Positions 1-64,000 of a stretch of 64,000 nucleotides of DNA are shown here, in pieces. The stretch is from Microbacteriaceae bacterium. GTDB lineage: Bacteria; Actinomycetota; Actinomycetes; Actinomycetales; Microbacteriaceae. Under the pieces are notes generated by a model. That model saw nothing but the letters and a program-made list of their open reading frames with translations, ran no database searches and had not been told where the DNA came from. The translations under genes were made by a program, and so were the position numbers. The stretch spans positions 55,569-119,568 of the forward strand of contig RDDZ01000052.1 in assembly GCA_003852775.1 (NCBI GenBank), in the 5' to 3' direction. Position 1 is the stretch's first letter. The number at the start of each line of letters is the position of its first letter.

Positions 1-1757
<1,757 letters not shown>

Positions 1758-1846
1758 TCGTTCCGGTGTCTCCGCCCGGTGGTGCGGTTGCTCCCGCCGG
1801 TGGGCCGCAGGTGCTGCAGGGGCGGCCCCGCCCGTAGGCTGACCGG

Positions 1847-2758
1847 GTGTTCGCGCGACCCGATCGCATCATCGTCCCGCAGTACGCCCCGCCCGCGGGC
1901 CTGAGCGTCATCGCGGCCGCCGAGCTGCTCGGCGACTCGAAGCGCGCCGTCGCGGCCGGGCTCGTCGACCTTGCCGTCCGCGGCTTCATCGGCGTGCGCA
2001 AGCTCGGTAGGCGCCGAGACGGCTTCGAGCTGCGCCTGCGCAGCGTGCCCTCTGACGAGGGCGGCGACGCCGTGCGCGACGACCGCGCCGTGCTCGAGGC
2101 CGTGTTCCCGCCGCTGCGCCCCGGCGCCGTGCAGGCGCTCGCGCCCTCGACCCGCCGCCGCATCGGTGAGCGGATGCGCGACGCCCACCGCGCATCCGTC
2201 GCACGTCTCATCGCCGCGGGCCTCGTGCGCGAGCGCAGCCGGCTCGAGAAGGCGGTCGTATTCTGGCGCAAGCAGCCGACCGTGCCGATGGAGCGCGCGC
2301 AGCCGCTCATCGACCACCTGTGGGGCGTGCACGACTACATCGCATGGGCGGAGGCCGACCGGCTCGCCTTCCACCAGTCGCCGTCCGGCGCCCGGGTGCG
2401 CGAGCTCGACGGGGTCGGGCTGCTGCACCTGCACGAGCGGCTGCTGCCGTACGCGGTGCTGTTCGGGCTCGAGAAGCAGTGGCGGCGCGAGCTCGACGTG
2501 CGCTACGAGGAGGCGCGCGCGAGCCTCGACGCGGCCGACCTCGCCGACGGCATCGAGGTCGCCCTGCACCTCGCGGCCGCGGCGGGCGACGTCGTCGGCA
2601 TCGCCGCCGACCTGCACGAGCTCGTCGCGGGCGCAGACGTGCCCGACCTCGCCGACGTGGGCGACCTCGGTGCGGCCGTCGACCTCGGCAGCGCCGCCGA
2701 GGGGCTCGGATCCTTCCTCGGCGGACTCGGCGACTTCCTGGGATCGTTGGACGTATGA
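1847..2758 (+). CDS. hypothetical protein, resembles the C-terminal part of DUF2207-type proteins, Gly-rich tail
   Basis: ORF from GTG 1847; coding-like composition; overlaps next start by ATGA. Confidence 0.5.
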   Translation: MFARPDRIIVPQYAPPAGLSVIAAAELLGDSKRAVAAGLVDLAVRGFIGVRKLGRRRDGFELRLRSVPSDEGGDAVRDDRAVLEAVFPPLRPGAVQALAPSTRRRIGERMRDAHRASVARLIAAGLVRERSRLEKAVVFWRKQPTVPMERAQPLIDHLWGVHDYIAWAEADRLAFHQSPSGARVRELDGVGLLHLHERLLPYAVLFGLEKQWRRELDVRYEEARASLDAADLADGIEVALHLAAAAGDVVGIAADLHELVAGADVPDLADVGDLGAAVDLGSAAEGLGSFLGGLGDFLGSLDV

Positions 2759-3570
2759 CCGCCACCCGTCTCTCCCTCGGCCTCGCGGGCAGCGCGGACC
2801 CGGAGGTCGTACGCGCGGCGGCGCGGGCCGCCGAGGACGCCGGATTCCACGCCCTGTGGCTCAACGACACCCCCGCGGGCGACGCGCTCACGGGCCTCGT
2901 CGAGGCGGCATCCGTCACCACGCGCCTGCGCCTCGCGACGGGCGTGATCCCGCTCGACCGGCGCCCCGCGGATGCCGTGGCCGCCGACGTCGACGGGCTC
3001 GGCCTCCCCCGCGAGCGGCTCGTGCTCGGCGTCGGCTCGGGGCACGCGAAGCCCCCGCTGCCGCTCGTGCGCGTGGGGCTCACCGAGCTGCGGGCGAGCC
3101 TGCCCGACGTACACCTTGTGCTCGGCGCGCTCGGTCCCGCGATGCGCCGCACGGCGGCCCGGCACGCCGACGGGCCGCTGCTCAGCTGGCTCACGCCCGC
3201 CGCCGCGTCCGCCGCCCGCGACGAGGCGCTCGCCGACGCCGAGGCCGCGGGCCGCCCGGCGCCCGACGTCGTGCTCTACACGCGCACCGTCGTGAGCGCC
3301 GACGCCGTGCCCGCACTCGAGGCCGAGTCCGCGCGTTACGCCGGCTACCCGAACTACGCCGCCCACTTCGCCCGCGTGGGTCACGGCGCTCTCGACTCCA
3401 CGATCCGCGGCACCGACCCGCAGGCGCTCGCCGACGGCATCCGCGCCTACGACGGCACCGTCGACGAGCTCGTCCTGCGGGCCATCACGGCCGAGGAGAC
3501 ACCGGACGCCGTGCGTGCCTTCGTGGAGGCCGTGGCGCGCATCCGTCCCGCGGAACGCGCCCGCGGATAG
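2755..3570 (+). CDS. LLM class (luciferase-like) flavin-dependent oxidoreductase
   Basis: ATG at 2755 overlapping upstream TGA; AARAAEDAGFHALWLND...TTRLRLATGVIPLDRR pattern. Confidence 0.75.
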   Translation: MTATRLSLGLAGSADPEVVRAAARAAEDAGFHALWLNDTPAGDALTGLVEAASVTTRLRLATGVIPLDRRPADAVAADVDGLGLPRERLVLGVGSGHAKPPLPLVRVGLTELRASLPDVHLVLGALGPAMRRTAARHADGPLLSWLTPAAASAARDEALADAEAAGRPAPDVVLYTRTVVSADAVPALEAESARYAGYPNYAAHFARVGHGALDSTIRGTDPQALADGIRAYDGTVDELVLRAITAEETPDAVRAFVEAVARIRPAERARG

Positions 3571-3579
3571 GGTGAGACC

Positions 3580-4095
3580 GTGAGCGAGCCCGCCTCCCCC
3601 TTCCTCGTGCGCCGGGCGCGCACGGCCGACGTCGAGGGCATGCTCGCTCTCATCGAGCCGTACGTCGAGCGCCGCATCCTGCTCGGCAAGGAGCGGGTGA
3701 CCCTCTTCGAGGACATCCGCGAGTTCCTCGTCGCCGAGACGCCCGAGGGTGAGCTCATCGGATGCGGCGCGCTGCACGTCATCTGGGAGGACCTCGGCGA
3801 GATCCGCACGATCGCGGTCGCCGACGCGTGGCTGCACCGCGGCGTCGGGCACGCGATCCTCGAGCGGCTCGAGCAGGACGCCCGGGAGCTCGGCCTCTCG
3901 CGCCTGTTCTGCCTCACCTTCGAGACGCAGTTCTTCGGCGGCCACGGCTTCGAGCCGATCGGCGAGCAGGTCGTCGACCCCGAGGTCTACGCCGAGCTCG
4001 TGCGCTCGCCCGACGACGGCGTCGCCGAGTTCCTCGACCTCGCGCGCGTGAAGCAGAACACGCTCGGCAACACCCGGATGCTCAAGCACCTCTGA
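3580..4095 (+). CDS. amino-acid N-acetyltransferase (GNAT; N-acetylglutamate synthase-like)
   Basis: VRRARTADVEGMLALIEPYVERRILLGKERVTLFEDIREFLVAE... and LEQDARELGLSRLFCLTFETQFFGGHGFEPI. Confidence 0.85.
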   Translation: MSEPASPFLVRRARTADVEGMLALIEPYVERRILLGKERVTLFEDIREFLVAETPEGELIGCGALHVIWEDLGEIRTIAVADAWLHRGVGHAILERLEQDARELGLSRLFCLTFETQFFGGHGFEPIGEQVVDPEVYAELVRSPDDGVAEFLDLARVKQNTLGNTRMLKHL

Positions 4096-4199
4096 CGCGC
4101 CCGTCACCGCCCGCCGCGCCGCCTCCGAATCGGCCGGGAGTCGACGCCATGCCGCGTGCGCGCCGCGGTTCCGGGCGGGTGCGGGCCTACCCTGGCGGC

Positions 4200-4817
4200 A
4201 TGTCGACCCAGCAGCCCGGGCGCCTGCCCGCGTCGGTGTACCGCCGTCGCCGGCTCGTCGTCGGCCTCGGGGCGCTCGCCGTCATCGTCGTCATCGTGCT
4301 GCTCATCGTGCGGCCGGGTGCGGCATCCGACGGGGAGCCGAAGGGCGGCGGCGACTCCGCGAGCAGCTCGACGCCGAGCGCTCCGGCGACCGACGAGCCC
4401 TCGGGCGACCCGCGCGCCGCGTGCGACCCGTCCGTCATCACGGTGACCCCGGTGACCGACAAGGACAGCTACGCGGCGGGCGAGATCCCGATGATCTCGA
4501 TGACGATCAAGAACTCGGGCGCCGTCCCGTGCACCTTCCCGGTCGGCACCGACGTCCAGTACTACGAGATCGTGAGCGGCCCCGACCCGATCTGGAACTC
4601 GCGCGACTGCCAGACGGACTCCGCGCCGATGGAGACCGTCCTCGAGCCGGGCGTCCCGCTCACGACGACGCCGTTCGGGTGGTCCCGCGTGCGCTCCGGC
4701 CCCGGCAACTGCGGCGACGACCGACCGCAGGTGACCGCGGGCGGCGCGACCTACCGCCTCTCGGTCTCGCTCGGCGAGGCGAAGTCGGCGAGCGACAAGC
4801 CGTTCCTCCTGTACTGA
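4200..4817 (+). CDS. hypothetical membrane-anchored protein with extracellular domain
   Basis: ATG 4200; N-terminal TM helix RLVVGLGALAVIVVIVLLIV followed by a Ser/Thr/Pro linker and a beta-rich domain. Confidence 0.6.
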   Translation: MSTQQPGRLPASVYRRRRLVVGLGALAVIVVIVLLIVRPGAASDGEPKGGGDSASSSTPSAPATDEPSGDPRAACDPSVITVTPVTDKDSYAAGEIPMISMTIKNSGAVPCTFPVGTDVQYYEIVSGPDPIWNSRDCQTDSAPMETVLEPGVPLTTTPFGWSRVRSGPGNCGDDRPQVTAGGATYRLSVSLGEAKSASDKPFLLY

Positions 4818-4897
4818 GTCGTCGCGCGCCGCGATCCGCGCAGCGGCAGCAGCTGAGGGTTCCTCTGCGGTAGCGTCGTCGCAGCACCAGGAGCCCG

Positions 4898-6709
4898 ATG
4901 TCCGACACCACCACCGTCGCCGCGGAACCGAGCGAGCAGCCCGCTGCCCAGACGCCTGTCTCGCCGCTGCGTCGCGCCCTCGTGTGGGCCACGACGATCG
5001 GCGTCGTCGCCGTCGGCACCCTCGGGCTCGCGGCCCCCGATCTCGTGCCCCCACCCGCGAAGGGCGGGCTCGCGGCGCGGTTCCTGCCCGCCGACGGCAG
5101 TGCGACCCTCTGGACGGACTCGGACGGCCACCGCTCCGTGCACGAGAACGCGCGCGACACCGGGCCGGGCCTCCTGCTCGAGCTCCCCGCCAACGCGGCC
5201 TACGGGGTCTTCGCGGAGCGCTCCTCGGCCGAGCTCGGCAGCATCGAGCTCTGGCGCGAGACGGTCGCCTACCTCGACGAGCCCGACAACTCGCCCGTCT
5301 CGACCGTCTACCTCGTCGACGACGCCGGCGTCTCGCTCCTCACGGCGACGGGCGGCAGCATCGGCTTCGCGTACTCGCCCGCCCTCGTCGTGCTCCCGGC
5401 GGACGCCGCTCCTGGCGTCGCATGGTCGGGCGAGGGTGCCGCGATGCCGGCGGGCCTGCTCGAGTACCGCAGCACGGGCGAGGTGACGGACGCGGGCGAC
5501 GGCTGCCTGCTCGCGAGCACCGACACCCGTTATCTCGACCCCGACACGGGCGCCGAGCTGCTCGCCGTGCAGGAGCAGGCGACGTGGTGCCCCGGCCGCG
5601 GCATCGTCCGCGACGTCGGCGTCGTCGACGGCGAGGAGGAGAGCTACGTGTCCTCGGAGCTGCCGGTGCCGGGCGGCTACGGGAGCGCCGTCGACACGCG
5701 CCCCGCGCGGTACACGTGGGAGGGCGCGGACCGCTGGCGCGCTCGCGACCTCGAGTTCGTCATCGCCGACCCCGGCTTCGGCGACTCCCCGCAGGGCAGC
5801 CCCTTCGACGGGCTCGCGGCGACGACCGCCGACGGCACCCTCGTGGCATCCGTCGGCAGCCGCCTCGCCTCGTACCGCGTCGACGGCGGCACGGCGCGGC
5901 GCGGATGGCTCGCCTCGCCCGGTGGCGACCTGCTCGCGCTCTCGGCGGTCGGCGAGGTGACGCTCGTGTCGACGGCCCAGCGGCGGCTCATCGCCTACGA
6001 CGGGGGCGGCGCGCGGCTGTGGTCGGTGTCGTTCCCGGACGTCGTGCTCGCCGCGCCCGCGCCCGCCCCCGACGGCGACATCGTCGCCGTGAGCCTCGAC
6101 GGCACCCTCCGGCGCATCGACCTCGCGACGGGCGAGACCGTCTGGTCGACGACGTTGCGCACGGATGTCGCGACGACCCCGGCGGTCGGCGCGGGGCTCG
6201 TCGTCGTGGTCGACCGCGGTGGCGCGGTGATGGCCCGCTCGCTCGGCGACGGCTCCGCGCGCTGGAGCACCGAGCTGTCGCGAGCGACGCGCGCCGCGGC
6301 GGGTGAGGGCGTCGTCGCCGTGCAGGGCGGCGACGCGGCGGTGTGGGTGCTCGACCCGCACGACGGCGCCCTGCTCTGGAAGGACCGGCACCGCGGCTCC
6401 GCGCGCGGCATCGTCGTGTCGGCGGGCGTCGTCGTCGCGCAGTCCGACGAGGGCGCCGCGGCGTGGGCGGTCGACGGCGGCGGTGAGCGGCTGTGGACGA
6501 GCGACGCGGGCGAGCAGCTCCTCGCGGGCGACGGCGTCTTCGTGCTCGGCGGCGCTTCGACCGTCGAGGTGCGCAGCCCCGCCGGCGAGCTCCTCGGCGA
6601 GGTCGAGCTCGGCGAGGCGCCTCTCGGCGTCACGCGCGTGATCGTGCCGACGCCTCACGGCATCCGGGTGGTCCACTCGAACACGACGGGTCTGGAGGTG
6701 CGCGGATGA
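4898..6709 (+). CDS. PQQ-binding-like beta-propeller repeat protein, membrane anchored
   Basis: Repeated LIAYDGGGARLWSVSF / LRRIDLATGETVWSTTLRT / VWVLDPHDGALLWKDRH blades; N-terminal TM helix. Confidence 0.75.
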   Translation: MSDTTTVAAEPSEQPAAQTPVSPLRRALVWATTIGVVAVGTLGLAAPDLVPPPAKGGLAARFLPADGSATLWTDSDGHRSVHENARDTGPGLLLELPANAAYGVFAERSSAELGSIELWRETVAYLDEPDNSPVSTVYLVDDAGVSLLTATGGSIGFAYSPALVVLPADAAPGVAWSGEGAAMPAGLLEYRSTGEVTDAGDGCLLASTDTRYLDPDTGAELLAVQEQATWCPGRGIVRDVGVVDGEEESYVSSELPVPGGYGSAVDTRPARYTWEGADRWRARDLEFVIADPGFGDSPQGSPFDGLAATTADGTLVASVGSRLASYRVDGGTARRGWLASPGGDLLALSAVGEVTLVSTAQRRLIAYDGGGARLWSVSFPDVVLAAPAPAPDGDIVAVSLDGTLRRIDLATGETVWSTTLRTDVATTPAVGAGLVVVVDRGGAVMARSLGDGSARWSTELSRATRAAAGEGVVAVQGGDAAVWVLDPHDGALLWKDRHRGSARGIVVSAGVVVAQSDEGAAAWAVDGGGERLWTSDAGEQLLAGDGVFVLGGASTVEVRSPAGELLGEVELGEAPLGVTRVIVPTPHGIRVVHSNTTGLEVRG

Positions 6710-8529
6710 CCGGGCGCCGCTCCCCCTGGCGGGTGGCGCGCCGCGCGGGCTACGAGTTCCTGCACCGTGTGGTGCTCGCGCCCGTGCACGAGGGGCGGCT
6801 GCGCGACGTGGACTGGCCGCTCGGACTGCGGCCGCTCGTCGTCGTCGGCATCGTGGGCTACGTCGCGGCGGGCCTGCTCGTGCTGCTCTCCGGTCCGCTG
6901 CGCGAGTGGATCCCGCTCAGCGCCCAGTCGGGCACCGTCCTGCTCACCCTGCCGCGCGCGCTCGTGTGGCTCGTGCTCGCGCTCACGGCCCTCTCCACGA
7001 CGCTCGCCGCGACCGGCGCGCTGCACATGCGGCCGTGGGTGCGCTGGGTGATGACGGTGTTCGTCATCTCGATCATGCTGTTCATGTCGGTGCCCGACCA
7101 GGAGGACATCCCGCTCTCGCGCATCGTCACGATCATCGGCTGCGTCGGGCTCATCGTGTTCGTCGCCGTGCGCGGCGGCCGCGGGTACCGCTGGTGGGAC
7201 TTCGTCGTGATCGCGGCTCTCGTGTGGGGGCCGCTCATCGTGACGGCTGCGGTGCTCACCTCGGTGAACCGGGTCGCCGGGTACGACTTCCTGCCCCTCA
7301 TGCTGAGCCTCACGCTCTCGACGCTCGGGCAGCTCGCGATGCCGGCCGCCCTCGCGTCGGGCGCGGCGGTCGCGAGCGTCACCGTGTCGTCGGCGCTGTG
7401 GGCCGCGAAGATCGTCCGCGGCGTCATCGGACCCGTCGCGGTGTTCGTCGTCCTGGGGCTCGTCGCGGTGTGGCGCGTCGTCGACGTGTCGCTCGTCGCG
7501 GGCGATCTCGTCGCCGACGGCGATAGCCTCCGCTCGCTCGGCACCGCTGCGCTGCTCATCGCGCTCATCGCGGGGGCGTGGGCGGCGCTCGCGCGCATCC
7601 GCCCGGGGCGGGGCGAGCCGGCCGCGCAGGTGATGGCGGACCGCATCGACGGCCTCGCGCTCGTGGTCGCGGCCTTCACGACGACGACGGTCGTCGCGAC
7701 ACCCGTGCTCGTGCTGGGTCAGGTGGCGCTCGGATACGGCGCCCCGGGGGAGGTCGCCGGGCTCCTCATCGCGGCGTCGGGCTGGATCACCTCGACCGTC
7801 GCGGTGTTCGCGGTGCGTCTCGTCGGCGCCGTCGTGGTGCTCGCGCTCGCCGTCGTGCAGGCGCGCCGGGGCCGCCGCACGACTCCCGAGCTCATGGCCG
7901 CGGTGGGGGTCGCGGGGCTCGTCATCTCCGCGTCGGTGCTCGTCGACGTGCCGCTCGTGTGGGATCAGGACGCCCTCGCGATCGTGGGCGCGGTGCTTGC
8001 GCTGGGGCTGCTCGTCGCCGCCATCGTGAGCCGGCGCCTGACGCCCGCCCGGGCGACGTCGGTGCTCATCGCGCTGCTCATGTCGGCGCTGTTCGCCTAC
8101 CGCGAGTTCGTGACCGACCCGATCGCGTACCTGCTCGGCTTCGCGGGCGGTGCCGTCGTGCTGTTCGGTTTCGTGTGGTCGTTCCTCACGGGCTACAAGG
8201 CCGCCAACGACGACTCGCCCGGCTACCCGCGGCCGTCGCGGGTGCAGCTCGTGCTCGCGAACGCCGTGTTCGGCATCACGGTGCTCGCGTTCCTCGCGCT
8301 CGCGCGCGACCCGGAGGCCACGGTGTCGCTCGGAGAGGTCGCCGAGTACGGAGGTCAGGCCTACGGTGACCCCCTCGTGGCGGCGGGCCTGCTGCTCGCC
8401 CTCTGGGTGGCGTTGCGCGGCCGAGAGCTCGACGAGCGGACCGAGGGCGGACCGCCTGCGACTCAGAACGCGGGCGCGTCCACGCGCTCGGCCCCGGTGG
8501 CCGAGAAGGCGAGCGACTCGGCGGTCTGA
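6706..8529 (+). CDS. polytopic membrane protein, translationally coupled to the propeller protein
   Basis: ATG 6706 overlapping upstream TGA; many hydrophobic helices; 3' end overlaps the radA 3' end. Confidence 0.65.
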   Translation: MTGRRSPWRVARRAGYEFLHRVVLAPVHEGRLRDVDWPLGLRPLVVVGIVGYVAAGLLVLLSGPLREWIPLSAQSGTVLLTLPRALVWLVLALTALSTTLAATGALHMRPWVRWVMTVFVISIMLFMSVPDQEDIPLSRIVTIIGCVGLIVFVAVRGGRGYRWWDFVVIAALVWGPLIVTAAVLTSVNRVAGYDFLPLMLSLTLSTLGQLAMPAALASGAAVASVTVSSALWAAKIVRGVIGPVAVFVVLGLVAVWRVVDVSLVAGDLVADGDSLRSLGTAALLIALIAGAWAALARIRPGRGEPAAQVMADRIDGLALVVAAFTTTTVVATPVLVLGQVALGYGAPGEVAGLLIAASGWITSTVAVFAVRLVGAVVVLALAVVQARRGRRTTPELMAAVGVAGLVISASVLVDVPLVWDQDALAIVGAVLALGLLVAAIVSRRLTPARATSVLIALLMSALFAYREFVTDPIAYLLGFAGGAVVLFGFVWSFLTGYKAANDDSPGYPRPSRVQLVLANAVFGITVLAFLALARDPEATVSLGEVAEYGGQAYGDPLVAAGLLLALWVALRGRELDERTEGGPPATQNAGASTRSAPVAEKASDSAV

Positions 8530-9812
8530 ATGGAGCCCGCCTTCTCGTCGATGATCGTGCGGTAGCCGAGGCGCGTGGCCTCGGCGGCGCGCTGGCGGCC
8601 GCCCGCGACGGCGCGCACCTCGCCCGCGAGGCTGATCTCGCCGATCGCGGCGAGCGTGCGGGGCAGCGGCTTGTCTTTCGCGGCGGAGGCGATCGCGAGC
8701 GCGATCGCGAGGTCGGAGCCCGGCTCGGAGAGACGGATGCCGCCCACCGTCGACACGTAGACCTCCTTGTCGGAGAGCTTGATGCGGCAGCGCTTCTCGA
8801 GCACCGCGAGCAGCATCGCGACGCGCGCCGCGTCGACCCCGCTCACGATGCGGCGCGGGTTGGGTGCGGTCGTGTCGACGACGAGCGCCTGCACCTCGAC
8901 GGGCAGCGCGCGGCGCCCCTCGAGCGTGACGGTGACGCACGTGCCGGGCACGGGCGTGTGGGTGCGGGAGAGGAACAGCCCCGACGGGTCGGGCACCTCG
9001 GCGATGCCGTCGCCCGCCATCTCGAAGCAGCCCGCCTCATCCGTGGGGCCGAAGCGGTTCTTGAGCGCGCGCACGAAGCGCAGCGCGGTCTGGCGGTCGC
9101 CGTCGAAGCTCAGCACGACGTCGACGAGGTGCTCCAGCACCCGGGGACCCGCGATCGTGCCGTCTTTCGTGACGTGGCCGACGAGCAGCAGCGGGATCGA
9201 CCGCTCCTTCGCGACGCGGATGAGCGTGCCCGCCACCTCGCGCACCTGCGCGGGCTGCCCGGGGGCGCCGTCGGAGAGGGAGGAGGCGATCGTTTGCACG
9301 GAGTCGACCACGAGCAGTCCGGGCTTCACCGCGTCGACGTGGCCGAGCACGGTCGCGAGGTCGGTCTCGGAGGCGAGGTACAGCTCGTCGTCGAGTGCAC
9401 CCGTGCGTTCGGCGCGCAGGCGCACCTGCCCCGCCGACTCCTCGCCCGACACGTAGAGCACGCGCGCGCCGCGGCGCGCCGCCCGCGCGGCGACCTCGAG
9501 GAGGAGCGTGGACTTGCCGACGCCCGGCTCGCCCGAGATGAGCGCGGCGGCGCCGGGCACGAGGCCGCCGCCGAGCACGCGGTCGAACTCGCCGATGCCC
9601 GTGGGGCGGTGAGTGGCGTCCGCGACGACGTGCTCGGTGATGGGGCGCGCCGCTCGGGCCTCGGGCGCGGATGCCGCCACGACCTTGCCGGTGGGGGCGC
9701 CGCGCTCGACGATCGAGCCCCACTGCTGGCACTCGGGGCAGCGGCCGAACCACTTGGCACCGGTCCAGCCGCACTCGGAGCAGGCGTAACCGGGAGCGGG
9801 GGGACGGGCCAT
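8463..9812 (-). CDS. radA: DNA repair protein RadA
   Basis: YACSECGWTGAKWFGRCPECQQW zinc finger; GEPGVGKSTLLLEVA; KNRFGPTDE. Confidence 0.95.
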   Translation of the reverse strand: MARPPAPGYACSECGWTGAKWFGRCPECQQWGSIVERGAPTGKVVAASAPEARAARPITEHVVADATHRPTGIGEFDRVLGGGLVPGAAALISGEPGVGKSTLLLEVAARAARRGARVLYVSGEESAGQVRLRAERTGALDDELYLASETDLATVLGHVDAVKPGLLVVDSVQTIASSLSDGAPGQPAQVREVAGTLIRVAKERSIPLLLVGHVTKDGTIAGPRVLEHLVDVVLSFDGDRQTALRFVRALKNRFGPTDEAGCFEMAGDGIAEVPDPSGLFLSRTHTPVPGTCVTVTLEGRRALPVEVQALVVDTTAPNPRRIVSGVDAARVAMLLAVLEKRCRIKLSDKEVYVSTVGGIRLSEPGSDLAIALAIASAAKDKPLPRTLAAIGEISLAGEVRAVAGGRQRAAEATRLGYRTIIDEKAGSIQTAESLAFSATGAERVDAPAF

Positions 9813-9895
9813 GCGGTCAGCCTAAGGCGGGTCGCCGACACCCGGTGCTGGCTTCGAGGGTTGCGAGATCTCTCGCGGCCGTTCGACTTCTTCGA

Positions 9896-9924
9896 GGAAC
9901 GTGACGCCCGTCGCGTCACGTTCC
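9896..9924. promoter_or_regulatory. perfect 12-bp inverted repeat GGAACGTGACGC-N5-GCGTCACGTTCC in the radA/surface-protein divergent region
   Basis: Arms 9896-9907 and 9913-9924 are exact reverse complements. Confidence 0.55.
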
Positions 9925-10173
9925 GACCCGTTCGGACTCCCATCGGGTGATGCGTCGTCGCCCACGGCACGCTCATCCTCGTCGCCGACCAGCGCGTCGC
10001 GATCCGGCGCATCGTGGTGCTGCTCGACGTCTGATCGGGGATGCGTCCGGAAAATCTCACCGAATCGCGTAATGAATCGCATGCACCCGCTATCCTTTCT
10101 CACGGCGTGTTTCCTCGGCGCGCCCACTACCCGACGCATCGACAGCGATGCGGCCCCTGGAGGAACCCGAAGC

Positions 10174-13100
10174 ATGTCCGCGCCCGCTCGCCGCTCTGCC
10201 ATCCGTCGTCCCCGTCTCGTGCGCCGCACGCGCGAACTGCTCGCCGGCCTCACCGCGCTGCTGCTCGCCGCCGGGATGGTCGCCGCGGGCAGCGCGCCCG
10301 CCTGGGCCGACCTCGGAGACATCGGGCAGATCACCCTCGACAAGAACGTCGACGGCGTGGGGGAGATCACGACGGAACCCGGCGAGACCTTCACCTACAA
10401 CCTCGTCGTCGGCTGCGACGACAACCCCTGCGTCGACGCCGTCGTCACCGACCCCCTCCCGGACGAGTTCGCGGGCTTCACGATCGTCAGCATGCAGACG
10501 AACCCGCCCACGGCGGCGATCGATGTCGCGCTCACCGGCTGCTCCGTGGGCGGCGTGCTGACCCCCCCGTGCACGCTCGACGCCTCCTTCCGCACGCCGC
10601 TCGGCACGCTCGACAGCGACCCGCAGTTCGGCCTCCCGGCCGGCGCGACCCAGAGCGTCAGGATCACGCTCGCGGTGCCCACGGGCCTGACCCCGGCCTG
10701 GCCCTCCAACGGCGTTCCCGTCGACAACACGGCGACCGCGGATGCGACGACGAGCGCCGTCCACAACGTCACCGACACGGCGACCGTCACCGTCCAGGTG
10801 CCGATCGCGGTCGACGTCGCTCCGACGAAGTCGTGGTCGCCGAGCTCGCAGCTGTACAACCCCGGACAGCACGCGACGTTCGCGATCGGCGCGCGGAACC
10901 TGTCCAACATGCCCGCGACGACGCTCGTGCTGCAGGACCCGGTGGTCGCGCCGGAGGGGGCGACGGGGGACCTTGACGGCACGAACCCGTTCACCTACGT
11001 CGACTTCGTGGGACTGTGTGCGCCCTCCACGCTGCCCGCGGGAGCGGACCAGGTGCAGGTCGACCTCTACGTGCGCTCCACCCCGACAGGGCCGTGGCAC
11101 TGGATCTCCGGACCGCCCGCCGCGACCGCGACGCTGCCGAGCTTCACGACCGAGGAGGTCGGCGGCATCCGCCTCAGCTACTCGAGCACGGCCGCGGGCG
11201 CGCACATCGACCCGGACGGCGCCGCGGCCGCGCAGTGCGTCGAGGTCGCGCAGCGCGCCACCAACCGCAGCACCGGCGCCCCGCTCGTGGCGACGGGAGC
11301 CACCGTGAACAACACGGTCGGCGCGACCGTGACGGTCCCCGGCCAGCCGCCCGTGCGCAAGGACGCCTCCGCGGCGCTCCAGATCGGGCCGCTCGACGTG
11401 CGCGTGGAGCCCGGTAAGACGATCGCGCCCGGCGAGGTGCCCGCAGGCGGCACCTTCGGGGTGAGCCTCTCCGCGCGCAACGGCTCCAACGGTCCGCTCA
11501 CCTCGCTCACCATCGAGGAGCCCGGCTCCGGTTCGTTCCTCAGCGAGGACCTGACGTTCGCGGGCTTCACCGACTGGACCTGGCCCGCGGGCGCGACCGC
11601 CGGCACCGTCGTGTGGCATCTCGCCACCGGCGCCGACATCACCGACCCCATCGTGCCTGCCGCCGCTCCCGCTGCGCCGACGCCGGCCTCCGGCGACTGG
11701 ATCACCGGGTTCACGCTCAGCTACACCGGTGAGATCGAGCAGGGCACCACCGCGGGCGCGTCCTTCGCGGTGCAGACCGATCCGACGATGGTCCCGGGGG
11801 ACGCTCCCCTCTACCGGGACTTCGTCAACGTCGTCGGCGTCTCCGGCTCCAACCCGGCCGGCACCGACACCAAGACGGCCCAGGCCGACGTGCGGGTCTT
11901 CTTCCCCGAGATCCACCTCGACATCGAGAAGACGGTGCGGCCCGAGCTCGTGACGCCCGGCGGGACGGTGCTCACCGAGCTGGAGGCGACGACCTCCTCC
12001 GAGTCGTCGCGCGTCCGACCGACACGGATCGTCGTGGAGGACGCCTGGAACGGTACGGCCGACACGGGATTCTGGGACGCGTTCCGCGCGCGCGAGATCT
12101 CGTTCGTCGACATCCCGTCGGACGCGACGATGACGATCGAGTACCGCACGGGCACCGCGCCCGGCACGTGGGCGACCCTCGCGGGCGCGCTCCCCAGCAC
12201 GGGCGCGCCGTACAGCGCTGACCTCGTCGCCCTGCTGGGTACCGCGGGAGCGGACGCCGTCACCGGCCTCCGCTTCACCTTCGAGAAGGCCGACGGGTTC
12301 GCCCAGGGCACCATCGTGCGGCCCAACATCGTGTTCGAGGCTGCGGCAACCCTGCGCACCGGTGGGCCCACCACGACCACCCCCGGCACACCTGTCGCCT
12401 ACGACAACACCGCGACGGCCGACGGCGAGGGCGTCTCGGGCGGCCTCCCCGTCGAGGCGGACCAGGTGGAGGACACCGGGACGGCCCGCATCGTCGACTA
12501 CGTCACCGGCACCCTGCTCGCCGGCAAGCGCTGGGTGACCGGCAACTGGTCGTCCGACCTGACGACCCTCAATTCGCAGACCGGCTCCACCGCGCGCACC
12601 CTGCACAGCTGGGGGGTGACTGTGCCCGGCTACGGCAGCGTCGTGATCAGCGACCCGCTCCCCGGTCAGGAGACGAGTCCGCAGAACACCGTCTTCCAGG
12701 CGTTCGACCTCACCGGCATCCGTGCCGTGACCTTCGCACAGGACCCGCTGCTGCGGTGGGACACCGTGTCGGCGATCGAGCTCTACGTGCCGGGCACCGG
12801 CTGGACGACGATCCCCGCGCCCGGCGGGAGCTGGATGAACGCGAGCGGCTTCGTCGGCTACAACCCGAGCGGCGCCGACCTCGACACGCTGCGGAGCGCG
12901 ACGGGTGTCCGCATCACCGTGGTGCCGAACGACGCGGCTCGCGCTGCCAGCTTCGAGCCGGGTCGCCCCGCCCCGGGCAGCGGTGTCGCCTCGAGCGCGA
13001 GCGCGCGGCCGCTCTGGCTGCAGTGGCAGCTGCGGAACGTGGTGCGGGTGCCCGGCGCCGACACCTGGGTGACCGGCACGACTCCGTTCAACACGAGCGA

Positions 13101-16100
13101 CCCCGGCGTCGTCCGCAACACCTTCCGGGTGGACGCCGACGGTGACACGCGCGACGCGTCCGACGACGTGACCCTCGTCGACACGCCTCCGGGCGTCGGC
13201 ACGGCCAAGGCCGTGAGCCCGACGACCGTCGTCGTGCCCTACCCCGGCGATGTGCCCACGGCGGCCTATCCGACGGTGCGGTACACGGTGGACGCCTGGA
13301 ACACCGCTGACGCGCGCGCCTCGTATCTGCGCGTGACCGACCCCGTGCCCTGTTCGCCCACCACTGACTGCGTCACCGCCGCGGACGACCGCGACCCCGA
13401 CGTGTTCACGGGCAGGGCGTACGACAGCGCCTCCAACCCCTTCGAGTACGTCACCATCACGAACGTCGACTTCACGGTCGCCGCGGGTGTGCCGATCGAC
13501 CCGACCGCGACGCAGGTCGCGCTGTGGCACCGCGATCCGACCACCGGCAGCACTTCGGTGACGACCTCGACGATGGCTGCTCTCGCCGCTGCCGACGCCT
13601 CGGATCTCGCGGACGTCGTCGGCATCTCGGTCGTCTACCAGAGCACCGAGCCCGAGACCACGGGCGGCCTCATCCCGCGCGGTTCCTCGACCTCGAACAC
13701 GGTGCGGATGACGATCGACGCCCAGCTGCGCGAGCACCCGCGCAGCAACCCCCTCGCCTACGTCACCGGCGGGATGCGCGTCGGCAACGAGACGCTCGCG
13801 CAGTCGTACGACCCCGTGCTGAGCGACGATGGGCGTCCGAACGCGCTCGCTGACGCCGAGCTGCAGCTGTCGGCCGCGGGGCTGGACGTGACCGCCTCGA
13901 AGGACGTGAGTCCGTCGACGATCCTCGAGACGGACCCGCAGGTGCCCGTCACGGTGACGCTCGGGGCGACCGACGGGGACTCGACGGCGTCCGCGGAGGT
14001 CGTGACCATCAGCGACACGACCCCCGCGTTCTGGGAGGCGTTCGAGCTCACCTCGATCGGCACCGTCACCCGACCCGAGGGCGCCGAGCGGGCCCGCATC
14101 GACGTGCTGCTCGACGGCGGCACGACGTGGGTCGTCGGTGACCCGGTGGCGGCTCCCGCCGAACCGGTGCTCCCGGACTCGGTGACGTCCGCCGACCTCG
14201 GACGCGTCACCGGCATCCGCTACGTCTTCGACAACGAGCCGTCACGGCCGTTCTCGGCGACCGTGCCATCTGCCGACTGGACGGCCGGCGCCGTCTTCAC
14301 GGTGACGCTCCGTGCAGACGCGACCTTCCCGAGCAGCGTCGAGAACGTCGTGGACGTGCTCGCCGAACACGACGGGCTGCCCGCCGCGGAGGCCGACACC
14401 AGTGCGACGATCACGCTGTCGACGGGCACCCCGCGCATCGACGTGCGCAAGGAGGTCGACGCCGGCGGCACGAAGCAGGTGCAGCCCGGCGAGTCCTACC
14501 CCTGGACCCTCCAGGTGACCAACACGGGCACCTCCTTCATCACCGTGAACGAGATCGTCGACGACCTCGGTCCGTCGCTCCGCTACGACGGAAGCGCGCC
14601 GAGCTTCGACACCACGAACGCCCCGACCATGCCGGCCACCGGCATCACGGTGACGCAGAGCAGCGCGAGCAACCTCACCTTCACGTTCCCGAACGGGGCG
14701 GTGCTCGCTCCGGGCGACCGGTTCGTCGTGACCGTGGGCGTCGTGCTCCAGCCGGGCCTCACGCCGGACCAGCGGGCCGTCAACGCGTTCTGGGTCGACA
14801 CCGATCAGACGTTCGCGCCCGGCGACTGCACGAACGTCTCCGGAAACGGGCAGGGCATCCTGACGGGTCTCGCCGCCAACCAGTGCGGCACCTCGAACTT
14901 CGTGACCCCGCAGGTGGGGCCGCTGCTCTTCGCCGAGAAGGAGGTGCGCGGCGAGATCGACGGCGCGCTCGTGGACGGCGCGACCAACATCACCGACCCG
15001 AGCCTGCCCTGTGCGGCGGCCGACGGCGGCTTCTACCGCTCGGCGTGCGTGGCCTCGACGGTCATCGGCGCGACCGACGAGTGGCGCATCGGGGCAGCCA
15101 ACACGGGCACCGTCCCCTACACCGCGCTGACGTTCGTCGACCCGCTGCCGATGCCCGGCGACCGCCTGCTCGCGACCGGGAGCGCGCGCGGCTCCGCGTG
15201 GCGCCCCGTGCTCGATCTCGCCTACGGCGTGCAGGAGACGACGGTCGCGGGCTTCCCCGCGGATGGGGTCCCCGCCGGCACGACCGTGACGATCGAGGTG
15301 ACGACCGCTCCGTCGCCCTGCGTGGGTACCGGGGGCACCTCGAACTGGCCGAGCGACGTCGACTGCGCGGGCGACCCCTGGCAGGCGATCGACGCGTACA
15401 CGGGAGACGCGGCCGACATCACCGGCATCCGCGTCTCGCTCGACTTCACGACGACCGCCGCGGGTGTGCTCGCGCCCGGCGCGAGCGTGCACTTCCAGTA
15501 CCGCACGGTCAACACCCCCTGGACCGCGGGCGACGTGCCGACCGCGCAGGCCGTCCGGCCCGCGCTGCAGAGCGACGCGCCGCGCGCCTGGAACCAGGTC
15601 GGCGTGAACGCCGTGCTGGACGGAGGCGGGACGCTGCGGCGCGCTCCCGAGCGGGTCGGCGTGCAGCTGCTCGCCGGCTCCGCGGCCGTCGAGAAGACCG
15701 TGAGCGGCCTGACCTCCCTCGCGCCCACCGAGGTGACCGTCGACCTGGCCTGCACCGTGCCGGGCCGCGGCGGCGTTCCGGTGGACCTCGGTGCCCTCGC
15801 GACGCTCCCCGTTCCGACCGGCGGCGTCGCGCGGATCGACGGCATCCCGCTCGGCGCACATTGCGTGATCGCCGAGAGCGGTGCACTGGGTGAGTTCGGC
15901 GAGGCCGCGCGCACACCCTCCGGGGCGCAGGACATCGACATCCTGGTGGCGGGAACGCCCGCGGACGCCGTGCCCACGGCCCAGACCGTATCGATCGACA
16001 ACCACTACGCGCCTTCGCTGCCCAACACCCAGGGACTCGGCGCGACGGGAGCCGATGCCACGCTGCTGACCGTGCTGGGCGCTCTCGGTGCCCTGGCGCT

Positions 16101-16164
16101 CGGCGGCGGTGCGTTGCTGCTGTTCGTCGTGCGTCGTCGCGCGTCGCGTCGTGAGGCCGGGTGA
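10174..16164 (+). CDS. very large secreted surface protein with DUF11/fimbrial-type repeats and C-terminal sorting-like tail
   Basis: GGAGG 5' of ATG 10174; signal peptide LLAGLTALLLAAGMVAAGSAPAWA; repeated DUF11-like blocks; C-term LPNTQGLGATGAD + TM + RRRASRR. Confidence 0.85.
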   Translation: MSAPARRSAIRRPRLVRRTRELLAGLTALLLAAGMVAAGSAPAWADLGDIGQITLDKNVDGVGEITTEPGETFTYNLVVGCDDNPCVDAVVTDPLPDEFAGFTIVSMQTNPPTAAIDVALTGCSVGGVLTPPCTLDASFRTPLGTLDSDPQFGLPAGATQSVRITLAVPTGLTPAWPSNGVPVDNTATADATTSAVHNVTDTATVTVQVPIAVDVAPTKSWSPSSQLYNPGQHATFAIGARNLSNMPATTLVLQDPVVAPEGATGDLDGTNPFTYVDFVGLCAPSTLPAGADQVQVDLYVRSTPTGPWHWISGPPAATATLPSFTTEEVGGIRLSYSSTAAGAHIDPDGAAAAQCVEVAQRATNRSTGAPLVATGATVNNTVGATVTVPGQPPVRKDASAALQIGPLDVRVEPGKTIAPGEVPAGGTFGVSLSARNGSNGPLTSLTIEEPGSGSFLSEDLTFAGFTDWTWPAGATAGTVVWHLATGADITDPIVPAAAPAAPTPASGDWITGFTLSYTGEIEQGTTAGASFAVQTDPTMVPGDAPLYRDFVNVVGVSGSNPAGTDTKTAQADVRVFFPEIHLDIEKTVRPELVTPGGTVLTELEATTSSESSRVRPTRIVVEDAWNGTADTGFWDAFRAREISFVDIPSDATMTIEYRTGTAPGTWATLAGALPSTGAPYSADLVALLGTAGADAVTGLRFTFEKADGFAQGTIVRPNIVFEAAATLRTGGPTTTTPGTPVAYDNTATADGEGVSGGLPVEADQVEDTGTARIVDYVTGTLLAGKRWVTGNWSSDLTTLNSQTGSTARTLHSWGVTVPGYGSVVISDPLPGQETSPQNTVFQAFDLTGIRAVTFAQDPLLRWDTVSAIELYVPGTGWTTIPAPGGSWMNASGFVGYNPSGADLDTLRSATGVRITVVPNDAARAASFEPGRPAPGSGVASSASARPLWLQWQLRNVVRVPGADTWVTGTTPFNTSDPGVVRNTFRVDADGDTRDASDDVTLVDTPPGVGTAKAVSPTTVVVPYPGDVPTAAYPTVRYTVDAWNTADARASYLRVTDPVPCSPTTDCVTAADDRDPDVFTGRAYDSASNPFEYVTITNVDFTVAAGVPIDPTATQVALWHRDPTTGSTSVTTSTMAALAAADASDLADVVGISVVYQSTEPETTGGLIPRGSSTSNTVRMTIDAQLREHPRSNPLAYVTGGMRVGNETLAQSYDPVLSDDGRPNALADAELQLSAAGLDVTASKDVSPSTILETDPQVPVTVTLGATDGDSTASAEVVTISDTTPAFWEAFELTSIGTVTRPEGAERARIDVLLDGGTTWVVGDPVAAPAEPVLPDSVTSADLGRVTGIRYVFDNEPSRPFSATVPSADWTAGAVFTVTLRADATFPSSVENVVDVLAEHDGLPAAEADTSATITLSTGTPRIDVRKEVDAGGTKQVQPGESYPWTLQVTNTGTSFITVNEIVDDLGPSLRYDGSAPSFDTTNAPTMPATGITVTQSSASNLTFTFPNGAVLAPGDRFVVTVGVVLQPGLTPDQRAVNAFWVDTDQTFAPGDCTNVSGNGQGILTGLAANQCGTSNFVTPQVGPLLFAEKEVRGEIDGALVDGATNITDPSLPCAAADGGFYRSACVASTVIGATDEWRIGAANTGTVPYTALTFVDPLPMPGDRLLATGSARGSAWRPVLDLAYGVQETTVAGFPADGVPAGTTVTIEVTTAPSPCVGTGGTSNWPSDVDCAGDPWQAIDAYTGDAADITGIRVSLDFTTTAAGVLAPGASVHFQYRTVNTPWTAGDVPTAQAVRPALQSDAPRAWNQVGVNAVLDGGGTLRRAPERVGVQLLAGSAAVEKTVSGLTSLAPTEVTVDLACTVPGRGGVPVDLGALATLPVPTGGVARIDGIPLGAHCVIAESGALGEFGEAARTPSGAQDIDILVAGTPADAVPTAQTVSIDNHYAPSLPNTQGLGATGADATLLTVLGALGALALGGGALLLFVVRRRASRREAG

Positions 16165-16173
16165 GTGTGACGG

Positions 16174-16533
16174 TCAGCTGGGCAGCTGGAGCGCGATCGC
16201 GATCGCCGCGACCGCGAGGGCCGCGAGGCTGAGCCAGCCGGCCGCGAGCGAGCGTCGGTCGTCCTGCCACGTCAGCACGGGGGTGAGCTCGGTCGCGGGG
16301 GTGTCGACGAGCTGCTGGGCGGCGGCGAGGGAGTGCGAGCGGCCCACGCGCATCCCGCGGGCGTCGGCGGTCTCGAAGGCGCCGTCCACGAACTCGACCG
16401 TTCCGAGGAACTCGCCCGCGCGCGTGCCCGCCCAGAGGCCCTCGGCGACGGGGGCCCACAGCACGCCCGTGGGGGCGGGTGCGGGAGCGGGGGCGGGGGA
16501 GATGACACTTCCGGGGGTGAGCGTGGCGGTCAT
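16174..16533 (-). CDS. hypothetical protein with Pro-Ala stretch and C-terminal TM helix
   Basis: ORF MTATLTPGSVISPAPAPAPAPTGVLW...; ends with SLAALAVAAIAIALQLPS. Confidence 0.6.
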   Translation of the reverse strand: MTATLTPGSVISPAPAPAPAPTGVLWAPVAEGLWAGTRAGEFLGTVEFVDGAFETADARGMRVGRSHSLAAAQQLVDTPATELTPVLTWQDDRRSLAAGWLSLAALAVAAIAIALQLPS

Positions 16534-16637
16534 GATGCCGGTCCTCTCGTGGTGACGGGCTGGTGTCCCCATCCTGCGAGCGGTGCGCGCGCACGGCCAA
16601 GGAAACGGAGAGGGCTTGCGGCGCACCGGATCGGGTG

Positions 16638-17771
16638 CTATCGCCCGGAGCCCTCCACCCGTTCCAGCAGCACCATCGCCTCGTAGTGCTCCGTTTGCGG
16701 GAACATGTCGAACAGCCGGATGCGGCGCGGGCGCAGACTCGGCATCGCCGCGAGGTCGCGCGCGAGCGAGACCGCATTGCAGCTCGAGTACACGACCGTC
16801 CCGACCCGCGACGCCTCGAGCGTCGCGCACAGCTCGGGGCCGAGCCCGCGCCTCGGCGGGTTGACGATCACGGCGTCCGGCGGATCCTCCCCGCCGACCG
16901 CGGTGGCGTCGCCCACCTCGAACGCGACGTCCGCGAGCCCCGCCTCGGAGGCCGACAGCCGCGCGCTCTCGACCGCGGGCGCGCTCGTCTCGATGCCGAG
17001 CACCCGTCGGCCCGGGGCGGCGGCGTGCAGCGCGAAGCCGCCGACGCCGCAGTACAGGTCCCACACGGATGCCGGCGCGAGCTCGTCGATCCACTCCCGC
17101 GCCTGCCGGTAGAGCCCTGCGGCGACCTCCGTGTTCGTCTGGAAGAAGCTGCCGGGCCGCAGGTGCAACACGACGTCGTCGAGGCGCATCGCGAGCGACT
17201 CGTCCGCCGTGAGCGGCACCTCGACCTCGCCTTCGAGCACGGCCTTGTGCTCGGGCAGCAGGTTGACGGTCACGACGGCGAGCTTCGGGAGCGCGGCGAG
17301 CAGCGTCGGCAGGTGCTTGCGGATGCGCGCGAGCGACTCGGTCGAGCGCAGCACGAAGCGCAGCATGAGGCGGCCGTCGGGCGACTCCGTCAGCAGCACG
17401 TTCTTCAGCTCGCCCCGGCGGGCCGGCACGTCGTACGGTGCGAGCCGCGCGAGCGTGATGAACGCGGCGATCGCGGGGAACGCGGCCCGCAGGCCCTCGG
17501 CGAGCACACCGCATCCGCGCAGGTCGACGCCGCGGCGCTCCGCGTCGAGGATGCCGAGGGTCGGCGCGTCGACCGTCCCGCCGACGACCATCTTCGCCTT
17601 GTTGCGGAAGGCCTCCGGGCGCGAACGCATCGGGGGCAGCCACTCGGCGTCCGCCCACGGGGCGAGGAGGGCCTCGGCGTGCGCCACCTTGCCCGCGAGC
17701 TGGGCGTCGTAGTCGACCCCCATGAGGGTGCACGACCGGCACACCCCCGCGTCGAAGTAGTCGCACTGCAC
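16638..17771 (-). CDS. rlmC: 23S rRNA (uracil-C5)-methyltransferase, RlmC/RumA family
   Basis: GTG 17771: VQCDYFDAGVCRSCTLMG (Fe-S Cys), FFQTNTEVAAGLYRQAREW, VWDLYCGVGGFALHAA, YSSCNAVSLARDL. Confidence 0.85.
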   Translation of the reverse strand: MQCDYFDAGVCRSCTLMGVDYDAQLAGKVAHAEALLAPWADAEWLPPMRSRPEAFRNKAKMVVGGTVDAPTLGILDAERRGVDLRGCGVLAEGLRAAFPAIAAFITLARLAPYDVPARRGELKNVLLTESPDGRLMLRFVLRSTESLARIRKHLPTLLAALPKLAVVTVNLLPEHKAVLEGEVEVPLTADESLAMRLDDVVLHLRPGSFFQTNTEVAAGLYRQAREWIDELAPASVWDLYCGVGGFALHAAAPGRRVLGIETSAPAVESARLSASEAGLADVAFEVGDATAVGGEDPPDAVIVNPPRRGLGPELCATLEASRVGTVVYSSCNAVSLARDLAAMPSLRPRRIRLFDMFPQTEHYEAMVLLERVEGSGR

Positions 17772-17859
17772 CCGGTCACGATACGTCAGGCGCGGACGTC
17801 CGCCGTGCCGAGCGGGGACCTCCGGCACTGCTGTCGCCCATGCGCGATCGGATAGTTTC

Positions 17860-18786
17860 GTGTCTGTGAGTCAGCACCCGGATGCCGCCCCCGCGCGCCG
17901 CATCCGCTGGTCGCGGTGGATCGCCTCCGGGGTCGCGCTCGTGGCGCTCGCGGCGGTCGTCGTGCTCGTCGCGCGCTGGCTGCGCACGCTCGAGCCCGTG
18001 CAGGAGTTCCTCGCGAGCTACCCGGGGTCGTACGAGCTGCCCGAGTGGGCACCCGTCGGCATCCCCGGGTGGCTCGGGTGGCAGCACTTCTTCAACGTGT
18101 TCTTCCTCGTGCTCATCGTCCGCACGGGCCTGCAGTCGCGGGCTGAGAAGCAGCCGCCCGCCCTCTGGACCTCGCGCCGCAACCGACGCCGACGCATGAG
18201 CCTCACCGTGTGGGTGCACCTCGCGCTCGATGCGCTCTGGATCGTCAACGGCGTGCTCTACATCGTGCTGCTGTTCGCGACCGGGCAGTGGGTGCGCATC
18301 GTGCCGACGAGCTGGGACGTGTTCCCGAACGCGATCTCGGCCGGCCTGCAGTACGCGTCGCTCGAGTGGCCGCACGAGAACGCCTGGGTCACCTACAACA
18401 GCCTGCAGCAGCTGTCGTATTTCGCGGTCGTGTTCCTCGCGGCGCCGCTCGCGATCGCGACGGGAGCGCGGCTGTCGGCCCTCTGGCCGCGCGACGCGAA
18501 GCGCCTGAACGCGCTCTATCCCTTCTCGGTCGCGAAGGCGGTGCACCTGCCGGTCATGGTGTTCTTCGTCGCGTTCACCTTCGTGCACGTCGTGCTCGTG
18601 CTCGCGACGGACGCGCTGCGCAACCTCAACGCGATGTGGGCGTCGCGCGACGCAGCCGACTGGGTCGGCTTCGGCATCTTCGCGCTCGCGCTGCTCGCGA
18701 TCGCGGGCGGATGGGCGCTCGTGCGTCCCGCGATCGTCGACCGCATCGCGGGCGCGTTCGGCGACGTCCTGCGCCGCGGCCGCTGA
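17860..18786 (+). CDS. cytochrome b/b6-like membrane protein
   Basis: Multiple TM helices with WVHLALDALWIVNGVLY, HLPVMVFFVAFTFVHVVLV. Confidence 0.7.
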   Translation: MSVSQHPDAAPARRIRWSRWIASGVALVALAAVVVLVARWLRTLEPVQEFLASYPGSYELPEWAPVGIPGWLGWQHFFNVFFLVLIVRTGLQSRAEKQPPALWTSRRNRRRRMSLTVWVHLALDALWIVNGVLYIVLLFATGQWVRIVPTSWDVFPNAISAGLQYASLEWPHENAWVTYNSLQQLSYFAVVFLAAPLAIATGARLSALWPRDAKRLNALYPFSVAKAVHLPVMVFFVAFTFVHVVLVLATDALRNLNAMWASRDAADWVGFGIFALALLAIAGGWALVRPAIVDRIAGAFGDVLRRGR

Positions 18787-18828
18787 CTCCGCCCGCGCGT
18801 CCGCGTCCGATCGGCGCCGAGTCGCGAC

Positions 18829-19127
18829 TCAGGGGTAGGGGCCGATGATGCGGGTCACGAGGTAGACGATCTCGACCGCGCCCGGAGGCCCCTCCGCCCT
18901 CAGGTCGGCGCGCCCGGGAACTCGGGGAACGGGATCGGCACGCTGTCGAGCTCGACGACGAGCGGCGGCGGCGCGGCGTCGACCGTCTCGGCCGACGGGG
19001 CGGATGCCGCGGGCGCGGGCTCCGCAACGGGCTCGTCGCCCGGGGTGCAGGCGGCGAGCCCGGCGGTCATCGCACTGGCTGCGATCAGCGCGGCGACGCG
19101 GTTCGGACGGCGGGGCATCCGGGGCAC
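18829..19127 (-). pseudogene. lipoprotein paralog collapsed by an internal deletion with frameshift
   Basis: N-part MPRMPRRPNRVAALIAASAMTAGLAAC...FPEFPGAPT*; in another frame immediately after: DLRAEGPPGAVEIVYLVTRIIGPYP*, matching the neighbour's C-terminus DLTAKGRPDKLKVTYIVTRAPE. Confidence 0.72.
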
Positions 19128-19137
19128 CTCGGTCGGC

Positions 19138-19656
19138 TCACTCGGGCGCGCGGGTGACGATGTAGGTCACCTTGAGCTTGTCGGGGCGGCCCTTCGCGGT
19201 GAGGTCGACATCCCAGACGTTGCCGTTGATCGACGCGATGTAGTGGTGGTTGTCGCTGCGGTACGACGGCTCCTCGGCGGGGCGGTCGACCGGGTGCTCG
19301 AAGGCCGAGTGGCCGTTCATCGACGCGACGGTCTTCTCGAAGGGCTCGGGGCTGCGGCACTCGAACTCCCAGCGCCACTGCACGTTCGCCGCGGTCTCGT
19401 TGTACGTCTCATCGACGACCGTCTCGCACCCGTAGAGCTCCGGGCCGGGGAAGTCGGGGAAGACGAGCGGGTCTCCTTCGATGGCCGTGGCCGCGGGCTC
19501 ATCCTCCGCGGCCGGCTCGGGGGCGTCGGCGGGAGCGGAGGCCGTGCCGCCGCCCTGGGCGACGTACAGGTCGTCGTCCTCGGTACAGGCGGTCAGGGCG
19601 AGCACGGTCGCGCCGGCGGCGAGCAGCGCGGCGGCACGGGCGAGGGGTCGGGACAT
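19138..19656 (-). CDS. putative lipoprotein (intact paralog)
   Basis: Signal peptide with lipobox-like VLALTAC; ORF of 172 aa. Confidence 0.7.
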   Translation of the reverse strand: MSRPLARAAALLAAGATVLALTACTEDDDLYVAQGGGTASAPADAPEPAAEDEPAATAIEGDPLVFPDFPGPELYGCETVVDETYNETAANVQWRWEFECRSPEPFEKTVASMNGHSAFEHPVDRPAEEPSYRSDNHHYIASINGNVWDVDLTAKGRPDKLKVTYIVTRAPE

Positions 19657-19836
19657 GGCGGTCTCCTCGGGTGGTGGTCCGCCCGCACGGGGTGCTGAGC
19701 GGCGGGGAGTCGGGCAGGGGGGTCGGAGAGGGCCCGGGACGTGGGTATCCCTCGGGTCAGAGGCTAGCAGCGGGGGCTGCCGGCCGCCCCCATCTATTCC
19801 GGAGCCGCGGCCGCATCCGGGCGTACCCTTGCTCGC

Positions 19837-20184
19837 ATGGAGCACCGCATCTACGGCTTGAGCTTCGCGCGTGTCTACCCGCTCTACGTCGAGAAGGTGG
19901 AGCGCAAGGGGCGCACCGTCGAGGAGCTCGACGACGTGATCGAGTGGCTCACGGGCTACGACCGCGCCGAGGTGCAGGGGCACATCGCGTCGGGCACGAC
20001 CCTGCGCGAGTTCTTCGAGGGCGCCCGCCTCAACCCCGACGCGAGCCTCATCACGGGCGTCGTCTGCGGCATCCGGGTGGAGGAGATCGAGGACCCCCTC
20101 ATGCAGAGGATCCGCTACCTCGACAAGCTCGTCGACGAGCTCGCGCGCGGCAAGGCACTTCAGAAGGTGCTGCGCTCGGCGTAG
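19837..20184 (+). CDS. DUF2200 family protein
   Basis: MEHRIYGLSFARVYPLYVEKVERKGRTVEELDDVIEWLTGYD. Confidence 0.8.
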   Translation: MEHRIYGLSFARVYPLYVEKVERKGRTVEELDDVIEWLTGYDRAEVQGHIASGTTLREFFEGARLNPDASLITGVVCGIRVEEIEDPLMQRIRYLDKLVDELARGKALQKVLRSA

Positions 20185-20193
20185 CGTCGGGGG

Positions 20194-20955
20194 ATGACGA
20201 CCACCCACGACAAGGCACTCGCCCTCAAGGCCCTCCATGAGGCGCCCGAGATCCTCCGGGTGGTGAACGTCTGGGACGCCGTGAGCGCGAAGGTCGTCGC
20301 CGACCTGCCGGAGGCCCGCGCCCTCGCGACCGCCGGGCACTCGATCGCCGCGAGCCGCGGCTACCGCGACGGCGGCATGCCGCTCGAGGTGGCCCTCGAC
20401 GGCGCGCGCATCATCGCCGAGGCGGTCGAGCTGCCGGTGAGCGCCGACCTCGACGACGGCTACGACGACCCGGGCGAGACGGTGCGCCGCGCGATCGGCT
20501 TCGGCATCGTGGGCGCGAACGTCGAGGACCGCATGCGTCCCTTCGACGAGGCCGTCGCCCGCGTGCGCGCGATCCAGCGCGCCGCCGAGGCCGAGGGCGT
20601 CGCCTTCCAGCTCAACGCGCGCACCGACGCGTTCATCAAGGCCGACCCCGAGCGGAAGCTACCCGAGGCGATCGAGCGCGGCCGCGCCTTCCTCGCCGAG
20701 GGTGCCGCGCTCGTCTTCGTGCCGGGTGCGGTCACGCCCGAGCAGGTCGAGCCGCTCGTGGAGGCATTCGAGGGCAGGCTCTCGATCATCGGCCTGCCGG
20801 GCGCGCTGCCCGCATCCGAGTACGAGCGGATGGGCGTGGCCCGCATCTCCTACGGCCCCCTGACCCAGCGCGTCGCCCTGCGTGCGCTGCGCGATCTCGG
20901 CACCTCGCTCTACGTCGACGGCGTCATCCCGGAGGACACGCCCGCGCTCAACTGA
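20194..20955 (+). CDS. isocitrate lyase/phosphoenolpyruvate mutase family protein
   Basis: LPVSADLDDGYDDPGETVRRAI, NARTDAF, VFVPGAVTPEQ. Confidence 0.87.
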   Translation: MTTTHDKALALKALHEAPEILRVVNVWDAVSAKVVADLPEARALATAGHSIAASRGYRDGGMPLEVALDGARIIAEAVELPVSADLDDGYDDPGETVRRAIGFGIVGANVEDRMRPFDEAVARVRAIQRAAEAEGVAFQLNARTDAFIKADPERKLPEAIERGRAFLAEGAALVFVPGAVTPEQVEPLVEAFEGRLSIIGLPGALPASEYERMGVARISYGPLTQRVALRALRDLGTSLYVDGVIPEDTPALN

Positions 20956-20979
20956 CCGCGGCGGTGGTACCGTCGCGCC

Positions 20980-21735
20980 ATGACCGACCCCATCCTGCTC
21001 ACCGTCGATCAGGGCCTCGCCCGCATCACCCTCAACCGCCCCGAGCGGCTCAACGCCTTCGACGGCGAGACGGGCCACGCGTGGGCACGCATCGCCGAAG
21101 AGGTCGTCGCGCGCGACGACGTGCAGGCGGTGCTGCTCGAGGGCGCGGGCCCCGCGTTCTGCGCGGGCGGCGACGTGCGGGCCATGGTCGAGCTCGGCTC
21201 GGGCCCCGCCCTCACCGAGCTCGCGGGCGTCATCAACCGCGGCATCCGGGCCCTCACCGAGTCGGAGCTGCCCGTCGCGGTGGCCGCCCACGGGGCGGTC
21301 GTCGGCGGCGGCCTCGGCATCATGCTCGTTGGCGACTACGCGGTCGTCGGCGAGGGGTCCAAGGTGGGCAGCCGCTACGCGAACGTCGGCCTCACGCCCG
21401 ACTTCTCGGTGTCGGCGCAGCTCGCGCGCGCGGTCGGCGAGCGTCGCGCGCTGCAGCTCGTGCTGAGCGACCGGCTGCTCTCGGGGGCCGAGGCGGTCGA
21501 GTGGGGCCTCGCGGCGGAGGTCGTGCCGGATGCGGAGGTCGGTGCCCGCGCGGAGGCCGTGGCGCGCTCGTGGATCGCGGGAGCCGCATCCGCGTACGGG
21601 CGTGCGAAACGCCTCGTGCGCGACGCCGCGACCCGCTCCTTCGCGGAGCAGCTCGCCGAGGAGGCGCGCTCGATCGGCGCCGCCTACGAGACCCCGGATG
21701 GGCGGCGGCTCACGGCCGCCTTCGCCGCCAAGTAA
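20980..21735 (+). CDS. enoyl-CoA hydratase/isomerase family protein
   Basis: ARITLNRPERLNAFDGET, GAGPAFCAGGDV, AAHGAVVGGGLGIML. Confidence 0.88.
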   Translation: MTDPILLTVDQGLARITLNRPERLNAFDGETGHAWARIAEEVVARDDVQAVLLEGAGPAFCAGGDVRAMVELGSGPALTELAGVINRGIRALTESELPVAVAAHGAVVGGGLGIMLVGDYAVVGEGSKVGSRYANVGLTPDFSVSAQLARAVGERRALQLVLSDRLLSGAEAVEWGLAAEVVPDAEVGARAEAVARSWIAGAASAYGRAKRLVRDAATRSFAEQLAEEARSIGAAYETPDGRRLTAAFAAK

Positions 21736-21750
21736 CCCCTCGCGGACCCG

Positions 21751-22743
21751 TCACCACTTGTTGGCGACGTCCTCCGCCCAACCGAAGAGGTCGCGCACCT
21801 CGATGCGCTCGCCGTTCACGCGGATCCAGCCGTTGAAGTGGCCGAACACCTGGTCGCCGCGCGTGCCGATGATGCCGAGGTTCGTGCGCGACACCTTGTC
21901 GTACTCCGGGGTCACCGTGAGGTCGACGTCGGCGCCGCGGATGGTCCAGGGCTCCATGGGGTGCTCGAGGGTGTAGCCCCAGGCGACGTCCTCCGAGATC
22001 TTCGTGACGTGGCCGTCGACGATGAGCGCGTTCTCGGTCATGCCGGTGCCGTCGGTCCAGCGGGCGCCGAACTGCAGGCCGACCTGGTGTCCGTCGGTGT
22101 GGCCGACCGCGGCGGCCCAGTTCCAGCGCACATCGTGGTGCCAGCGGCCGCGTCCGTGATCGAGCACGGCCCACGCATCCGTCAGCTCCGTCGTCTCGCC
22201 GCCGACCGTGATGGTGCCGGTCGCGCGGCGGCCGACGTCCTTCACCGTGTACTGGAAGCGGCGCGCCGACCAGGGCACGACGACCGCCATCGACTGGTGG
22301 TCGGCATCCGCGTGGGCGAGCACGTCGACCGAGACGCCCTCGGCGCGCGCCCGCAGCCGCGTGCCGCCCTCGTCCTCGCGGATGTCGATCTCGAGCTTGC
22401 CCGCCTTGGCGCGGGCGGGCCCGTCCCCGAGCGAGCCGGGGAGGCTCGCGGTCCAGTTGCCGCCGATCGTGCCGCGGTCGATCGTCTCGCCCGTGCGACG
22501 GTCGCGCACCCAGAAGCCGTGCAGCGCCGCGTAGTCGAGCGACGACACCGTCACCGAGATGATGTGCGTCGGCGAGACGACCGCCCAGTACTCCCAGCGC
22601 TTGTTGCGCCCCTTGTCGCGCAGCCCGCGCCCGATGCCCGAGGTGTCGTGCAGCGGCCGGCGGCTCCAGCCGACGGCGTCGGGGTTGAGGCTGCCGTCGG
22701 GGAGGCAGAGGGCGACGGGGGCGATGATCTCGCGTTCGGTCAT
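21751..22743 (-). CDS. DUF2804 family protein
   Basis: GLRDKGRNKRWEYWAVVSPTHIISVTVSSLDYAALHGFWV; ATGA overlap with the GH2 gene. Confidence 0.8.
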   Translation of the reverse strand: MTEREIIAPVALCLPDGSLNPDAVGWSRRPLHDTSGIGRGLRDKGRNKRWEYWAVVSPTHIISVTVSSLDYAALHGFWVRDRRTGETIDRGTIGGNWTASLPGSLGDGPARAKAGKLEIDIREDEGGTRLRARAEGVSVDVLAHADADHQSMAVVVPWSARRFQYTVKDVGRRATGTITVGGETTELTDAWAVLDHGRGRWHHDVRWNWAAAVGHTDGHQVGLQFGARWTDGTGMTENALIVDGHVTKISEDVAWGYTLEHPMEPWTIRGADVDLTVTPEYDKVSRTNLGIIGTRGDQVFGHFNGWIRVNGERIEVRDLFGWAEDVANKW

Positions 22744-24536
22744 TCGGGTGCTCCAGTGGTGACGGCCGCGAAACGGCGGCGGATGTCGTGGTTGATGGCG
22801 CGCACGGTGTCCGCGTCGAGCTTCACCTCGGTGCGGTCGGCCGTGAGGATGCCGTTCGACTCGTCCTCGACGTCGGACAGCTGGGTGTAGACGGTGGCCG
22901 AGAGTCCCCGCTCGAGCGCCGGGATGACCTGGCGGCGGTGCAGGCGCTCGTACTGCGCGGTGAGCTCGGCCGCGTCCTTCGCCCGACGGTAGCCGAACTC
23001 CCGCTCGGGGTAGTCGTGGCCGGGCAGCCGCAGGTTGTAGCCCCCGTACTCCGACACCACGAGCGCGCGCCCGTCGCGCCCCCACCAGCGGGCGGGGCGG
23101 ATGGGCTGGAAGTACACGTGCAGACTGCGCAAGTCGCCCGCGCCCTGGTCGTGCCATCCGCTCGCGTGGTCGACGATGCGATCCGGGTCGAGCGCGCGCA
23201 CGCGCTCCGCAACGTCGGCGGCGTCGAACTGCCCCCAGCCCTCGTTGAACGGCACCCACGTGACGACCGCGGGGCTGTTGCGCAGCAGCTCGACGGTCGC
23301 GTCGAGCTCGCGCAGGAACTCGGCGCGCCCCTCCGCGTCCTGTCGCCCGAAGGCGGCGTGGCGCCGGTCGGAGATGCGGATGCGCGGGTGAAGCACCGGC
23401 AGCGTGATGGTCGCGGGCTTGTAGCTGCGCCCGCCGTTCACCATGTCCTGCCACACGAGCATGCCGAGCCGGTCGCAGTGGAAGTACCAGCGCAGCGGCT
23501 CGATCTTGATGTGCTTGCGCAGCATCGTGAAGCCGAGGTCCTTCATGGCCTCGATGTCGCGCACGAGGGCCGCGTCGTCGGGTGCCGTGTAGAGCCCGCC
23601 TGGCCAGTAGCCCTGGTCGAGCACGCCGATGTGCGGGTACGGCTCGCCGTTGAGGTGCAGGCGCGGCACGCCTCGCGCATCCGGCGCCACCTCGACCGAG
23701 CGCAGGCCGACGTAGCTCGCGACGCGGTCGTCGCCGAGCACGATCTCGAGGTCGTAGAGGAACGGATGCTCGGGCGCCCAGGTGCGCGGCTCGGGGATGC
23801 GGATCAGCAGGTCGTCGCCCGAGACGCCGTCGGCTCGGACGACGACCTGGCCCTCGGCGAGCACGGTCGCCGTGACGGGGTGGGCTCGGTCGTCGGATGC
23901 GGCCACGCGCAGCTCGAGCGTCGCCTCGGCGAGCCCGTCGCAGACGCCGGGGGTGCGCATCCGGAGCCCCGCGACGTGCACGGTCGGCACGGTCTCGAGC
24001 CACACGGTCTGCCAGATGCCCGATTGCGCGGTGTACCAGATGCCCCCGCGGCGCAGCCTCTGCTTGCCGCGCGAGTGGTACGAGGTGTCGCTCACGTCGC
24101 GCACCTCGACGACGAGCTCGTGGGGCGCGTCGGGGCCGTCGGGGTTCGCGGTGAGGGCGTCGGTGACATCGGCGGAGAACGGCAGGTAACCCCCGACGTG
24201 GGTCACCACCTCGACGCCGTTCACCCGCACGCGGCAGCTCTGGTCGACGGCGCCGAAGTGCAGGATGACGCGCTCGCCCGCGCGGGCGCTCGCGGTGAAG
24301 GTGCGGCGGTACCAGAGGGTCTCGTCGGGCTGCAGCTGGCGACCGACGCCCGAGAGCTCCGTCTCGGGCGAGAAGGGCACGACGATGGGTCCGTCCCACG
24401 TGTCGGGCTGCGGGGCGCCCGCCGCCGTGAATGCGTGGTCCCACGTGCCGTTGAGGATCGTGAAGCCCTCGCGCCGCAGCTGCGGGCGCGGGTACTCGGG
24501 CAGCGGGACGGCGTCCGCTGCGGTCCGGGCCGTCAT
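22740..24536 (-). CDS. glycoside hydrolase family 2 protein
   Basis: ILHFGAVDQSCRVRVNGVEVVTHVGGYLPFSADVTD; VVTWVPFNEGWGQFDAADV; VVSEYGGYN. Confidence 0.9.
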   Translation of the reverse strand: MTARTAADAVPLPEYPRPQLRREGFTILNGTWDHAFTAAGAPQPDTWDGPIVVPFSPETELSGVGRQLQPDETLWYRRTFTASARAGERVILHFGAVDQSCRVRVNGVEVVTHVGGYLPFSADVTDALTANPDGPDAPHELVVEVRDVSDTSYHSRGKQRLRRGGIWYTAQSGIWQTVWLETVPTVHVAGLRMRTPGVCDGLAEATLELRVAASDDRAHPVTATVLAEGQVVVRADGVSGDDLLIRIPEPRTWAPEHPFLYDLEIVLGDDRVASYVGLRSVEVAPDARGVPRLHLNGEPYPHIGVLDQGYWPGGLYTAPDDAALVRDIEAMKDLGFTMLRKHIKIEPLRWYFHCDRLGMLVWQDMVNGGRSYKPATITLPVLHPRIRISDRRHAAFGRQDAEGRAEFLRELDATVELLRNSPAVVTWVPFNEGWGQFDAADVAERVRALDPDRIVDHASGWHDQGAGDLRSLHVYFQPIRPARWWGRDGRALVVSEYGGYNLRLPGHDYPEREFGYRRAKDAAELTAQYERLHRRQVIPALERGLSATVYTQLSDVEDESNGILTADRTEVKLDADTVRAINHDIRRRFAAVTTGAPE

Positions 24537-25903
24537 CGGGTGCGGCGCTCCACGCGGGAGCGCACGAACGCGACGACCGGCACGAGCACGAGCACGGCGG
24601 CCGCGCCGAGGAAGATCTCGGGGCCCGGAACGGGCTTGACGACGCCGAGGTCGGTGTAGGTCTGGCCGGCGCCCGAGATCACCCATGCGCCGATGAAGGG
24701 GCCGACGATCATCGGCACCATGATGGCCATGACCATGCGCAGGCCCTGCACGAGCCCTGCCTCGTCGGCGGGCGACTGGTCGCGCACGGTCGCCGAGATC
24801 GAGGCGATCCCGAGCATCATGCCGCCGAGTGCGACGGACGCCGCGACGATGACCGACACCAAGTCGCGGGCGAAGAACATGCCCACGAGGCCGGCGGCGA
24901 AGAGCGCCGTGGCGGGCAGCAGCATCCGGCGCTTCCCGACGCGGTCCATGAGGCGGCCGCCGAGGACGCTGATGACGGAGGCCGTGAGCAGCGAGACGCC
25001 GAGCACGATCGCGTACGACTCGATCTGCAGCCAGCGCTGCAGGTAGATGATCACGTACGGCAGGAACACCTGGCTCGCGGTGCCGACGACGAGCCACAGC
25101 GTGAGCGAGAGGTAGAGACCGGGGTTCGCGCGGATGGTCGACGGGCGGAAGCCGCGCACGATGCGCGCGAGGGTGGAGCCGCCGGTGGTGGTGGGACCGG
25201 CGGATGCGGCGGGGCGCGGCACGTCGCGCACGAGGAACCAGGCCACGACGCCCGTGACGCTCGTGACGGCGCCGACGATCGCGAAGAACAGGCGCCATTC
25301 CCCCGCGCGGGTGAGGCCGTCGAGCGCGCCGAATACGACGAGCATCGCCAGGAGCGGCATGATCGCGACGACCCCGTCGACGCGGCCGCGCGTGCCCGGC
25401 GTCGTGGCATCCGTGACCCAGGCGCTGAAGGCCGCGTCGTTCGCCGTCGATCCGAAGACGCTCATGACGCAGTCGAGCGCGATGACGGTGACGACCGCGG
25501 CGAGCACGAGCGGCGCGGCGACGACGCCCTCCGCCGGCGCCAGCAGGCCGAACGCGGCGGTGCAGACGCCCCACGCGAGGTAGCCGAAGGCGATGAACGC
25601 GCGGCGGCGGCCGAGGCGGTCGGACCATGCGCCGACGACGATCGTCGTGACCGTCGCGGCGATCGCGCTGAGCGCGACCATCGTGGCGATCGCGTTCGGG
25701 TCGGGCGTGATGACGTCGTAGACGAACACGTTGAGGTACATGTTCTCGACGGTCCACGCGAGCTGGCCGACGAGGCCCACGACGATGACCGTCCACCAGA
25801 CGCGGGCGCCGGGGCGCTCGCGTCTGGTGGCGGCTCCGGCATCACCGCCGCGCTTGTCGGGTACTCGGGCGGCGTTCGCGGATGTGGGGGCCTGGGAAGA
25901 CAT
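24533..25903 (-). CDS. MFS transporter
   Basis: 12-TM pattern; GAWSDRLGRRRAFIAFGYLAWG; ATGA overlap with GH2. Confidence 0.85.
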   Translation of the reverse strand: MSSQAPTSANAARVPDKRGGDAGAATRRERPGARVWWTVIVVGLVGQLAWTVENMYLNVFVYDVITPDPNAIATMVALSAIAATVTTIVVGAWSDRLGRRRAFIAFGYLAWGVCTAAFGLLAPAEGVVAAPLVLAAVVTVIALDCVMSVFGSTANDAAFSAWVTDATTPGTRGRVDGVVAIMPLLAMLVVFGALDGLTRAGEWRLFFAIVGAVTSVTGVVAWFLVRDVPRPAASAGPTTTGGSTLARIVRGFRPSTIRANPGLYLSLTLWLVVGTASQVFLPYVIIYLQRWLQIESYAIVLGVSLLTASVISVLGGRLMDRVGKRRMLLPATALFAAGLVGMFFARDLVSVIVAASVALGGMMLGIASISATVRDQSPADEAGLVQGLRMVMAIMVPMIVGPFIGAWVISGAGQTYTDLGVVKPVPGPEIFLGAAAVLVLVPVVAFVRSRVERRTR

Positions 25904-25947
25904 CGTCGTCGGAAATCCTGATCGTGGCGTAGCGTGTCTCCAGCGGA

Positions 25948-25961
25948 TTTCCACGTGGAAA
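25948..25961. promoter_or_regulatory. putative LacI-family operator, perfect 14-bp palindrome TTTCCACGTGGAAA
   Basis: Self-complementary; lies between divergent MFS and lacI-type genes. Confidence 0.65.
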
Positions 25962-26022
25962 ACATCCGCTACTCTAGCCGCTCGACGCGTCGGGCGGCAC
26001 CCCCCGAGCGAGAGGCACGCGC

Positions 26023-27012
26023 GTGGTCACCCAGCAGGACGTCGCCGACCGCGCGGGCGTGGGGCGACGCACGGTCTCGCACGTCGTGACCGGCTTCCCC
26101 CACGTGAGCCCCGAGGCGCGCGAGCGCGTGCTGCGCGCGATCGACGAGCTCGGCTACGTGCCCAACCGCGCGGCGCAGCAGCTGCGCACGGGTCGTTCCG
26201 GCGTCATCGCGCTCTCGGTGCCGCAGATCGGCGTGGGCTACTTCGGCGAGCTCGGCGCGCTCCTCATCGAGGAGGCGGCGTCGCGGGGGCTCGGGCTCCT
26301 CATCGGTCAGACGCTCGGCTCGCGCGATCGCGAGTCGGTCGAGATCGAGCGCATCCTCGCCCTGCAGCCGGAGGGGATGATCCTGAGCCCCCTCGGCCTC
26401 ACGGCCGCCGATGTCGAGCAGATCGCCGCGCGCACCCCGGTGACCCTCATCGGCGAGCACTTCATCGGCCACGACATCCCGGGCGTCGGCGAGTCGATCG
26501 TGATCGACAACGTGCGCGGCTCGCTCGAGCTCGTCCGCCACCTCGCGCAGTCCGGCCGTCGACGCGTGGCCTACGTCGGCATGCCCGCGGAGGTCGCACC
26601 CCGCTTCGACGCGCTGCGGCGCGAGGGCACGTACGCCGGCCGTGCAGCTGAAGGGCTCGAGCCCGTCGCTGACCTGCTCACGGCCGACTACACGTGGGAG
26701 GAGGGGTACCGCGTCGGCCGGGAGGCCGCCCACCGCGTCGCCGCGGGCGAGCTCGACGCCGTCTCCTGCGTCACCGACGAGGTCGCGATCGGCGTGATGC
26801 GCGCCCTCCACGACGCGGGGCTGCGCATTCCGACGGACGTCGCGGTCGCGGGCTCCGACGGCATCCCCGAGGGTCTGCGCGCCAACCCCCGTCTCACGAC
26901 CGTCGCGCCCGACAAGGTCGAGCTCGCACGTCGTGCCGTCGCCGCGGTGATCGGCGAGCCGGTGCCCGAGGGATTCGTGCCCCACCGCGTCGTGCTTCGC
27001 GAGAGCACGTAG
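26023..27012 (+). CDS. LacI family transcriptional regulator
   Basis: GTG 26023; VTQQDVADRAGVGRRTVSHVVTGFPHVSPEARERVLRAIDELGYVPNRAAQQLRTGRS. Confidence 0.93.
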   Translation: MVTQQDVADRAGVGRRTVSHVVTGFPHVSPEARERVLRAIDELGYVPNRAAQQLRTGRSGVIALSVPQIGVGYFGELGALLIEEAASRGLGLLIGQTLGSRDRESVEIERILALQPEGMILSPLGLTAADVEQIAARTPVTLIGEHFIGHDIPGVGESIVIDNVRGSLELVRHLAQSGRRRVAYVGMPAEVAPRFDALRREGTYAGRAAEGLEPVADLLTADYTWEEGYRVGREAAHRVAAGELDAVSCVTDEVAIGVMRALHDAGLRIPTDVAVAGSDGIPEGLRANPRLTTVAPDKVELARRAVAAVIGEPVPEGFVPHRVVLREST

Positions 27013-27160
27013 GGGCGTCTGACCCGGGCGGCTCGTCGCACGGCCGCCGAGATCCGCCTCGCACCGCCCCGTGCTCGGGCGCGCTGTGGGCCGTTCCGTC
27101 ACGCTCCTTGTGTCGGACCGCTCCCCTAAGATCACCAGCGATCAAGGAGCCCGAACAAGT

Positions 27161-28600
27161 ATGAGTGCAGCTGCTGACTGGCATCCCGACCCCACCGGCC
27201 GATTCGAGAAGCGGTACTGGAACGGTTCGGTGTGGACAGAGCACGTCTTCTCCGCCGGAACTCAATCCGTCGACCCCATGCCGGCCACACCCGCCGGGGT
27301 CGCGCAAGGAGGGGTCGCGCAAGGTGGGGTCGCGCAGCCCGCAACGTCGCCGTCGGAACCGAAGATCCCGATCTTCGGCGCGCGAAAGGTCGCAGCCAGT
27401 GCGCTGCAGGAGAACGCGCGACTCCAGGCTCTGATCGACACGCATGGACTCAAGCCGATCGCCGAACTCGACGCAGCACGCGAGGAAGCGCAGGCCCAGG
27501 TGCGTGCGGCTCAGACCGAGCTCGCCGCCGTACAGGCGTCTGTGACGCAAGCGCGACAGGAGCTTTTCACGATCCAGACGCAGGTGATCGACCTGCGCTC
27601 TACGGTCAACCTGCAGGAATTCGCGCTCTACGACTACGAGAACCCTGCGGAGTCGTCGGTGGCTCTGGCCACCGAACTCGCAGCACTCCGGGCGCAGATC
27701 AAGGAGGCTGTGCGAGAAGGTCACGCCACGGTGGCGACCACCAACTTCACGTTCAACAACAGCAGGCGCGAAGGCGCGAAGTTCGTCCGTGACATGTCCA
27801 AGCTGATGCTGCGCTCCTACAACGCGGAAGCCGAGAACTGCATCAAGTCGGTGAGAGCCGGCAACCTCGCGACGGCGCAGAAGCGGCTCGGTACGGCGGT
27901 GGAGCAGGTGGCCCGCCTGGGCAAGATGATCGACCTGCAGATCTCGAGTTACTACCACGGGCTCCGGCTCCGTGAGCTCGAGCTCGCCAGCCGTCACCTG
28001 CAAGCGCTCCAGGTCGAGAAGGAGCGCGAGCGAGAGCGCCGTGAGGAGCTGCGGCAGCAACGTCTCGCCGAGCAGGAACTCGCACGCGAGAAGGAGCGAC
28101 TCGACAAGGAGAAGAAGCACTACGAGAACGTGCTCGCCGCTCTGATCGAGAAGGGCGACACGGACGGTGCGGAGCGGCTTCGCGCCCAACTCGCCGACGT
28201 CGAGAAGGCCATCGCGGATGTCGATTACCGCGCGGCCAACATCCGCGCCGGGTACGTGTACGTGATCAGCAACATCGGCGCCTTCGGTCCGGACGTCGTG
28301 AAGATCGGTATGACGCGACGCCTGGATCCCATGGACCGTGTGAACGAGCTCGGGGACGCCTCCGTTCCCTTCCGGTTCGACGTGCACGCCCTCTTCTTCG
28401 CCGACGACGCGGTCGGAATCGAGACGATGCTCCACCAGCACTTCGCGGACCGGCGCCTCAACAAGGTGAACCTGCGAAAGGAGTACTTCCGTGCGACACC
28501 CTCCGAGGTGCTGGAGGTGCTCCGGGAGCACAACGTCGAGGTCCTCGAGTTCACGGTCGAACCTGCCGCCCTCGAGTACCGGGGGAGCATCGTTTCTTGA
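27161..28600 (+). CDS. DUF2510-DUF4041 protein with C-terminal GIY-YIG-like (T5orf172/MUG113-type) nuclease domain
   Basis: AAGGAG 5' of ATG 27161; WHPDPTGRFEKRYWNGSVWTEHV; long coiled coil; GYVYVISNIGAFGPDVVKIGMTRRLDPMDRVNELGDASVPFRFDVHALFFADDAVGIETMLHQHF. Confidence 0.82.
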   Translation: MSAAADWHPDPTGRFEKRYWNGSVWTEHVFSAGTQSVDPMPATPAGVAQGGVAQGGVAQPATSPSEPKIPIFGARKVAASALQENARLQALIDTHGLKPIAELDAAREEAQAQVRAAQTELAAVQASVTQARQELFTIQTQVIDLRSTVNLQEFALYDYENPAESSVALATELAALRAQIKEAVREGHATVATTNFTFNNSRREGAKFVRDMSKLMLRSYNAEAENCIKSVRAGNLATAQKRLGTAVEQVARLGKMIDLQISSYYHGLRLRELELASRHLQALQVEKERERERREELRQQRLAEQELAREKERLDKEKKHYENVLAALIEKGDTDGAERLRAQLADVEKAIADVDYRAANIRAGYVYVISNIGAFGPDVVKIGMTRRLDPMDRVNELGDASVPFRFDVHALFFADDAVGIETMLHQHFADRRLNKVNLRKEYFRATPSEVLEVLREHNVEVLEFTVEPAALEYRGSIVS

Positions 28601-28625
28601 CCGGTCTGGAATCGAGGCCGACGTC

Positions 28626-29258
28626 CTAGTCCGCAGCTAGGCGCTGTTGCTCCTCGGGTCGATGCTCGTCGTCGCCGCGAACGAGTTCGCGAAGTTCCGG
28701 CACCACCTCCGTCTCGAACCACGGGTTCCGCGCGTGCCAGCGGAAGTTGAGGGGTGAGGGGTGGACGAGCGGCATGAGCTCGGGCAGGTGGTCGTGATAG
28801 GCGCGCACGGTCTCCGTAAGGCTGTCTCGGCGCCGAGGCCCCAGGTAGTGCGCTTGCGCGTAGGCGCCGATCAGGAGGGTCAGGCGGATGCGCGGCATGA
28901 GCGCGAGCAGCGGCGGATGCCACCGGGCGGCGAACCCGCGCCGCGGCGGAAGGTCGCCGCCCGCCCCGCGTCCGGGGTAGAAGAAGTCCATCGGCACGAT
29001 CGCGACTCTCGCCGGGTCGCGGAACGTCGCCTCGTCGAACCCGAGCCAGTCCCGCAGCCGCGCCCCGCTCGCGTCGTCGAAGGGGACCTCGCTCGCCTGG
29101 GCCCGGCGCCCCGGCGCCTGCCCCACCACGAGGATGCGGGCATCCGGATGCGCCCTGAACACGGGCACGTACCCGAGCTCCTGGAACGCCGCGTTCTCGG
29201 GGTCGGCGAGCACGGCGTCCCGCAGCGCCTCGATCGCCCGCTCGCCGTCCGTTTCCAC
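28626..29258 (-). CDS. uracil-DNA glycosylase family protein
   Basis: ARILVVGQAPGRRAQASEVPFDDASGARLRDWLG, VPMDFFYPGRG, LMPLVHPSPLNFRWHARNPWFE. Confidence 0.83.
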   Translation of the reverse strand: METDGERAIEALRDAVLADPENAAFQELGYVPVFRAHPDARILVVGQAPGRRAQASEVPFDDASGARLRDWLGFDEATFRDPARVAIVPMDFFYPGRGAGGDLPPRRGFAARWHPPLLALMPRIRLTLLIGAYAQAHYLGPRRRDSLTETVRAYHDHLPELMPLVHPSPLNFRWHARNPWFETEVVPELRELVRGDDEHRPEEQQRLAAD

Positions 29259-29321
29259 CCCCTCATCCTCGCGGCCGCGACCGGGCGGCGCAGGCGCGGG
29301 CGGGGCGGGGAGGTGCCGGGG

Positions 29322-29393
29322 TCAGGCGGTGAACCCGCCCTCGACGGGCAGCACCACGCCCGTCACGTGGCTCGCGCGGTCGCTCAGCACGAC
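29322..29393 (-). pseudogene. 3'-terminal remnant of a short-chain dehydrogenase/reductase
   Basis: Minus-strand translation VVLSDRASHVTGVVLPVEGGFTA* is the typical SDR C-terminal end; no SDR body upstream. Confidence 0.65.
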
Positions 29394-29402
29394 CCGATCG
29401 AG

Positions 29403-29885
29403 ATGGAGGGCGGCACGACCTTCCAGTTCGTGACCGACGGCGTCGAGGCCGCGCTCGAACGGGCGCGGGCGTCGGCGGGTGACCGCGACATCTCCGTCGC
29501 GGGCGGCCCGAGCACCGTCAACCAGTTCCTCACCGCGGGCCTGCTCGACGTGCTGCGGCTGCACGTCACGCCGTGCGTGATCGGGGCGGGCGAGCGGGTC
29601 TTGGAGGGCGTGCCGCCGCAGCGCCTCGAGCTCGTGCGGTCGGCGCGCGGCGACTGGATCGACGAGGAGCACGACCCCGAAGGCTTCGCGCTCACCTTCG
29701 AGTGGCAGCAGGCGGAGGGTTCCCGCGCCGAGCACCGGACGGAGCTCGCCGAGCTCGACGCGGCGGAGGCGCGTGTCGTGTCCGGGTCCTACGGCGTGTG
29801 CGCCGTGTGCGGGCGGCCGATCCCGTGGGGGCAGCTCGAGCGGCGGCCGGCCCGCACCGTGTGCGTCGCGTGCACCGACCGCTGA
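29403..29885 (+). pseudogene. chimera of a 5'-truncated RibD-C/dihydrofolate-reductase-like fragment and a truncated DksA/TraR-type zinc finger, fused in frame
   Basis: (PIE)MEGGTTFQFVTDGVEAALERARASAGDRDISVAGGPSTVNQFLTAGLLDVLRLHVTPCVIGAGERVLEG followed by DEEHDPEGFALTFEW...DAAEARVVSGSYGVCAVCGRPIPWGQLERRPARTVCVAC. Confidence 0.65.
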
Positions 29886-29889
29886 GCGG

Positions 29890-30060
29890 GTGACGCCGTC
29901 GGCCACGCGGCGTATCGCCGCAGCCACGCGCCGCATGCTCGACCGGCTGATCACGACCGCGCCGCCCAAGAACCGCGAGGCCGAGGCGCTCAAGGGGTGG
30001 GCACGGCACGAGAAGCGGATGGAGCGCGAGGTGCGCATCCGCACGGGGGCGGCGGGGTAG
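29890..30060 (+). CDS. small basic hypothetical protein
   Basis: GTG 29890; 56 aa with coding-like sequence TRRMLDRLITTAPPKNREAEALKGWARHEKRMEREVRIRTG. Confidence 0.35.
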   Translation: MTPSATRRIAAATRRMLDRLITTAPPKNREAEALKGWARHEKRMEREVRIRTGAAG

Positions 30061-30174
30061 CTGGGTTCGCCCCACAATTGGGCCTCGCAGTTGCGCCCGG
30101 AGGTGAAGATGATGCTTTGTCACGGCTGGGCGCCCTGGGGTTCGTCCAACCGTGCGAGAAAAGGAGGCCATCTG

Positions 30175-32055
30175 TTGGAGATCGCGAAGTTCTCGATATC
30201 AGCTAACCCTGGAGATGGCTTCATCCAGCTGGACTTCAAGCATTCGGGTCAGGTCGCACGGAATGTTTCGCTGCGGCTGGGCATACTCGACGAGAGCATC
30301 GCCCGCGCCGGTGACGGCTTCGACTTCGATGATCGGGATCGCGACCTCAGCGTCGTCCTCTATGTATCCAGCAAAGTCGATCACTCGTCGGTCAAAGCCG
30401 ACTACGTCGCGCCGATTGCGCCCAATCAGCACGTCGTAGTGTTCGTCGTCTGGACCAGCGACTCCACGGAGGACGTGCTGGCCGAGGGTGCGGAGATCGC
30501 GGTGAGCGCCGACGGCGGGTTCATGCACCGGGTGGTGTCCGGCTCCCGGGCGCTGGAGATGCTCCTCTCCACACAGACAGCGCGCATTGAGCACTTGCCT
30601 CGGGTGCCCGCGTTGGCGTCGGCTGATGCGGTGCCTCCGTTCGGGCGTTTGACGGTGGCGGGGTACCGAGGGTTCGCTGGAGAGGCCACCCTCAACTTCG
30701 CCGTGCCGAACGGAGAAGCTGGCTCGGGCCTCACGCTCGTCGTGGGGTCGAATAACAGCGGCAAGTCGAGCTTCATCGAGGCGATTCAGATCATCGCCCG
30801 CGCCCGCGCCCAAACGGAGATCGATTTTCCGGAGCCACGCCGAAACGCGCAGCGTGACTCCGTTTCGATCGAACTCGTCCGATCGGACGGTCAGAAGCTT
30901 GAGGTGCGTTCCCTTCGCCCAGGCGGCAGCCAGGCCTCTGCCGCGTGGGTTCCAAGTGAGGGGGCGCGGAAGTTCGATATTCATGTAACCCCGGCGCGGC
31001 GCAGCTTCAGTCAGTACTTCGGCGGCTTCGGCTCGAGCGATCGCGATTGGGGGCTCATGGATCAGGAGTACTCACGCACGCAGGTCCGCGATGCGTTCGT
31101 GGGTCGCCTGCGCGCAGTCGACCGCGACAATGCTCGACGCGAGGTATTCGATTCGCTTCTGACGGAGATCGTCGGCCAGCCGCTGGATTGGACTTTTGAT
31201 GAGGTGACGCCCCAGCAGCAGTACGTAAAGGTTCGTGATCAGGCTGGTGCCACTCATACCAGCGAAGGCCTCGGCGATGGGCTTGTCAGCCTCTTGTTCA
31301 TCGTGGACGCGCTCTATGACTCGGAGCCGGGAGCCCTCATCGCGATCGACGAGCCCGAGCTTTCGTTGCACCCGTTGCTGGTACGCCGACTTCGGAAGGT
31401 CCTGTCGCGCTTTTCAGCTGATCGGCAAATCGTAATCGCGACTCACTCGCCTCTGATGATCGATTGGGAGGACATTGCGGGCGGCGCTAGCGTCGCGCGG
31501 GTGTACAAGGACGCTGGTCGCTCGGTGCTGGCGCAGGCGGCGTCGGACACCCTGAGGAGGATTGCCTCGCTAGCCGACCATCGCAATCTCACTAACCCGC
31601 ACACGGTGGGCGTCGTGGCCCGCGAAGTGTTCTTCCGCGAGGATGGCATCCTTCTGGTGGAAGGACAGGATGACGCGATCTACCTTCCCCGCGTGCTTGC
31701 GGATCTGGGGCTTCCGGAGACGGAGAACATCTTCGGATGGGGTTCCGGCGGAGCGACAAACACTCCCACGCTTGCGAAGCTGTTCCTCGAACTCGGCTAT
31801 CGCCGGGTGGGAGTTCTCCTCGATGATGACGGCCGCCCGGAGACGCAGAAGGCTGCCGACGAACTCGCAGGAATGGGCCCTGAAGTCAAGGTGCGTCGCA
31901 TCCCTGCGCCCGACATCCGTTTCAAGAAGGCGGTGAAGCCGCGGGACGAGGTTATTGGACTGCTCGAGAGAGACGGAACACGAGTGAGGGAGGAACTGCG
32001 CGAGGACGCGACCGCCGCCCTTCAGGAGTTGCTTGCTCACGTGGACGGTGCCTGA
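30175..32055 (+). CDS. OLD-family AAA ATPase with C-terminal TOPRIM domain and unassigned N-terminal domain
   Basis: TTG 30175 preceded by AAGGAGG (30161-30167); Walker A GSNNSGKSS; LIAIDEPELSLHPLL; IVIATHSPLMIDW; TOPRIM ILLVEGQDDAIYL and VLLDDDGR. Confidence 0.85.
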   Translation: MEIAKFSISANPGDGFIQLDFKHSGQVARNVSLRLGILDESIARAGDGFDFDDRDRDLSVVLYVSSKVDHSSVKADYVAPIAPNQHVVVFVVWTSDSTEDVLAEGAEIAVSADGGFMHRVVSGSRALEMLLSTQTARIEHLPRVPALASADAVPPFGRLTVAGYRGFAGEATLNFAVPNGEAGSGLTLVVGSNNSGKSSFIEAIQIIARARAQTEIDFPEPRRNAQRDSVSIELVRSDGQKLEVRSLRPGGSQASAAWVPSEGARKFDIHVTPARRSFSQYFGGFGSSDRDWGLMDQEYSRTQVRDAFVGRLRAVDRDNARREVFDSLLTEIVGQPLDWTFDEVTPQQQYVKVRDQAGATHTSEGLGDGLVSLLFIVDALYDSEPGALIAIDEPELSLHPLLVRRLRKVLSRFSADRQIVIATHSPLMIDWEDIAGGASVARVYKDAGRSVLAQAASDTLRRIASLADHRNLTNPHTVGVVAREVFFREDGILLVEGQDDAIYLPRVLADLGLPETENIFGWGSGGATNTPTLAKLFLELGYRRVGVLLDDDGRPETQKAADELAGMGPEVKVRRIPAPDIRFKKAVKPRDEVIGLLERDGTRVREELREDATAALQELLAHVDGA

Positions 32056-32068
32056 TTGTTCCCATAGC

Positions 32069-32098
32069 GAAAGCCCCCGGGCTGAGCCGGGGGCTTTC
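32069..32098. terminator. strong hairpin GAAAGCCCCCGG-GCTGAG-CCGGGGGCTTTC, probably shared by the OLD-like gene and tRNA-Ser
   Basis: 12-bp perfect arms between convergent transcription units. Confidence 0.85.
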
Positions 32099-32101
32099 GA
32101 C

Positions 32102-32191
32102 TGGCGGTACCGGTGGGATTTGAACCCACGGAAGGCGTGAACCTTCACATGTTTTCGAGACATGCTCCTTCGGCCGCTCGGACACGGTACC
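32102..32191 (-). tRNA. tRNA-Ser(CGA), CCA encoded
   Basis: Acceptor GGTACCG/CGGTACC, G73-CCA, anticodon loop CTCGAAA, long variable arm, T-arm GTGGG-TTCAAAT-CCCAC. Confidence 0.95.
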
Positions 32192-32270
32192 GCCGACGAG
32201 TCTAACGGACTTCGGGGGTGGTCGAGACCGCGGTCGGAGTCGCACTCCCGACCGGCCCCGGCGAGGCCCG

Positions 32271-33443
32271 TCAGCGGCTCCGCGACGCGGTCACCGTGAA
32301 CTTCGGCGTGCGGCTCAGCTGCCGGGTCGGGCCGACGACGCGCTCGAGCACGGGTCGGTACGCGAGGTGCGAGTTCCACACGACGCGCAGCTCGCCGCCC
32401 GGGCGCAGCACGCGCGCGGCGTCCGCGAAGAGGCGGTGCGCGATCTCGGTCGTGACGGCCGCGCCCGCGTGGAACGGCGGGTTGAGCACCACGAGGTCGG
32501 CGGATGCGTCGGGCTCGCCCGACAGGCCGTCGTCCTGACGCGCATTGATGCGCACGCCGTTCGCCGCGGCCGTCAGGCGGGCGGACTCGACCGCGATCTC
32601 CGAGACGTCGGTCGCGAGGATGCGGGAGTCCGGATTCCGGCGGGCGAGCTCGACCGCAACGATGCCCGTGCCGCACGCGAGGTCGATCGCGCGCTCGAAC
32701 GGCGGCAGCGCGTCGAAGGTGTCGAGCAGCGCACGCGTGCCGATGTCGAGGCTCGCGCCCGCGAACACCCCGGGCACGGCGACGACCTCGATCGCCGGAT
32801 GCTCGGCGGGGGAAGCGCCCTCGCGGCGGGAGCCGTTTCCCCCGCCGCCGGGGCGTAGCTCCAGCCGCGCCACGGACGGCGTCGGCGGGGTGACGTCTGC
32901 GCGGGGCTCTCGGGCCACGAGGATGCGCGACTTCGCCCGCGCGTGCGTCACGTCGACGCGGCCGAACGCGCGCGCGAGCACCTCGTTCTGCGTCGGCGTC
33001 ATGTGCTTGAGGCGTCCCGTGGCGAGCACCACGACATCCGGGCCCGCGACGTGGGCGATCGAGCGCGCGATCGCGTCGAGGCGGTCGAGCGAGCGGGGCA
33101 GCCGCACGAGCACGAGCGACGTCGCGGGCGTCACGAGCGAGGCGAGCGGATGCTGCGCGGGCTCCGCGAGCCCCGCGCGTTCGGCGTTCCCTGCGAGGGC
33201 GTGGCGGGCGACAAGCGAGTCCTGGTGCACGCGCACGTCGCGGGCGCCGAGCGCCAGGGCCCCGAGCGCGAGCGCGCCATGGGTGTCGTCGACGACCGCG
33301 ACCTCGCCGGCCACGGCATCCGGGAACTCGGATGCGGCGTAGTCGAGCAGGTAGCGGTCGGCGGCGTCCCACGCGCGCTGGTCGACGGTGCCGACGTCGG
33401 GGTCGCGGCGCAGCGCGTCGAGCATCGCGTCGAGGTCGGTCAC
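32271..33443 (-). CDS. class I SAM-dependent methyltransferase, RsmC/RlmG-like
   Basis: DLACGTGIVAVELARRNPDSRILATDVSEIAVESARLTAAANG; VVLNPPFHAG. Confidence 0.82.
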   Translation of the reverse strand: MTDLDAMLDALRRDPDVGTVDQRAWDAADRYLLDYAASEFPDAVAGEVAVVDDTHGALALGALALGARDVRVHQDSLVARHALAGNAERAGLAEPAQHPLASLVTPATSLVLVRLPRSLDRLDAIARSIAHVAGPDVVVLATGRLKHMTPTQNEVLARAFGRVDVTHARAKSRILVAREPRADVTPPTPSVARLELRPGGGGNGSRREGASPAEHPAIEVVAVPGVFAGASLDIGTRALLDTFDALPPFERAIDLACGTGIVAVELARRNPDSRILATDVSEIAVESARLTAAANGVRINARQDDGLSGEPDASADLVVLNPPFHAGAAVTTEIAHRLFADAARVLRPGGELRVVWNSHLAYRPVLERVVGPTRQLSRTPKFTVTASRSR

Positions 33444-33467
33444 CCCTCGACGGTAGCCGGGTCGGCG

Positions 33468-34322
33468 TCAGACCGCCGCGCGCAGCCCCTCCGCGAGGGG
33501 CGTCGTCGGGCGGCCGATGAGGCCCGACAGCTCGTGCGTCACCTCGCCGAGCAGCCCGTCGCGGATGTTGCCGTCCATCGTGACGACGAAGCCGATCCTG
33601 CCCTCGTCGAGGCCCGCCGCGGTGAGCGCCTCGCGCTGCTCCTCGGGCGTCCACGCGACGTACGCGATCTCGCGGCCGAGCACCTCGCCGATCGCCGCGG
33701 CGAGCTCGGAGAAGTCCCAGGCCACGTCGCCGCCGAGCTCGTAGACCTTGCCGAGGTGACCGTCCGTCGTGAGCACGACCGCCGCGGCATCCGCGAAGTC
33801 GGCCCGCGACGCGCTCGCGACGCGGCCCTCGCCCGTGCTTGAGGCGACGACGCCCGTCGCCTCCGCCTGGCGCAGGGTCTGCACGTAGTTCTCGGTGTAC
33901 CAGTTGTTGCGCAGCACCGTGAACGGGACGCCGGAGGCTGCGAGTGCCGCCTCGGTCGCCTTGTGCTCGGGGTTCACGATGAGCGCCGAGGTGTCGGCCT
34001 GCGGCGCGCTCGTGTAGGCGAGCTGCTGCACGCCCGCGGCGGCGGCCGCCTCGATGACGTTCGTGTGCTGCGGCACGCGCTTGCCGATCTCGCTGCCCGA
34101 CACCAGCAGCATCCGCTCGACGCCGGCCACGGCCTCCGCGATCGTGGCGGGGTCGTCGTAGTCGAGGCGCACGGCCTGCACGCCCTTCGCGGCGAGGTCG
34201 GCGATCTTCGCGGTGTCGCGGGCGCCGGCGCGGATGTCGGAGGCGGGCACGCCGCGCGCGAGCAGCGCCTCGACGGTGAGGCGGCCGAGGTTCCCGGAGG
34301 CGGCGGTGACGAGGAGGGTCAT
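33468..34322 (-). CDS. NAD(P)H-binding protein, NmrA/QorB-like atypical SDR
   Basis: TLLVTAASGNLGRLTVEALLARG...VERMLLVSGSEIGKRVPQHTNVIEAA. Confidence 0.85.
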   Translation of the reverse strand: MTLLVTAASGNLGRLTVEALLARGVPASDIRAGARDTAKIADLAAKGVQAVRLDYDDPATIAEAVAGVERMLLVSGSEIGKRVPQHTNVIEAAAAAGVQQLAYTSAPQADTSALIVNPEHKATEAALAASGVPFTVLRNNWYTENYVQTLRQAEATGVVASSTGEGRVASASRADFADAAAVVLTTDGHLGKVYELGGDVAWDFSELAAAIGEVLGREIAYVAWTPEEQREALTAAGLDEGRIGFVVTMDGNIRDGLLGEVTHELSGLIGRPTTPLAEGLRAAV

Positions 34323-34392
34323 GCGAGGTGTCCTTTCGTAGACGTCTTCGCGGGGTGCAACTACGCGCCACCCAGAGTACTTCCCGAGAGAG

Positions 34393-34417
34393 AGTACCTA
34401 CTTTCCGGTAAGGTACT
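34393..34417. promoter_or_regulatory. putative HxlR operator AGTACCT-N11-AGGTACT
   Basis: Perfect 7-bp inverted repeat just 5' of the hxlR-type ATG at 34421; further AGTAC half-site near 34375. Confidence 0.6.
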
Positions 34418-34420
34418 GGC

Positions 34421-34816
34421 ATGACGGTAAGCCTTCGCGAGCTGCGGGCCCTGCCCGGGTTCAGCGACAAGCTCCTCACCGACGGCTGCCCCACGCGCGT
34501 CGTGCTCGACCACGTCACGAGCAAGTGGGGCGTGCTCGTGCTCCTCGCGCTGAGCGACGGCACCCACCGCTGGGGCGAGCTGCGCCGCGCCGTCGACGGC
34601 ATCAGCGAGAAGATGCTCGCCCAGACCCTGCGCATCCTCGAGGCCGACGGGCTCGTGCTGCGCGACGCGCGACCCACGATCCCGCCGCACGTCGAGTACT
34701 CGCTCACGGCATCCGGCCGCGAGCTCGTCGGACGGATGCTGCCGCTGGTCGAGTGGGTCGCGCGCAACGCGACGCGGATGCTCGCGCGGGAGACCGAGGC
34801 CGCCGCGGCGTCCTGA
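34421..34816 (+). CDS. HxlR family transcriptional regulator
   Basis: CPTRVVLDHVTSKWGVLVLLALSDGTHRWGELRRAVDGISEKMLAQTLRILEADGLV. Confidence 0.92.
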   Translation: MTVSLRELRALPGFSDKLLTDGCPTRVVLDHVTSKWGVLVLLALSDGTHRWGELRRAVDGISEKMLAQTLRILEADGLVLRDARPTIPPHVEYSLTASGRELVGRMLPLVEWVARNATRMLARETEAAAAS

Positions 34817-34854
34817 GGCTGCGCGACGTCGCACCCGCCTGCCAGCATGGGCGC

Positions 34855-35724
34855 ATGAGCGACATCGGCGTCATCTTCACCCCCACGCGGCCGCCCGAGC
34901 AGCTGCGCGAGTTCGTGATCGAGGCAGAACGCCTGGGACTGGATGAGGTGCTGCTTTTCGAGGACTGCTTCCGCGAGTCGGGCCTCGCCGCCGCGGTGGC
35001 CGCCCTCGCCGCGACCGAGTGCCTCCGGGTGGGCATCGGCGTGTTGCCGATGCCGTTCCGCAACGTCGCGCTCCTCGCGATGGAGGTCGCCACGATCGAC
35101 CGTCTCTTCCCCGGGCGGCTGCGCCTCGGCGTCGGCCACGGCGTGCAGGACTGGATGGCGCAGGTCGGCGCCCGCCCCGCGTCGCCTCTCACGCTCATGC
35201 GCGAGTACGTGCCGGCGCTGCGCCGCCTGCTCGCGGGCGAGCGCGTGGACGCCTCCGGGCGCTACGTGACGCTCGACGGCGTGCAGCTCGACTGGCCGCC
35301 CGCCGCACCCGTCGCGGTGTGGGCCGCGGGCGAGGGGCCGAAGACGCTCGGGGTCACCGGCGAGGTCGCCGACGGCACGATCTTCACCTCCGGCACCTCG
35401 CCCGAGATGCTCGCCGCGGGTCGCGGACTCGCCGCCGCGGGCCGCCGCGCCGCGGGGCGCGAGGGCGAGCAGCCGGCCGCCGTCTTCGTCATGACCGCCT
35501 TCGGCGAGGGGGCGGATGCGCGCCTCCGGGCCGAGCTCGAGCAGTGGGGTTACACGGGCGAGCGCGGCGCGGGCGCCGCGGGCACGGTCGACGAGGTCGC
35601 CGCCCGCGTGCGCGAGTGGGTCGACGCGGGCGCCGAGACGGTGCTGCTGCAGCCGCTCGACGACGAGACCGACCTCACCGCGTTCCTCGCGGGCTGCGCC
35701 GAGGTCGCCGCGCGACTGCGTTGA
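34855..35724 (+). CDS. LLM class flavin-dependent oxidoreductase
   Basis: IEAERLGLDEVLLFEDCFRESGLAAAVAALAATECLRVGIGVLPMPFRNVALLAMEVATIDRLFPGRLRLGVGHGVQ. Confidence 0.87.
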   Translation: MSDIGVIFTPTRPPEQLREFVIEAERLGLDEVLLFEDCFRESGLAAAVAALAATECLRVGIGVLPMPFRNVALLAMEVATIDRLFPGRLRLGVGHGVQDWMAQVGARPASPLTLMREYVPALRRLLAGERVDASGRYVTLDGVQLDWPPAAPVAVWAAGEGPKTLGVTGEVADGTIFTSGTSPEMLAAGRGLAAAGRRAAGREGEQPAAVFVMTAFGEGADARLRAELEQWGYTGERGAGAAGTVDEVAARVREWVDAGAETVLLQPLDDETDLTAFLAGCAEVAARLR

Positions 35725-35746
35725 CGCGCAGCTCGCCCGCGCGCTC

Positions 35747-36646
35747 CTAGGTGAGCCCCTCGGCGGTCTGCTCGAGCTCGGATGCCGGCGCCGGTCGCTG
35801 GGTCGCGATCGCCGTGCCCGCGGCGGCGCACACGAGCACGATCGCGAGCAGCTGCACCCAGCCGAGGCGCTCGTGCAGCACGATCCAGCCGAACACGGCC
35901 GCGACGACGGGCCCGAACGACGTGATGATCGCGTAGAGCCGCGCCGTGATGCGGCGCAGGATGAAGGTGTCGAGCGCGTAGGGCAGCGCCGACGACAGGA
36001 TGCCGATGCCGACGAGCAGGCCGACGACCGGCCACGAGAACTCGGCGCCGGGCAGCGTGAACGCGGCGACCGGCAGGATGAGCGCGAGGCTCACGATCCC
36101 CGCGACGGTGAGCCCCTCGAGCCCCGGGAGGCCGAGCGCGACGCGCCGCGTGAGCAGGATGTAGGCCGCCCACGCCGCCGCCGCGAGCAGCGCGAGCACG
36201 ACGCCCCACGCATCCACCTCGCCCTCGAGGCCCGTGAGCAGTACGACGCCCGCGCCCGCGACGAACACGCAGATGACATCGAGCAGGCGGCGCGAGGTGG
36301 CGAGGGCGAGCAGCAGCGGACCGAGGAACTCGATCGTCGCGGCGATGCCGAGACCGAGCAGGTGCACCGACTCGTAGAACGTGAGGTTCATGACCGCGAG
36401 CGCCACCCCGAGCGCGACCGCGGGCCACAGCCGCCGCCACGTCAGCAGCGAGCGGCGGGGTCGGTAGAACGGCAGCAGCACGGCGATCATCACGAGCTGC
36501 CGCGCGGCGACGACGATCGGCGACCCGACGAACGGGATGGCGACGCCCGCGAGCGCCGAGCCGAGATTGATCGACACCTCGGTGCCCACCTGCGTGGCCG
36601 CGCCGACGACGGTGCGGCGGCGTCCCGCATCCGTTCCCGCGCTCAC
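35747..36646 (-). CDS. EamA family (DMT) transporter
   Basis: GTG 36646; about 10 TM helices; LSSALPYALDTFILRRITARLYAIITSFGPVVAAVFGWIVLHERL. Confidence 0.87.
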   Translation of the reverse strand: MSAGTDAGRRRTVVGAATQVGTEVSINLGSALAGVAIPFVGSPIVVAARQLVMIAVLLPFYRPRRSLLTWRRLWPAVALGVALAVMNLTFYESVHLLGLGIAATIEFLGPLLLALATSRRLLDVICVFVAGAGVVLLTGLEGEVDAWGVVLALLAAAAWAAYILLTRRVALGLPGLEGLTVAGIVSLALILPVAAFTLPGAEFSWPVVGLLVGIGILSSALPYALDTFILRRITARLYAIITSFGPVVAAVFGWIVLHERLGWVQLLAIVLVCAAAGTAIATQRPAPASELEQTAEGLT

Positions 36647-36733
36647 CGCCCCATTCTGCCCGCCCCGCGACCCCGCTTCCGCCACGGCGTCAAGGGGCTC
36701 GGACCCGCGCTCCGGCACCGGCAGGATGGGGGT

Positions 36734-37189
36734 ATGACCGACGTCGGAGAGCTCATCGCCCGCACCGCACTCGCCCGCGACCTGCGCATCGCGGTCGCCG
36801 AGTCGCTCACCGGCGGCGCCCTCAGCCAGGCGCTCGCCGCGGCCCCTGATGCGGGCACCTGGTTCGCGGGCGGCGTCGTCGCCTACACGGTCGAGACGAA
36901 GAACCGCGTGCTCGGCGTGCCCATGGGTCCCGTGGTCAACGCGCCCACCGCTCGCCAGATGGCGCAGGGCGTGCTCGAGCTGCTCGACGCGGATGTCGCC
37001 CTCGCCGTGACGGGCGTCGGCGGCCCCGACGAGGAGGAGGGCCACCCGCCCGGCACCGTCTACCTCGCGGTCGTCACCCGCGACTCGACCCGCATCACCG
37101 AGTTCGCGTTCGACGGCGACCCCGAGTCGGTCGTGACGCAGACCGTCGACGCCTCGCTCCACGCCCTCCAGGTCGACCTCGGCCTCTGA
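36734..37189 (+). CDS. CinA C-terminal domain protein (nicotinamide-nucleotide amidohydrolase family)
   Basis: RIAVAESLTGGALSQALAAAPDAGTWFAGGVVAYTVETKNRVLGV; VALAVTGVGGPDEEEGHPPGTVYLAV. Confidence 0.9.
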   Translation: MTDVGELIARTALARDLRIAVAESLTGGALSQALAAAPDAGTWFAGGVVAYTVETKNRVLGVPMGPVVNAPTARQMAQGVLELLDADVALAVTGVGGPDEEEGHPPGTVYLAVVTRDSTRITEFAFDGDPESVVTQTVDASLHALQVDLGL

Positions 37190-37266
37190 CCCCGAACCGC
37201 CGCGACGCCCCACCCGAGTCCCGCCCGAGCCTGTTCGGCGCAGAGGCCGCCCCCTATGCTCGACGC

Positions 37267-37821
37267 ATGGCAGAGCAGCCGTCGATCGACCCCCGCTACG
37301 ATCCGGCCTTCCAGCGCGGCTACAGCGGCCCGGTCGCGACGGGCAGTCGAGCGGATGCGGCGAACCGCGTCTCGAGCGCCCCCCGCGTCTCGAGCGCCCT
37401 CCGCCGCCACGAACCCGAGCCCCGGGGCGTCGCGGCAGCGGCCTCCCCCGACCCGGGGGAGCGCATCGGCCTCCCGCCCGCCGTTCCCGAGGCGCGCGAC
37501 GCCGACACCGCCGCCGCATCCGAGCCCGCGGTCGTGCACGTCGCGGCCCCGACGATGCGTCCGCCGTGGGGCAACCCCTTCGCGATCGCCGTGGCCCTGC
37601 TCGGCATCGGCGCGTTCGCGTCCGGCGTGTGGCTCCTGCAGGAGGCCCTGCGGCTCGTGCAGAGCGAGACGGGCTTCCAGACCCAACTCGACTACTGGAT
37701 CATGCAGTGGGGCATGTGGGGCGGGAGCATCTTCACGGGGGTGGGTGTGCTCATCGTCGCGGCGGTGCTGCTGCTGTGCGCCGTCTACTGGTCGCGCCGT
37801 CCGCACGCCGACGAGGAGTAG
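37267..37821 (+). CDS. hypothetical membrane protein
   Basis: 184-aa ORF with two predicted TM helices. Confidence 0.6.
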   Translation: MAEQPSIDPRYDPAFQRGYSGPVATGSRADAANRVSSAPRVSSALRRHEPEPRGVAAAASPDPGERIGLPPAVPEARDADTAAASEPAVVHVAAPTMRPPWGNPFAIAVALLGIGAFASGVWLLQEALRLVQSETGFQTQLDYWIMQWGMWGGSIFTGVGVLIVAAVLLLCAVYWSRRPHADEE

Positions 37822-37851
37822 CGCGGCACGCGAGCCGCGGGCGGATGCCGC

Positions 37852-38631
37852 TCAGCGCTGGCAGACGGGGCACCAGCTGACGACGCGCTCCTGCCCCTCC
37901 ACGCGGCCCAGCTCGCCGCCCTCGAGACGCGTCCCGCAGCGCAGGCACGGCTGCCCCGACCGCCCGTAGACCCAGCTGCGGCGACCGGGACGCAGGTCGC
38001 CCGTCGTCGTGCGGGTCCAGCGGCCGCGGTTCGCCATGAGCATGCGGTGCGCGAGCGACACGAGCGCGGGCACGTCGTCGACCTCGCCCATCGGACGGGT
38101 GGGCAGCATCCCGCGCACGAAGCACAGCTCGTTCGCGTAGACGTTGCCGATGCCCGCGAGGTTGCGCTGGTCGAGGAGCGCCGTGAAGACGGGCACCTCG
38201 GGGTCGACCGTGAGCCGACGCACCGCCTCCGCCGCATCCCAGTCGGGGCCGAGCAGGTCGGGCCCGAGGTGGCCCACGACGCGCTCCTCCTCGGAGGTCG
38301 GCAGCACCTCGAGGATGCCGAGCTCGAACCCCACGCACTGGGTGGCGTCCGCGGTCAGCACCGCGCGCACCTGGTGGGTGGGGCGCGTCCAGCGCTCGCC
38401 GCCGCGGAACACGCGCCAGGCGCCCTCCATCTTGAGGTGGGAGTGCACCGTCCACTCGCCGATGCGGTGCAGCAGGTGCTTGCCGCGCGAGACGACCTCG
38501 CGCACGGTCTCGCCCGTCAGGTCGACGGTCGCGAACCGCGGCACCCGGAAGTCGGTGCCGGTGAGCACACGCCCCGCGAGCGCGTCGTGCTGCTGACGCG
38601 CGGTGCGGTAGACGGTGTCGCCCTCGGGCAT
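37852..38631 (-). CDS. Fpg/Nei family DNA glycosylase (endonuclease VIII-like)
   Basis: MPEGDTVYRTA start, RNLAGIGNVYANELCF, C-terminal zinc finger CLRCGTRLEGGELGRVEGQERVVSWCPVCQR. Confidence 0.92.
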   Translation of the reverse strand: MPEGDTVYRTARQQHDALAGRVLTGTDFRVPRFATVDLTGETVREVVSRGKHLLHRIGEWTVHSHLKMEGAWRVFRGGERWTRPTHQVRAVLTADATQCVGFELGILEVLPTSEEERVVGHLGPDLLGPDWDAAEAVRRLTVDPEVPVFTALLDQRNLAGIGNVYANELCFVRGMLPTRPMGEVDDVPALVSLAHRMLMANRGRWTRTTTGDLRPGRRSWVYGRSGQPCLRCGTRLEGGELGRVEGQERVVSWCPVCQR

Positions 38632-38730
38632 GTTCGCAACGTACCCCACGCGACCACCCCTCCGCCCCCAGCGGATCCGCCCCGAGCGGATCCGGCCCCA
38701 CGCGGCCCCGCATCCGCGCAGGCTGGCGAC

Positions 38731-39354
38731 ATGACCGACGAACCACGCCCCCTCCGCTTTACCGAGACGGTTCGGCGCGAGTTGTTCGAGCAGCGCGTGC
38801 TCGTGCTCGACGGCCCGCTCGACGACGACAACGGTGCGCTGCTCGCGACCCAGCTCGTGGCGCTCGCGGCCGCCGACCCGGTGTCCGACATCGCGTTGTG
38901 GATCCACTCGCCCGGCGGCTCCGTGCCGTCGATGCTCGCCATCCGCGACGTCATGCGCCTCGTGCCGTGCGACGTGTCGACCCTGGCGTTCGGGCTCGCG
39001 TGCAGCGCCGGGCAGTTCCTGTTGTCGTCCGGAGCGCGCGGCAAGCGCCGCGCACTCCCGCACGCGCGCATCCTCATGCACCAGGGGTCGGCCGGCATCG
39101 GCGGCACCGCGGTCGACGTCGAGCTGCAGGCCGCCGACCTGCGCCACACGCGCGACGTCGTGCTGGGCCTCATCGCCGAGGACACGGGCCAGCCGGTGGA
39201 GCGCATCTTCGAGGACTCCCTGCACGACCGCTGGTACTCGGCCGAGGAGGCGCTCGCCTACGGCTTCATCGACGAGATCGTCGACGACTTCGCGCGGATC
39301 ACGCCCCCGCCCCGCGTGCGCGGCACCGGCTTCGCGGTGGGGAGCGCGGCATGA
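38731..39354 (+). CDS. ClpP-family serine protease subunit with catalytic Ser retained
   Basis: IALWIHSPGGSVPSMLAIRDVM; AFGLACSAGQFLLSSG (Ser codon AGC 39004-39006); LPHARILMHQ. Confidence 0.9.
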   Translation: MTDEPRPLRFTETVRRELFEQRVLVLDGPLDDDNGALLATQLVALAAADPVSDIALWIHSPGGSVPSMLAIRDVMRLVPCDVSTLAFGLACSAGQFLLSSGARGKRRALPHARILMHQGSAGIGGTAVDVELQAADLRHTRDVVLGLIAEDTGQPVERIFEDSLHDRWYSAEEALAYGFIDEIVDDFARITPPPRVRGTGFAVGSAA

Positions 39355-39977
39355 CGAGCTACACGATCCCCAACGTCATCGCGCAGCACCCGCGCGGCGA
39401 GCGGATCATGGACGTCTACTCGCGCCTGCTCGCCGAGCGCGTCGTCTACCTCGGCACGCCGATCGACGCGGGCGTCGCCAACGTGCTCGTGGCGCAGCTG
39501 CTGCACCTCGAGGCCGACAACCCCGACCGCGACATCCAGCTCTACGTCAACTGCTCAGGTGGCGACCCGAGCGCGATGCTCGCCGTCTACGACACGATGC
39601 GCTACATCCGTCCGCAGGTCGCGACGACCGTCGTGGGGCAGGCCGTCGCCGTGGGCGCGGTGCTGCTCGCGGCGGGCGCCGAGGGCAAGCAGGCGGCGCT
39701 GCCCCACGCGCGCGTCGTGCTGCACCAGCCGGTGTCGCAGGGGCGCGGCGCCATCCCCGACCTGATCCTGCAGGCGGACGAGGTGGTGCGGGTGCGCTCC
39801 GACATCGAGGCGATCCTGTCGCGGCACACCGGGCAGAGCGTCGAGCGGCTGCGCGCCGACACCGACCACGACCGCGTGTTCACGGCGGAGGCGGCCCGGG
39901 AGTACGGGCTCGTCGACGCCGTGATGGGCGAGCGCGGTCAGGCGGCGAGCGTGAGCGAGACCCGCACCTCGGCCTGA
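39351..39977 (+). CDS. ClpP-family paralog lacking the catalytic Ser (Ala)
   Basis: IQLYVNCSGGDPSAMLAVYDTM; VGQAVAVGAVLLAAG in place of GQAASMGA.LL (Ala codon GCC 39648-39650); LPHARVVLHQP. Confidence 0.88.
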   Translation: MTSYTIPNVIAQHPRGERIMDVYSRLLAERVVYLGTPIDAGVANVLVAQLLHLEADNPDRDIQLYVNCSGGDPSAMLAVYDTMRYIRPQVATTVVGQAVAVGAVLLAAGAEGKQAALPHARVVLHQPVSQGRGAIPDLILQADEVVRVRSDIEAILSRHTGQSVERLRADTDHDRVFTAEAAREYGLVDAVMGERGQAASVSETRTSA

Positions 39978-40243
39978 GCCGGCGGCGCGGGGGCGCGCTC
40001 GAGGGCCCGCTCGGCGACGCCGAGGGTGAGGTCGACGAGACTCGTGTCGAGCGCCCCCGCGACCGCCGCGATCATCTCGCTCGAGGGCTCCTTGAGCCCG
40101 CGCTCCATCTCGGAGAGGTACTGGGGGGAGACGCCCGCGCGTCGAGCGGTCTCGGTGAGGGTCCGGCCGCGCTCCTGTCGGATGCCGCGCAGCTCGTCGC
40201 CGAGGAGGTGCCGCCACAGCGGCTCGGGGCACGTCGTCGCCAT
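39938..40243 (-). CDS. XRE family helix-turn-helix regulator, ClgR/PopR-like
   Basis: LLGDELRGIRQERGRTLTETARRAGVSPQYLSEMERGLKEPSSEMIAAVAGALDTSLVDL. Confidence 0.85.
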   Translation of the reverse strand: MATTCPEPLWRHLLGDELRGIRQERGRTLTETARRAGVSPQYLSEMERGLKEPSSEMIAAVAGALDTSLVDLTLGVAERALERAPAPPAQAEVRVSLTLAA

Positions 40244-40256
40244 GCGCACGACTCTA

Positions 40257-40282
40257 GGCAGACGCCGCGGGCGGTGTCTGCC
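40257..40282. promoter_or_regulatory. putative autoregulatory operator GGCAGACGCCGC-GG-GCGGTGTCTGCC
   Basis: 11/12 complementary arms, starting 14 bp 5' of the XRE start codon. Confidence 0.6.
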
Positions 40283-40344
40283 CCGTCCGCTCACAGCAGA
40301 CGCGGGGGCGTGGGGTCGTCGGTGCGTGTGCACGGGGGCGGATG

Positions 40345-43300
40345 TCAGCGCAGGCGCAGGCCCTGCGGCGTCGCGGCGAAGCCGGCGCGGAAGAGGGCGT
40401 CGCCGAGCGGGGTGCCGACCGCGAAGGCGCCGTCGATGCGCTCGACGCGCAGGCGGCCGCCCGCGGCGCGCACGGTGGAGGCGAGGGATGCGGCGGCGGC
40501 CTCGCGGGCGTCGTCGGCATCCGGGTCGAGGAAGTCGAGCACCGTCTTGCCGCCCTTCTCGACGTAGAGCCCGAGCGCCCCGTCGACGAGCACGACGAGG
40601 GCGCCCGCCTTGCGGCCCGGGCGGTGCTTCATGTCGTCGTCGCGCGACGGCCACCCCAACGCCGCCCCGTACGGGTTCGCGGGATCCGTCGCACCGAGGG
40701 TCACGGCGACGGGCGGCGCCTTGTCGTCGCGGTCGACGTTGAACGCGCGCAGCCGATCGACGGTCGCGGGCGTCGCGAACTGCGCCGCGCCGAGCCCCTC
40801 CACGAAGTAGCCGCGGCGCACGCGCCCCGTCTCCTCGAGGCTCGCGAGCACCTTGTACGCGAGGGCGAACCCGCCCTCGACGCCCTCCGCCTGCACGGCC
40901 CCGCGCGTCACGACGCCGTACCGCTCGAGCAGCTGCTCGGCGAGCGCCGTCGCGCGTGCCGTGGGCACGGCCTCCGGCGTCGGCAGCAGGCTCCAGCGCC
41001 CGGCGACGGTGGGGGGAGCGGATGCCGCGAGAGACGCCGCCACGCGCGCCCGCGCCCGGTGCGCCCGGCCCCGCGGGGTGGCCCGGGAGCGCGTCGTGGT
41101 CGCGCCGAGGCGCGCCCGCAGCCCCGCGAACGTGTCGCCCGTCACGACGCCGGCCCACACGAGCTCCCACAGGGCGCGCGCGACGTCCGTGTCGGTGGCG
41201 GGATCGGCATCCGTCGCGACCGCCGCGGCGAGCTGGCGGAAGAAGTAGCCGCCGCCGCCCGCGAGGGCCTCGAGCAGGCGGTCGCGCAGCGGGTCGGGCT
41301 CGAGGGCGCGCGGCTCGGGCAAGGTGAGCGGCGCGGCGTCGGCGAGGTGCAGGCTCACCCACCCGTCGCCGCCGGGCAGCTCGCCGCGTCCGGCCCAGAT
41401 CACCTCGCCGGATGCCATGAGCTCGTCGAGCATCGCGGGGCTGTAGTCGCGCACGCGGCTCGGCAGCACGAGGCTCTCCCAGCTCGTCGCGGGCAGCGGG
41501 AGGCCGGCGAGCTGGTCGATCGCGGAGACGAGTCCGTCGATGCCGCGCAGCCCGCCGCGCCCCGGCTCGGGCGAGACGTGCTGCCAGTCGGGGAGGAAGC
41601 GGCCGAGCGCGGCCTGCGGCACGGGCTCGACCTCGGCGCGCAGGGCCGCGAGCGAGCGGGCGCGCAGGCGGCGCAGCACCTCGGGGTCGACCCACTCGGT
41701 TCCGGATGCGCCCGGGCGGAACTCGCCCTCGACCGCGCGGCGGTCGGCGGCGAGACGGCGCAGCGTCTCCGTGACGACGGCGACGCCGAGGCCGAGACGT
41801 CCGGCCGCCTCCGCCGCGGTGAAGGGTGCGTGCGTGCGCAGGTAGCGGGAGACGAGGTCGCCCACGGGGTCGGCGACGGGCTCGAGGAACGCCGTCGGCA
41901 CGCCGATCGGCATCGGCGCCCCGAGCGCGTCCCGCAGGCGTGCGGCATCCTCGACGACGGCCCAGCGCTCGACGCCCGCGATGTGCACGCGCAGCACCCG
42001 GTTCGCCCGTGCGAGCTCGGCGAGCATCGGCTCGAGCACGTCCCGCGCCGCGCGGGCGCGGGCTGCCGCCCCCGCCCCTCCCGAGGTGTCACTTTCGGTC
42101 GCGGGCGCGCCCCCTCCCGCGACCGAAACCGACACCTCACCCCCCGCCACGTCGGCCCCGGATGCGGCACCGGCATCCGAGGTGTCACTTTCGGTCGCGA
42201 CGGGAGCGGCCGAGGCGACCGAAAGTGACACCTCGGGGTGGGGTGCGTCGATCGCGGGGTCGGTGAAGCGGGCGGCGACCTCGTCGAGGGACAGCGGGCC
42301 GAGCACGCGGAGCAGGTCGACGACACCCTCGGCGTCGCGCGCGCGGCGGTCGGGGGCGAGACGCTGCAGCTCGCTCTCCGTCTGCGCGATCACCTCGGGG
42401 TCGAGCAGCTCGCGCAGCTCCGCACGCCCGAGGAGCTCGGCGAGCAGGCCGGGGTCGAGCGAGAGCGCCGCCGCACGCCGCTCCGCGAGCGGGGAGTCCC
42501 CCTCGTAGAGGAACGCGGCCACGTACCCGAACAGCAGCGTGCGCGCGAAAGGCGAGGGGGCATCCGTCTCCACCTCGACGAGACGGATGCGGCGGGTCTC
42601 GATGTCGGACGCGAGCTCGCGCAGCGAGGGCAGGTCGTAGACGTCCTGCAGCACCTCGCGCACCGTCTCGAGGATGATCGGGAAGCTCGGGTACTTGCGC
42701 GCCACCTCGAGCAGCTGCGCCGAGCGCTGCCGCTGCTGCCAGAGGGGCGAGCGCCGTCCGGGGTTGCGGCGCGGCAGCAGGAGCGCCCGCGCGGCCGACT
42801 CGCGGAAGCGCGACGCGAAGAGCGCCGAGCCGCCGACCTCCTCGGTCACGAGGGTCTCGAGCTCGCCCGGCTCGAACGCGAACAGCTCCGCGCCGGGCGG
42901 GTCGGCATCCGTCTCGGGCAGCCGCACGACGATGCCGTCGTCGCCCGCCATCGCCGAGCCGTCGACGCCCAGCCGCTCCCGGATGCGCGCCGCCACGGCG
43001 AGCGCCCACGGTGCGTGCACGGGCGTGCCGTAGGGGGAGTGCAGCACGAGCCGCCAGTCGCCGAGCTCGTCGCGGAACCGCTCGACGAGGAGCGTGCGGT
43101 CGGTCGGCACGACGCCCGTCGCGGCCTTCTGCTCGGCGACGAACGCCGTGAGGTTGCGGGCCGCGCGCTCGTCGAGCCCGTCGGCCTCGAGCCGCGCCTG
43201 GTCGACGCTGCCGGATGCGAGCTCGCCCGCGAACGCGCCGATCGCGCGCCCCAGCTCGGCCGGCCGGCCGAGCCCGTCGCCCTTCCAGAACGGCACGCGC

Positions 43301-45162
43301 CCCGGCTGCCCGAAGGCGGGCGAGACGAGCACACGGTCGGAGGTGATCTCCTCGATGCGCCAGCTCGTCGCCCCGAGCGCGAACACGTCGCCGACGCGCG
43401 ACTCGTAGACCATCTCCTCGTCGAGCTCGCCGACGCGGCGCGCGCCCTCCTCGGCGCCGACGATGAACACGCCGAACATGCCGCGGTCGGGGATCGTGCC
43501 GCCGCTCGTCACGGCGAGCCGCTGCGCGCCCGGGCGGCCGCTGATGGTGCCGGCCACGCGGTCCCACACGATGCGCGGCCGCAGCTCGGCGAACTCGTCG
43601 GACGGATACCGTCCCGCGAGCAGGTCGAGCGTCGCCTCGTATGCGCTGCGCGGCAGCGTCGAGAACGGCGCCGAGCGCCGCACGGTGTCGAACCACTCCT
43701 CGACGTCGAGGGTGTCGAGCGCGACCGCCGCGACGGTCTGCTGCGCGAGGATGTCGAGCGGGTTCTGCGGGACCTGGATGGCCTCGATGAGCCCCTCGCG
43801 CATCCGCTCGGTCGCGATCGCGGTGTGCAGCAGGTCGGCGCGATGCTTGGGGAACATCACGCCCTTCGAGATCTCGCCCACCTGGTGGCCGGCGCGGCCG
43901 ACCCGCTGGAGGCCGGATGCCACGGAGGGCGGCGACTCCACCTGGATCACGAGGTCGACGGCGCCCATGTCGATGCCGAGCTCGAGCGAGCTCGTCGCGA
44001 CGACGCAGCGCAGGCGGCCCGACTTGAGGTCGTCCTCGATCTGGGCGCGTTGCTCCTTCGACACGGAACCGTGGTGGGCGCGCGCGAGCACGGGCTCGGC
44101 GCCCGCGGTCTGGCCGGATGCGCCCATGAGCTGGGCGGGCGGTCGCCTCACCGCTGGTTGAGTAGCCGCCGAAGGCGGCGTGTCGAAACCAGCCCCCTGG
44201 TCACCCGCGCCGACCTCCGCCCCCTCCGCCAGCAGCTCCTCGTAGATCTCGTTCATCGACGCCGTGATGCGCTCCGCGAGCCGCCGCGAGTTCGCGAACA
44301 CGATCGTCGACCGGTGCCGCAGCACCTCCTCGACGATCGCGCGGTCGACGTGCGGCCAGATCGAGCCGCCGGATGCGAGGGCCTTCTCGTCGTCGTCGAG
44401 CGGGGCATCCGTCGCGCGGGCGCCGAGCTCGGTCATGTCCTCGACGGGCACGACGACGCGCAGCTCGAACGTCTTCTGGATGGGCGGCGACACGACCTCG
44501 ACTCGCTCGCGGCCGCCGAGGAACCGCGCGACCTCCTCGAGCGGACGGACCGTCGCGGAGAGCCCGATGCGCTGCGCGGGTCTCGGCAGCATCGCGTCGA
44601 GCCGCTCGAGCGACACCGCGAGGTGAGCGCCGCGCTTCGTCGCCGCGACCGCGTGGATCTCGTCGACGATGACCGTCTCGACGCCCGCGAGCGTCGACCG
44701 AGCCTGGCTCGTAAGCATGAGGTAGAGCGACTCGGGCGTCGTGATGAGGATGTCGGGGGGCTCGCGAACGAGCAGCCGCCGGTCGGCGGAGGTGGTGTCG
44801 CCGGAACGCACGCCGACGCGGATGTCGGGGGGTGTCATCCCGAGCCGCTTCGCCGTCTGCGTAATGCCGACGAGGGGCGAGCGGAGGTTGCGCTCGACGT
44901 CGACGCCGAGCGCCTTGAGGGGCGAGATGTAGAGCACGCGCGTGCGTTTGGCAGGGTCGGGCGGCGGCGAGGTGATGAGCCGGTCGAGCGACCACAGGAA
45001 CGCCGAGAGCGTCTTGCCGGACCCCGTGGGCGCCACGACGAGCGCGTGCCGCCCCGAGGAGATCGCCTGCCACGTCCCCGACTGCGCGGCGGTCGGCGCG
45101 GGGAACGCGCCCGCGAACCACTCCCTCGTCGCGGGGGAGAAGCGCTCGAGCGCGGGATCCAT
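40345..45162 (-). CDS. lhr: Lhr-family DEAD/DEAH-box ATP-dependent helicase
   Basis: GRHALVVAPTGSGKTLSAFLWSLDRL; IVDEIHAVAATKRGAHLAVSLERLD; LQRVGRAGHQVGEISKGVMFPKHRADLL; ~1600 aa; start at 45162 or 45171 uncertain. Confidence 0.92.
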   Translation of the reverse strand: MDPALERFSPATREWFAGAFPAPTAAQSGTWQAISSGRHALVVAPTGSGKTLSAFLWSLDRLITSPPPDPAKRTRVLYISPLKALGVDVERNLRSPLVGITQTAKRLGMTPPDIRVGVRSGDTTSADRRLLVREPPDILITTPESLYLMLTSQARSTLAGVETVIVDEIHAVAATKRGAHLAVSLERLDAMLPRPAQRIGLSATVRPLEEVARFLGGRERVEVVSPPIQKTFELRVVVPVEDMTELGARATDAPLDDDEKALASGGSIWPHVDRAIVEEVLRHRSTIVFANSRRLAERITASMNEIYEELLAEGAEVGAGDQGAGFDTPPSAATQPAVRRPPAQLMGASGQTAGAEPVLARAHHGSVSKEQRAQIEDDLKSGRLRCVVATSSLELGIDMGAVDLVIQVESPPSVASGLQRVGRAGHQVGEISKGVMFPKHRADLLHTAIATERMREGLIEAIQVPQNPLDILAQQTVAAVALDTLDVEEWFDTVRRSAPFSTLPRSAYEATLDLLAGRYPSDEFAELRPRIVWDRVAGTISGRPGAQRLAVTSGGTIPDRGMFGVFIVGAEEGARRVGELDEEMVYESRVGDVFALGATSWRIEEITSDRVLVSPAFGQPGRVPFWKGDGLGRPAELGRAIGAFAGELASGSVDQARLEADGLDERAARNLTAFVAEQKAATGVVPTDRTLLVERFRDELGDWRLVLHSPYGTPVHAPWALAVAARIRERLGVDGSAMAGDDGIVVRLPETDADPPGAELFAFEPGELETLVTEEVGGSALFASRFRESAARALLLPRRNPGRRSPLWQQRQRSAQLLEVARKYPSFPIILETVREVLQDVYDLPSLRELASDIETRRIRLVEVETDAPSPFARTLLFGYVAAFLYEGDSPLAERRAAALSLDPGLLAELLGRAELRELLDPEVIAQTESELQRLAPDRRARDAEGVVDLLRVLGPLSLDEVAARFTDPAIDAPHPEVSLSVASAAPVATESDTSDAGAASGADVAGGEVSVSVAGGGAPATESDTSGGAGAAARARAARDVLEPMLAELARANRVLRVHIAGVERWAVVEDAARLRDALGAPMPIGVPTAFLEPVADPVGDLVSRYLRTHAPFTAAEAAGRLGLGVAVVTETLRRLAADRRAVEGEFRPGASGTEWVDPEVLRRLRARSLAALRAEVEPVPQAALGRFLPDWQHVSPEPGRGGLRGIDGLVSAIDQLAGLPLPATSWESLVLPSRVRDYSPAMLDELMASGEVIWAGRGELPGGDGWVSLHLADAAPLTLPEPRALEPDPLRDRLLEALAGGGGYFFRQLAAAVATDADPATDTDVARALWELVWAGVVTGDTFAGLRARLGATTTRSRATPRGRAHRARARVAASLAASAPPTVAGRWSLLPTPEAVPTARATALAEQLLERYGVVTRGAVQAEGVEGGFALAYKVLASLEETGRVRRGYFVEGLGAAQFATPATVDRLRAFNVDRDDKAPPVAVTLGATDPANPYGAALGWPSRDDDMKHRPGRKAGALVVLVDGALGLYVEKGGKTVLDFLDPDADDAREAAAASLASTVRAAGGRLRVERIDGAFAVGTPLGDALFRAGFAATPQGLRLR
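42083..42234. repeat. two 56-bp palindromic units (20-bp arms, 16-nt loop) at a 96-bp period inside lhr
   Basis: GAGGTGTCACTTTCGGTCGC at 42083 and 42179; matching inverted arms at 42119-42138 (18/20) and 42215-42234 (20/20). Confidence 0.9.
44151..44195. repeat. REP-like palindromic element, copy 1 (inside lhr, in frame)
   Basis: CCGCTGGTTGAGTAGCCGCCGAAGGCGGCGTGTCGAAACCAGCCC; identical 45-mer at 50593. Confidence 0.92.
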
Positions 45163-45225
45163 CCCCCCCATCTTCGCGCCCACCCCCGACTCCCGCTCGG
45201 GGCTTGCGCGCCGTCGGCTCCATCC

Positions 45226-45275
45226 GTGCGGTGCGGTGCGGTGCGGTGCGGTGCGGTGCGGTGCGGTGCGGTGCG
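45226..45275. repeat. pentanucleotide microsatellite (GTGCG)10
   Basis: Ten uninterrupted GTGCG units between divergent lhr and ABC genes. Confidence 0.95.
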
Positions 45276-45386
45276 GTGGCGTCATCCCTCTGGAGTACAC
45301 GGCCCGAAAGAGATACCTCCCACGGGGGCCGAGCGAGCAGGCCCCCGCTCCCTACCTTCGGAACGTATCCCGACGAAGGAGGACAC

Positions 45387-46313
45387 ATGATCGAGGCGAA
45401 GGGCCTCACCAAGAGGTACGGCGACAAGGTCGCCGTCGACGACGTCACCTTCACGGTGCGTCCGGGCGCGGTGACGGGCTTCCTCGGCCCGAACGGCGCC
45501 GGCAAGTCCACCACGATGCGCATGATCGTCGGCCTCACCCGCCCCACCGAGGGCAGCGTGACGGTCGCCGGGCAGCGCTACGCCGAGCTCCGCTCCCCGC
45601 TCACCACCGTGGGCGCGCTGCTCGACGCCAAGGCCGTGCATGGCGGCCGCACCGCCTACCACCACCTGCTCGCGCTCGCGGCGACCCACGGCATCCCGAA
45701 GTCGCGCGTGCACGAGGTCATCGAGCTCACGGGCCTGGATGCCGTGGCGGGCAAGCGCGTCAAGGGCTTCTCGCTCGGCATGGGCCAGCGCCTCGGCATC
45801 GCGGCCGCCCTCCTGGGCGACCCGCAGGTGCTCATCTTCGACGAGCCGGTCAACGGCCTCGACCCGGAGGGCGTGCGCTGGGTGCGCACCTTCGCCCGCT
45901 ACCTCGCGAGCGAGGGCCGCACGGTGTTCCTCTCGAGCCACCTCATGAGCGAGGTCGCGCTCACCGCCGACCACGTCATCGTCATCGGCAAGGGCCGCGT
46001 GCTCGCGGATGCGCCGGTCGCCGAGCTCGTGGCGGGTGCCGGTCGCCAGTCGGTGCGGGTGCGCACGGATCGGGCCTCCGAGCTCGCCGAGCTGCTCGCC
46101 CGCAGCGGCGCCACCATCGCATCCGACGAGGCGGGCGTGCTCGAGATCTCGGGTCTCGAGGCGGCCGACATCGCCGGCACCGCCGCCGCGGCGGGTATCG
46201 TCCTGCTCGAGCTCACCCCGATCACCACCTCGCTGGAGGACGCGTACATGGCACTCACCGACGATGCGGTCGAATACCGCACGCACGAGGTGCCCGCGGG
46301 GGTGACCCGATGA
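45387..46313 (+). CDS. ABC transporter ATP-binding protein
   Basis: GFLGPNGAGKSTTMRMIVGL; FSLGMGQRLGIAAALLGDPQVLIFDEPVNGLDPEG. Confidence 0.93.
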   Translation: MIEAKGLTKRYGDKVAVDDVTFTVRPGAVTGFLGPNGAGKSTTMRMIVGLTRPTEGSVTVAGQRYAELRSPLTTVGALLDAKAVHGGRTAYHHLLALAATHGIPKSRVHEVIELTGLDAVAGKRVKGFSLGMGQRLGIAAALLGDPQVLIFDEPVNGLDPEGVRWVRTFARYLASEGRTVFLSSHLMSEVALTADHVIVIGKGRVLADAPVAELVAGAGRQSVRVRTDRASELAELLARSGATIASDEAGVLEISGLEAADIAGTAAAAGIVLLELTPITTSLEDAYMALTDDAVEYRTHEVPAGVTR

Positions 46314-47116
46314 GCGCCGTGACCACCGCGATGCCGAACATCGGCATCCGCCCCACCTTCGCCCGCGTCACGCGGTCGGAGTGGATCAAGCTCCGCAGCC
46401 TCCGCTCCACCCTCTGGACGGCGATCGCGACCGTGGTCGTCATGGCGGGGTTCGCGGCGCTGTTCGCCTGGGCTCTCACGAGCTTCGCCGACGGGCCGCC
46501 TGCGGACGCGACCGCGCTCACGATCGGCTACCCGATCGCGCAGCTCACGGTCGCCGCCCTCGGCGCGCTCGTCGTGACCGGCGAGTTCAGCACCGGCGCG
46601 CACCGCTCGACGCTCGCCGCCGAGCCCCGCCGCCTGCGCGTCGTGCTCTCGAAGGGCCTCATCGTGCTCGGTGCGGGCCTCGGCATCGGCGTGCTCGCCG
46701 TCGGCGCCTCGCTCGCCGTCGCGCTGCCGATCCTCCAGGCCGGCGGGGTCGACGTCGAGCTGTCGGGCGACGCGATCCGCGCCCTCGTGGGCACGGTGCT
46801 CTACCTCGCCGTGTCGGCGCTCTTCGCCTACGGCGTGGGCCTCATCGTGCGCAACTCCGCCGCCGCCATCACGACGACGGTCGGTCTGCTGTTCGTGCTG
46901 CCGATCATCGTGCAGATCGCGGCCGCCATGACCGGCGTCGAGTGGCTGTGGGACGCCTACGAGTACCTCCCGTCCACCGCGGGCTCGGCCATCACCGGCA
47001 TGAGCATGGGCGGCGCGGGCTCGCTCGAGCCGTGGACCGGCTTCGCCGTGTTCGGCGGCTACACGGCGGCCCTCCTCGTCGCGGGTGCGTTCGCCTTCTC
47101 GAGGCGGGACGACTGA
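46310..47116 (+). CDS. ABC transporter permease
   Basis: ATGA overlap with the ATPase; ARVTRSEWIKLRSLRSTLWT; six hydrophobic segments. Confidence 0.85.
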   Translation: MSAVTTAMPNIGIRPTFARVTRSEWIKLRSLRSTLWTAIATVVVMAGFAALFAWALTSFADGPPADATALTIGYPIAQLTVAALGALVVTGEFSTGAHRSTLAAEPRRLRVVLSKGLIVLGAGLGIGVLAVGASLAVALPILQAGGVDVELSGDAIRALVGTVLYLAVSALFAYGVGLIVRNSAAAITTTVGLLFVLPIIVQIAAAMTGVEWLWDAYEYLPSTAGSAITGMSMGGAGSLEPWTGFAVFGGYTAALLVAGAFAFSRRDD

Positions 47117-47178
47117 TCGACGACTCCGCGCGCCCGGCGGCGCCGCGTCCGAACCCGGATGCGGCGCCGCCGTCGCGC

Positions 47179-48573
47179 GTGCTCGACCGGGTCCGCAGGT
47201 GGCTGCGCCCGCTGCCGCCGCCCACCGCCGACGGGCCGTTCACCGAGCTCGACGCGCGCCGCCTCGGCGCCGTCCGCCGCTACTTCGTGCGGCATCCGGT
47301 GGCCATGGACGTGCTCGTGGCGCTGTGGTACTCGTTCTTCGCGGTCGGCTCGTCGCTGCTCGTGATCGTGGGGGCGACGGATGCGACCGCCGGCCCCCAG
47401 CCGTACCTCGGCGGGGTGCAGCTCGTCGTGGCGGTGCTGGGCGGCCTCATCCTCATGCGTCGCCGCCATGAGCCGATCCTCACGGTCGGGGCGCTCGTGG
47501 TGCTCGGCATCGTGTGTCTCGTGCTCGTGAACGAGTCCGCGGGGATCGAGTTCGCGCTGGGCCTCGCGATGTACGCGGTCGCGGTCGCGCGGCCGCCCGC
47601 CGTCACGTGGATCGTCGAGCTCGTGATGGTCGTCGTCATGGGCGTGGCGACCTCCATGTGGACGCGGGCGGTGTCGGGCGAGCCGATCCGGCCGTCCGAC
47701 CAGGTGGTCACGATCGTCATCGCGACGATCGCCGCGCTCATCCTGTTCAGCGTCGTCGCGATCGCGATCGGCGTCGGGGTGCGTGGCCGACGCCAGCACA
47801 TCGCGTCGCTCATCCAGCGCGCGAACGCCCTCGCGCGCGACCGCGAGCAGCAGTCCGCGCTCGCGGTGGCCGAGGAGCGCACGCGCATCGCCCGCGAGCT
47901 GCACGACGTCGTCGCGCACTCGCTCACCGTCATGGTCGCGCTCGCCGACGGCGCCCGCGCCGCCGCCCCGAAGGATCCGGAGGGCGCCCAGCGTGCCCTC
48001 GACGCGCTCACCGAGACGGGCCGTTCGGCGCTCGCCGACATGCGCCGCGTGCTCGGCGTGCTGCGCGACCCCACCGACGACGCACCTTTCGAGCCGGAGC
48101 CCGACGTCGGCCTCGACGAGCTCATCGAGCGCTTCCGCGCCGCGGGGCTCCCCGTGCGGCTCGTGCGCTCCGGTGCGATCGACGAGCTGCCCGTCGCCGT
48201 GCGCCGCTCGGTGTGGCGCATCGTGCAGGAGTCGCTCACGAACGTGCTGCGGCATGCGCCGGGGTCGCCGCTCGTGCTCGTCGAGCTCACGCGCGTCGCG
48301 GATGCGGCGGATGCGTCGGATGCGGCGCGCGCGGCGGATGCGGCGCGCGCGGCGGGCGGGGTCGGCGGCCGCGTCGAGCTCGTCGTCACGAACGAGTCAG
48401 GTCCGGCCGCGCCGGGACGCGCGGAGTCGCCCGGGAGCGGCCGCGGCATCCTGGGCATGCGCGAGAGGGCGGCGTCGCTCGGCGGTAGCGTCGAGGCGGG
48501 CGCGCACGAGCGCGGCTGGCAGGTGCGGGCGGTGCTGCCGATCGCCCCGACGGATGCGAAGGGTGGCGCGTGA
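47179..48573 (+). CDS. sensor histidine kinase (NarL-type partner, HisKA_3)
   Basis: EERTRIARELHDVVAHSLTVMVALADGA; degraded-looking Ala/Asp-rich insert; G-box GRGILGMRERAASLGG; exact start uncertain. Confidence 0.87.
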   Translation: MLDRVRRWLRPLPPPTADGPFTELDARRLGAVRRYFVRHPVAMDVLVALWYSFFAVGSSLLVIVGATDATAGPQPYLGGVQLVVAVLGGLILMRRRHEPILTVGALVVLGIVCLVLVNESAGIEFALGLAMYAVAVARPPAVTWIVELVMVVVMGVATSMWTRAVSGEPIRPSDQVVTIVIATIAALILFSVVAIAIGVGVRGRRQHIASLIQRANALARDREQQSALAVAEERTRIARELHDVVAHSLTVMVALADGARAAAPKDPEGAQRALDALTETGRSALADMRRVLGVLRDPTDDAPFEPEPDVGLDELIERFRAAGLPVRLVRSGAIDELPVAVRRSVWRIVQESLTNVLRHAPGSPLVLVELTRVADAADASDAARAADAARAAGGVGGRVELVVTNESGPAAPGRAESPGSGRGILGMRERAASLGGSVEAGAHERGWQVRAVLPIAPTDAKGGA

Positions 48574-49241
48574 GCGACGACACGATCCGGGTGCTGCTCG
48601 TCGACGACCAGTCGATGCTGCGCATGGGCTTCCGCATGGTGCTGTCGGCGGAGGACGGCATCGAGGTCGTCGGCGAGGCGGGCGACGGCGCCGCCGGGGT
48701 CTCGATGACGAAGGCGCTGCAGCCCGACGTCGTGCTCATGGACGTGCGCATGCCGGGCGTCGACGGCATCGAGGCGACCCGCCGCATCCTCGCCGAGGCG
48801 CCGGGGGCGCGCGTCATCATCCTCACGACCTTCGACCTCGACGAGTACGCCTTCGCGGCGCTGCGGGTGGGCGCGAGCGGCTTCCTGCTCAAGGACGCCC
48901 GGCCCGCCGAGCTCGTCGCCGCCATCCGCGCGGTCGCCGCGGGGGATGCCGCAGTCGCCCCGCGCGTCACGCGCCGCATGCTCGAGCTGTTCGCCGAGCG
49001 GCTGCCGGATGCCGCGGCGGCCCCGAAGGAGGACGAGCGTCTCGCGGTGCTCACCCCGCGCGAGCACGAGATCTTCGCCGCGCTCGGCGAGGGGCTCAGC
49101 AACGCCGAGATCGCGGAGCGCTTCGTGCTCTCGGAGGCGACGGTCAAGACGCACGTCGCGCGCGTGCTCGGCAAGCTCGGGCTGCGCGACCGCGTGCAGG
49201 CGGTCGTGCTGGCCTACGAGACAGGCGTCGCGGGGCGCTGA
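48570..49241 (+). CDS. LuxR-type response regulator
   Basis: IRVLLVDDQSMLRMGFRMVLSAEDGIEVVGEAGDG; VLTPREHEIFAALGEGLSNAEIAERFVLSEATVKTHVARVLGKLGLRDRVQAVV. Confidence 0.95.
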   Translation: MSDDTIRVLLVDDQSMLRMGFRMVLSAEDGIEVVGEAGDGAAGVSMTKALQPDVVLMDVRMPGVDGIEATRRILAEAPGARVIILTTFDLDEYAFAALRVGASGFLLKDARPAELVAAIRAVAAGDAAVAPRVTRRMLELFAERLPDAAAAPKEDERLAVLTPREHEIFAALGEGLSNAEIAERFVLSEATVKTHVARVLGKLGLRDRVQAVVLAYETGVAGR

Positions 49242-49271
49242 GCGTCGCCGGGCGCTGAGCGCCGCGAGGGC

Positions 49272-49910
49272 TCAGAGGCGAGCGGTGAGGAAGTCGCAGA
49301 CGTCGCTCAGCATCTCGTCCGACACCCAGTGGCCGATGCCCGGGTAGACGGCCCTCGTGAGCGTCGTGTGCGCGCCGAGCCAGACGTCGGAGCGGTGGAT
49401 GAGCTCGTGCGAGAAGAACGGGTCGGCCGAGCCGCGGCCCCAGTAGGCGGGCGGGCGGGAGGTGGCGAGCGCCGCATCCGACGGGTGGGTGCCGCTCACG
49501 ACGAAGCCCGACATGTTGACGGCGAACGAGACGATGCCGCGCCCCTGGCGCAGCAGGTGGGTGGCCATCGCGCCGCCCTGTGAGAAGCCGAGTGCGCCGA
49601 TCGCCGTGGGCTGCCACGGGAGGTGCCGCACCCAGGCGAGCACGGCGTCCGACATGGCGTCGGCCGAGGAGACGCGGGGGTCGCCGGGGGTCTCGACCGA
49701 GTCGTCGAACCAGGCGTAGCCCGTGCCGTAGGCGTAGGGCGCGCGCAGCGACGCGTAGACGAAGCCGGCGGGCAGCATCCGGAACAGCCCCGCGAGGTCG
49801 CGCTCGTCGGCGCCGCGGCCGTGCATCACGATGACGAGCGGATGCAGGCGGCGGGCCGCCGGCTCTGCGCTCCAGACGACGAGGTCGGGGTCGATCGACA
49901 GCTCGGTCAC
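49272..49910 (-). CDS. alpha/beta hydrolase (carboxylesterase/phospholipase family)
   Basis: HPLVIVMHGRGADERDLAGLFRML; IGALGFSQGGAMATHLL; YPGIGHWVSDEML. Confidence 0.87.
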   Translation of the reverse strand: MTELSIDPDLVVWSAEPAARRLHPLVIVMHGRGADERDLAGLFRMLPAGFVYASLRAPYAYGTGYAWFDDSVETPGDPRVSSADAMSDAVLAWVRHLPWQPTAIGALGFSQGGAMATHLLRQGRGIVSFAVNMSGFVVSGTHPSDAALATSRPPAYWGRGSADPFFSHELIHRSDVWLGAHTTLTRAVYPGIGHWVSDEMLSDVCDFLTARL

Positions 49911-50001
49911 CTCTCCATCGTGCCCCCCATCCCCCCGCTGATGCGAGAGACGCGGCGACGTCCGCGGACCGCGGCGGGACCGCGTGCGACACAATGAACC
50001 C

Positions 50002-50565
50002 ATGAGCACCGTGGGCGCCGGCATCCCCGAACCTCCGCGCGAGGAGCCGAACTCGGCCTGGCTGTCGGTGTCCGAGCTCGACTGGGTGCGCGGCCGCATC
50101 CCACTGCTCTACGTGGAGGCCGTGCCGGTGCGGGTCGACGGGCTCGGCGTCGTGACGCAGGTGGGGGTGCTGCTGCGAGCCAACTCGCAGGGCGAGATCA
50201 CGCGCACGCTCGTGTCGGGTCGCGTCATGTACGGCGAGACGATCCGCGACGCCCTCTTCCGCCACCTCGAGAAGGACCTCGGGCCGATGGCGTTCCCGCA
50301 GCTGCCGGCGAGCCCCGTGCCGTTCCAGGTGGCCGAGTACTTCCCGATCCCGGGTCTGTCGGCGTACGTCGACGAGCGTCAGCACGCGGTGTCGCTCGCG
50401 TACGTGGTGCCCGTCACGGGCACCTTCGAGCCCCGGCAGGATGCGCTCGAGCTCACGTGGGTGACGCCCGCCGAGGCGTCGTCGCCCGCGTTCCACGCCG
50501 AGCTGGAGGGCGGACGCGGCACGCTGCTGCGTGCGGCGCTCGCTTCCGTCGGCGTCCTCGGCTGA
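50002..50565 (+). CDS. NUDIX hydrolase family protein (DUF4916-like)
   Basis: PNSAWLSVSELDWVRGRIPLLYVEAVPVRVDGLG...IRDALFRHLEKDLGPMAFPQLP. Confidence 0.78.
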   Translation: MSTVGAGIPEPPREEPNSAWLSVSELDWVRGRIPLLYVEAVPVRVDGLGVVTQVGVLLRANSQGEITRTLVSGRVMYGETIRDALFRHLEKDLGPMAFPQLPASPVPFQVAEYFPIPGLSAYVDERQHAVSLAYVVPVTGTFEPRQDALELTWVTPAEASSPAFHAELEGGRGTLLRAALASVGVLG

Positions 50566-50592
50566 GGCCTACGCCCCCGCCGGCGGCCACCC

Positions 50593-50637
50593 CCGCTGGT
50601 TGAGTAGCCGCCGAAGGCGGCGTGTCGAAACCAGCCC
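50593..50637. repeat. REP-like palindromic element, copy 2 (intergenic)
   Basis: 45 nt identical to 44151-44195; flanked by 24-bp near-identical direct repeats 50560-50583 and 50639-50662. Confidence 0.92.
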
Positions 50638-50647
50638 GGGCTGAGCC

Positions 50648-52147
50648 CTACGCCCCCGCCGGGCGCCCCGCCCGACGGCCGCCGCGACGCGGGTTGCCCT
50701 GCGGCGCCGCGCTCGACGAGCTGTAGACGGGGGCGCTGCCCGAGCGCGTGGCGCCCGAGCGTGCGCCGCCGCGCGACGACTGCCCGTGCGACTGCCCCTG
50801 CGCCGACGACTTCGCCGCCGGACGACCCGAGCGGTCGCGACGCGCGCCGCCGCGGGGCTGCTGCACGCCGTCCCGGGCTTCGCGCGCCGCGCGCTTGCGC
50901 TGCGCGTTTGCGCCCTGGCTGCGTCCGCCGCCGCCCTGCTGCTGGCGCGCGGGCTTCGGTGCCGGGGCCACGTACTCGGCGACCTCGCCGACGAGCGCGG
51001 CGACGACGGGGGCGTCCGCGGTCACGCGCTGCACGCTCGCCTCGATGCCGGCCTTGCGCATGAGCTGCGCCACGTCCTTCTCCTGCGCGGGCGTCACGAG
51101 GGTGACGACGTCGCCCTCGCTGCCGGCGCGCGCCGTGCGGCCCGAGCGGTGCAGGTACGCCTTGTGCTCGGCCGGCGGGTCGACGTGCACGACGAGCTCG
51201 ACGCCGTCGACGTGCACGCCGCGCGCCGCGACGTCGGTCGCGACGAGCACGCGCGCGTCGCCCGAGGCGAACGCGGCGAGGTTGCGGTCGCGCTGCGGCT
51301 GCGACAGATTGCCGTGCAGGTCGACCGCCGGGATGCCGGATGCCGTCAGTTGCTGTGCGAGGCGCTTGGCGTGGTGCTTGGTGCGCATGAACAGGATGCG
51401 GCGGCCGCGTCCCGAGGCGAGCGTGCGCACGAGGTCCTTCTTGGCATCCGCGTCGGGCGTGCCGAACACGTGGTGGGTCATCTTGACCGGCGGCTGGTCG
51501 ATCTCGTCGACCGAGTGCATGACGGGGTTCGCGAGGAAGCGCTTCACGAGCTTGTCCACGCCGTTGTCGAGCGTCGCCGAGAACAGCAGGCGCTGTCCGC
51601 CGGCGGGGGTCGCCGCGAGGATGCGCGTGACGCCGGGGAGGAATCCGAGGTCGGCCATGTGGTCGGCCTCGTCGATGACGGTGATCTCGATCGCGTCGAG
51701 GCGGACGAGCTTCTGGCCCATGAGGTCCTCGAGGCGACCGGGGCACGCGACGACGATGTCGACGCCGTCGCGCAGCGCCTGCGCCTGACGGTTCTGCGAG
51801 ACGCCGCCGAAGATCGTGGTGACGCGCAGGCCGTAGGCGTCGGCGAGCGGCTGGATGGTGTTCGTGATCTGGGTCGCGAGCTCCCGCGTGGGCGCGAGCA
51901 CGAGGCCGAGGGGGAGTCCGCTGCGGCGCGCGCCGCCGGCGAGCTTCGTGCCGAGGCGGGCCACGAGGGGCAGCGCGAAGGCGATCGTCTTGCCGGAGCC
52001 GGTGCGGCCGCGGCCGAGCACGTCGCGACCGGCGAGCGTGTCGGGCAGGGTGTCGACCTGGATCGGGAAGGCCTCGGTCTTGCCGTCGGCGGCGAGGACG
52101 GAGACGAGCGGAGCGGGCACGCCGAGCGTGCGGAAATCGGTGGTCAT
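50648..52147 (-). CDS. DEAD/DEAH-box RNA helicase with basic Gly/Arg-rich tail
   Basis: GRGRTGSGKTIAFALPL; VIDEADHMADLGF; RTARAGSEGDVVTLV. Confidence 0.93.
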   Translation of the reverse strand: MTTDFRTLGVPAPLVSVLAADGKTEAFPIQVDTLPDTLAGRDVLGRGRTGSGKTIAFALPLVARLGTKLAGGARRSGLPLGLVLAPTRELATQITNTIQPLADAYGLRVTTIFGGVSQNRQAQALRDGVDIVVACPGRLEDLMGQKLVRLDAIEITVIDEADHMADLGFLPGVTRILAATPAGGQRLLFSATLDNGVDKLVKRFLANPVMHSVDEIDQPPVKMTHHVFGTPDADAKKDLVRTLASGRGRRILFMRTKHHAKRLAQQLTASGIPAVDLHGNLSQPQRDRNLAAFASGDARVLVATDVAARGVHVDGVELVVHVDPPAEHKAYLHRSGRTARAGSEGDVVTLVTPAQEKDVAQLMRKAGIEASVQRVTADAPVVAALVGEVAEYVAPAPKPARQQQGGGGRSQGANAQRKRAAREARDGVQQPRGGARRDRSGRPAAKSSAQGQSHGQSSRGGARSGATRSGSAPVYSSSSAAPQGNPRRGGRRAGRPAGA

Positions 52148-52379
52148 GGGGTCTTTCAGGTGGTGCGCGAAGGCGCGGGATGGGCGAGCGTGCCGGACGG
52201 CACGTCGGGGTTCGCCGGGAAGAGATGTCAGCCACCAGGCACTCCGCGGATGCGGTGCGGGCGACGAGGGATGCGTTCACGACGCGGGCGCGGATGACGC
52301 GCCTCGGCAACCCTACAGGGGTTTCGATGTGTGACACGGCGTTCCGGGCGGATGTCCAGCCGTCGCTAGCCTCGGGGGC

Positions 52380-52877
52380 ATGACCTCTCCTCGCAGCCAG
52401 AGCAGCTACCAGGTCCGCTTCGAGTGGGGCGCGGACGGCGCCCGCGCGGTCGCCGAGGGCGCGCACGCGATCGTGTGGGTCGACGAGCTCGAGTCGGAGG
52501 CCGTGCCGCAGCTCGACGTGGAGGTCGTCGCCGGCGGGCTGCGCACCGCGGATGCCGTGGCGCGCTGGTCGCTCGAGCGCCAGGCCGAGCTCGGCGGGCG
52601 CTTCGTGGTGTCGGTCGTCGCGGCGGGCGCGCTTCAGGAGGACGGCTCGCTGCGCTTCGCCGTCGAGGACCTGCTCGGTGCGGGCGCGGTCATCGACGCG
52701 ATCGCCGAGCTCGGGATCGACCACCAGTCCCCGGAGGCCGCGGCGGCGGCATCCGCGTTCGCGGGACTGCGCAACGCGACGCGTCACCTCGTGTCGGCGT
52801 CGGTGTCGGCGCGGGAGCTCGGCGGCGTGCAGCTGGATGCGACGCCCGTGGACGAGGTGCGGCGGCTGAGCGCCTGA
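52380..52877 (+). CDS. 2-phosphosulfolactate phosphatase (ComB)-like protein
   Basis: YQVRFEWGADGARAVAEGAHAIVWVDEL...VVSVVAAGALQEDGSLRFAVEDLLGAGAVI; family call from pattern only. Confidence 0.6.
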   Translation: MTSPRSQSSYQVRFEWGADGARAVAEGAHAIVWVDELESEAVPQLDVEVVAGGLRTADAVARWSLERQAELGGRFVVSVVAAGALQEDGSLRFAVEDLLGAGAVIDAIAELGIDHQSPEAAAAASAFAGLRNATRHLVSASVSARELGGVQLDATPVDEVRRLSA

Positions 52878-52930
52878 GCGGCTGAGGTCGACCCCCAGCG
52901 GCAAGCGGCACCCCGGCGTAGCCTCGAGCC

Positions 52931-53239
52931 ATGTTCCAGGCGAAGCTCGGCGATCAGGTGATCGCGCAGGCCGACGAGGCCGACGTCATCCACATCGAGG
53001 GGAACGTCTACTTCCCTCCGTCGTCGGTCGCCGAGGGGGTGCTGCGCGACAGCCCCACCCCCTACACGTGCCCGTGGAAGGGCGCGTGCCAGTACTTCAG
53101 CGTGCGCGACGGCGAGCACTGGCTCACCGACCGCGCGTGGTCGTACCCGCAGCCGTACCCGACCGCGATCGAGAAGGTCGGTCGCGACTTCAGCGGCTAC
53201 GTCGCCTTCTGGAAGGACGTGCAGGTCTCCGAGGCCTGA
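52931..53239 (+). CDS. DUF427 domain protein
   Basis: IEGNVYFPPSSVAEGVLRDSPTPYTCPWKGACQYFSV...WSYPQPYPTAIEKVGRDFSGYVAFWKDVQV. Confidence 0.88.
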   Translation: MFQAKLGDQVIAQADEADVIHIEGNVYFPPSSVAEGVLRDSPTPYTCPWKGACQYFSVRDGEHWLTDRAWSYPQPYPTAIEKVGRDFSGYVAFWKDVQVSEA

Positions 53240-53254
53240 GCCCGGCGGCGCAGG

Positions 53255-53848
53255 TCAGGCCGTGGCGGCCTGACGCGCCCGGGCGCGGTGCGCCCGCACC
53301 TTCGCGCGGTTGCCGCATCGCTGCATCGAGCACCAGCGGCGGCTGTTGGTGCGCGACTCGTCGCGGTAGACGATGCGGCAGTCGTCGGCGGCGCAGCGGC
53401 GGATGCGCCCCTCCGGCTCCCCGAGCGCCGCGATCGCGTCGCGCGCGATGGCCGAGAGCGCCTGCGCGGGACGGATGCGGCCCGTGCCCGCCTGGCGTCG
53501 TCCGCCGGGCAGGGCGGGTGGGATGTCGGGCGTCGCGGCGAAGAGGTTGAGGGTGTCGACGTCGTCGGCCGCGAACGCGCCGCCGTCGGCCGCCGCCGCG
53601 TAGAGGCGGGCGAGGGCGCCGCGCAGGATGAGGGCGTCCGCGAGGTCGCGCTCGGTCACATCGTCGGCGCGGAGGCTTGGCACGCGCTCCGCGAGCCAGG
53701 TGCCGAGGTCTGCGGGTGCGTGGAGGCGCTCGCCGAGGTCGGGGGCGCCGCCGACGGGCCCCGTGGAGGCGAAGTCGAGGCTCTCGGCGCCGGCGTCGAA
53801 GTACCACGCGTCGCCGTCAGGGGTCGGGATCCACTGGCCGGTGCTCAC
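53255..53848 (-). CDS. CGNR zinc-finger (ABATE-type) protein
   Basis: IRRCAADDCRIVYRDESRTNSRRWCSMQRCGNRAKVRAHRAR. Confidence 0.87.
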   Translation of the reverse strand: MSTGQWIPTPDGDAWYFDAGAESLDFASTGPVGGAPDLGERLHAPADLGTWLAERVPSLRADDVTERDLADALILRGALARLYAAAADGGAFAADDVDTLNLFAATPDIPPALPGGRRQAGTGRIRPAQALSAIARDAIAALGEPEGRIRRCAADDCRIVYRDESRTNSRRWCSMQRCGNRAKVRAHRARARQAATA

Positions 53849-53865
53849 GTAACCAGCATCTCAGG

Positions 53866-54324
53866 TTAGGAACGGCGCATCGTGCGCCGCAGGCGCGCGG
53901 CCCGCAGCTGCCACGTCCCCCACAGGGCGAGCCACACGAGCGGCGTGAGCACTCCTGCCGACACGTCGAGGCGGTCGCGGTAGAGGGTCGTGCCGTCGGG
54001 GAGCGCGCTCACCGCCATGCGGTGGCGCCACGAGGTGACGACGGCGAGCGGGCCCGCGAGGGGGCGGCCGGCGTCCTCGAGGATGCGCGCGCCGCCGCGC
54101 TGCCGCGTGCGGATCGCGATGAGCTGGCGCCCGACGGGCACGAGCCCCAGGAGGCGCAGCCCCACGACGACCTCGTCGCCGGGGCTCCAGCGGTCGGGGA
54201 GCGCGTCCTCCGTGTGCAGCGTCAGGAACGGGGCATAGGTGCGCGCGAGCGCGGCCGGCGAGGTGATCGCGTCCCACGCGGCCGCTGGCGAGCAGGGGGC
54301 CGTGAACCGGAGCTGCACCCTCAT
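53866..54324 (-). CDS. SRPBCC-like protein
   Basis: MRVQLRFTAPCSPAAAWDAITSPAALARTYAPFLTLH...LPDRWSPGDEVVVGLRLLGLVP. Confidence 0.6.
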   Translation of the reverse strand: MRVQLRFTAPCSPAAAWDAITSPAALARTYAPFLTLHTEDALPDRWSPGDEVVVGLRLLGLVPVGRQLIAIRTRQRGGARILEDAGRPLAGPLAVVTSWRHRMAVSALPDGTTLYRDRLDVSAGVLTPLVWLALWGTWQLRAARLRRTMRRS

Positions 54325-54767
54325 CGCTTCGCCCACTCGATCCTGAAGGCGGGGTCGAAGCGCCGCGAGCAGACCCCGCACGAGTTGGGGCGGGTGGGCC
54401 TGCGGTAGCGGTAGCTCACGTGGCCGTTGGGGCACGTGCCGACCCATGGCGCGAGCTCGTTCGGCACGGGGCCGTCGTGCGTGCGCCCGCCCACGTAGCC
54501 GAGCTCGGCGGCCACCGCGCGCCACTTCGGCCCGTGGCCGGCCTTCTGCCCCGCGATCGCGTGCGCCACCTCGTGCAGCAGCACCTGGTGGATGTCGTCG
54601 TCCTCCGAGAGCAGTGCGATGTGACGCGAGACCGAGATGCGCTTCTTCGTGTAGTTGCAGAGGCCGGCGCGCGTGCGGGCGTGGTCGAACGCGAACGTCC
54701 AGCTCGGGTCGAGGTGCAGGCGGATGAGCGCGTCGGCCCAGGTGCGCACGCGCGCGAGGTCGGCCAT
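54321..54767 (-). CDS. SprT-like domain protein
   Basis: HQVLLHEVAHAIAGQKAGHGPKWRAVAAELGYVGGR (HExxH metallopeptidase-like); C-terminal Cys pairs. Confidence 0.87.
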   Translation of the reverse strand: MADLARVRTWADALIRLHLDPSWTFAFDHARTRAGLCNYTKKRISVSRHIALLSEDDDIHQVLLHEVAHAIAGQKAGHGPKWRAVAAELGYVGGRTHDGPVPNELAPWVGTCPNGHVSYRYRRPTRPNSCGVCSRRFDPAFRIEWAKR

Positions 54768-54771
54768 CCGC

Positions 54772-55917
54772 TCAGCCCTCCCGCAGCTCGACGAGACGCA
54801 CCGAGTAGATGCGGTCGTCGCCCGGTCGGGGCGACCCGCGCCCGTCGGTGTTGTTCGTCACGAACCACAGGGTGCCGTCGGCGGCGGGCAGCACCTCGCG
54901 GATGCGGCCGAACTCCCCCGTGAACCACGCGACGGCGTCGAGGCGGCCGTCCGCCATCGGGTAGAGCGCCCACACGCGCTCGCCGCGGAGCCCCGCGAGG
55001 AAGAACGTGCCGTCGACGTAGGCGAGCGCGCTCGGGCTCGCCTCGGACGTGCGCCACTGCGCGACCGGGTCGACGTAGCCCTCGACGCCCGCCGCGCCCT
55101 CGACCTCGGGCCAGCCGTAGTTCGCGCCCGGCTCGATGCGGTTGACCTCGTCCCACGTGTTCTGGCCGAACTCGGCGGCGTAGAGCTGCCCGGCGTCGTC
55201 CCACGCGAGGCCCTGCGGGTTGCGGTGCCCGAGCGAGTACACGAGCGACCCCGGGTCGGGGTTGTCGTCCGGCACCTCGCCGTCGGGCGTCATCCGCAGG
55301 ATCTTGCCGCCGAGGCTGCGCGGGTCCTGCGCGCTCCCGGGCGCGCCCGCATCCCCCGCGGTCGCGTAGAGCATGCCGTCGGGGCCGAAGGCGATGCGCC
55401 CGCCGTTGTGGTTGCCGGCCTTCGGGATGCCCGTGAGCACGGGCTCGGGCGCGCCGAGCGCGAGATCGGTGCCGAGCGCCATGCGCACGATGCGGTTGTC
55501 GGAGGCCGAGGTGAGGTAGGCGTAGAGCCAGCGCCCCGACGCGTCCTCGAGGAGCGCGAGGCCGAGCAGACCGCCCTCGCCCCCGTGGGCGACGCCCGGA
55601 ACCGTGCCGATCGGGCGGAGCGCGCCGTCGGCGCCGAGGTGCTGCACGACGCCCGTGTCGCGCTCGCTCACGAGGGCCTCGCCGGGCACCTCCGACTCGG
55701 GCAGCAGCACGACCGACCACGGACTCGTGAGCCCCGTCGCGACCTCCGCGGGATCGCCCGCGGGCTGCACGGGGCCGCGCCCGCCTGCCGGCGGAGGCGC
55801 GGGTGCTGCGGTGCCCGGGGCGCCGCCCGGGTCGGCCGGCGGGGCGACGCACCCCGCGAGCAGCGCGGCGAGGGCGAGCGCTGCGGCGGCGGGGATGCGA
55901 TGGGCCATGGACTCCAT
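54772..55917 (-). CDS. PQQ-dependent sugar dehydrogenase family lipoprotein
   Basis: LAALLAGC lipobox; GLTSPWSVVLLPES; GLLGLALLEDASGRWLYAYLTS; NHNGGRIAFGPDGMLYATAGDA; GHRNPQGLAWD. Confidence 0.9.
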   Translation of the reverse strand: MESMAHRIPAAAALALAALLAGCVAPPADPGGAPGTAAPAPPPAGGRGPVQPAGDPAEVATGLTSPWSVVLLPESEVPGEALVSERDTGVVQHLGADGALRPIGTVPGVAHGGEGGLLGLALLEDASGRWLYAYLTSASDNRIVRMALGTDLALGAPEPVLTGIPKAGNHNGGRIAFGPDGMLYATAGDAGAPGSAQDPRSLGGKILRMTPDGEVPDDNPDPGSLVYSLGHRNPQGLAWDDAGQLYAAEFGQNTWDEVNRIEPGANYGWPEVEGAAGVEGYVDPVAQWRTSEASPSALAYVDGTFFLAGLRGERVWALYPMADGRLDAVAWFTGEFGRIREVLPAADGTLWFVTNNTDGRGSPRPGDDRIYSVRLVELREG

Positions 55918-55950
55918 TCCAGCACCGGCGGGCGACGTGCGCCCGGCCTC

Positions 55951-56826
55951 TCAGCGCTTCGGGGGGATCTGGACGACGCCGCGGCCCGGGGGAGGAGAGG
56001 CCACCGCCGTCGCGTCCGTCACGACGGGCGCCCCCGCGACCCAGTCGCGCAGGGCCGACCCGTGCACGAGCTGGGCCGGATGCGGTCCGCCCGCGAGCAG
56101 GCGCGGCATCCACTCGAGCGGCAGCTCGGAGGGCGAGGCCGCGAGCACGAAGTTGCCGAAGCGGCGCCCCTTGATCACCTGCGCCTCGCCGAGCACCGCG
56201 ACGTCGGCGAACACCATGCCGAGCGTCGCCGCCTGCCCGCGCGCGAACGCCGCACCCTGGCCGTCGGCGATGTTCGCGAGCAGCACCCCGTCGGGGGAGA
56301 GGAACGCCGCGCACTCCGTGTAGAACTCCACGCTCGTCACGTGGGCGGGTGTGCGCGCCCCCGAGAAGACGTCGACGACAAGCAGGTCGACCTGGCCGCG
56401 CAGGCCGTTCGGCAGCCGTCCGAGCACCTCGCGCGCGTCGCCGTAGCGCACGCGGATGGAGGCGCCGCGCGGCAGGGGCAGCTGCTCGCGCACGAGCTCG
56501 ACGAGCGCGGGCTCGAGCTCCACGACCTGCTGGCGCGAGCCGGGCCGGGTCGTCGCGATGTAGCGCGGGATCGTGAGGGCTCCCGCCCCGAGGTGCAGCG
56601 CCGTGATGGGCTCGCCGGGCTCGCGCAGCTCGTCGATCACGTGGCCCATGCGCGCGATGTACTCGTAGAAGAGGTGCGTGGGGTCGGCGAGATCGACGTG
56701 CGACTGCGGTGTCCCGTCGACGACGAGCTCGAAGCCGCCCGTGAGCCGGTCGGGCCGCACCTCGGCCCGCATCCCGTTCGACAGTCGTGCGCTCGGCAGC
56801 TCCTCCACGCGTCCATCCTCCCCCAC
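55951..56826 (-). CDS. spermidine synthase-like methyltransferase-fold protein
   Basis: VDLADPTHLFYEYIARMGHVIDELREPGEPITALHLGAGALTIPRYIATTRPGSRQQVVELEPALVELV; LLVVDVFSGARTPAHVTS. Confidence 0.82.
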   Translation of the reverse strand: MGEDGRVEELPSARLSNGMRAEVRPDRLTGGFELVVDGTPQSHVDLADPTHLFYEYIARMGHVIDELREPGEPITALHLGAGALTIPRYIATTRPGSRQQVVELEPALVELVREQLPLPRGASIRVRYGDAREVLGRLPNGLRGQVDLLVVDVFSGARTPAHVTSVEFYTECAAFLSPDGVLLANIADGQGAAFARGQAATLGMVFADVAVLGEAQVIKGRRFGNFVLAASPSELPLEWMPRLLAGGPHPAQLVHGSALRDWVAGAPVVTDATAVASPPPGRGVVQIPPKR

Positions 56827-56954
56827 CCGTCGCCGCGCCTCACGTGCTCCCGACCACGGATGCGGGGGATGACCCCACCGGATCCGGGGGCCATCCGCAT
56901 GCCGCAGCCCGTCGCGTCGCGCCAGGCTGGAGGCACATCGGAAGGAGAAACCCC

Positions 56955-57674
56955 ATGACCACCACCCCCCGCCGCGCGCTCGCCGCGGTCGCCGCCCTCG
57001 CCGTGGCAGGCGCCGCGCTCGCCGGATGCGCCCGGATCCCCGCGTCGGGTCCGCGCGTGACCGAGGAGCACGCCGTGTCGGACGAGGTGCACGCCCTGCG
57101 GCTCGAGAACTCGGGAGACGTCGTCGTCGAGCTCGGCGACGAACCCGGCCTCACCGTCCGCGCCCCCCGCGCGACCATGGACCGCCTGACCGTCGAGGAG
57201 GAGGGCGGCACGCTCGTGCTCGGCATTCGCGGGTCCGGCGCCTGGTCGGGTCGCGTCGACTACACGCTCACCGTCCGCTCGTTCGACGAGCTCGAGATCG
57301 AGGGCTCCGGCGACGTGCGCGCCGACTTCTCGAAGGCCGACGCCGTCACGATCGAGATCGACGGCTCGGGCGACGTGAAGGCCGAGAACATCGACGCCGA
57401 GGGCGTCGTCGTGGAGATCGAGGGATCGGGCGACGTGCGGCTGAGCGGCCGCGCCGACCGCGGCGAGTACCGCATCGAGGGCTCGGGCGACATCCGCGCC
57501 GAGGGCCTCGAGGTGCGCGACGTCGAGGCGCACGTCGCGGGTTCCGGCGACATCCGCGTCCACGCGACCGACACCGCGGACGCCCGCATCGACGGCTCGG
57601 GCACGGTCGTGATCACGGGCCCCGCACGCGTGACGCAGGAGGTCAACGGCTCGGGAGACGTCGTCACCGACTGA
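56955..57674 (+). CDS. DUF2807 (head GIN) lipoprotein with repeated GSGDV/I turns
   Basis: Lipobox VAGAALAGC; IEGSGDVRAD / IDGSGDVKAE / IEGSGDVRLS / IEGSGDIRAE / VAGSGDIRVH repeats. Confidence 0.87.
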   Translation: MTTTPRRALAAVAALAVAGAALAGCARIPASGPRVTEEHAVSDEVHALRLENSGDVVVELGDEPGLTVRAPRATMDRLTVEEEGGTLVLGIRGSGAWSGRVDYTLTVRSFDELEIEGSGDVRADFSKADAVTIEIDGSGDVKAENIDAEGVVVEIEGSGDVRLSGRADRGEYRIEGSGDIRAEGLEVRDVEAHVAGSGDIRVHATDTADARIDGSGTVVITGPARVTQEVNGSGDVVTD

Positions 57675-57786
57675 GCCGGCGCCCGTTCGTGTCCGGCCCG
57701 GGTGATGGCGCCGACCCCCCGACCACCGCCGAGCCACCACCGAGTCAAGCCGCCGGATCCGACCGATCCGGATCACGCCATCGAAC

Positions 57787-57850
57787 CGGGCGGAGACGTC
57801 AACATGCGGCGGGAGTACATGCTCCCGCCGCATGCGTGCGTCTCCGCCCG
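57787..57850. repeat. long imperfect hairpin upstream of rpoB
   Basis: Inner 13-bp arms CATGCGGCGGGAG/CTCCCGCCGCATG (57803-57815/57822-57834), outer 12-bp arms CGGGCGGAGACG/CGTCTCCGCCCG (57787-57798/57839-57850). Confidence 0.85.
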
Positions 57851-58003
57851 ATTGCGCGGTTTCCCCCGCCGACAGCGCGGTTTCCCCCGCCGCTCACGCG
57901 GCTGCCGGGCCGCGGGCTCACGCGGTACAGGGGCGCTCGGAGCGGCGGATGCGGGCCGAGCGCGCGTTTATAGACCCGTCCGAAAAGAAAGTCAAGGAAT
58001 AGA

Positions 58004-58033
58004 TGGACACGGCGCGTCGTTGCGACCTATAGT
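58004..58033 (+). promoter_or_regulatory. candidate sigma70-type promoter for rpoB: TGGACA-N18-TATAGT
   Basis: -35 58004-58009, -10 58028-58033, about 165 nt upstream of the rpoB start. Confidence 0.5.
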
Positions 58034-58199
58034 TGTTCTTTGCGCTCCCCCTATCACCCTGCCCTCATATTGCGGTCGGCCGGTGTGTGCCCGGAGACGG
58101 ATCCCGAAAATGGCGGCGGGATGTCCACGTCCGGCTCGAGCGCCTCCTCACTGACCGACACCAATTGAGACCGACGGGTCTCACGGAGGTTGTTTTCCT

Positions 58200-61679
<3,480 letters not shown>

Positions 61680-61729
61680 TCCGGGCCCCACAGGATTCGT
61701 AGAGAAAAGAAGCGAGAGAGAACACACAC

Positions 61730-64000
<2,271 letters not shown>

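Follow-up and report, generated by a model that had tools for sequence, protein, structure and literature searches.

What is a second pair of ClpP subunits for in a genome that already encodes canonical ClpP1 and ClpP2, when one member of the pair has an alanine in place of the catalytic serine? The question is posed by two adjacent genes in a 64,000-nucleotide stretch of Microbacteriaceae DNA, the whole of which is referred to here as the window. It bears on a wider problem, as arguments about the reason for having two different ClpP rings, and about the purpose of an inactive one, have drawn mainly on plastid ClpR and on ClpP1P2 point mutants.

The second clpP operon and its genome

The first gene of the pair, clpP3-like (38731–39354, plus strand), encodes a 207-residue protein with an intact Ser92-His-Asp triad and a short, ClpP1-like N-terminus; the nucleophile, Ser92, is encoded by AGC at 39004–39006 (plus strand). 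It overlaps by ATGA with the second gene, clpP4-like (39351–39977, plus strand), whose 208-residue product has Ala100 (GCC, 39648–39650, plus strand) at the position of the catalytic serine and keeps the His, the Asp, the full N-terminal loop, and the docking aromatics. The overlapping gene pair and its serine and alanine codons, first pointed out in an earlier note on this DNA, were upheld by gap-free alignment of both proteins to E. coli ClpP, which at S97/H122/D171 reads Ser-His-Asp for ClpP3 and Ala-His-Asp for ClpP4, with Ala100 and no serine aligned at the ClpP4 nucleophile position. The Pfam CLP_protease model scores ClpP3 at 178 bits and ClpP4 at 211 bits (cut-off 20), and both proteins align end to end with the sequences of solved ClpP structures. 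An AlphaFold model of ClpP4, computed from a low-diversity alignment of 33 orthologs, had a mean pLDDT of 42 and was left out of the fold search. A phage origin, raised by matches to PHROGs, was rejected, as the matches were to low-scoring general ClpP-fold head proteases. The change from Ser to Ala in ClpP4 is no chance or sequencing oddity, because it recurs in orthologs across the phylum.

A small popR-like gene for an XRE/ClgR-type activator lies convergently on the minus strand (39938–40243; ATG at 40243, stop at 39938) and encodes 101 residues ending in LTLAA. The earlier note had described this convergent XRE gene with a 40-bp 3′ overlap (39938–39977) and an end at 40282; the gene and the overlap are real, and 40282 marks merely the beginning of the open frame, with the ATG at 40243. 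We reject the overlap as a meaningful feature because it is not conserved across modules: overlapping gene ends are seen in 15 of 142, with a median gap of 33 bp.

The genome (2.79 Mb, 98% complete) has four clpP genes. Canonical clpP1 and clpP2, which the note had proposed to look for elsewhere in the genome, are found on contig C131, both with full triads. A canonical clgR, encoding a protein whose C-terminus is not Ala-Ala, lies on contig C139 beside cinA/pgsA/recA-type genes; clpX is on contig C136 and a ClpB-type gene on C120. The 3′ part of a ClpC-type Clp ATPase gene occupies positions 3–1757 of the window, about 37 kb from the clpP3-clpP4 operon, and its product is a possible partner of the core. 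Because canonical clpP1P2, clgR, clpX, and clpC are all present in the same genome, the clpP3-clpP4 pair is accessory. Further along the window, REPIN-like pairs were observed at 42083–42234, in which inverted 15-mers, GTCACTTTCGGTCGC and its complement, stand about 31 bp apart, in frame inside a large lhr-type helicase gene (40345–45300, minus strand). The 15-mer has 35 genome matches at no more than one mismatch, compared with none for a reversed control, and the folding of this stretch is much more stable than that of shuffled sequences (z −8.9).

Within the genus, 5 of 9 genomes carry the module, and within the family about 27 of 200 do. The module also occurs on plasmids or large extrachromosomal replicons, namely Tsukamurella plasmid 10 (L242), Prescottella equi p1-WH99 (L243), Streptomyces fungicidicus p1 (L241), and an Embleya plasmid (L246), mostly with an annotated convergent HTH gene. 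The plasmid location fits the patchy distribution and suggests horizontal transfer of the clpP3-clpP4 module.

Catalytic residues across relatives

Relatives were gathered from named genomes and plasmids, from the genus, family, and phylum by even sampling, and from the class and family to which two distant matches belong. This yielded 149 distinct adjacent clpP3-clpP4 pairs with 148 full-length ClpP4 proteins, and the residues at E. coli positions S97/H122/D171 were read from one alignment. ClpP3 carries Ser-His-Asp in 149/149. ClpP4 lacks at least one triad residue in 145/148, a count in which the named set, picked by similarity to the window protein, leans towards Ser-lost copies, and in which very distant ClpP4 proteins could be missed, the remaining sets having been drawn evenly but under E-value thresholds. 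The suspicion of a pseudo-protease raised in the earlier note extends to most of the orthologs, in which the Ser or another triad residue is absent. The 148 ClpP4 proteins comprise 109 that have lost the Ser (now Ala or Gly), 32 that have lost the His (now Gly) and kept the Ser, 4 that have lost the Asp (now Ala) and kept the Ser, and 3 with Ser-His-Asp (L069, L110, and L143). The residue lost follows lineage: Ser in most actinomycetes, His in Streptomyces, and Asp in another class. As controls, canonical ClpP1 and ClpP2 read Ser-His-Asp in 13/13 each, as do all 18 further ClpPs from other classes.

The His-lost class is that of the Streptomycetaceae and includes the named S. fungicidicus plasmid record, with His to Gly. 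The plasmid-borne ClpP4 of Tsukamurella has Ser to Ala, and that of Prescottella equi has both Ser to Gly and Asp to Gln. In three Glycomyces copies, Ser and His are both gone. His and Asp are nevertheless retained in most Ser-lost copies, which is not by itself required by a purely structural role and counts against our preferred explanation.

Most Ser-lost proteins carry what we take as a second sign that the ClpP4 pocket no longer binds substrate: the strand that would bind the substrate backbone has become GGDP, with Pro at position 70 in 98/109. These observations bear on the idea that ClpP4 is not dead and still acts as a hydrolase, residually or in altered form, by means of a non-canonical nucleophile. 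Retention of His and Asp in most Ser-lost copies, and of Ser in the His-lost and Asp-lost ones, would be expected of such an enzyme; however, no alternative nucleophile is conserved at the elbow (GQAVAVGA), where Ala and Gly are both found, the substrate strand has been rebuilt in most Ser-lost copies, and Glycomyces dispenses with Ser and His together. We consider residual catalysis by ClpP4 highly improbable and proceed with a ClpP4 that does not cut.

Trees were built without the three triad columns. ClpP4 forms one clade (support 100/97) and ClpP3 another (91/90), both apart from ClpP1 and ClpP2, and both clades include the Streptomyces pair, with S. fungicidicus L241 inside. Within ClpP4, the His-lost, the Asp-lost, and the mainly Ser-lost sets are separate lineages, and the minimum number of changes on the tree is 4 for Ser, 3 for His, and 4 for Asp. 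Because each ClpP4 lineage retains residues that the others have lost, the simplest history would be an intact ClpP4 ancestor followed by at least three separate inactivations. Two of the three proteins with intact triads, L069 and L110, look like reversals, since their Ser codon, TCG, is one base from the Ala codon GCG and both are placed among Ser-lost copies. L143 may be truly intact. The three intact triads count against our preferred explanation, although an altered Asp-Pro substrate strand is found in 2/3 of these copies.

As the missing triad residue differs between lineages, catalysis in the ClpP4 ring would have been lost at least three times within one clade, a loss that appears either tolerated or favored. 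It is likely, in our judgment, that one ring in the ClpP3-ClpP4 pairs of Actinomycetota became catalytically silent on at least three independent occasions, by way of three different triad residues, and that its partner never did. This would be a convergent change of a protease ring into one dedicated to docking and regulation, and would make the Streptomyces ClpP4, under study since 2000, itself a pseudo-protease. The pairs amount to a natural mutant experiment in more than 100 genomes, with one ring always active, the other almost never, and the site of the break varying; a division of labor between a cutting and a docking ring can thereby be tested directly in a small two-gene system.

Docking pocket, constraint, and assembly

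In Streptomyces ClpP1P2, the S131A variant of ClpP2 has full activity and S113A in ClpP1 abolishes activity (PMC9765437). The ATPases bind only ClpP2, through a hydrophobic pocket whose residues are the equivalents of Y60, Y62, and F82, numbered as in mature E. coli ClpP (PMC9765437). In ClpP4, the equivalent of Tyr62 is present in 148/148, position 82 is Tyr, Phe, or His, and the full N-terminal loop is kept. In ClpP3, position 82 is Leu in 119/149, an Arg is common at position 112, and the N-terminus resembles the short one of ClpP1. The ClpP4 docking residues are partly changed too, with Gln at 60 and Ala at 112 in the main clade, which also counts against our preferred explanation. Because ClpP4 keeps the pocket aromatics and the N-terminal loop and ClpP3 has partly lost them, docking looks like the role of ClpP4 and cutting like that of ClpP3. 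The residue before the catalytic Asp (E. coli position 170) is His in both window subunits, as it is in 100/149 of the ClpP3 and 59/149 of the ClpP4 proteins; in E. coli ClpP this position is Arg, part of the ring-ring sensor.

Losses of Ser, His, and Asp could instead represent neutral decay of a redundant ring, leaving a dead subunit without function. The dispensable catalytic serine of Streptomyces ClpP2 (PMC9765437) implies that such losses from a docking ring may cost little, and decay would also accord with a lost residue that differs between lineages and with the patchy occurrence of the module, as in the genus. Decay is, however, at odds with the constraint on the gene. Between the window and four congeners, dN/dS is 0.16–0.21 for clpP4, 0.19–0.28 for clpP3, and 0.07–0.28 for clpP1 and clpP2; because the clpP4 values are similar to those of clpP3 and of canonical clpP1P2, clpP4 is, by this measure, under purifying selection and not decaying. 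Identity across Actinomycetota orders is 75–93%, the docking Tyr62 is invariant, and intact frames, operators, and the regulator are retained throughout. We therefore regard decay as improbable and favor a ClpP4 maintained for a role other than cutting.

Gene order, mutual conservation, and the precedent of ClpP1P2 lead us to infer a mixed ClpP3-ClpP4 barrel, which would consist of one ClpP3 ring stacked on one ClpP4 ring, with all catalytic sites contributed by ClpP3. The non-cutting ClpP4 would present the docking face for ClpX or ClpC1 through its intact axial loop and hydrophobic pocket, and may also be the partner that keeps ClpP3 in its active form. The division of labor of Streptomyces ClpP1P2, in which ClpP1 cuts and ClpP2 docks, would thereby have been made permanent in ClpP3P4. 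The loss of different catalytic residues in different lineages suggests that one ring of the barrel was repeatedly turned by evolution into a docking ring that does not cut.

A dead subunit could also serve as a regulatory or dominant-negative component that joins the housekeeping ClpP1P2 barrel, or ClpP3 rings, and reduces or diverts their activity, with no dedicated ClpP3P4 core. A catalytically dead protein is what this arrangement would be expected to look like, and ClpP_ADEP of Streptomyces hawaiiensis, which disrupts ClpP1 complexes, provides a precedent (PMC12607617). Against it stand the permanent adjacency of clpP3 and clpP4 across modules, mostly with the ATGA overlap, the invariant triad of ClpP3 (149/149), and the requirement of S. 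lividans for at least one of clpP1P2 and clpP3P4, which means that the pair can supply Clp function (PMC9765437). A purely dominant-negative ClpP4 is, in our view, unlikely, and the dedicated mixed barrel remains the arrangement that we carry forward.

The regulator, its operators, and known Clp systems

The popR-like protein belongs to the HTH_3 family of Pfam, and its best NCBIfam model is ClgR (NF041677), at 63.7 bits, below the cut-off of 170. It is distinct from the canonical ClgR (91 bits for the canonical protein, 63 for the window gene), and the possibility that it is the only ClgR of the genome was rejected, a separate canonical clgR being present on C139. The regulator ends in Ala-Ala in 131/142 modules and in LAA in 120/142; in Streptomyces, ClgR and PopR are recognized for degradation through ClpP1P2 by their C-terminal AA (PMC9775585, PMC9765437).

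The PopR operator of S. lividans, TCTGCC-3N-GGCGAATCTGCC-3N-GGCAGA, is made of two tandem 15-bp units (PMC9775585). The same layout is found in the window, where two predicted PopR-type operators, TCCGCCCCCAGCGGA (38661–38675, plus strand) and TCCGCCCCGAGCGGA (38676–38690, plus strand), lie 40–70 bp upstream of the clpP3 start codon and match the type TCTGCC-3N-GGCGAA/TCTGCC-3N-GGCAGA. A third predicted operator (40286–40300, unstranded) lies 43–57 bp before the popR-like start codon and is a candidate site for autoregulation, which it would add in the window lineage. The degenerate unit TCYGCYNNNRGCRGA has 3 matches in the 64-kb window compared with 0.21 expected, two side by side ahead of clpP3 and one ahead of the regulator, and the longer form TCYGCCNNNAGCGGATCYG is found nowhere else in the genome. 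The tandem sites fall in the intergenic region that clpP3 shares with a divergent gene for a Nei2-type endonuclease VIII (37852–39225, minus strand; start at about 38631). A wider PopR regulon was rejected: of the six genomic TCYGCYNNNRGCRGA sites, the other three do not look like promoter sites, two being internal to genes (one for a transporter, the other uvrA) and the third immediately following dxs.

Among relatives, a site with no more than one mismatch occurs upstream of clpP3 in 108/109 Ser-lost, 32/32 His-lost, and 4/4 Asp-lost modules, compared with about 2–4% in shuffled sequences. Before the regulator, such a site is found in 79/102 Ser-lost modules (about 2 in shuffles); Streptomyces-type modules have a weak one, and the Asp-lost set has none. 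ClgR-type boxes, GTTCGC-5N-GCG, are essentially absent upstream of clpP3 (1/149). The operators, the C-terminal AA degron, and the phylogeny all strengthen the PopR assignment, and the analysis supports the earlier proposal of an accessory Clp core, predicted to be heteromeric, with a pseudo-protease ring under its own ClgR/PopR-like regulator.

What can be read from the DNA is an accessory clpP pair in one operon, a ClpP3 with a full triad, a ClpP4 without its nucleophile, a ClgR-type regulator ending in LAA, and predicted PopR-type operators before both clpP3 and popR. We think it likely that the locus encodes a backup Clp peptidase under PopR control (clpP3-clpP4-popR), whose stress-induced product would be a mixed barrel with ClpP3 as the cutting subunit and the dead ClpP4 as the dock for the ATPase. 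By analogy with Streptomyces, we infer a control circuit in which the activator is cleared by housekeeping Clp and set free when housekeeping Clp fails. A working ClpXP1P2 would degrade the regulator by way of its LAA tail and keep the operon off; if housekeeping Clp fails or is overloaded, the regulator would accumulate, bind the tandem operators, and turn on clpP3clpP4. To our knowledge, the response of the operon to loss of ClpP1P2 is known for Streptomyces only.

The backup Clp system of Streptomyces, ClpP3-ClpP4 with PopR, was described by Viala, Rapoport, and Mazodier (2000, 2002, as cited in PMC9765437 and PMC9775585). Judged by five sequence features, namely an accessory pair, membership in the Streptomyces clades, a linked ClgR paralogue, the type of operator, and the C-terminal Ala-Ala signal of the regulator, the module in the window is this known PopR-clpP3clpP4 system. 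The two share a two-gene accessory clpP operon apart from clpP1P2, a ClgR-paralogue regulator with a C-terminal AA, a tandem 15-bp operator, and the same ClpP3 and ClpP4 clades. They differ in that the window ClpP4 has lost the Ser, kept the His and Asp, and acquired the GGDP strand, whereas the Streptomyces-type ClpP4 has kept the Ser and lost the His, and in that the window adds a candidate autoregulatory operator where the Streptomyces-type site before the regulator is weak. In the literature searched, in which the founding Viala papers are represented by articles that cite them and could themselves carry a remark on the missing His, we found no description of ClpP4 as a pseudo-protease, in Streptomyces or elsewhere, or of its recurrent inactivation. 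A dead ClpP4, Streptomyces included, that has been recurrently inactivated appears to be new. Streptomyces ClpP3P4 would then have to be redrawn with seven catalytic sites, not fourteen, a count that matters for work on ADEP and beta-lactones, as ClpP3P4 is the drug-insensitive backup.

The housekeeping ClpP1P2 of Streptomyces and mycobacteria likewise pairs unlike subunits, of which one is mainly catalytic and the other docks the ATPase, and the ClpP2 serine is dispensable in Streptomyces (PMC9765437); ClpP1 and ClpP2 nevertheless both keep the full triad and form clades separate from ClpP3 and ClpP4. ClpR of cyanobacteria, plastids, and apicoplasts is also a catalytically dead ClpP homologue inside a mixed Clp core (PMC7966870). 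ClpP4, with one residue missing, fits the description of a ClpP homologue without a catalytic triad, which is insufficient alone to identify it as a ClpR; the lineage setting and the partner are different, and the likeness would be one of function only, by analogy. ClpP_ADEP of S. hawaiiensis shares with ClpP4 the character of an accessory ClpP that remodels the Clp core, but it is ClpP1-like, forms an active core with ClpP2, confers antibiotic resistance, and stands outside any PopR module (PMC12607617).
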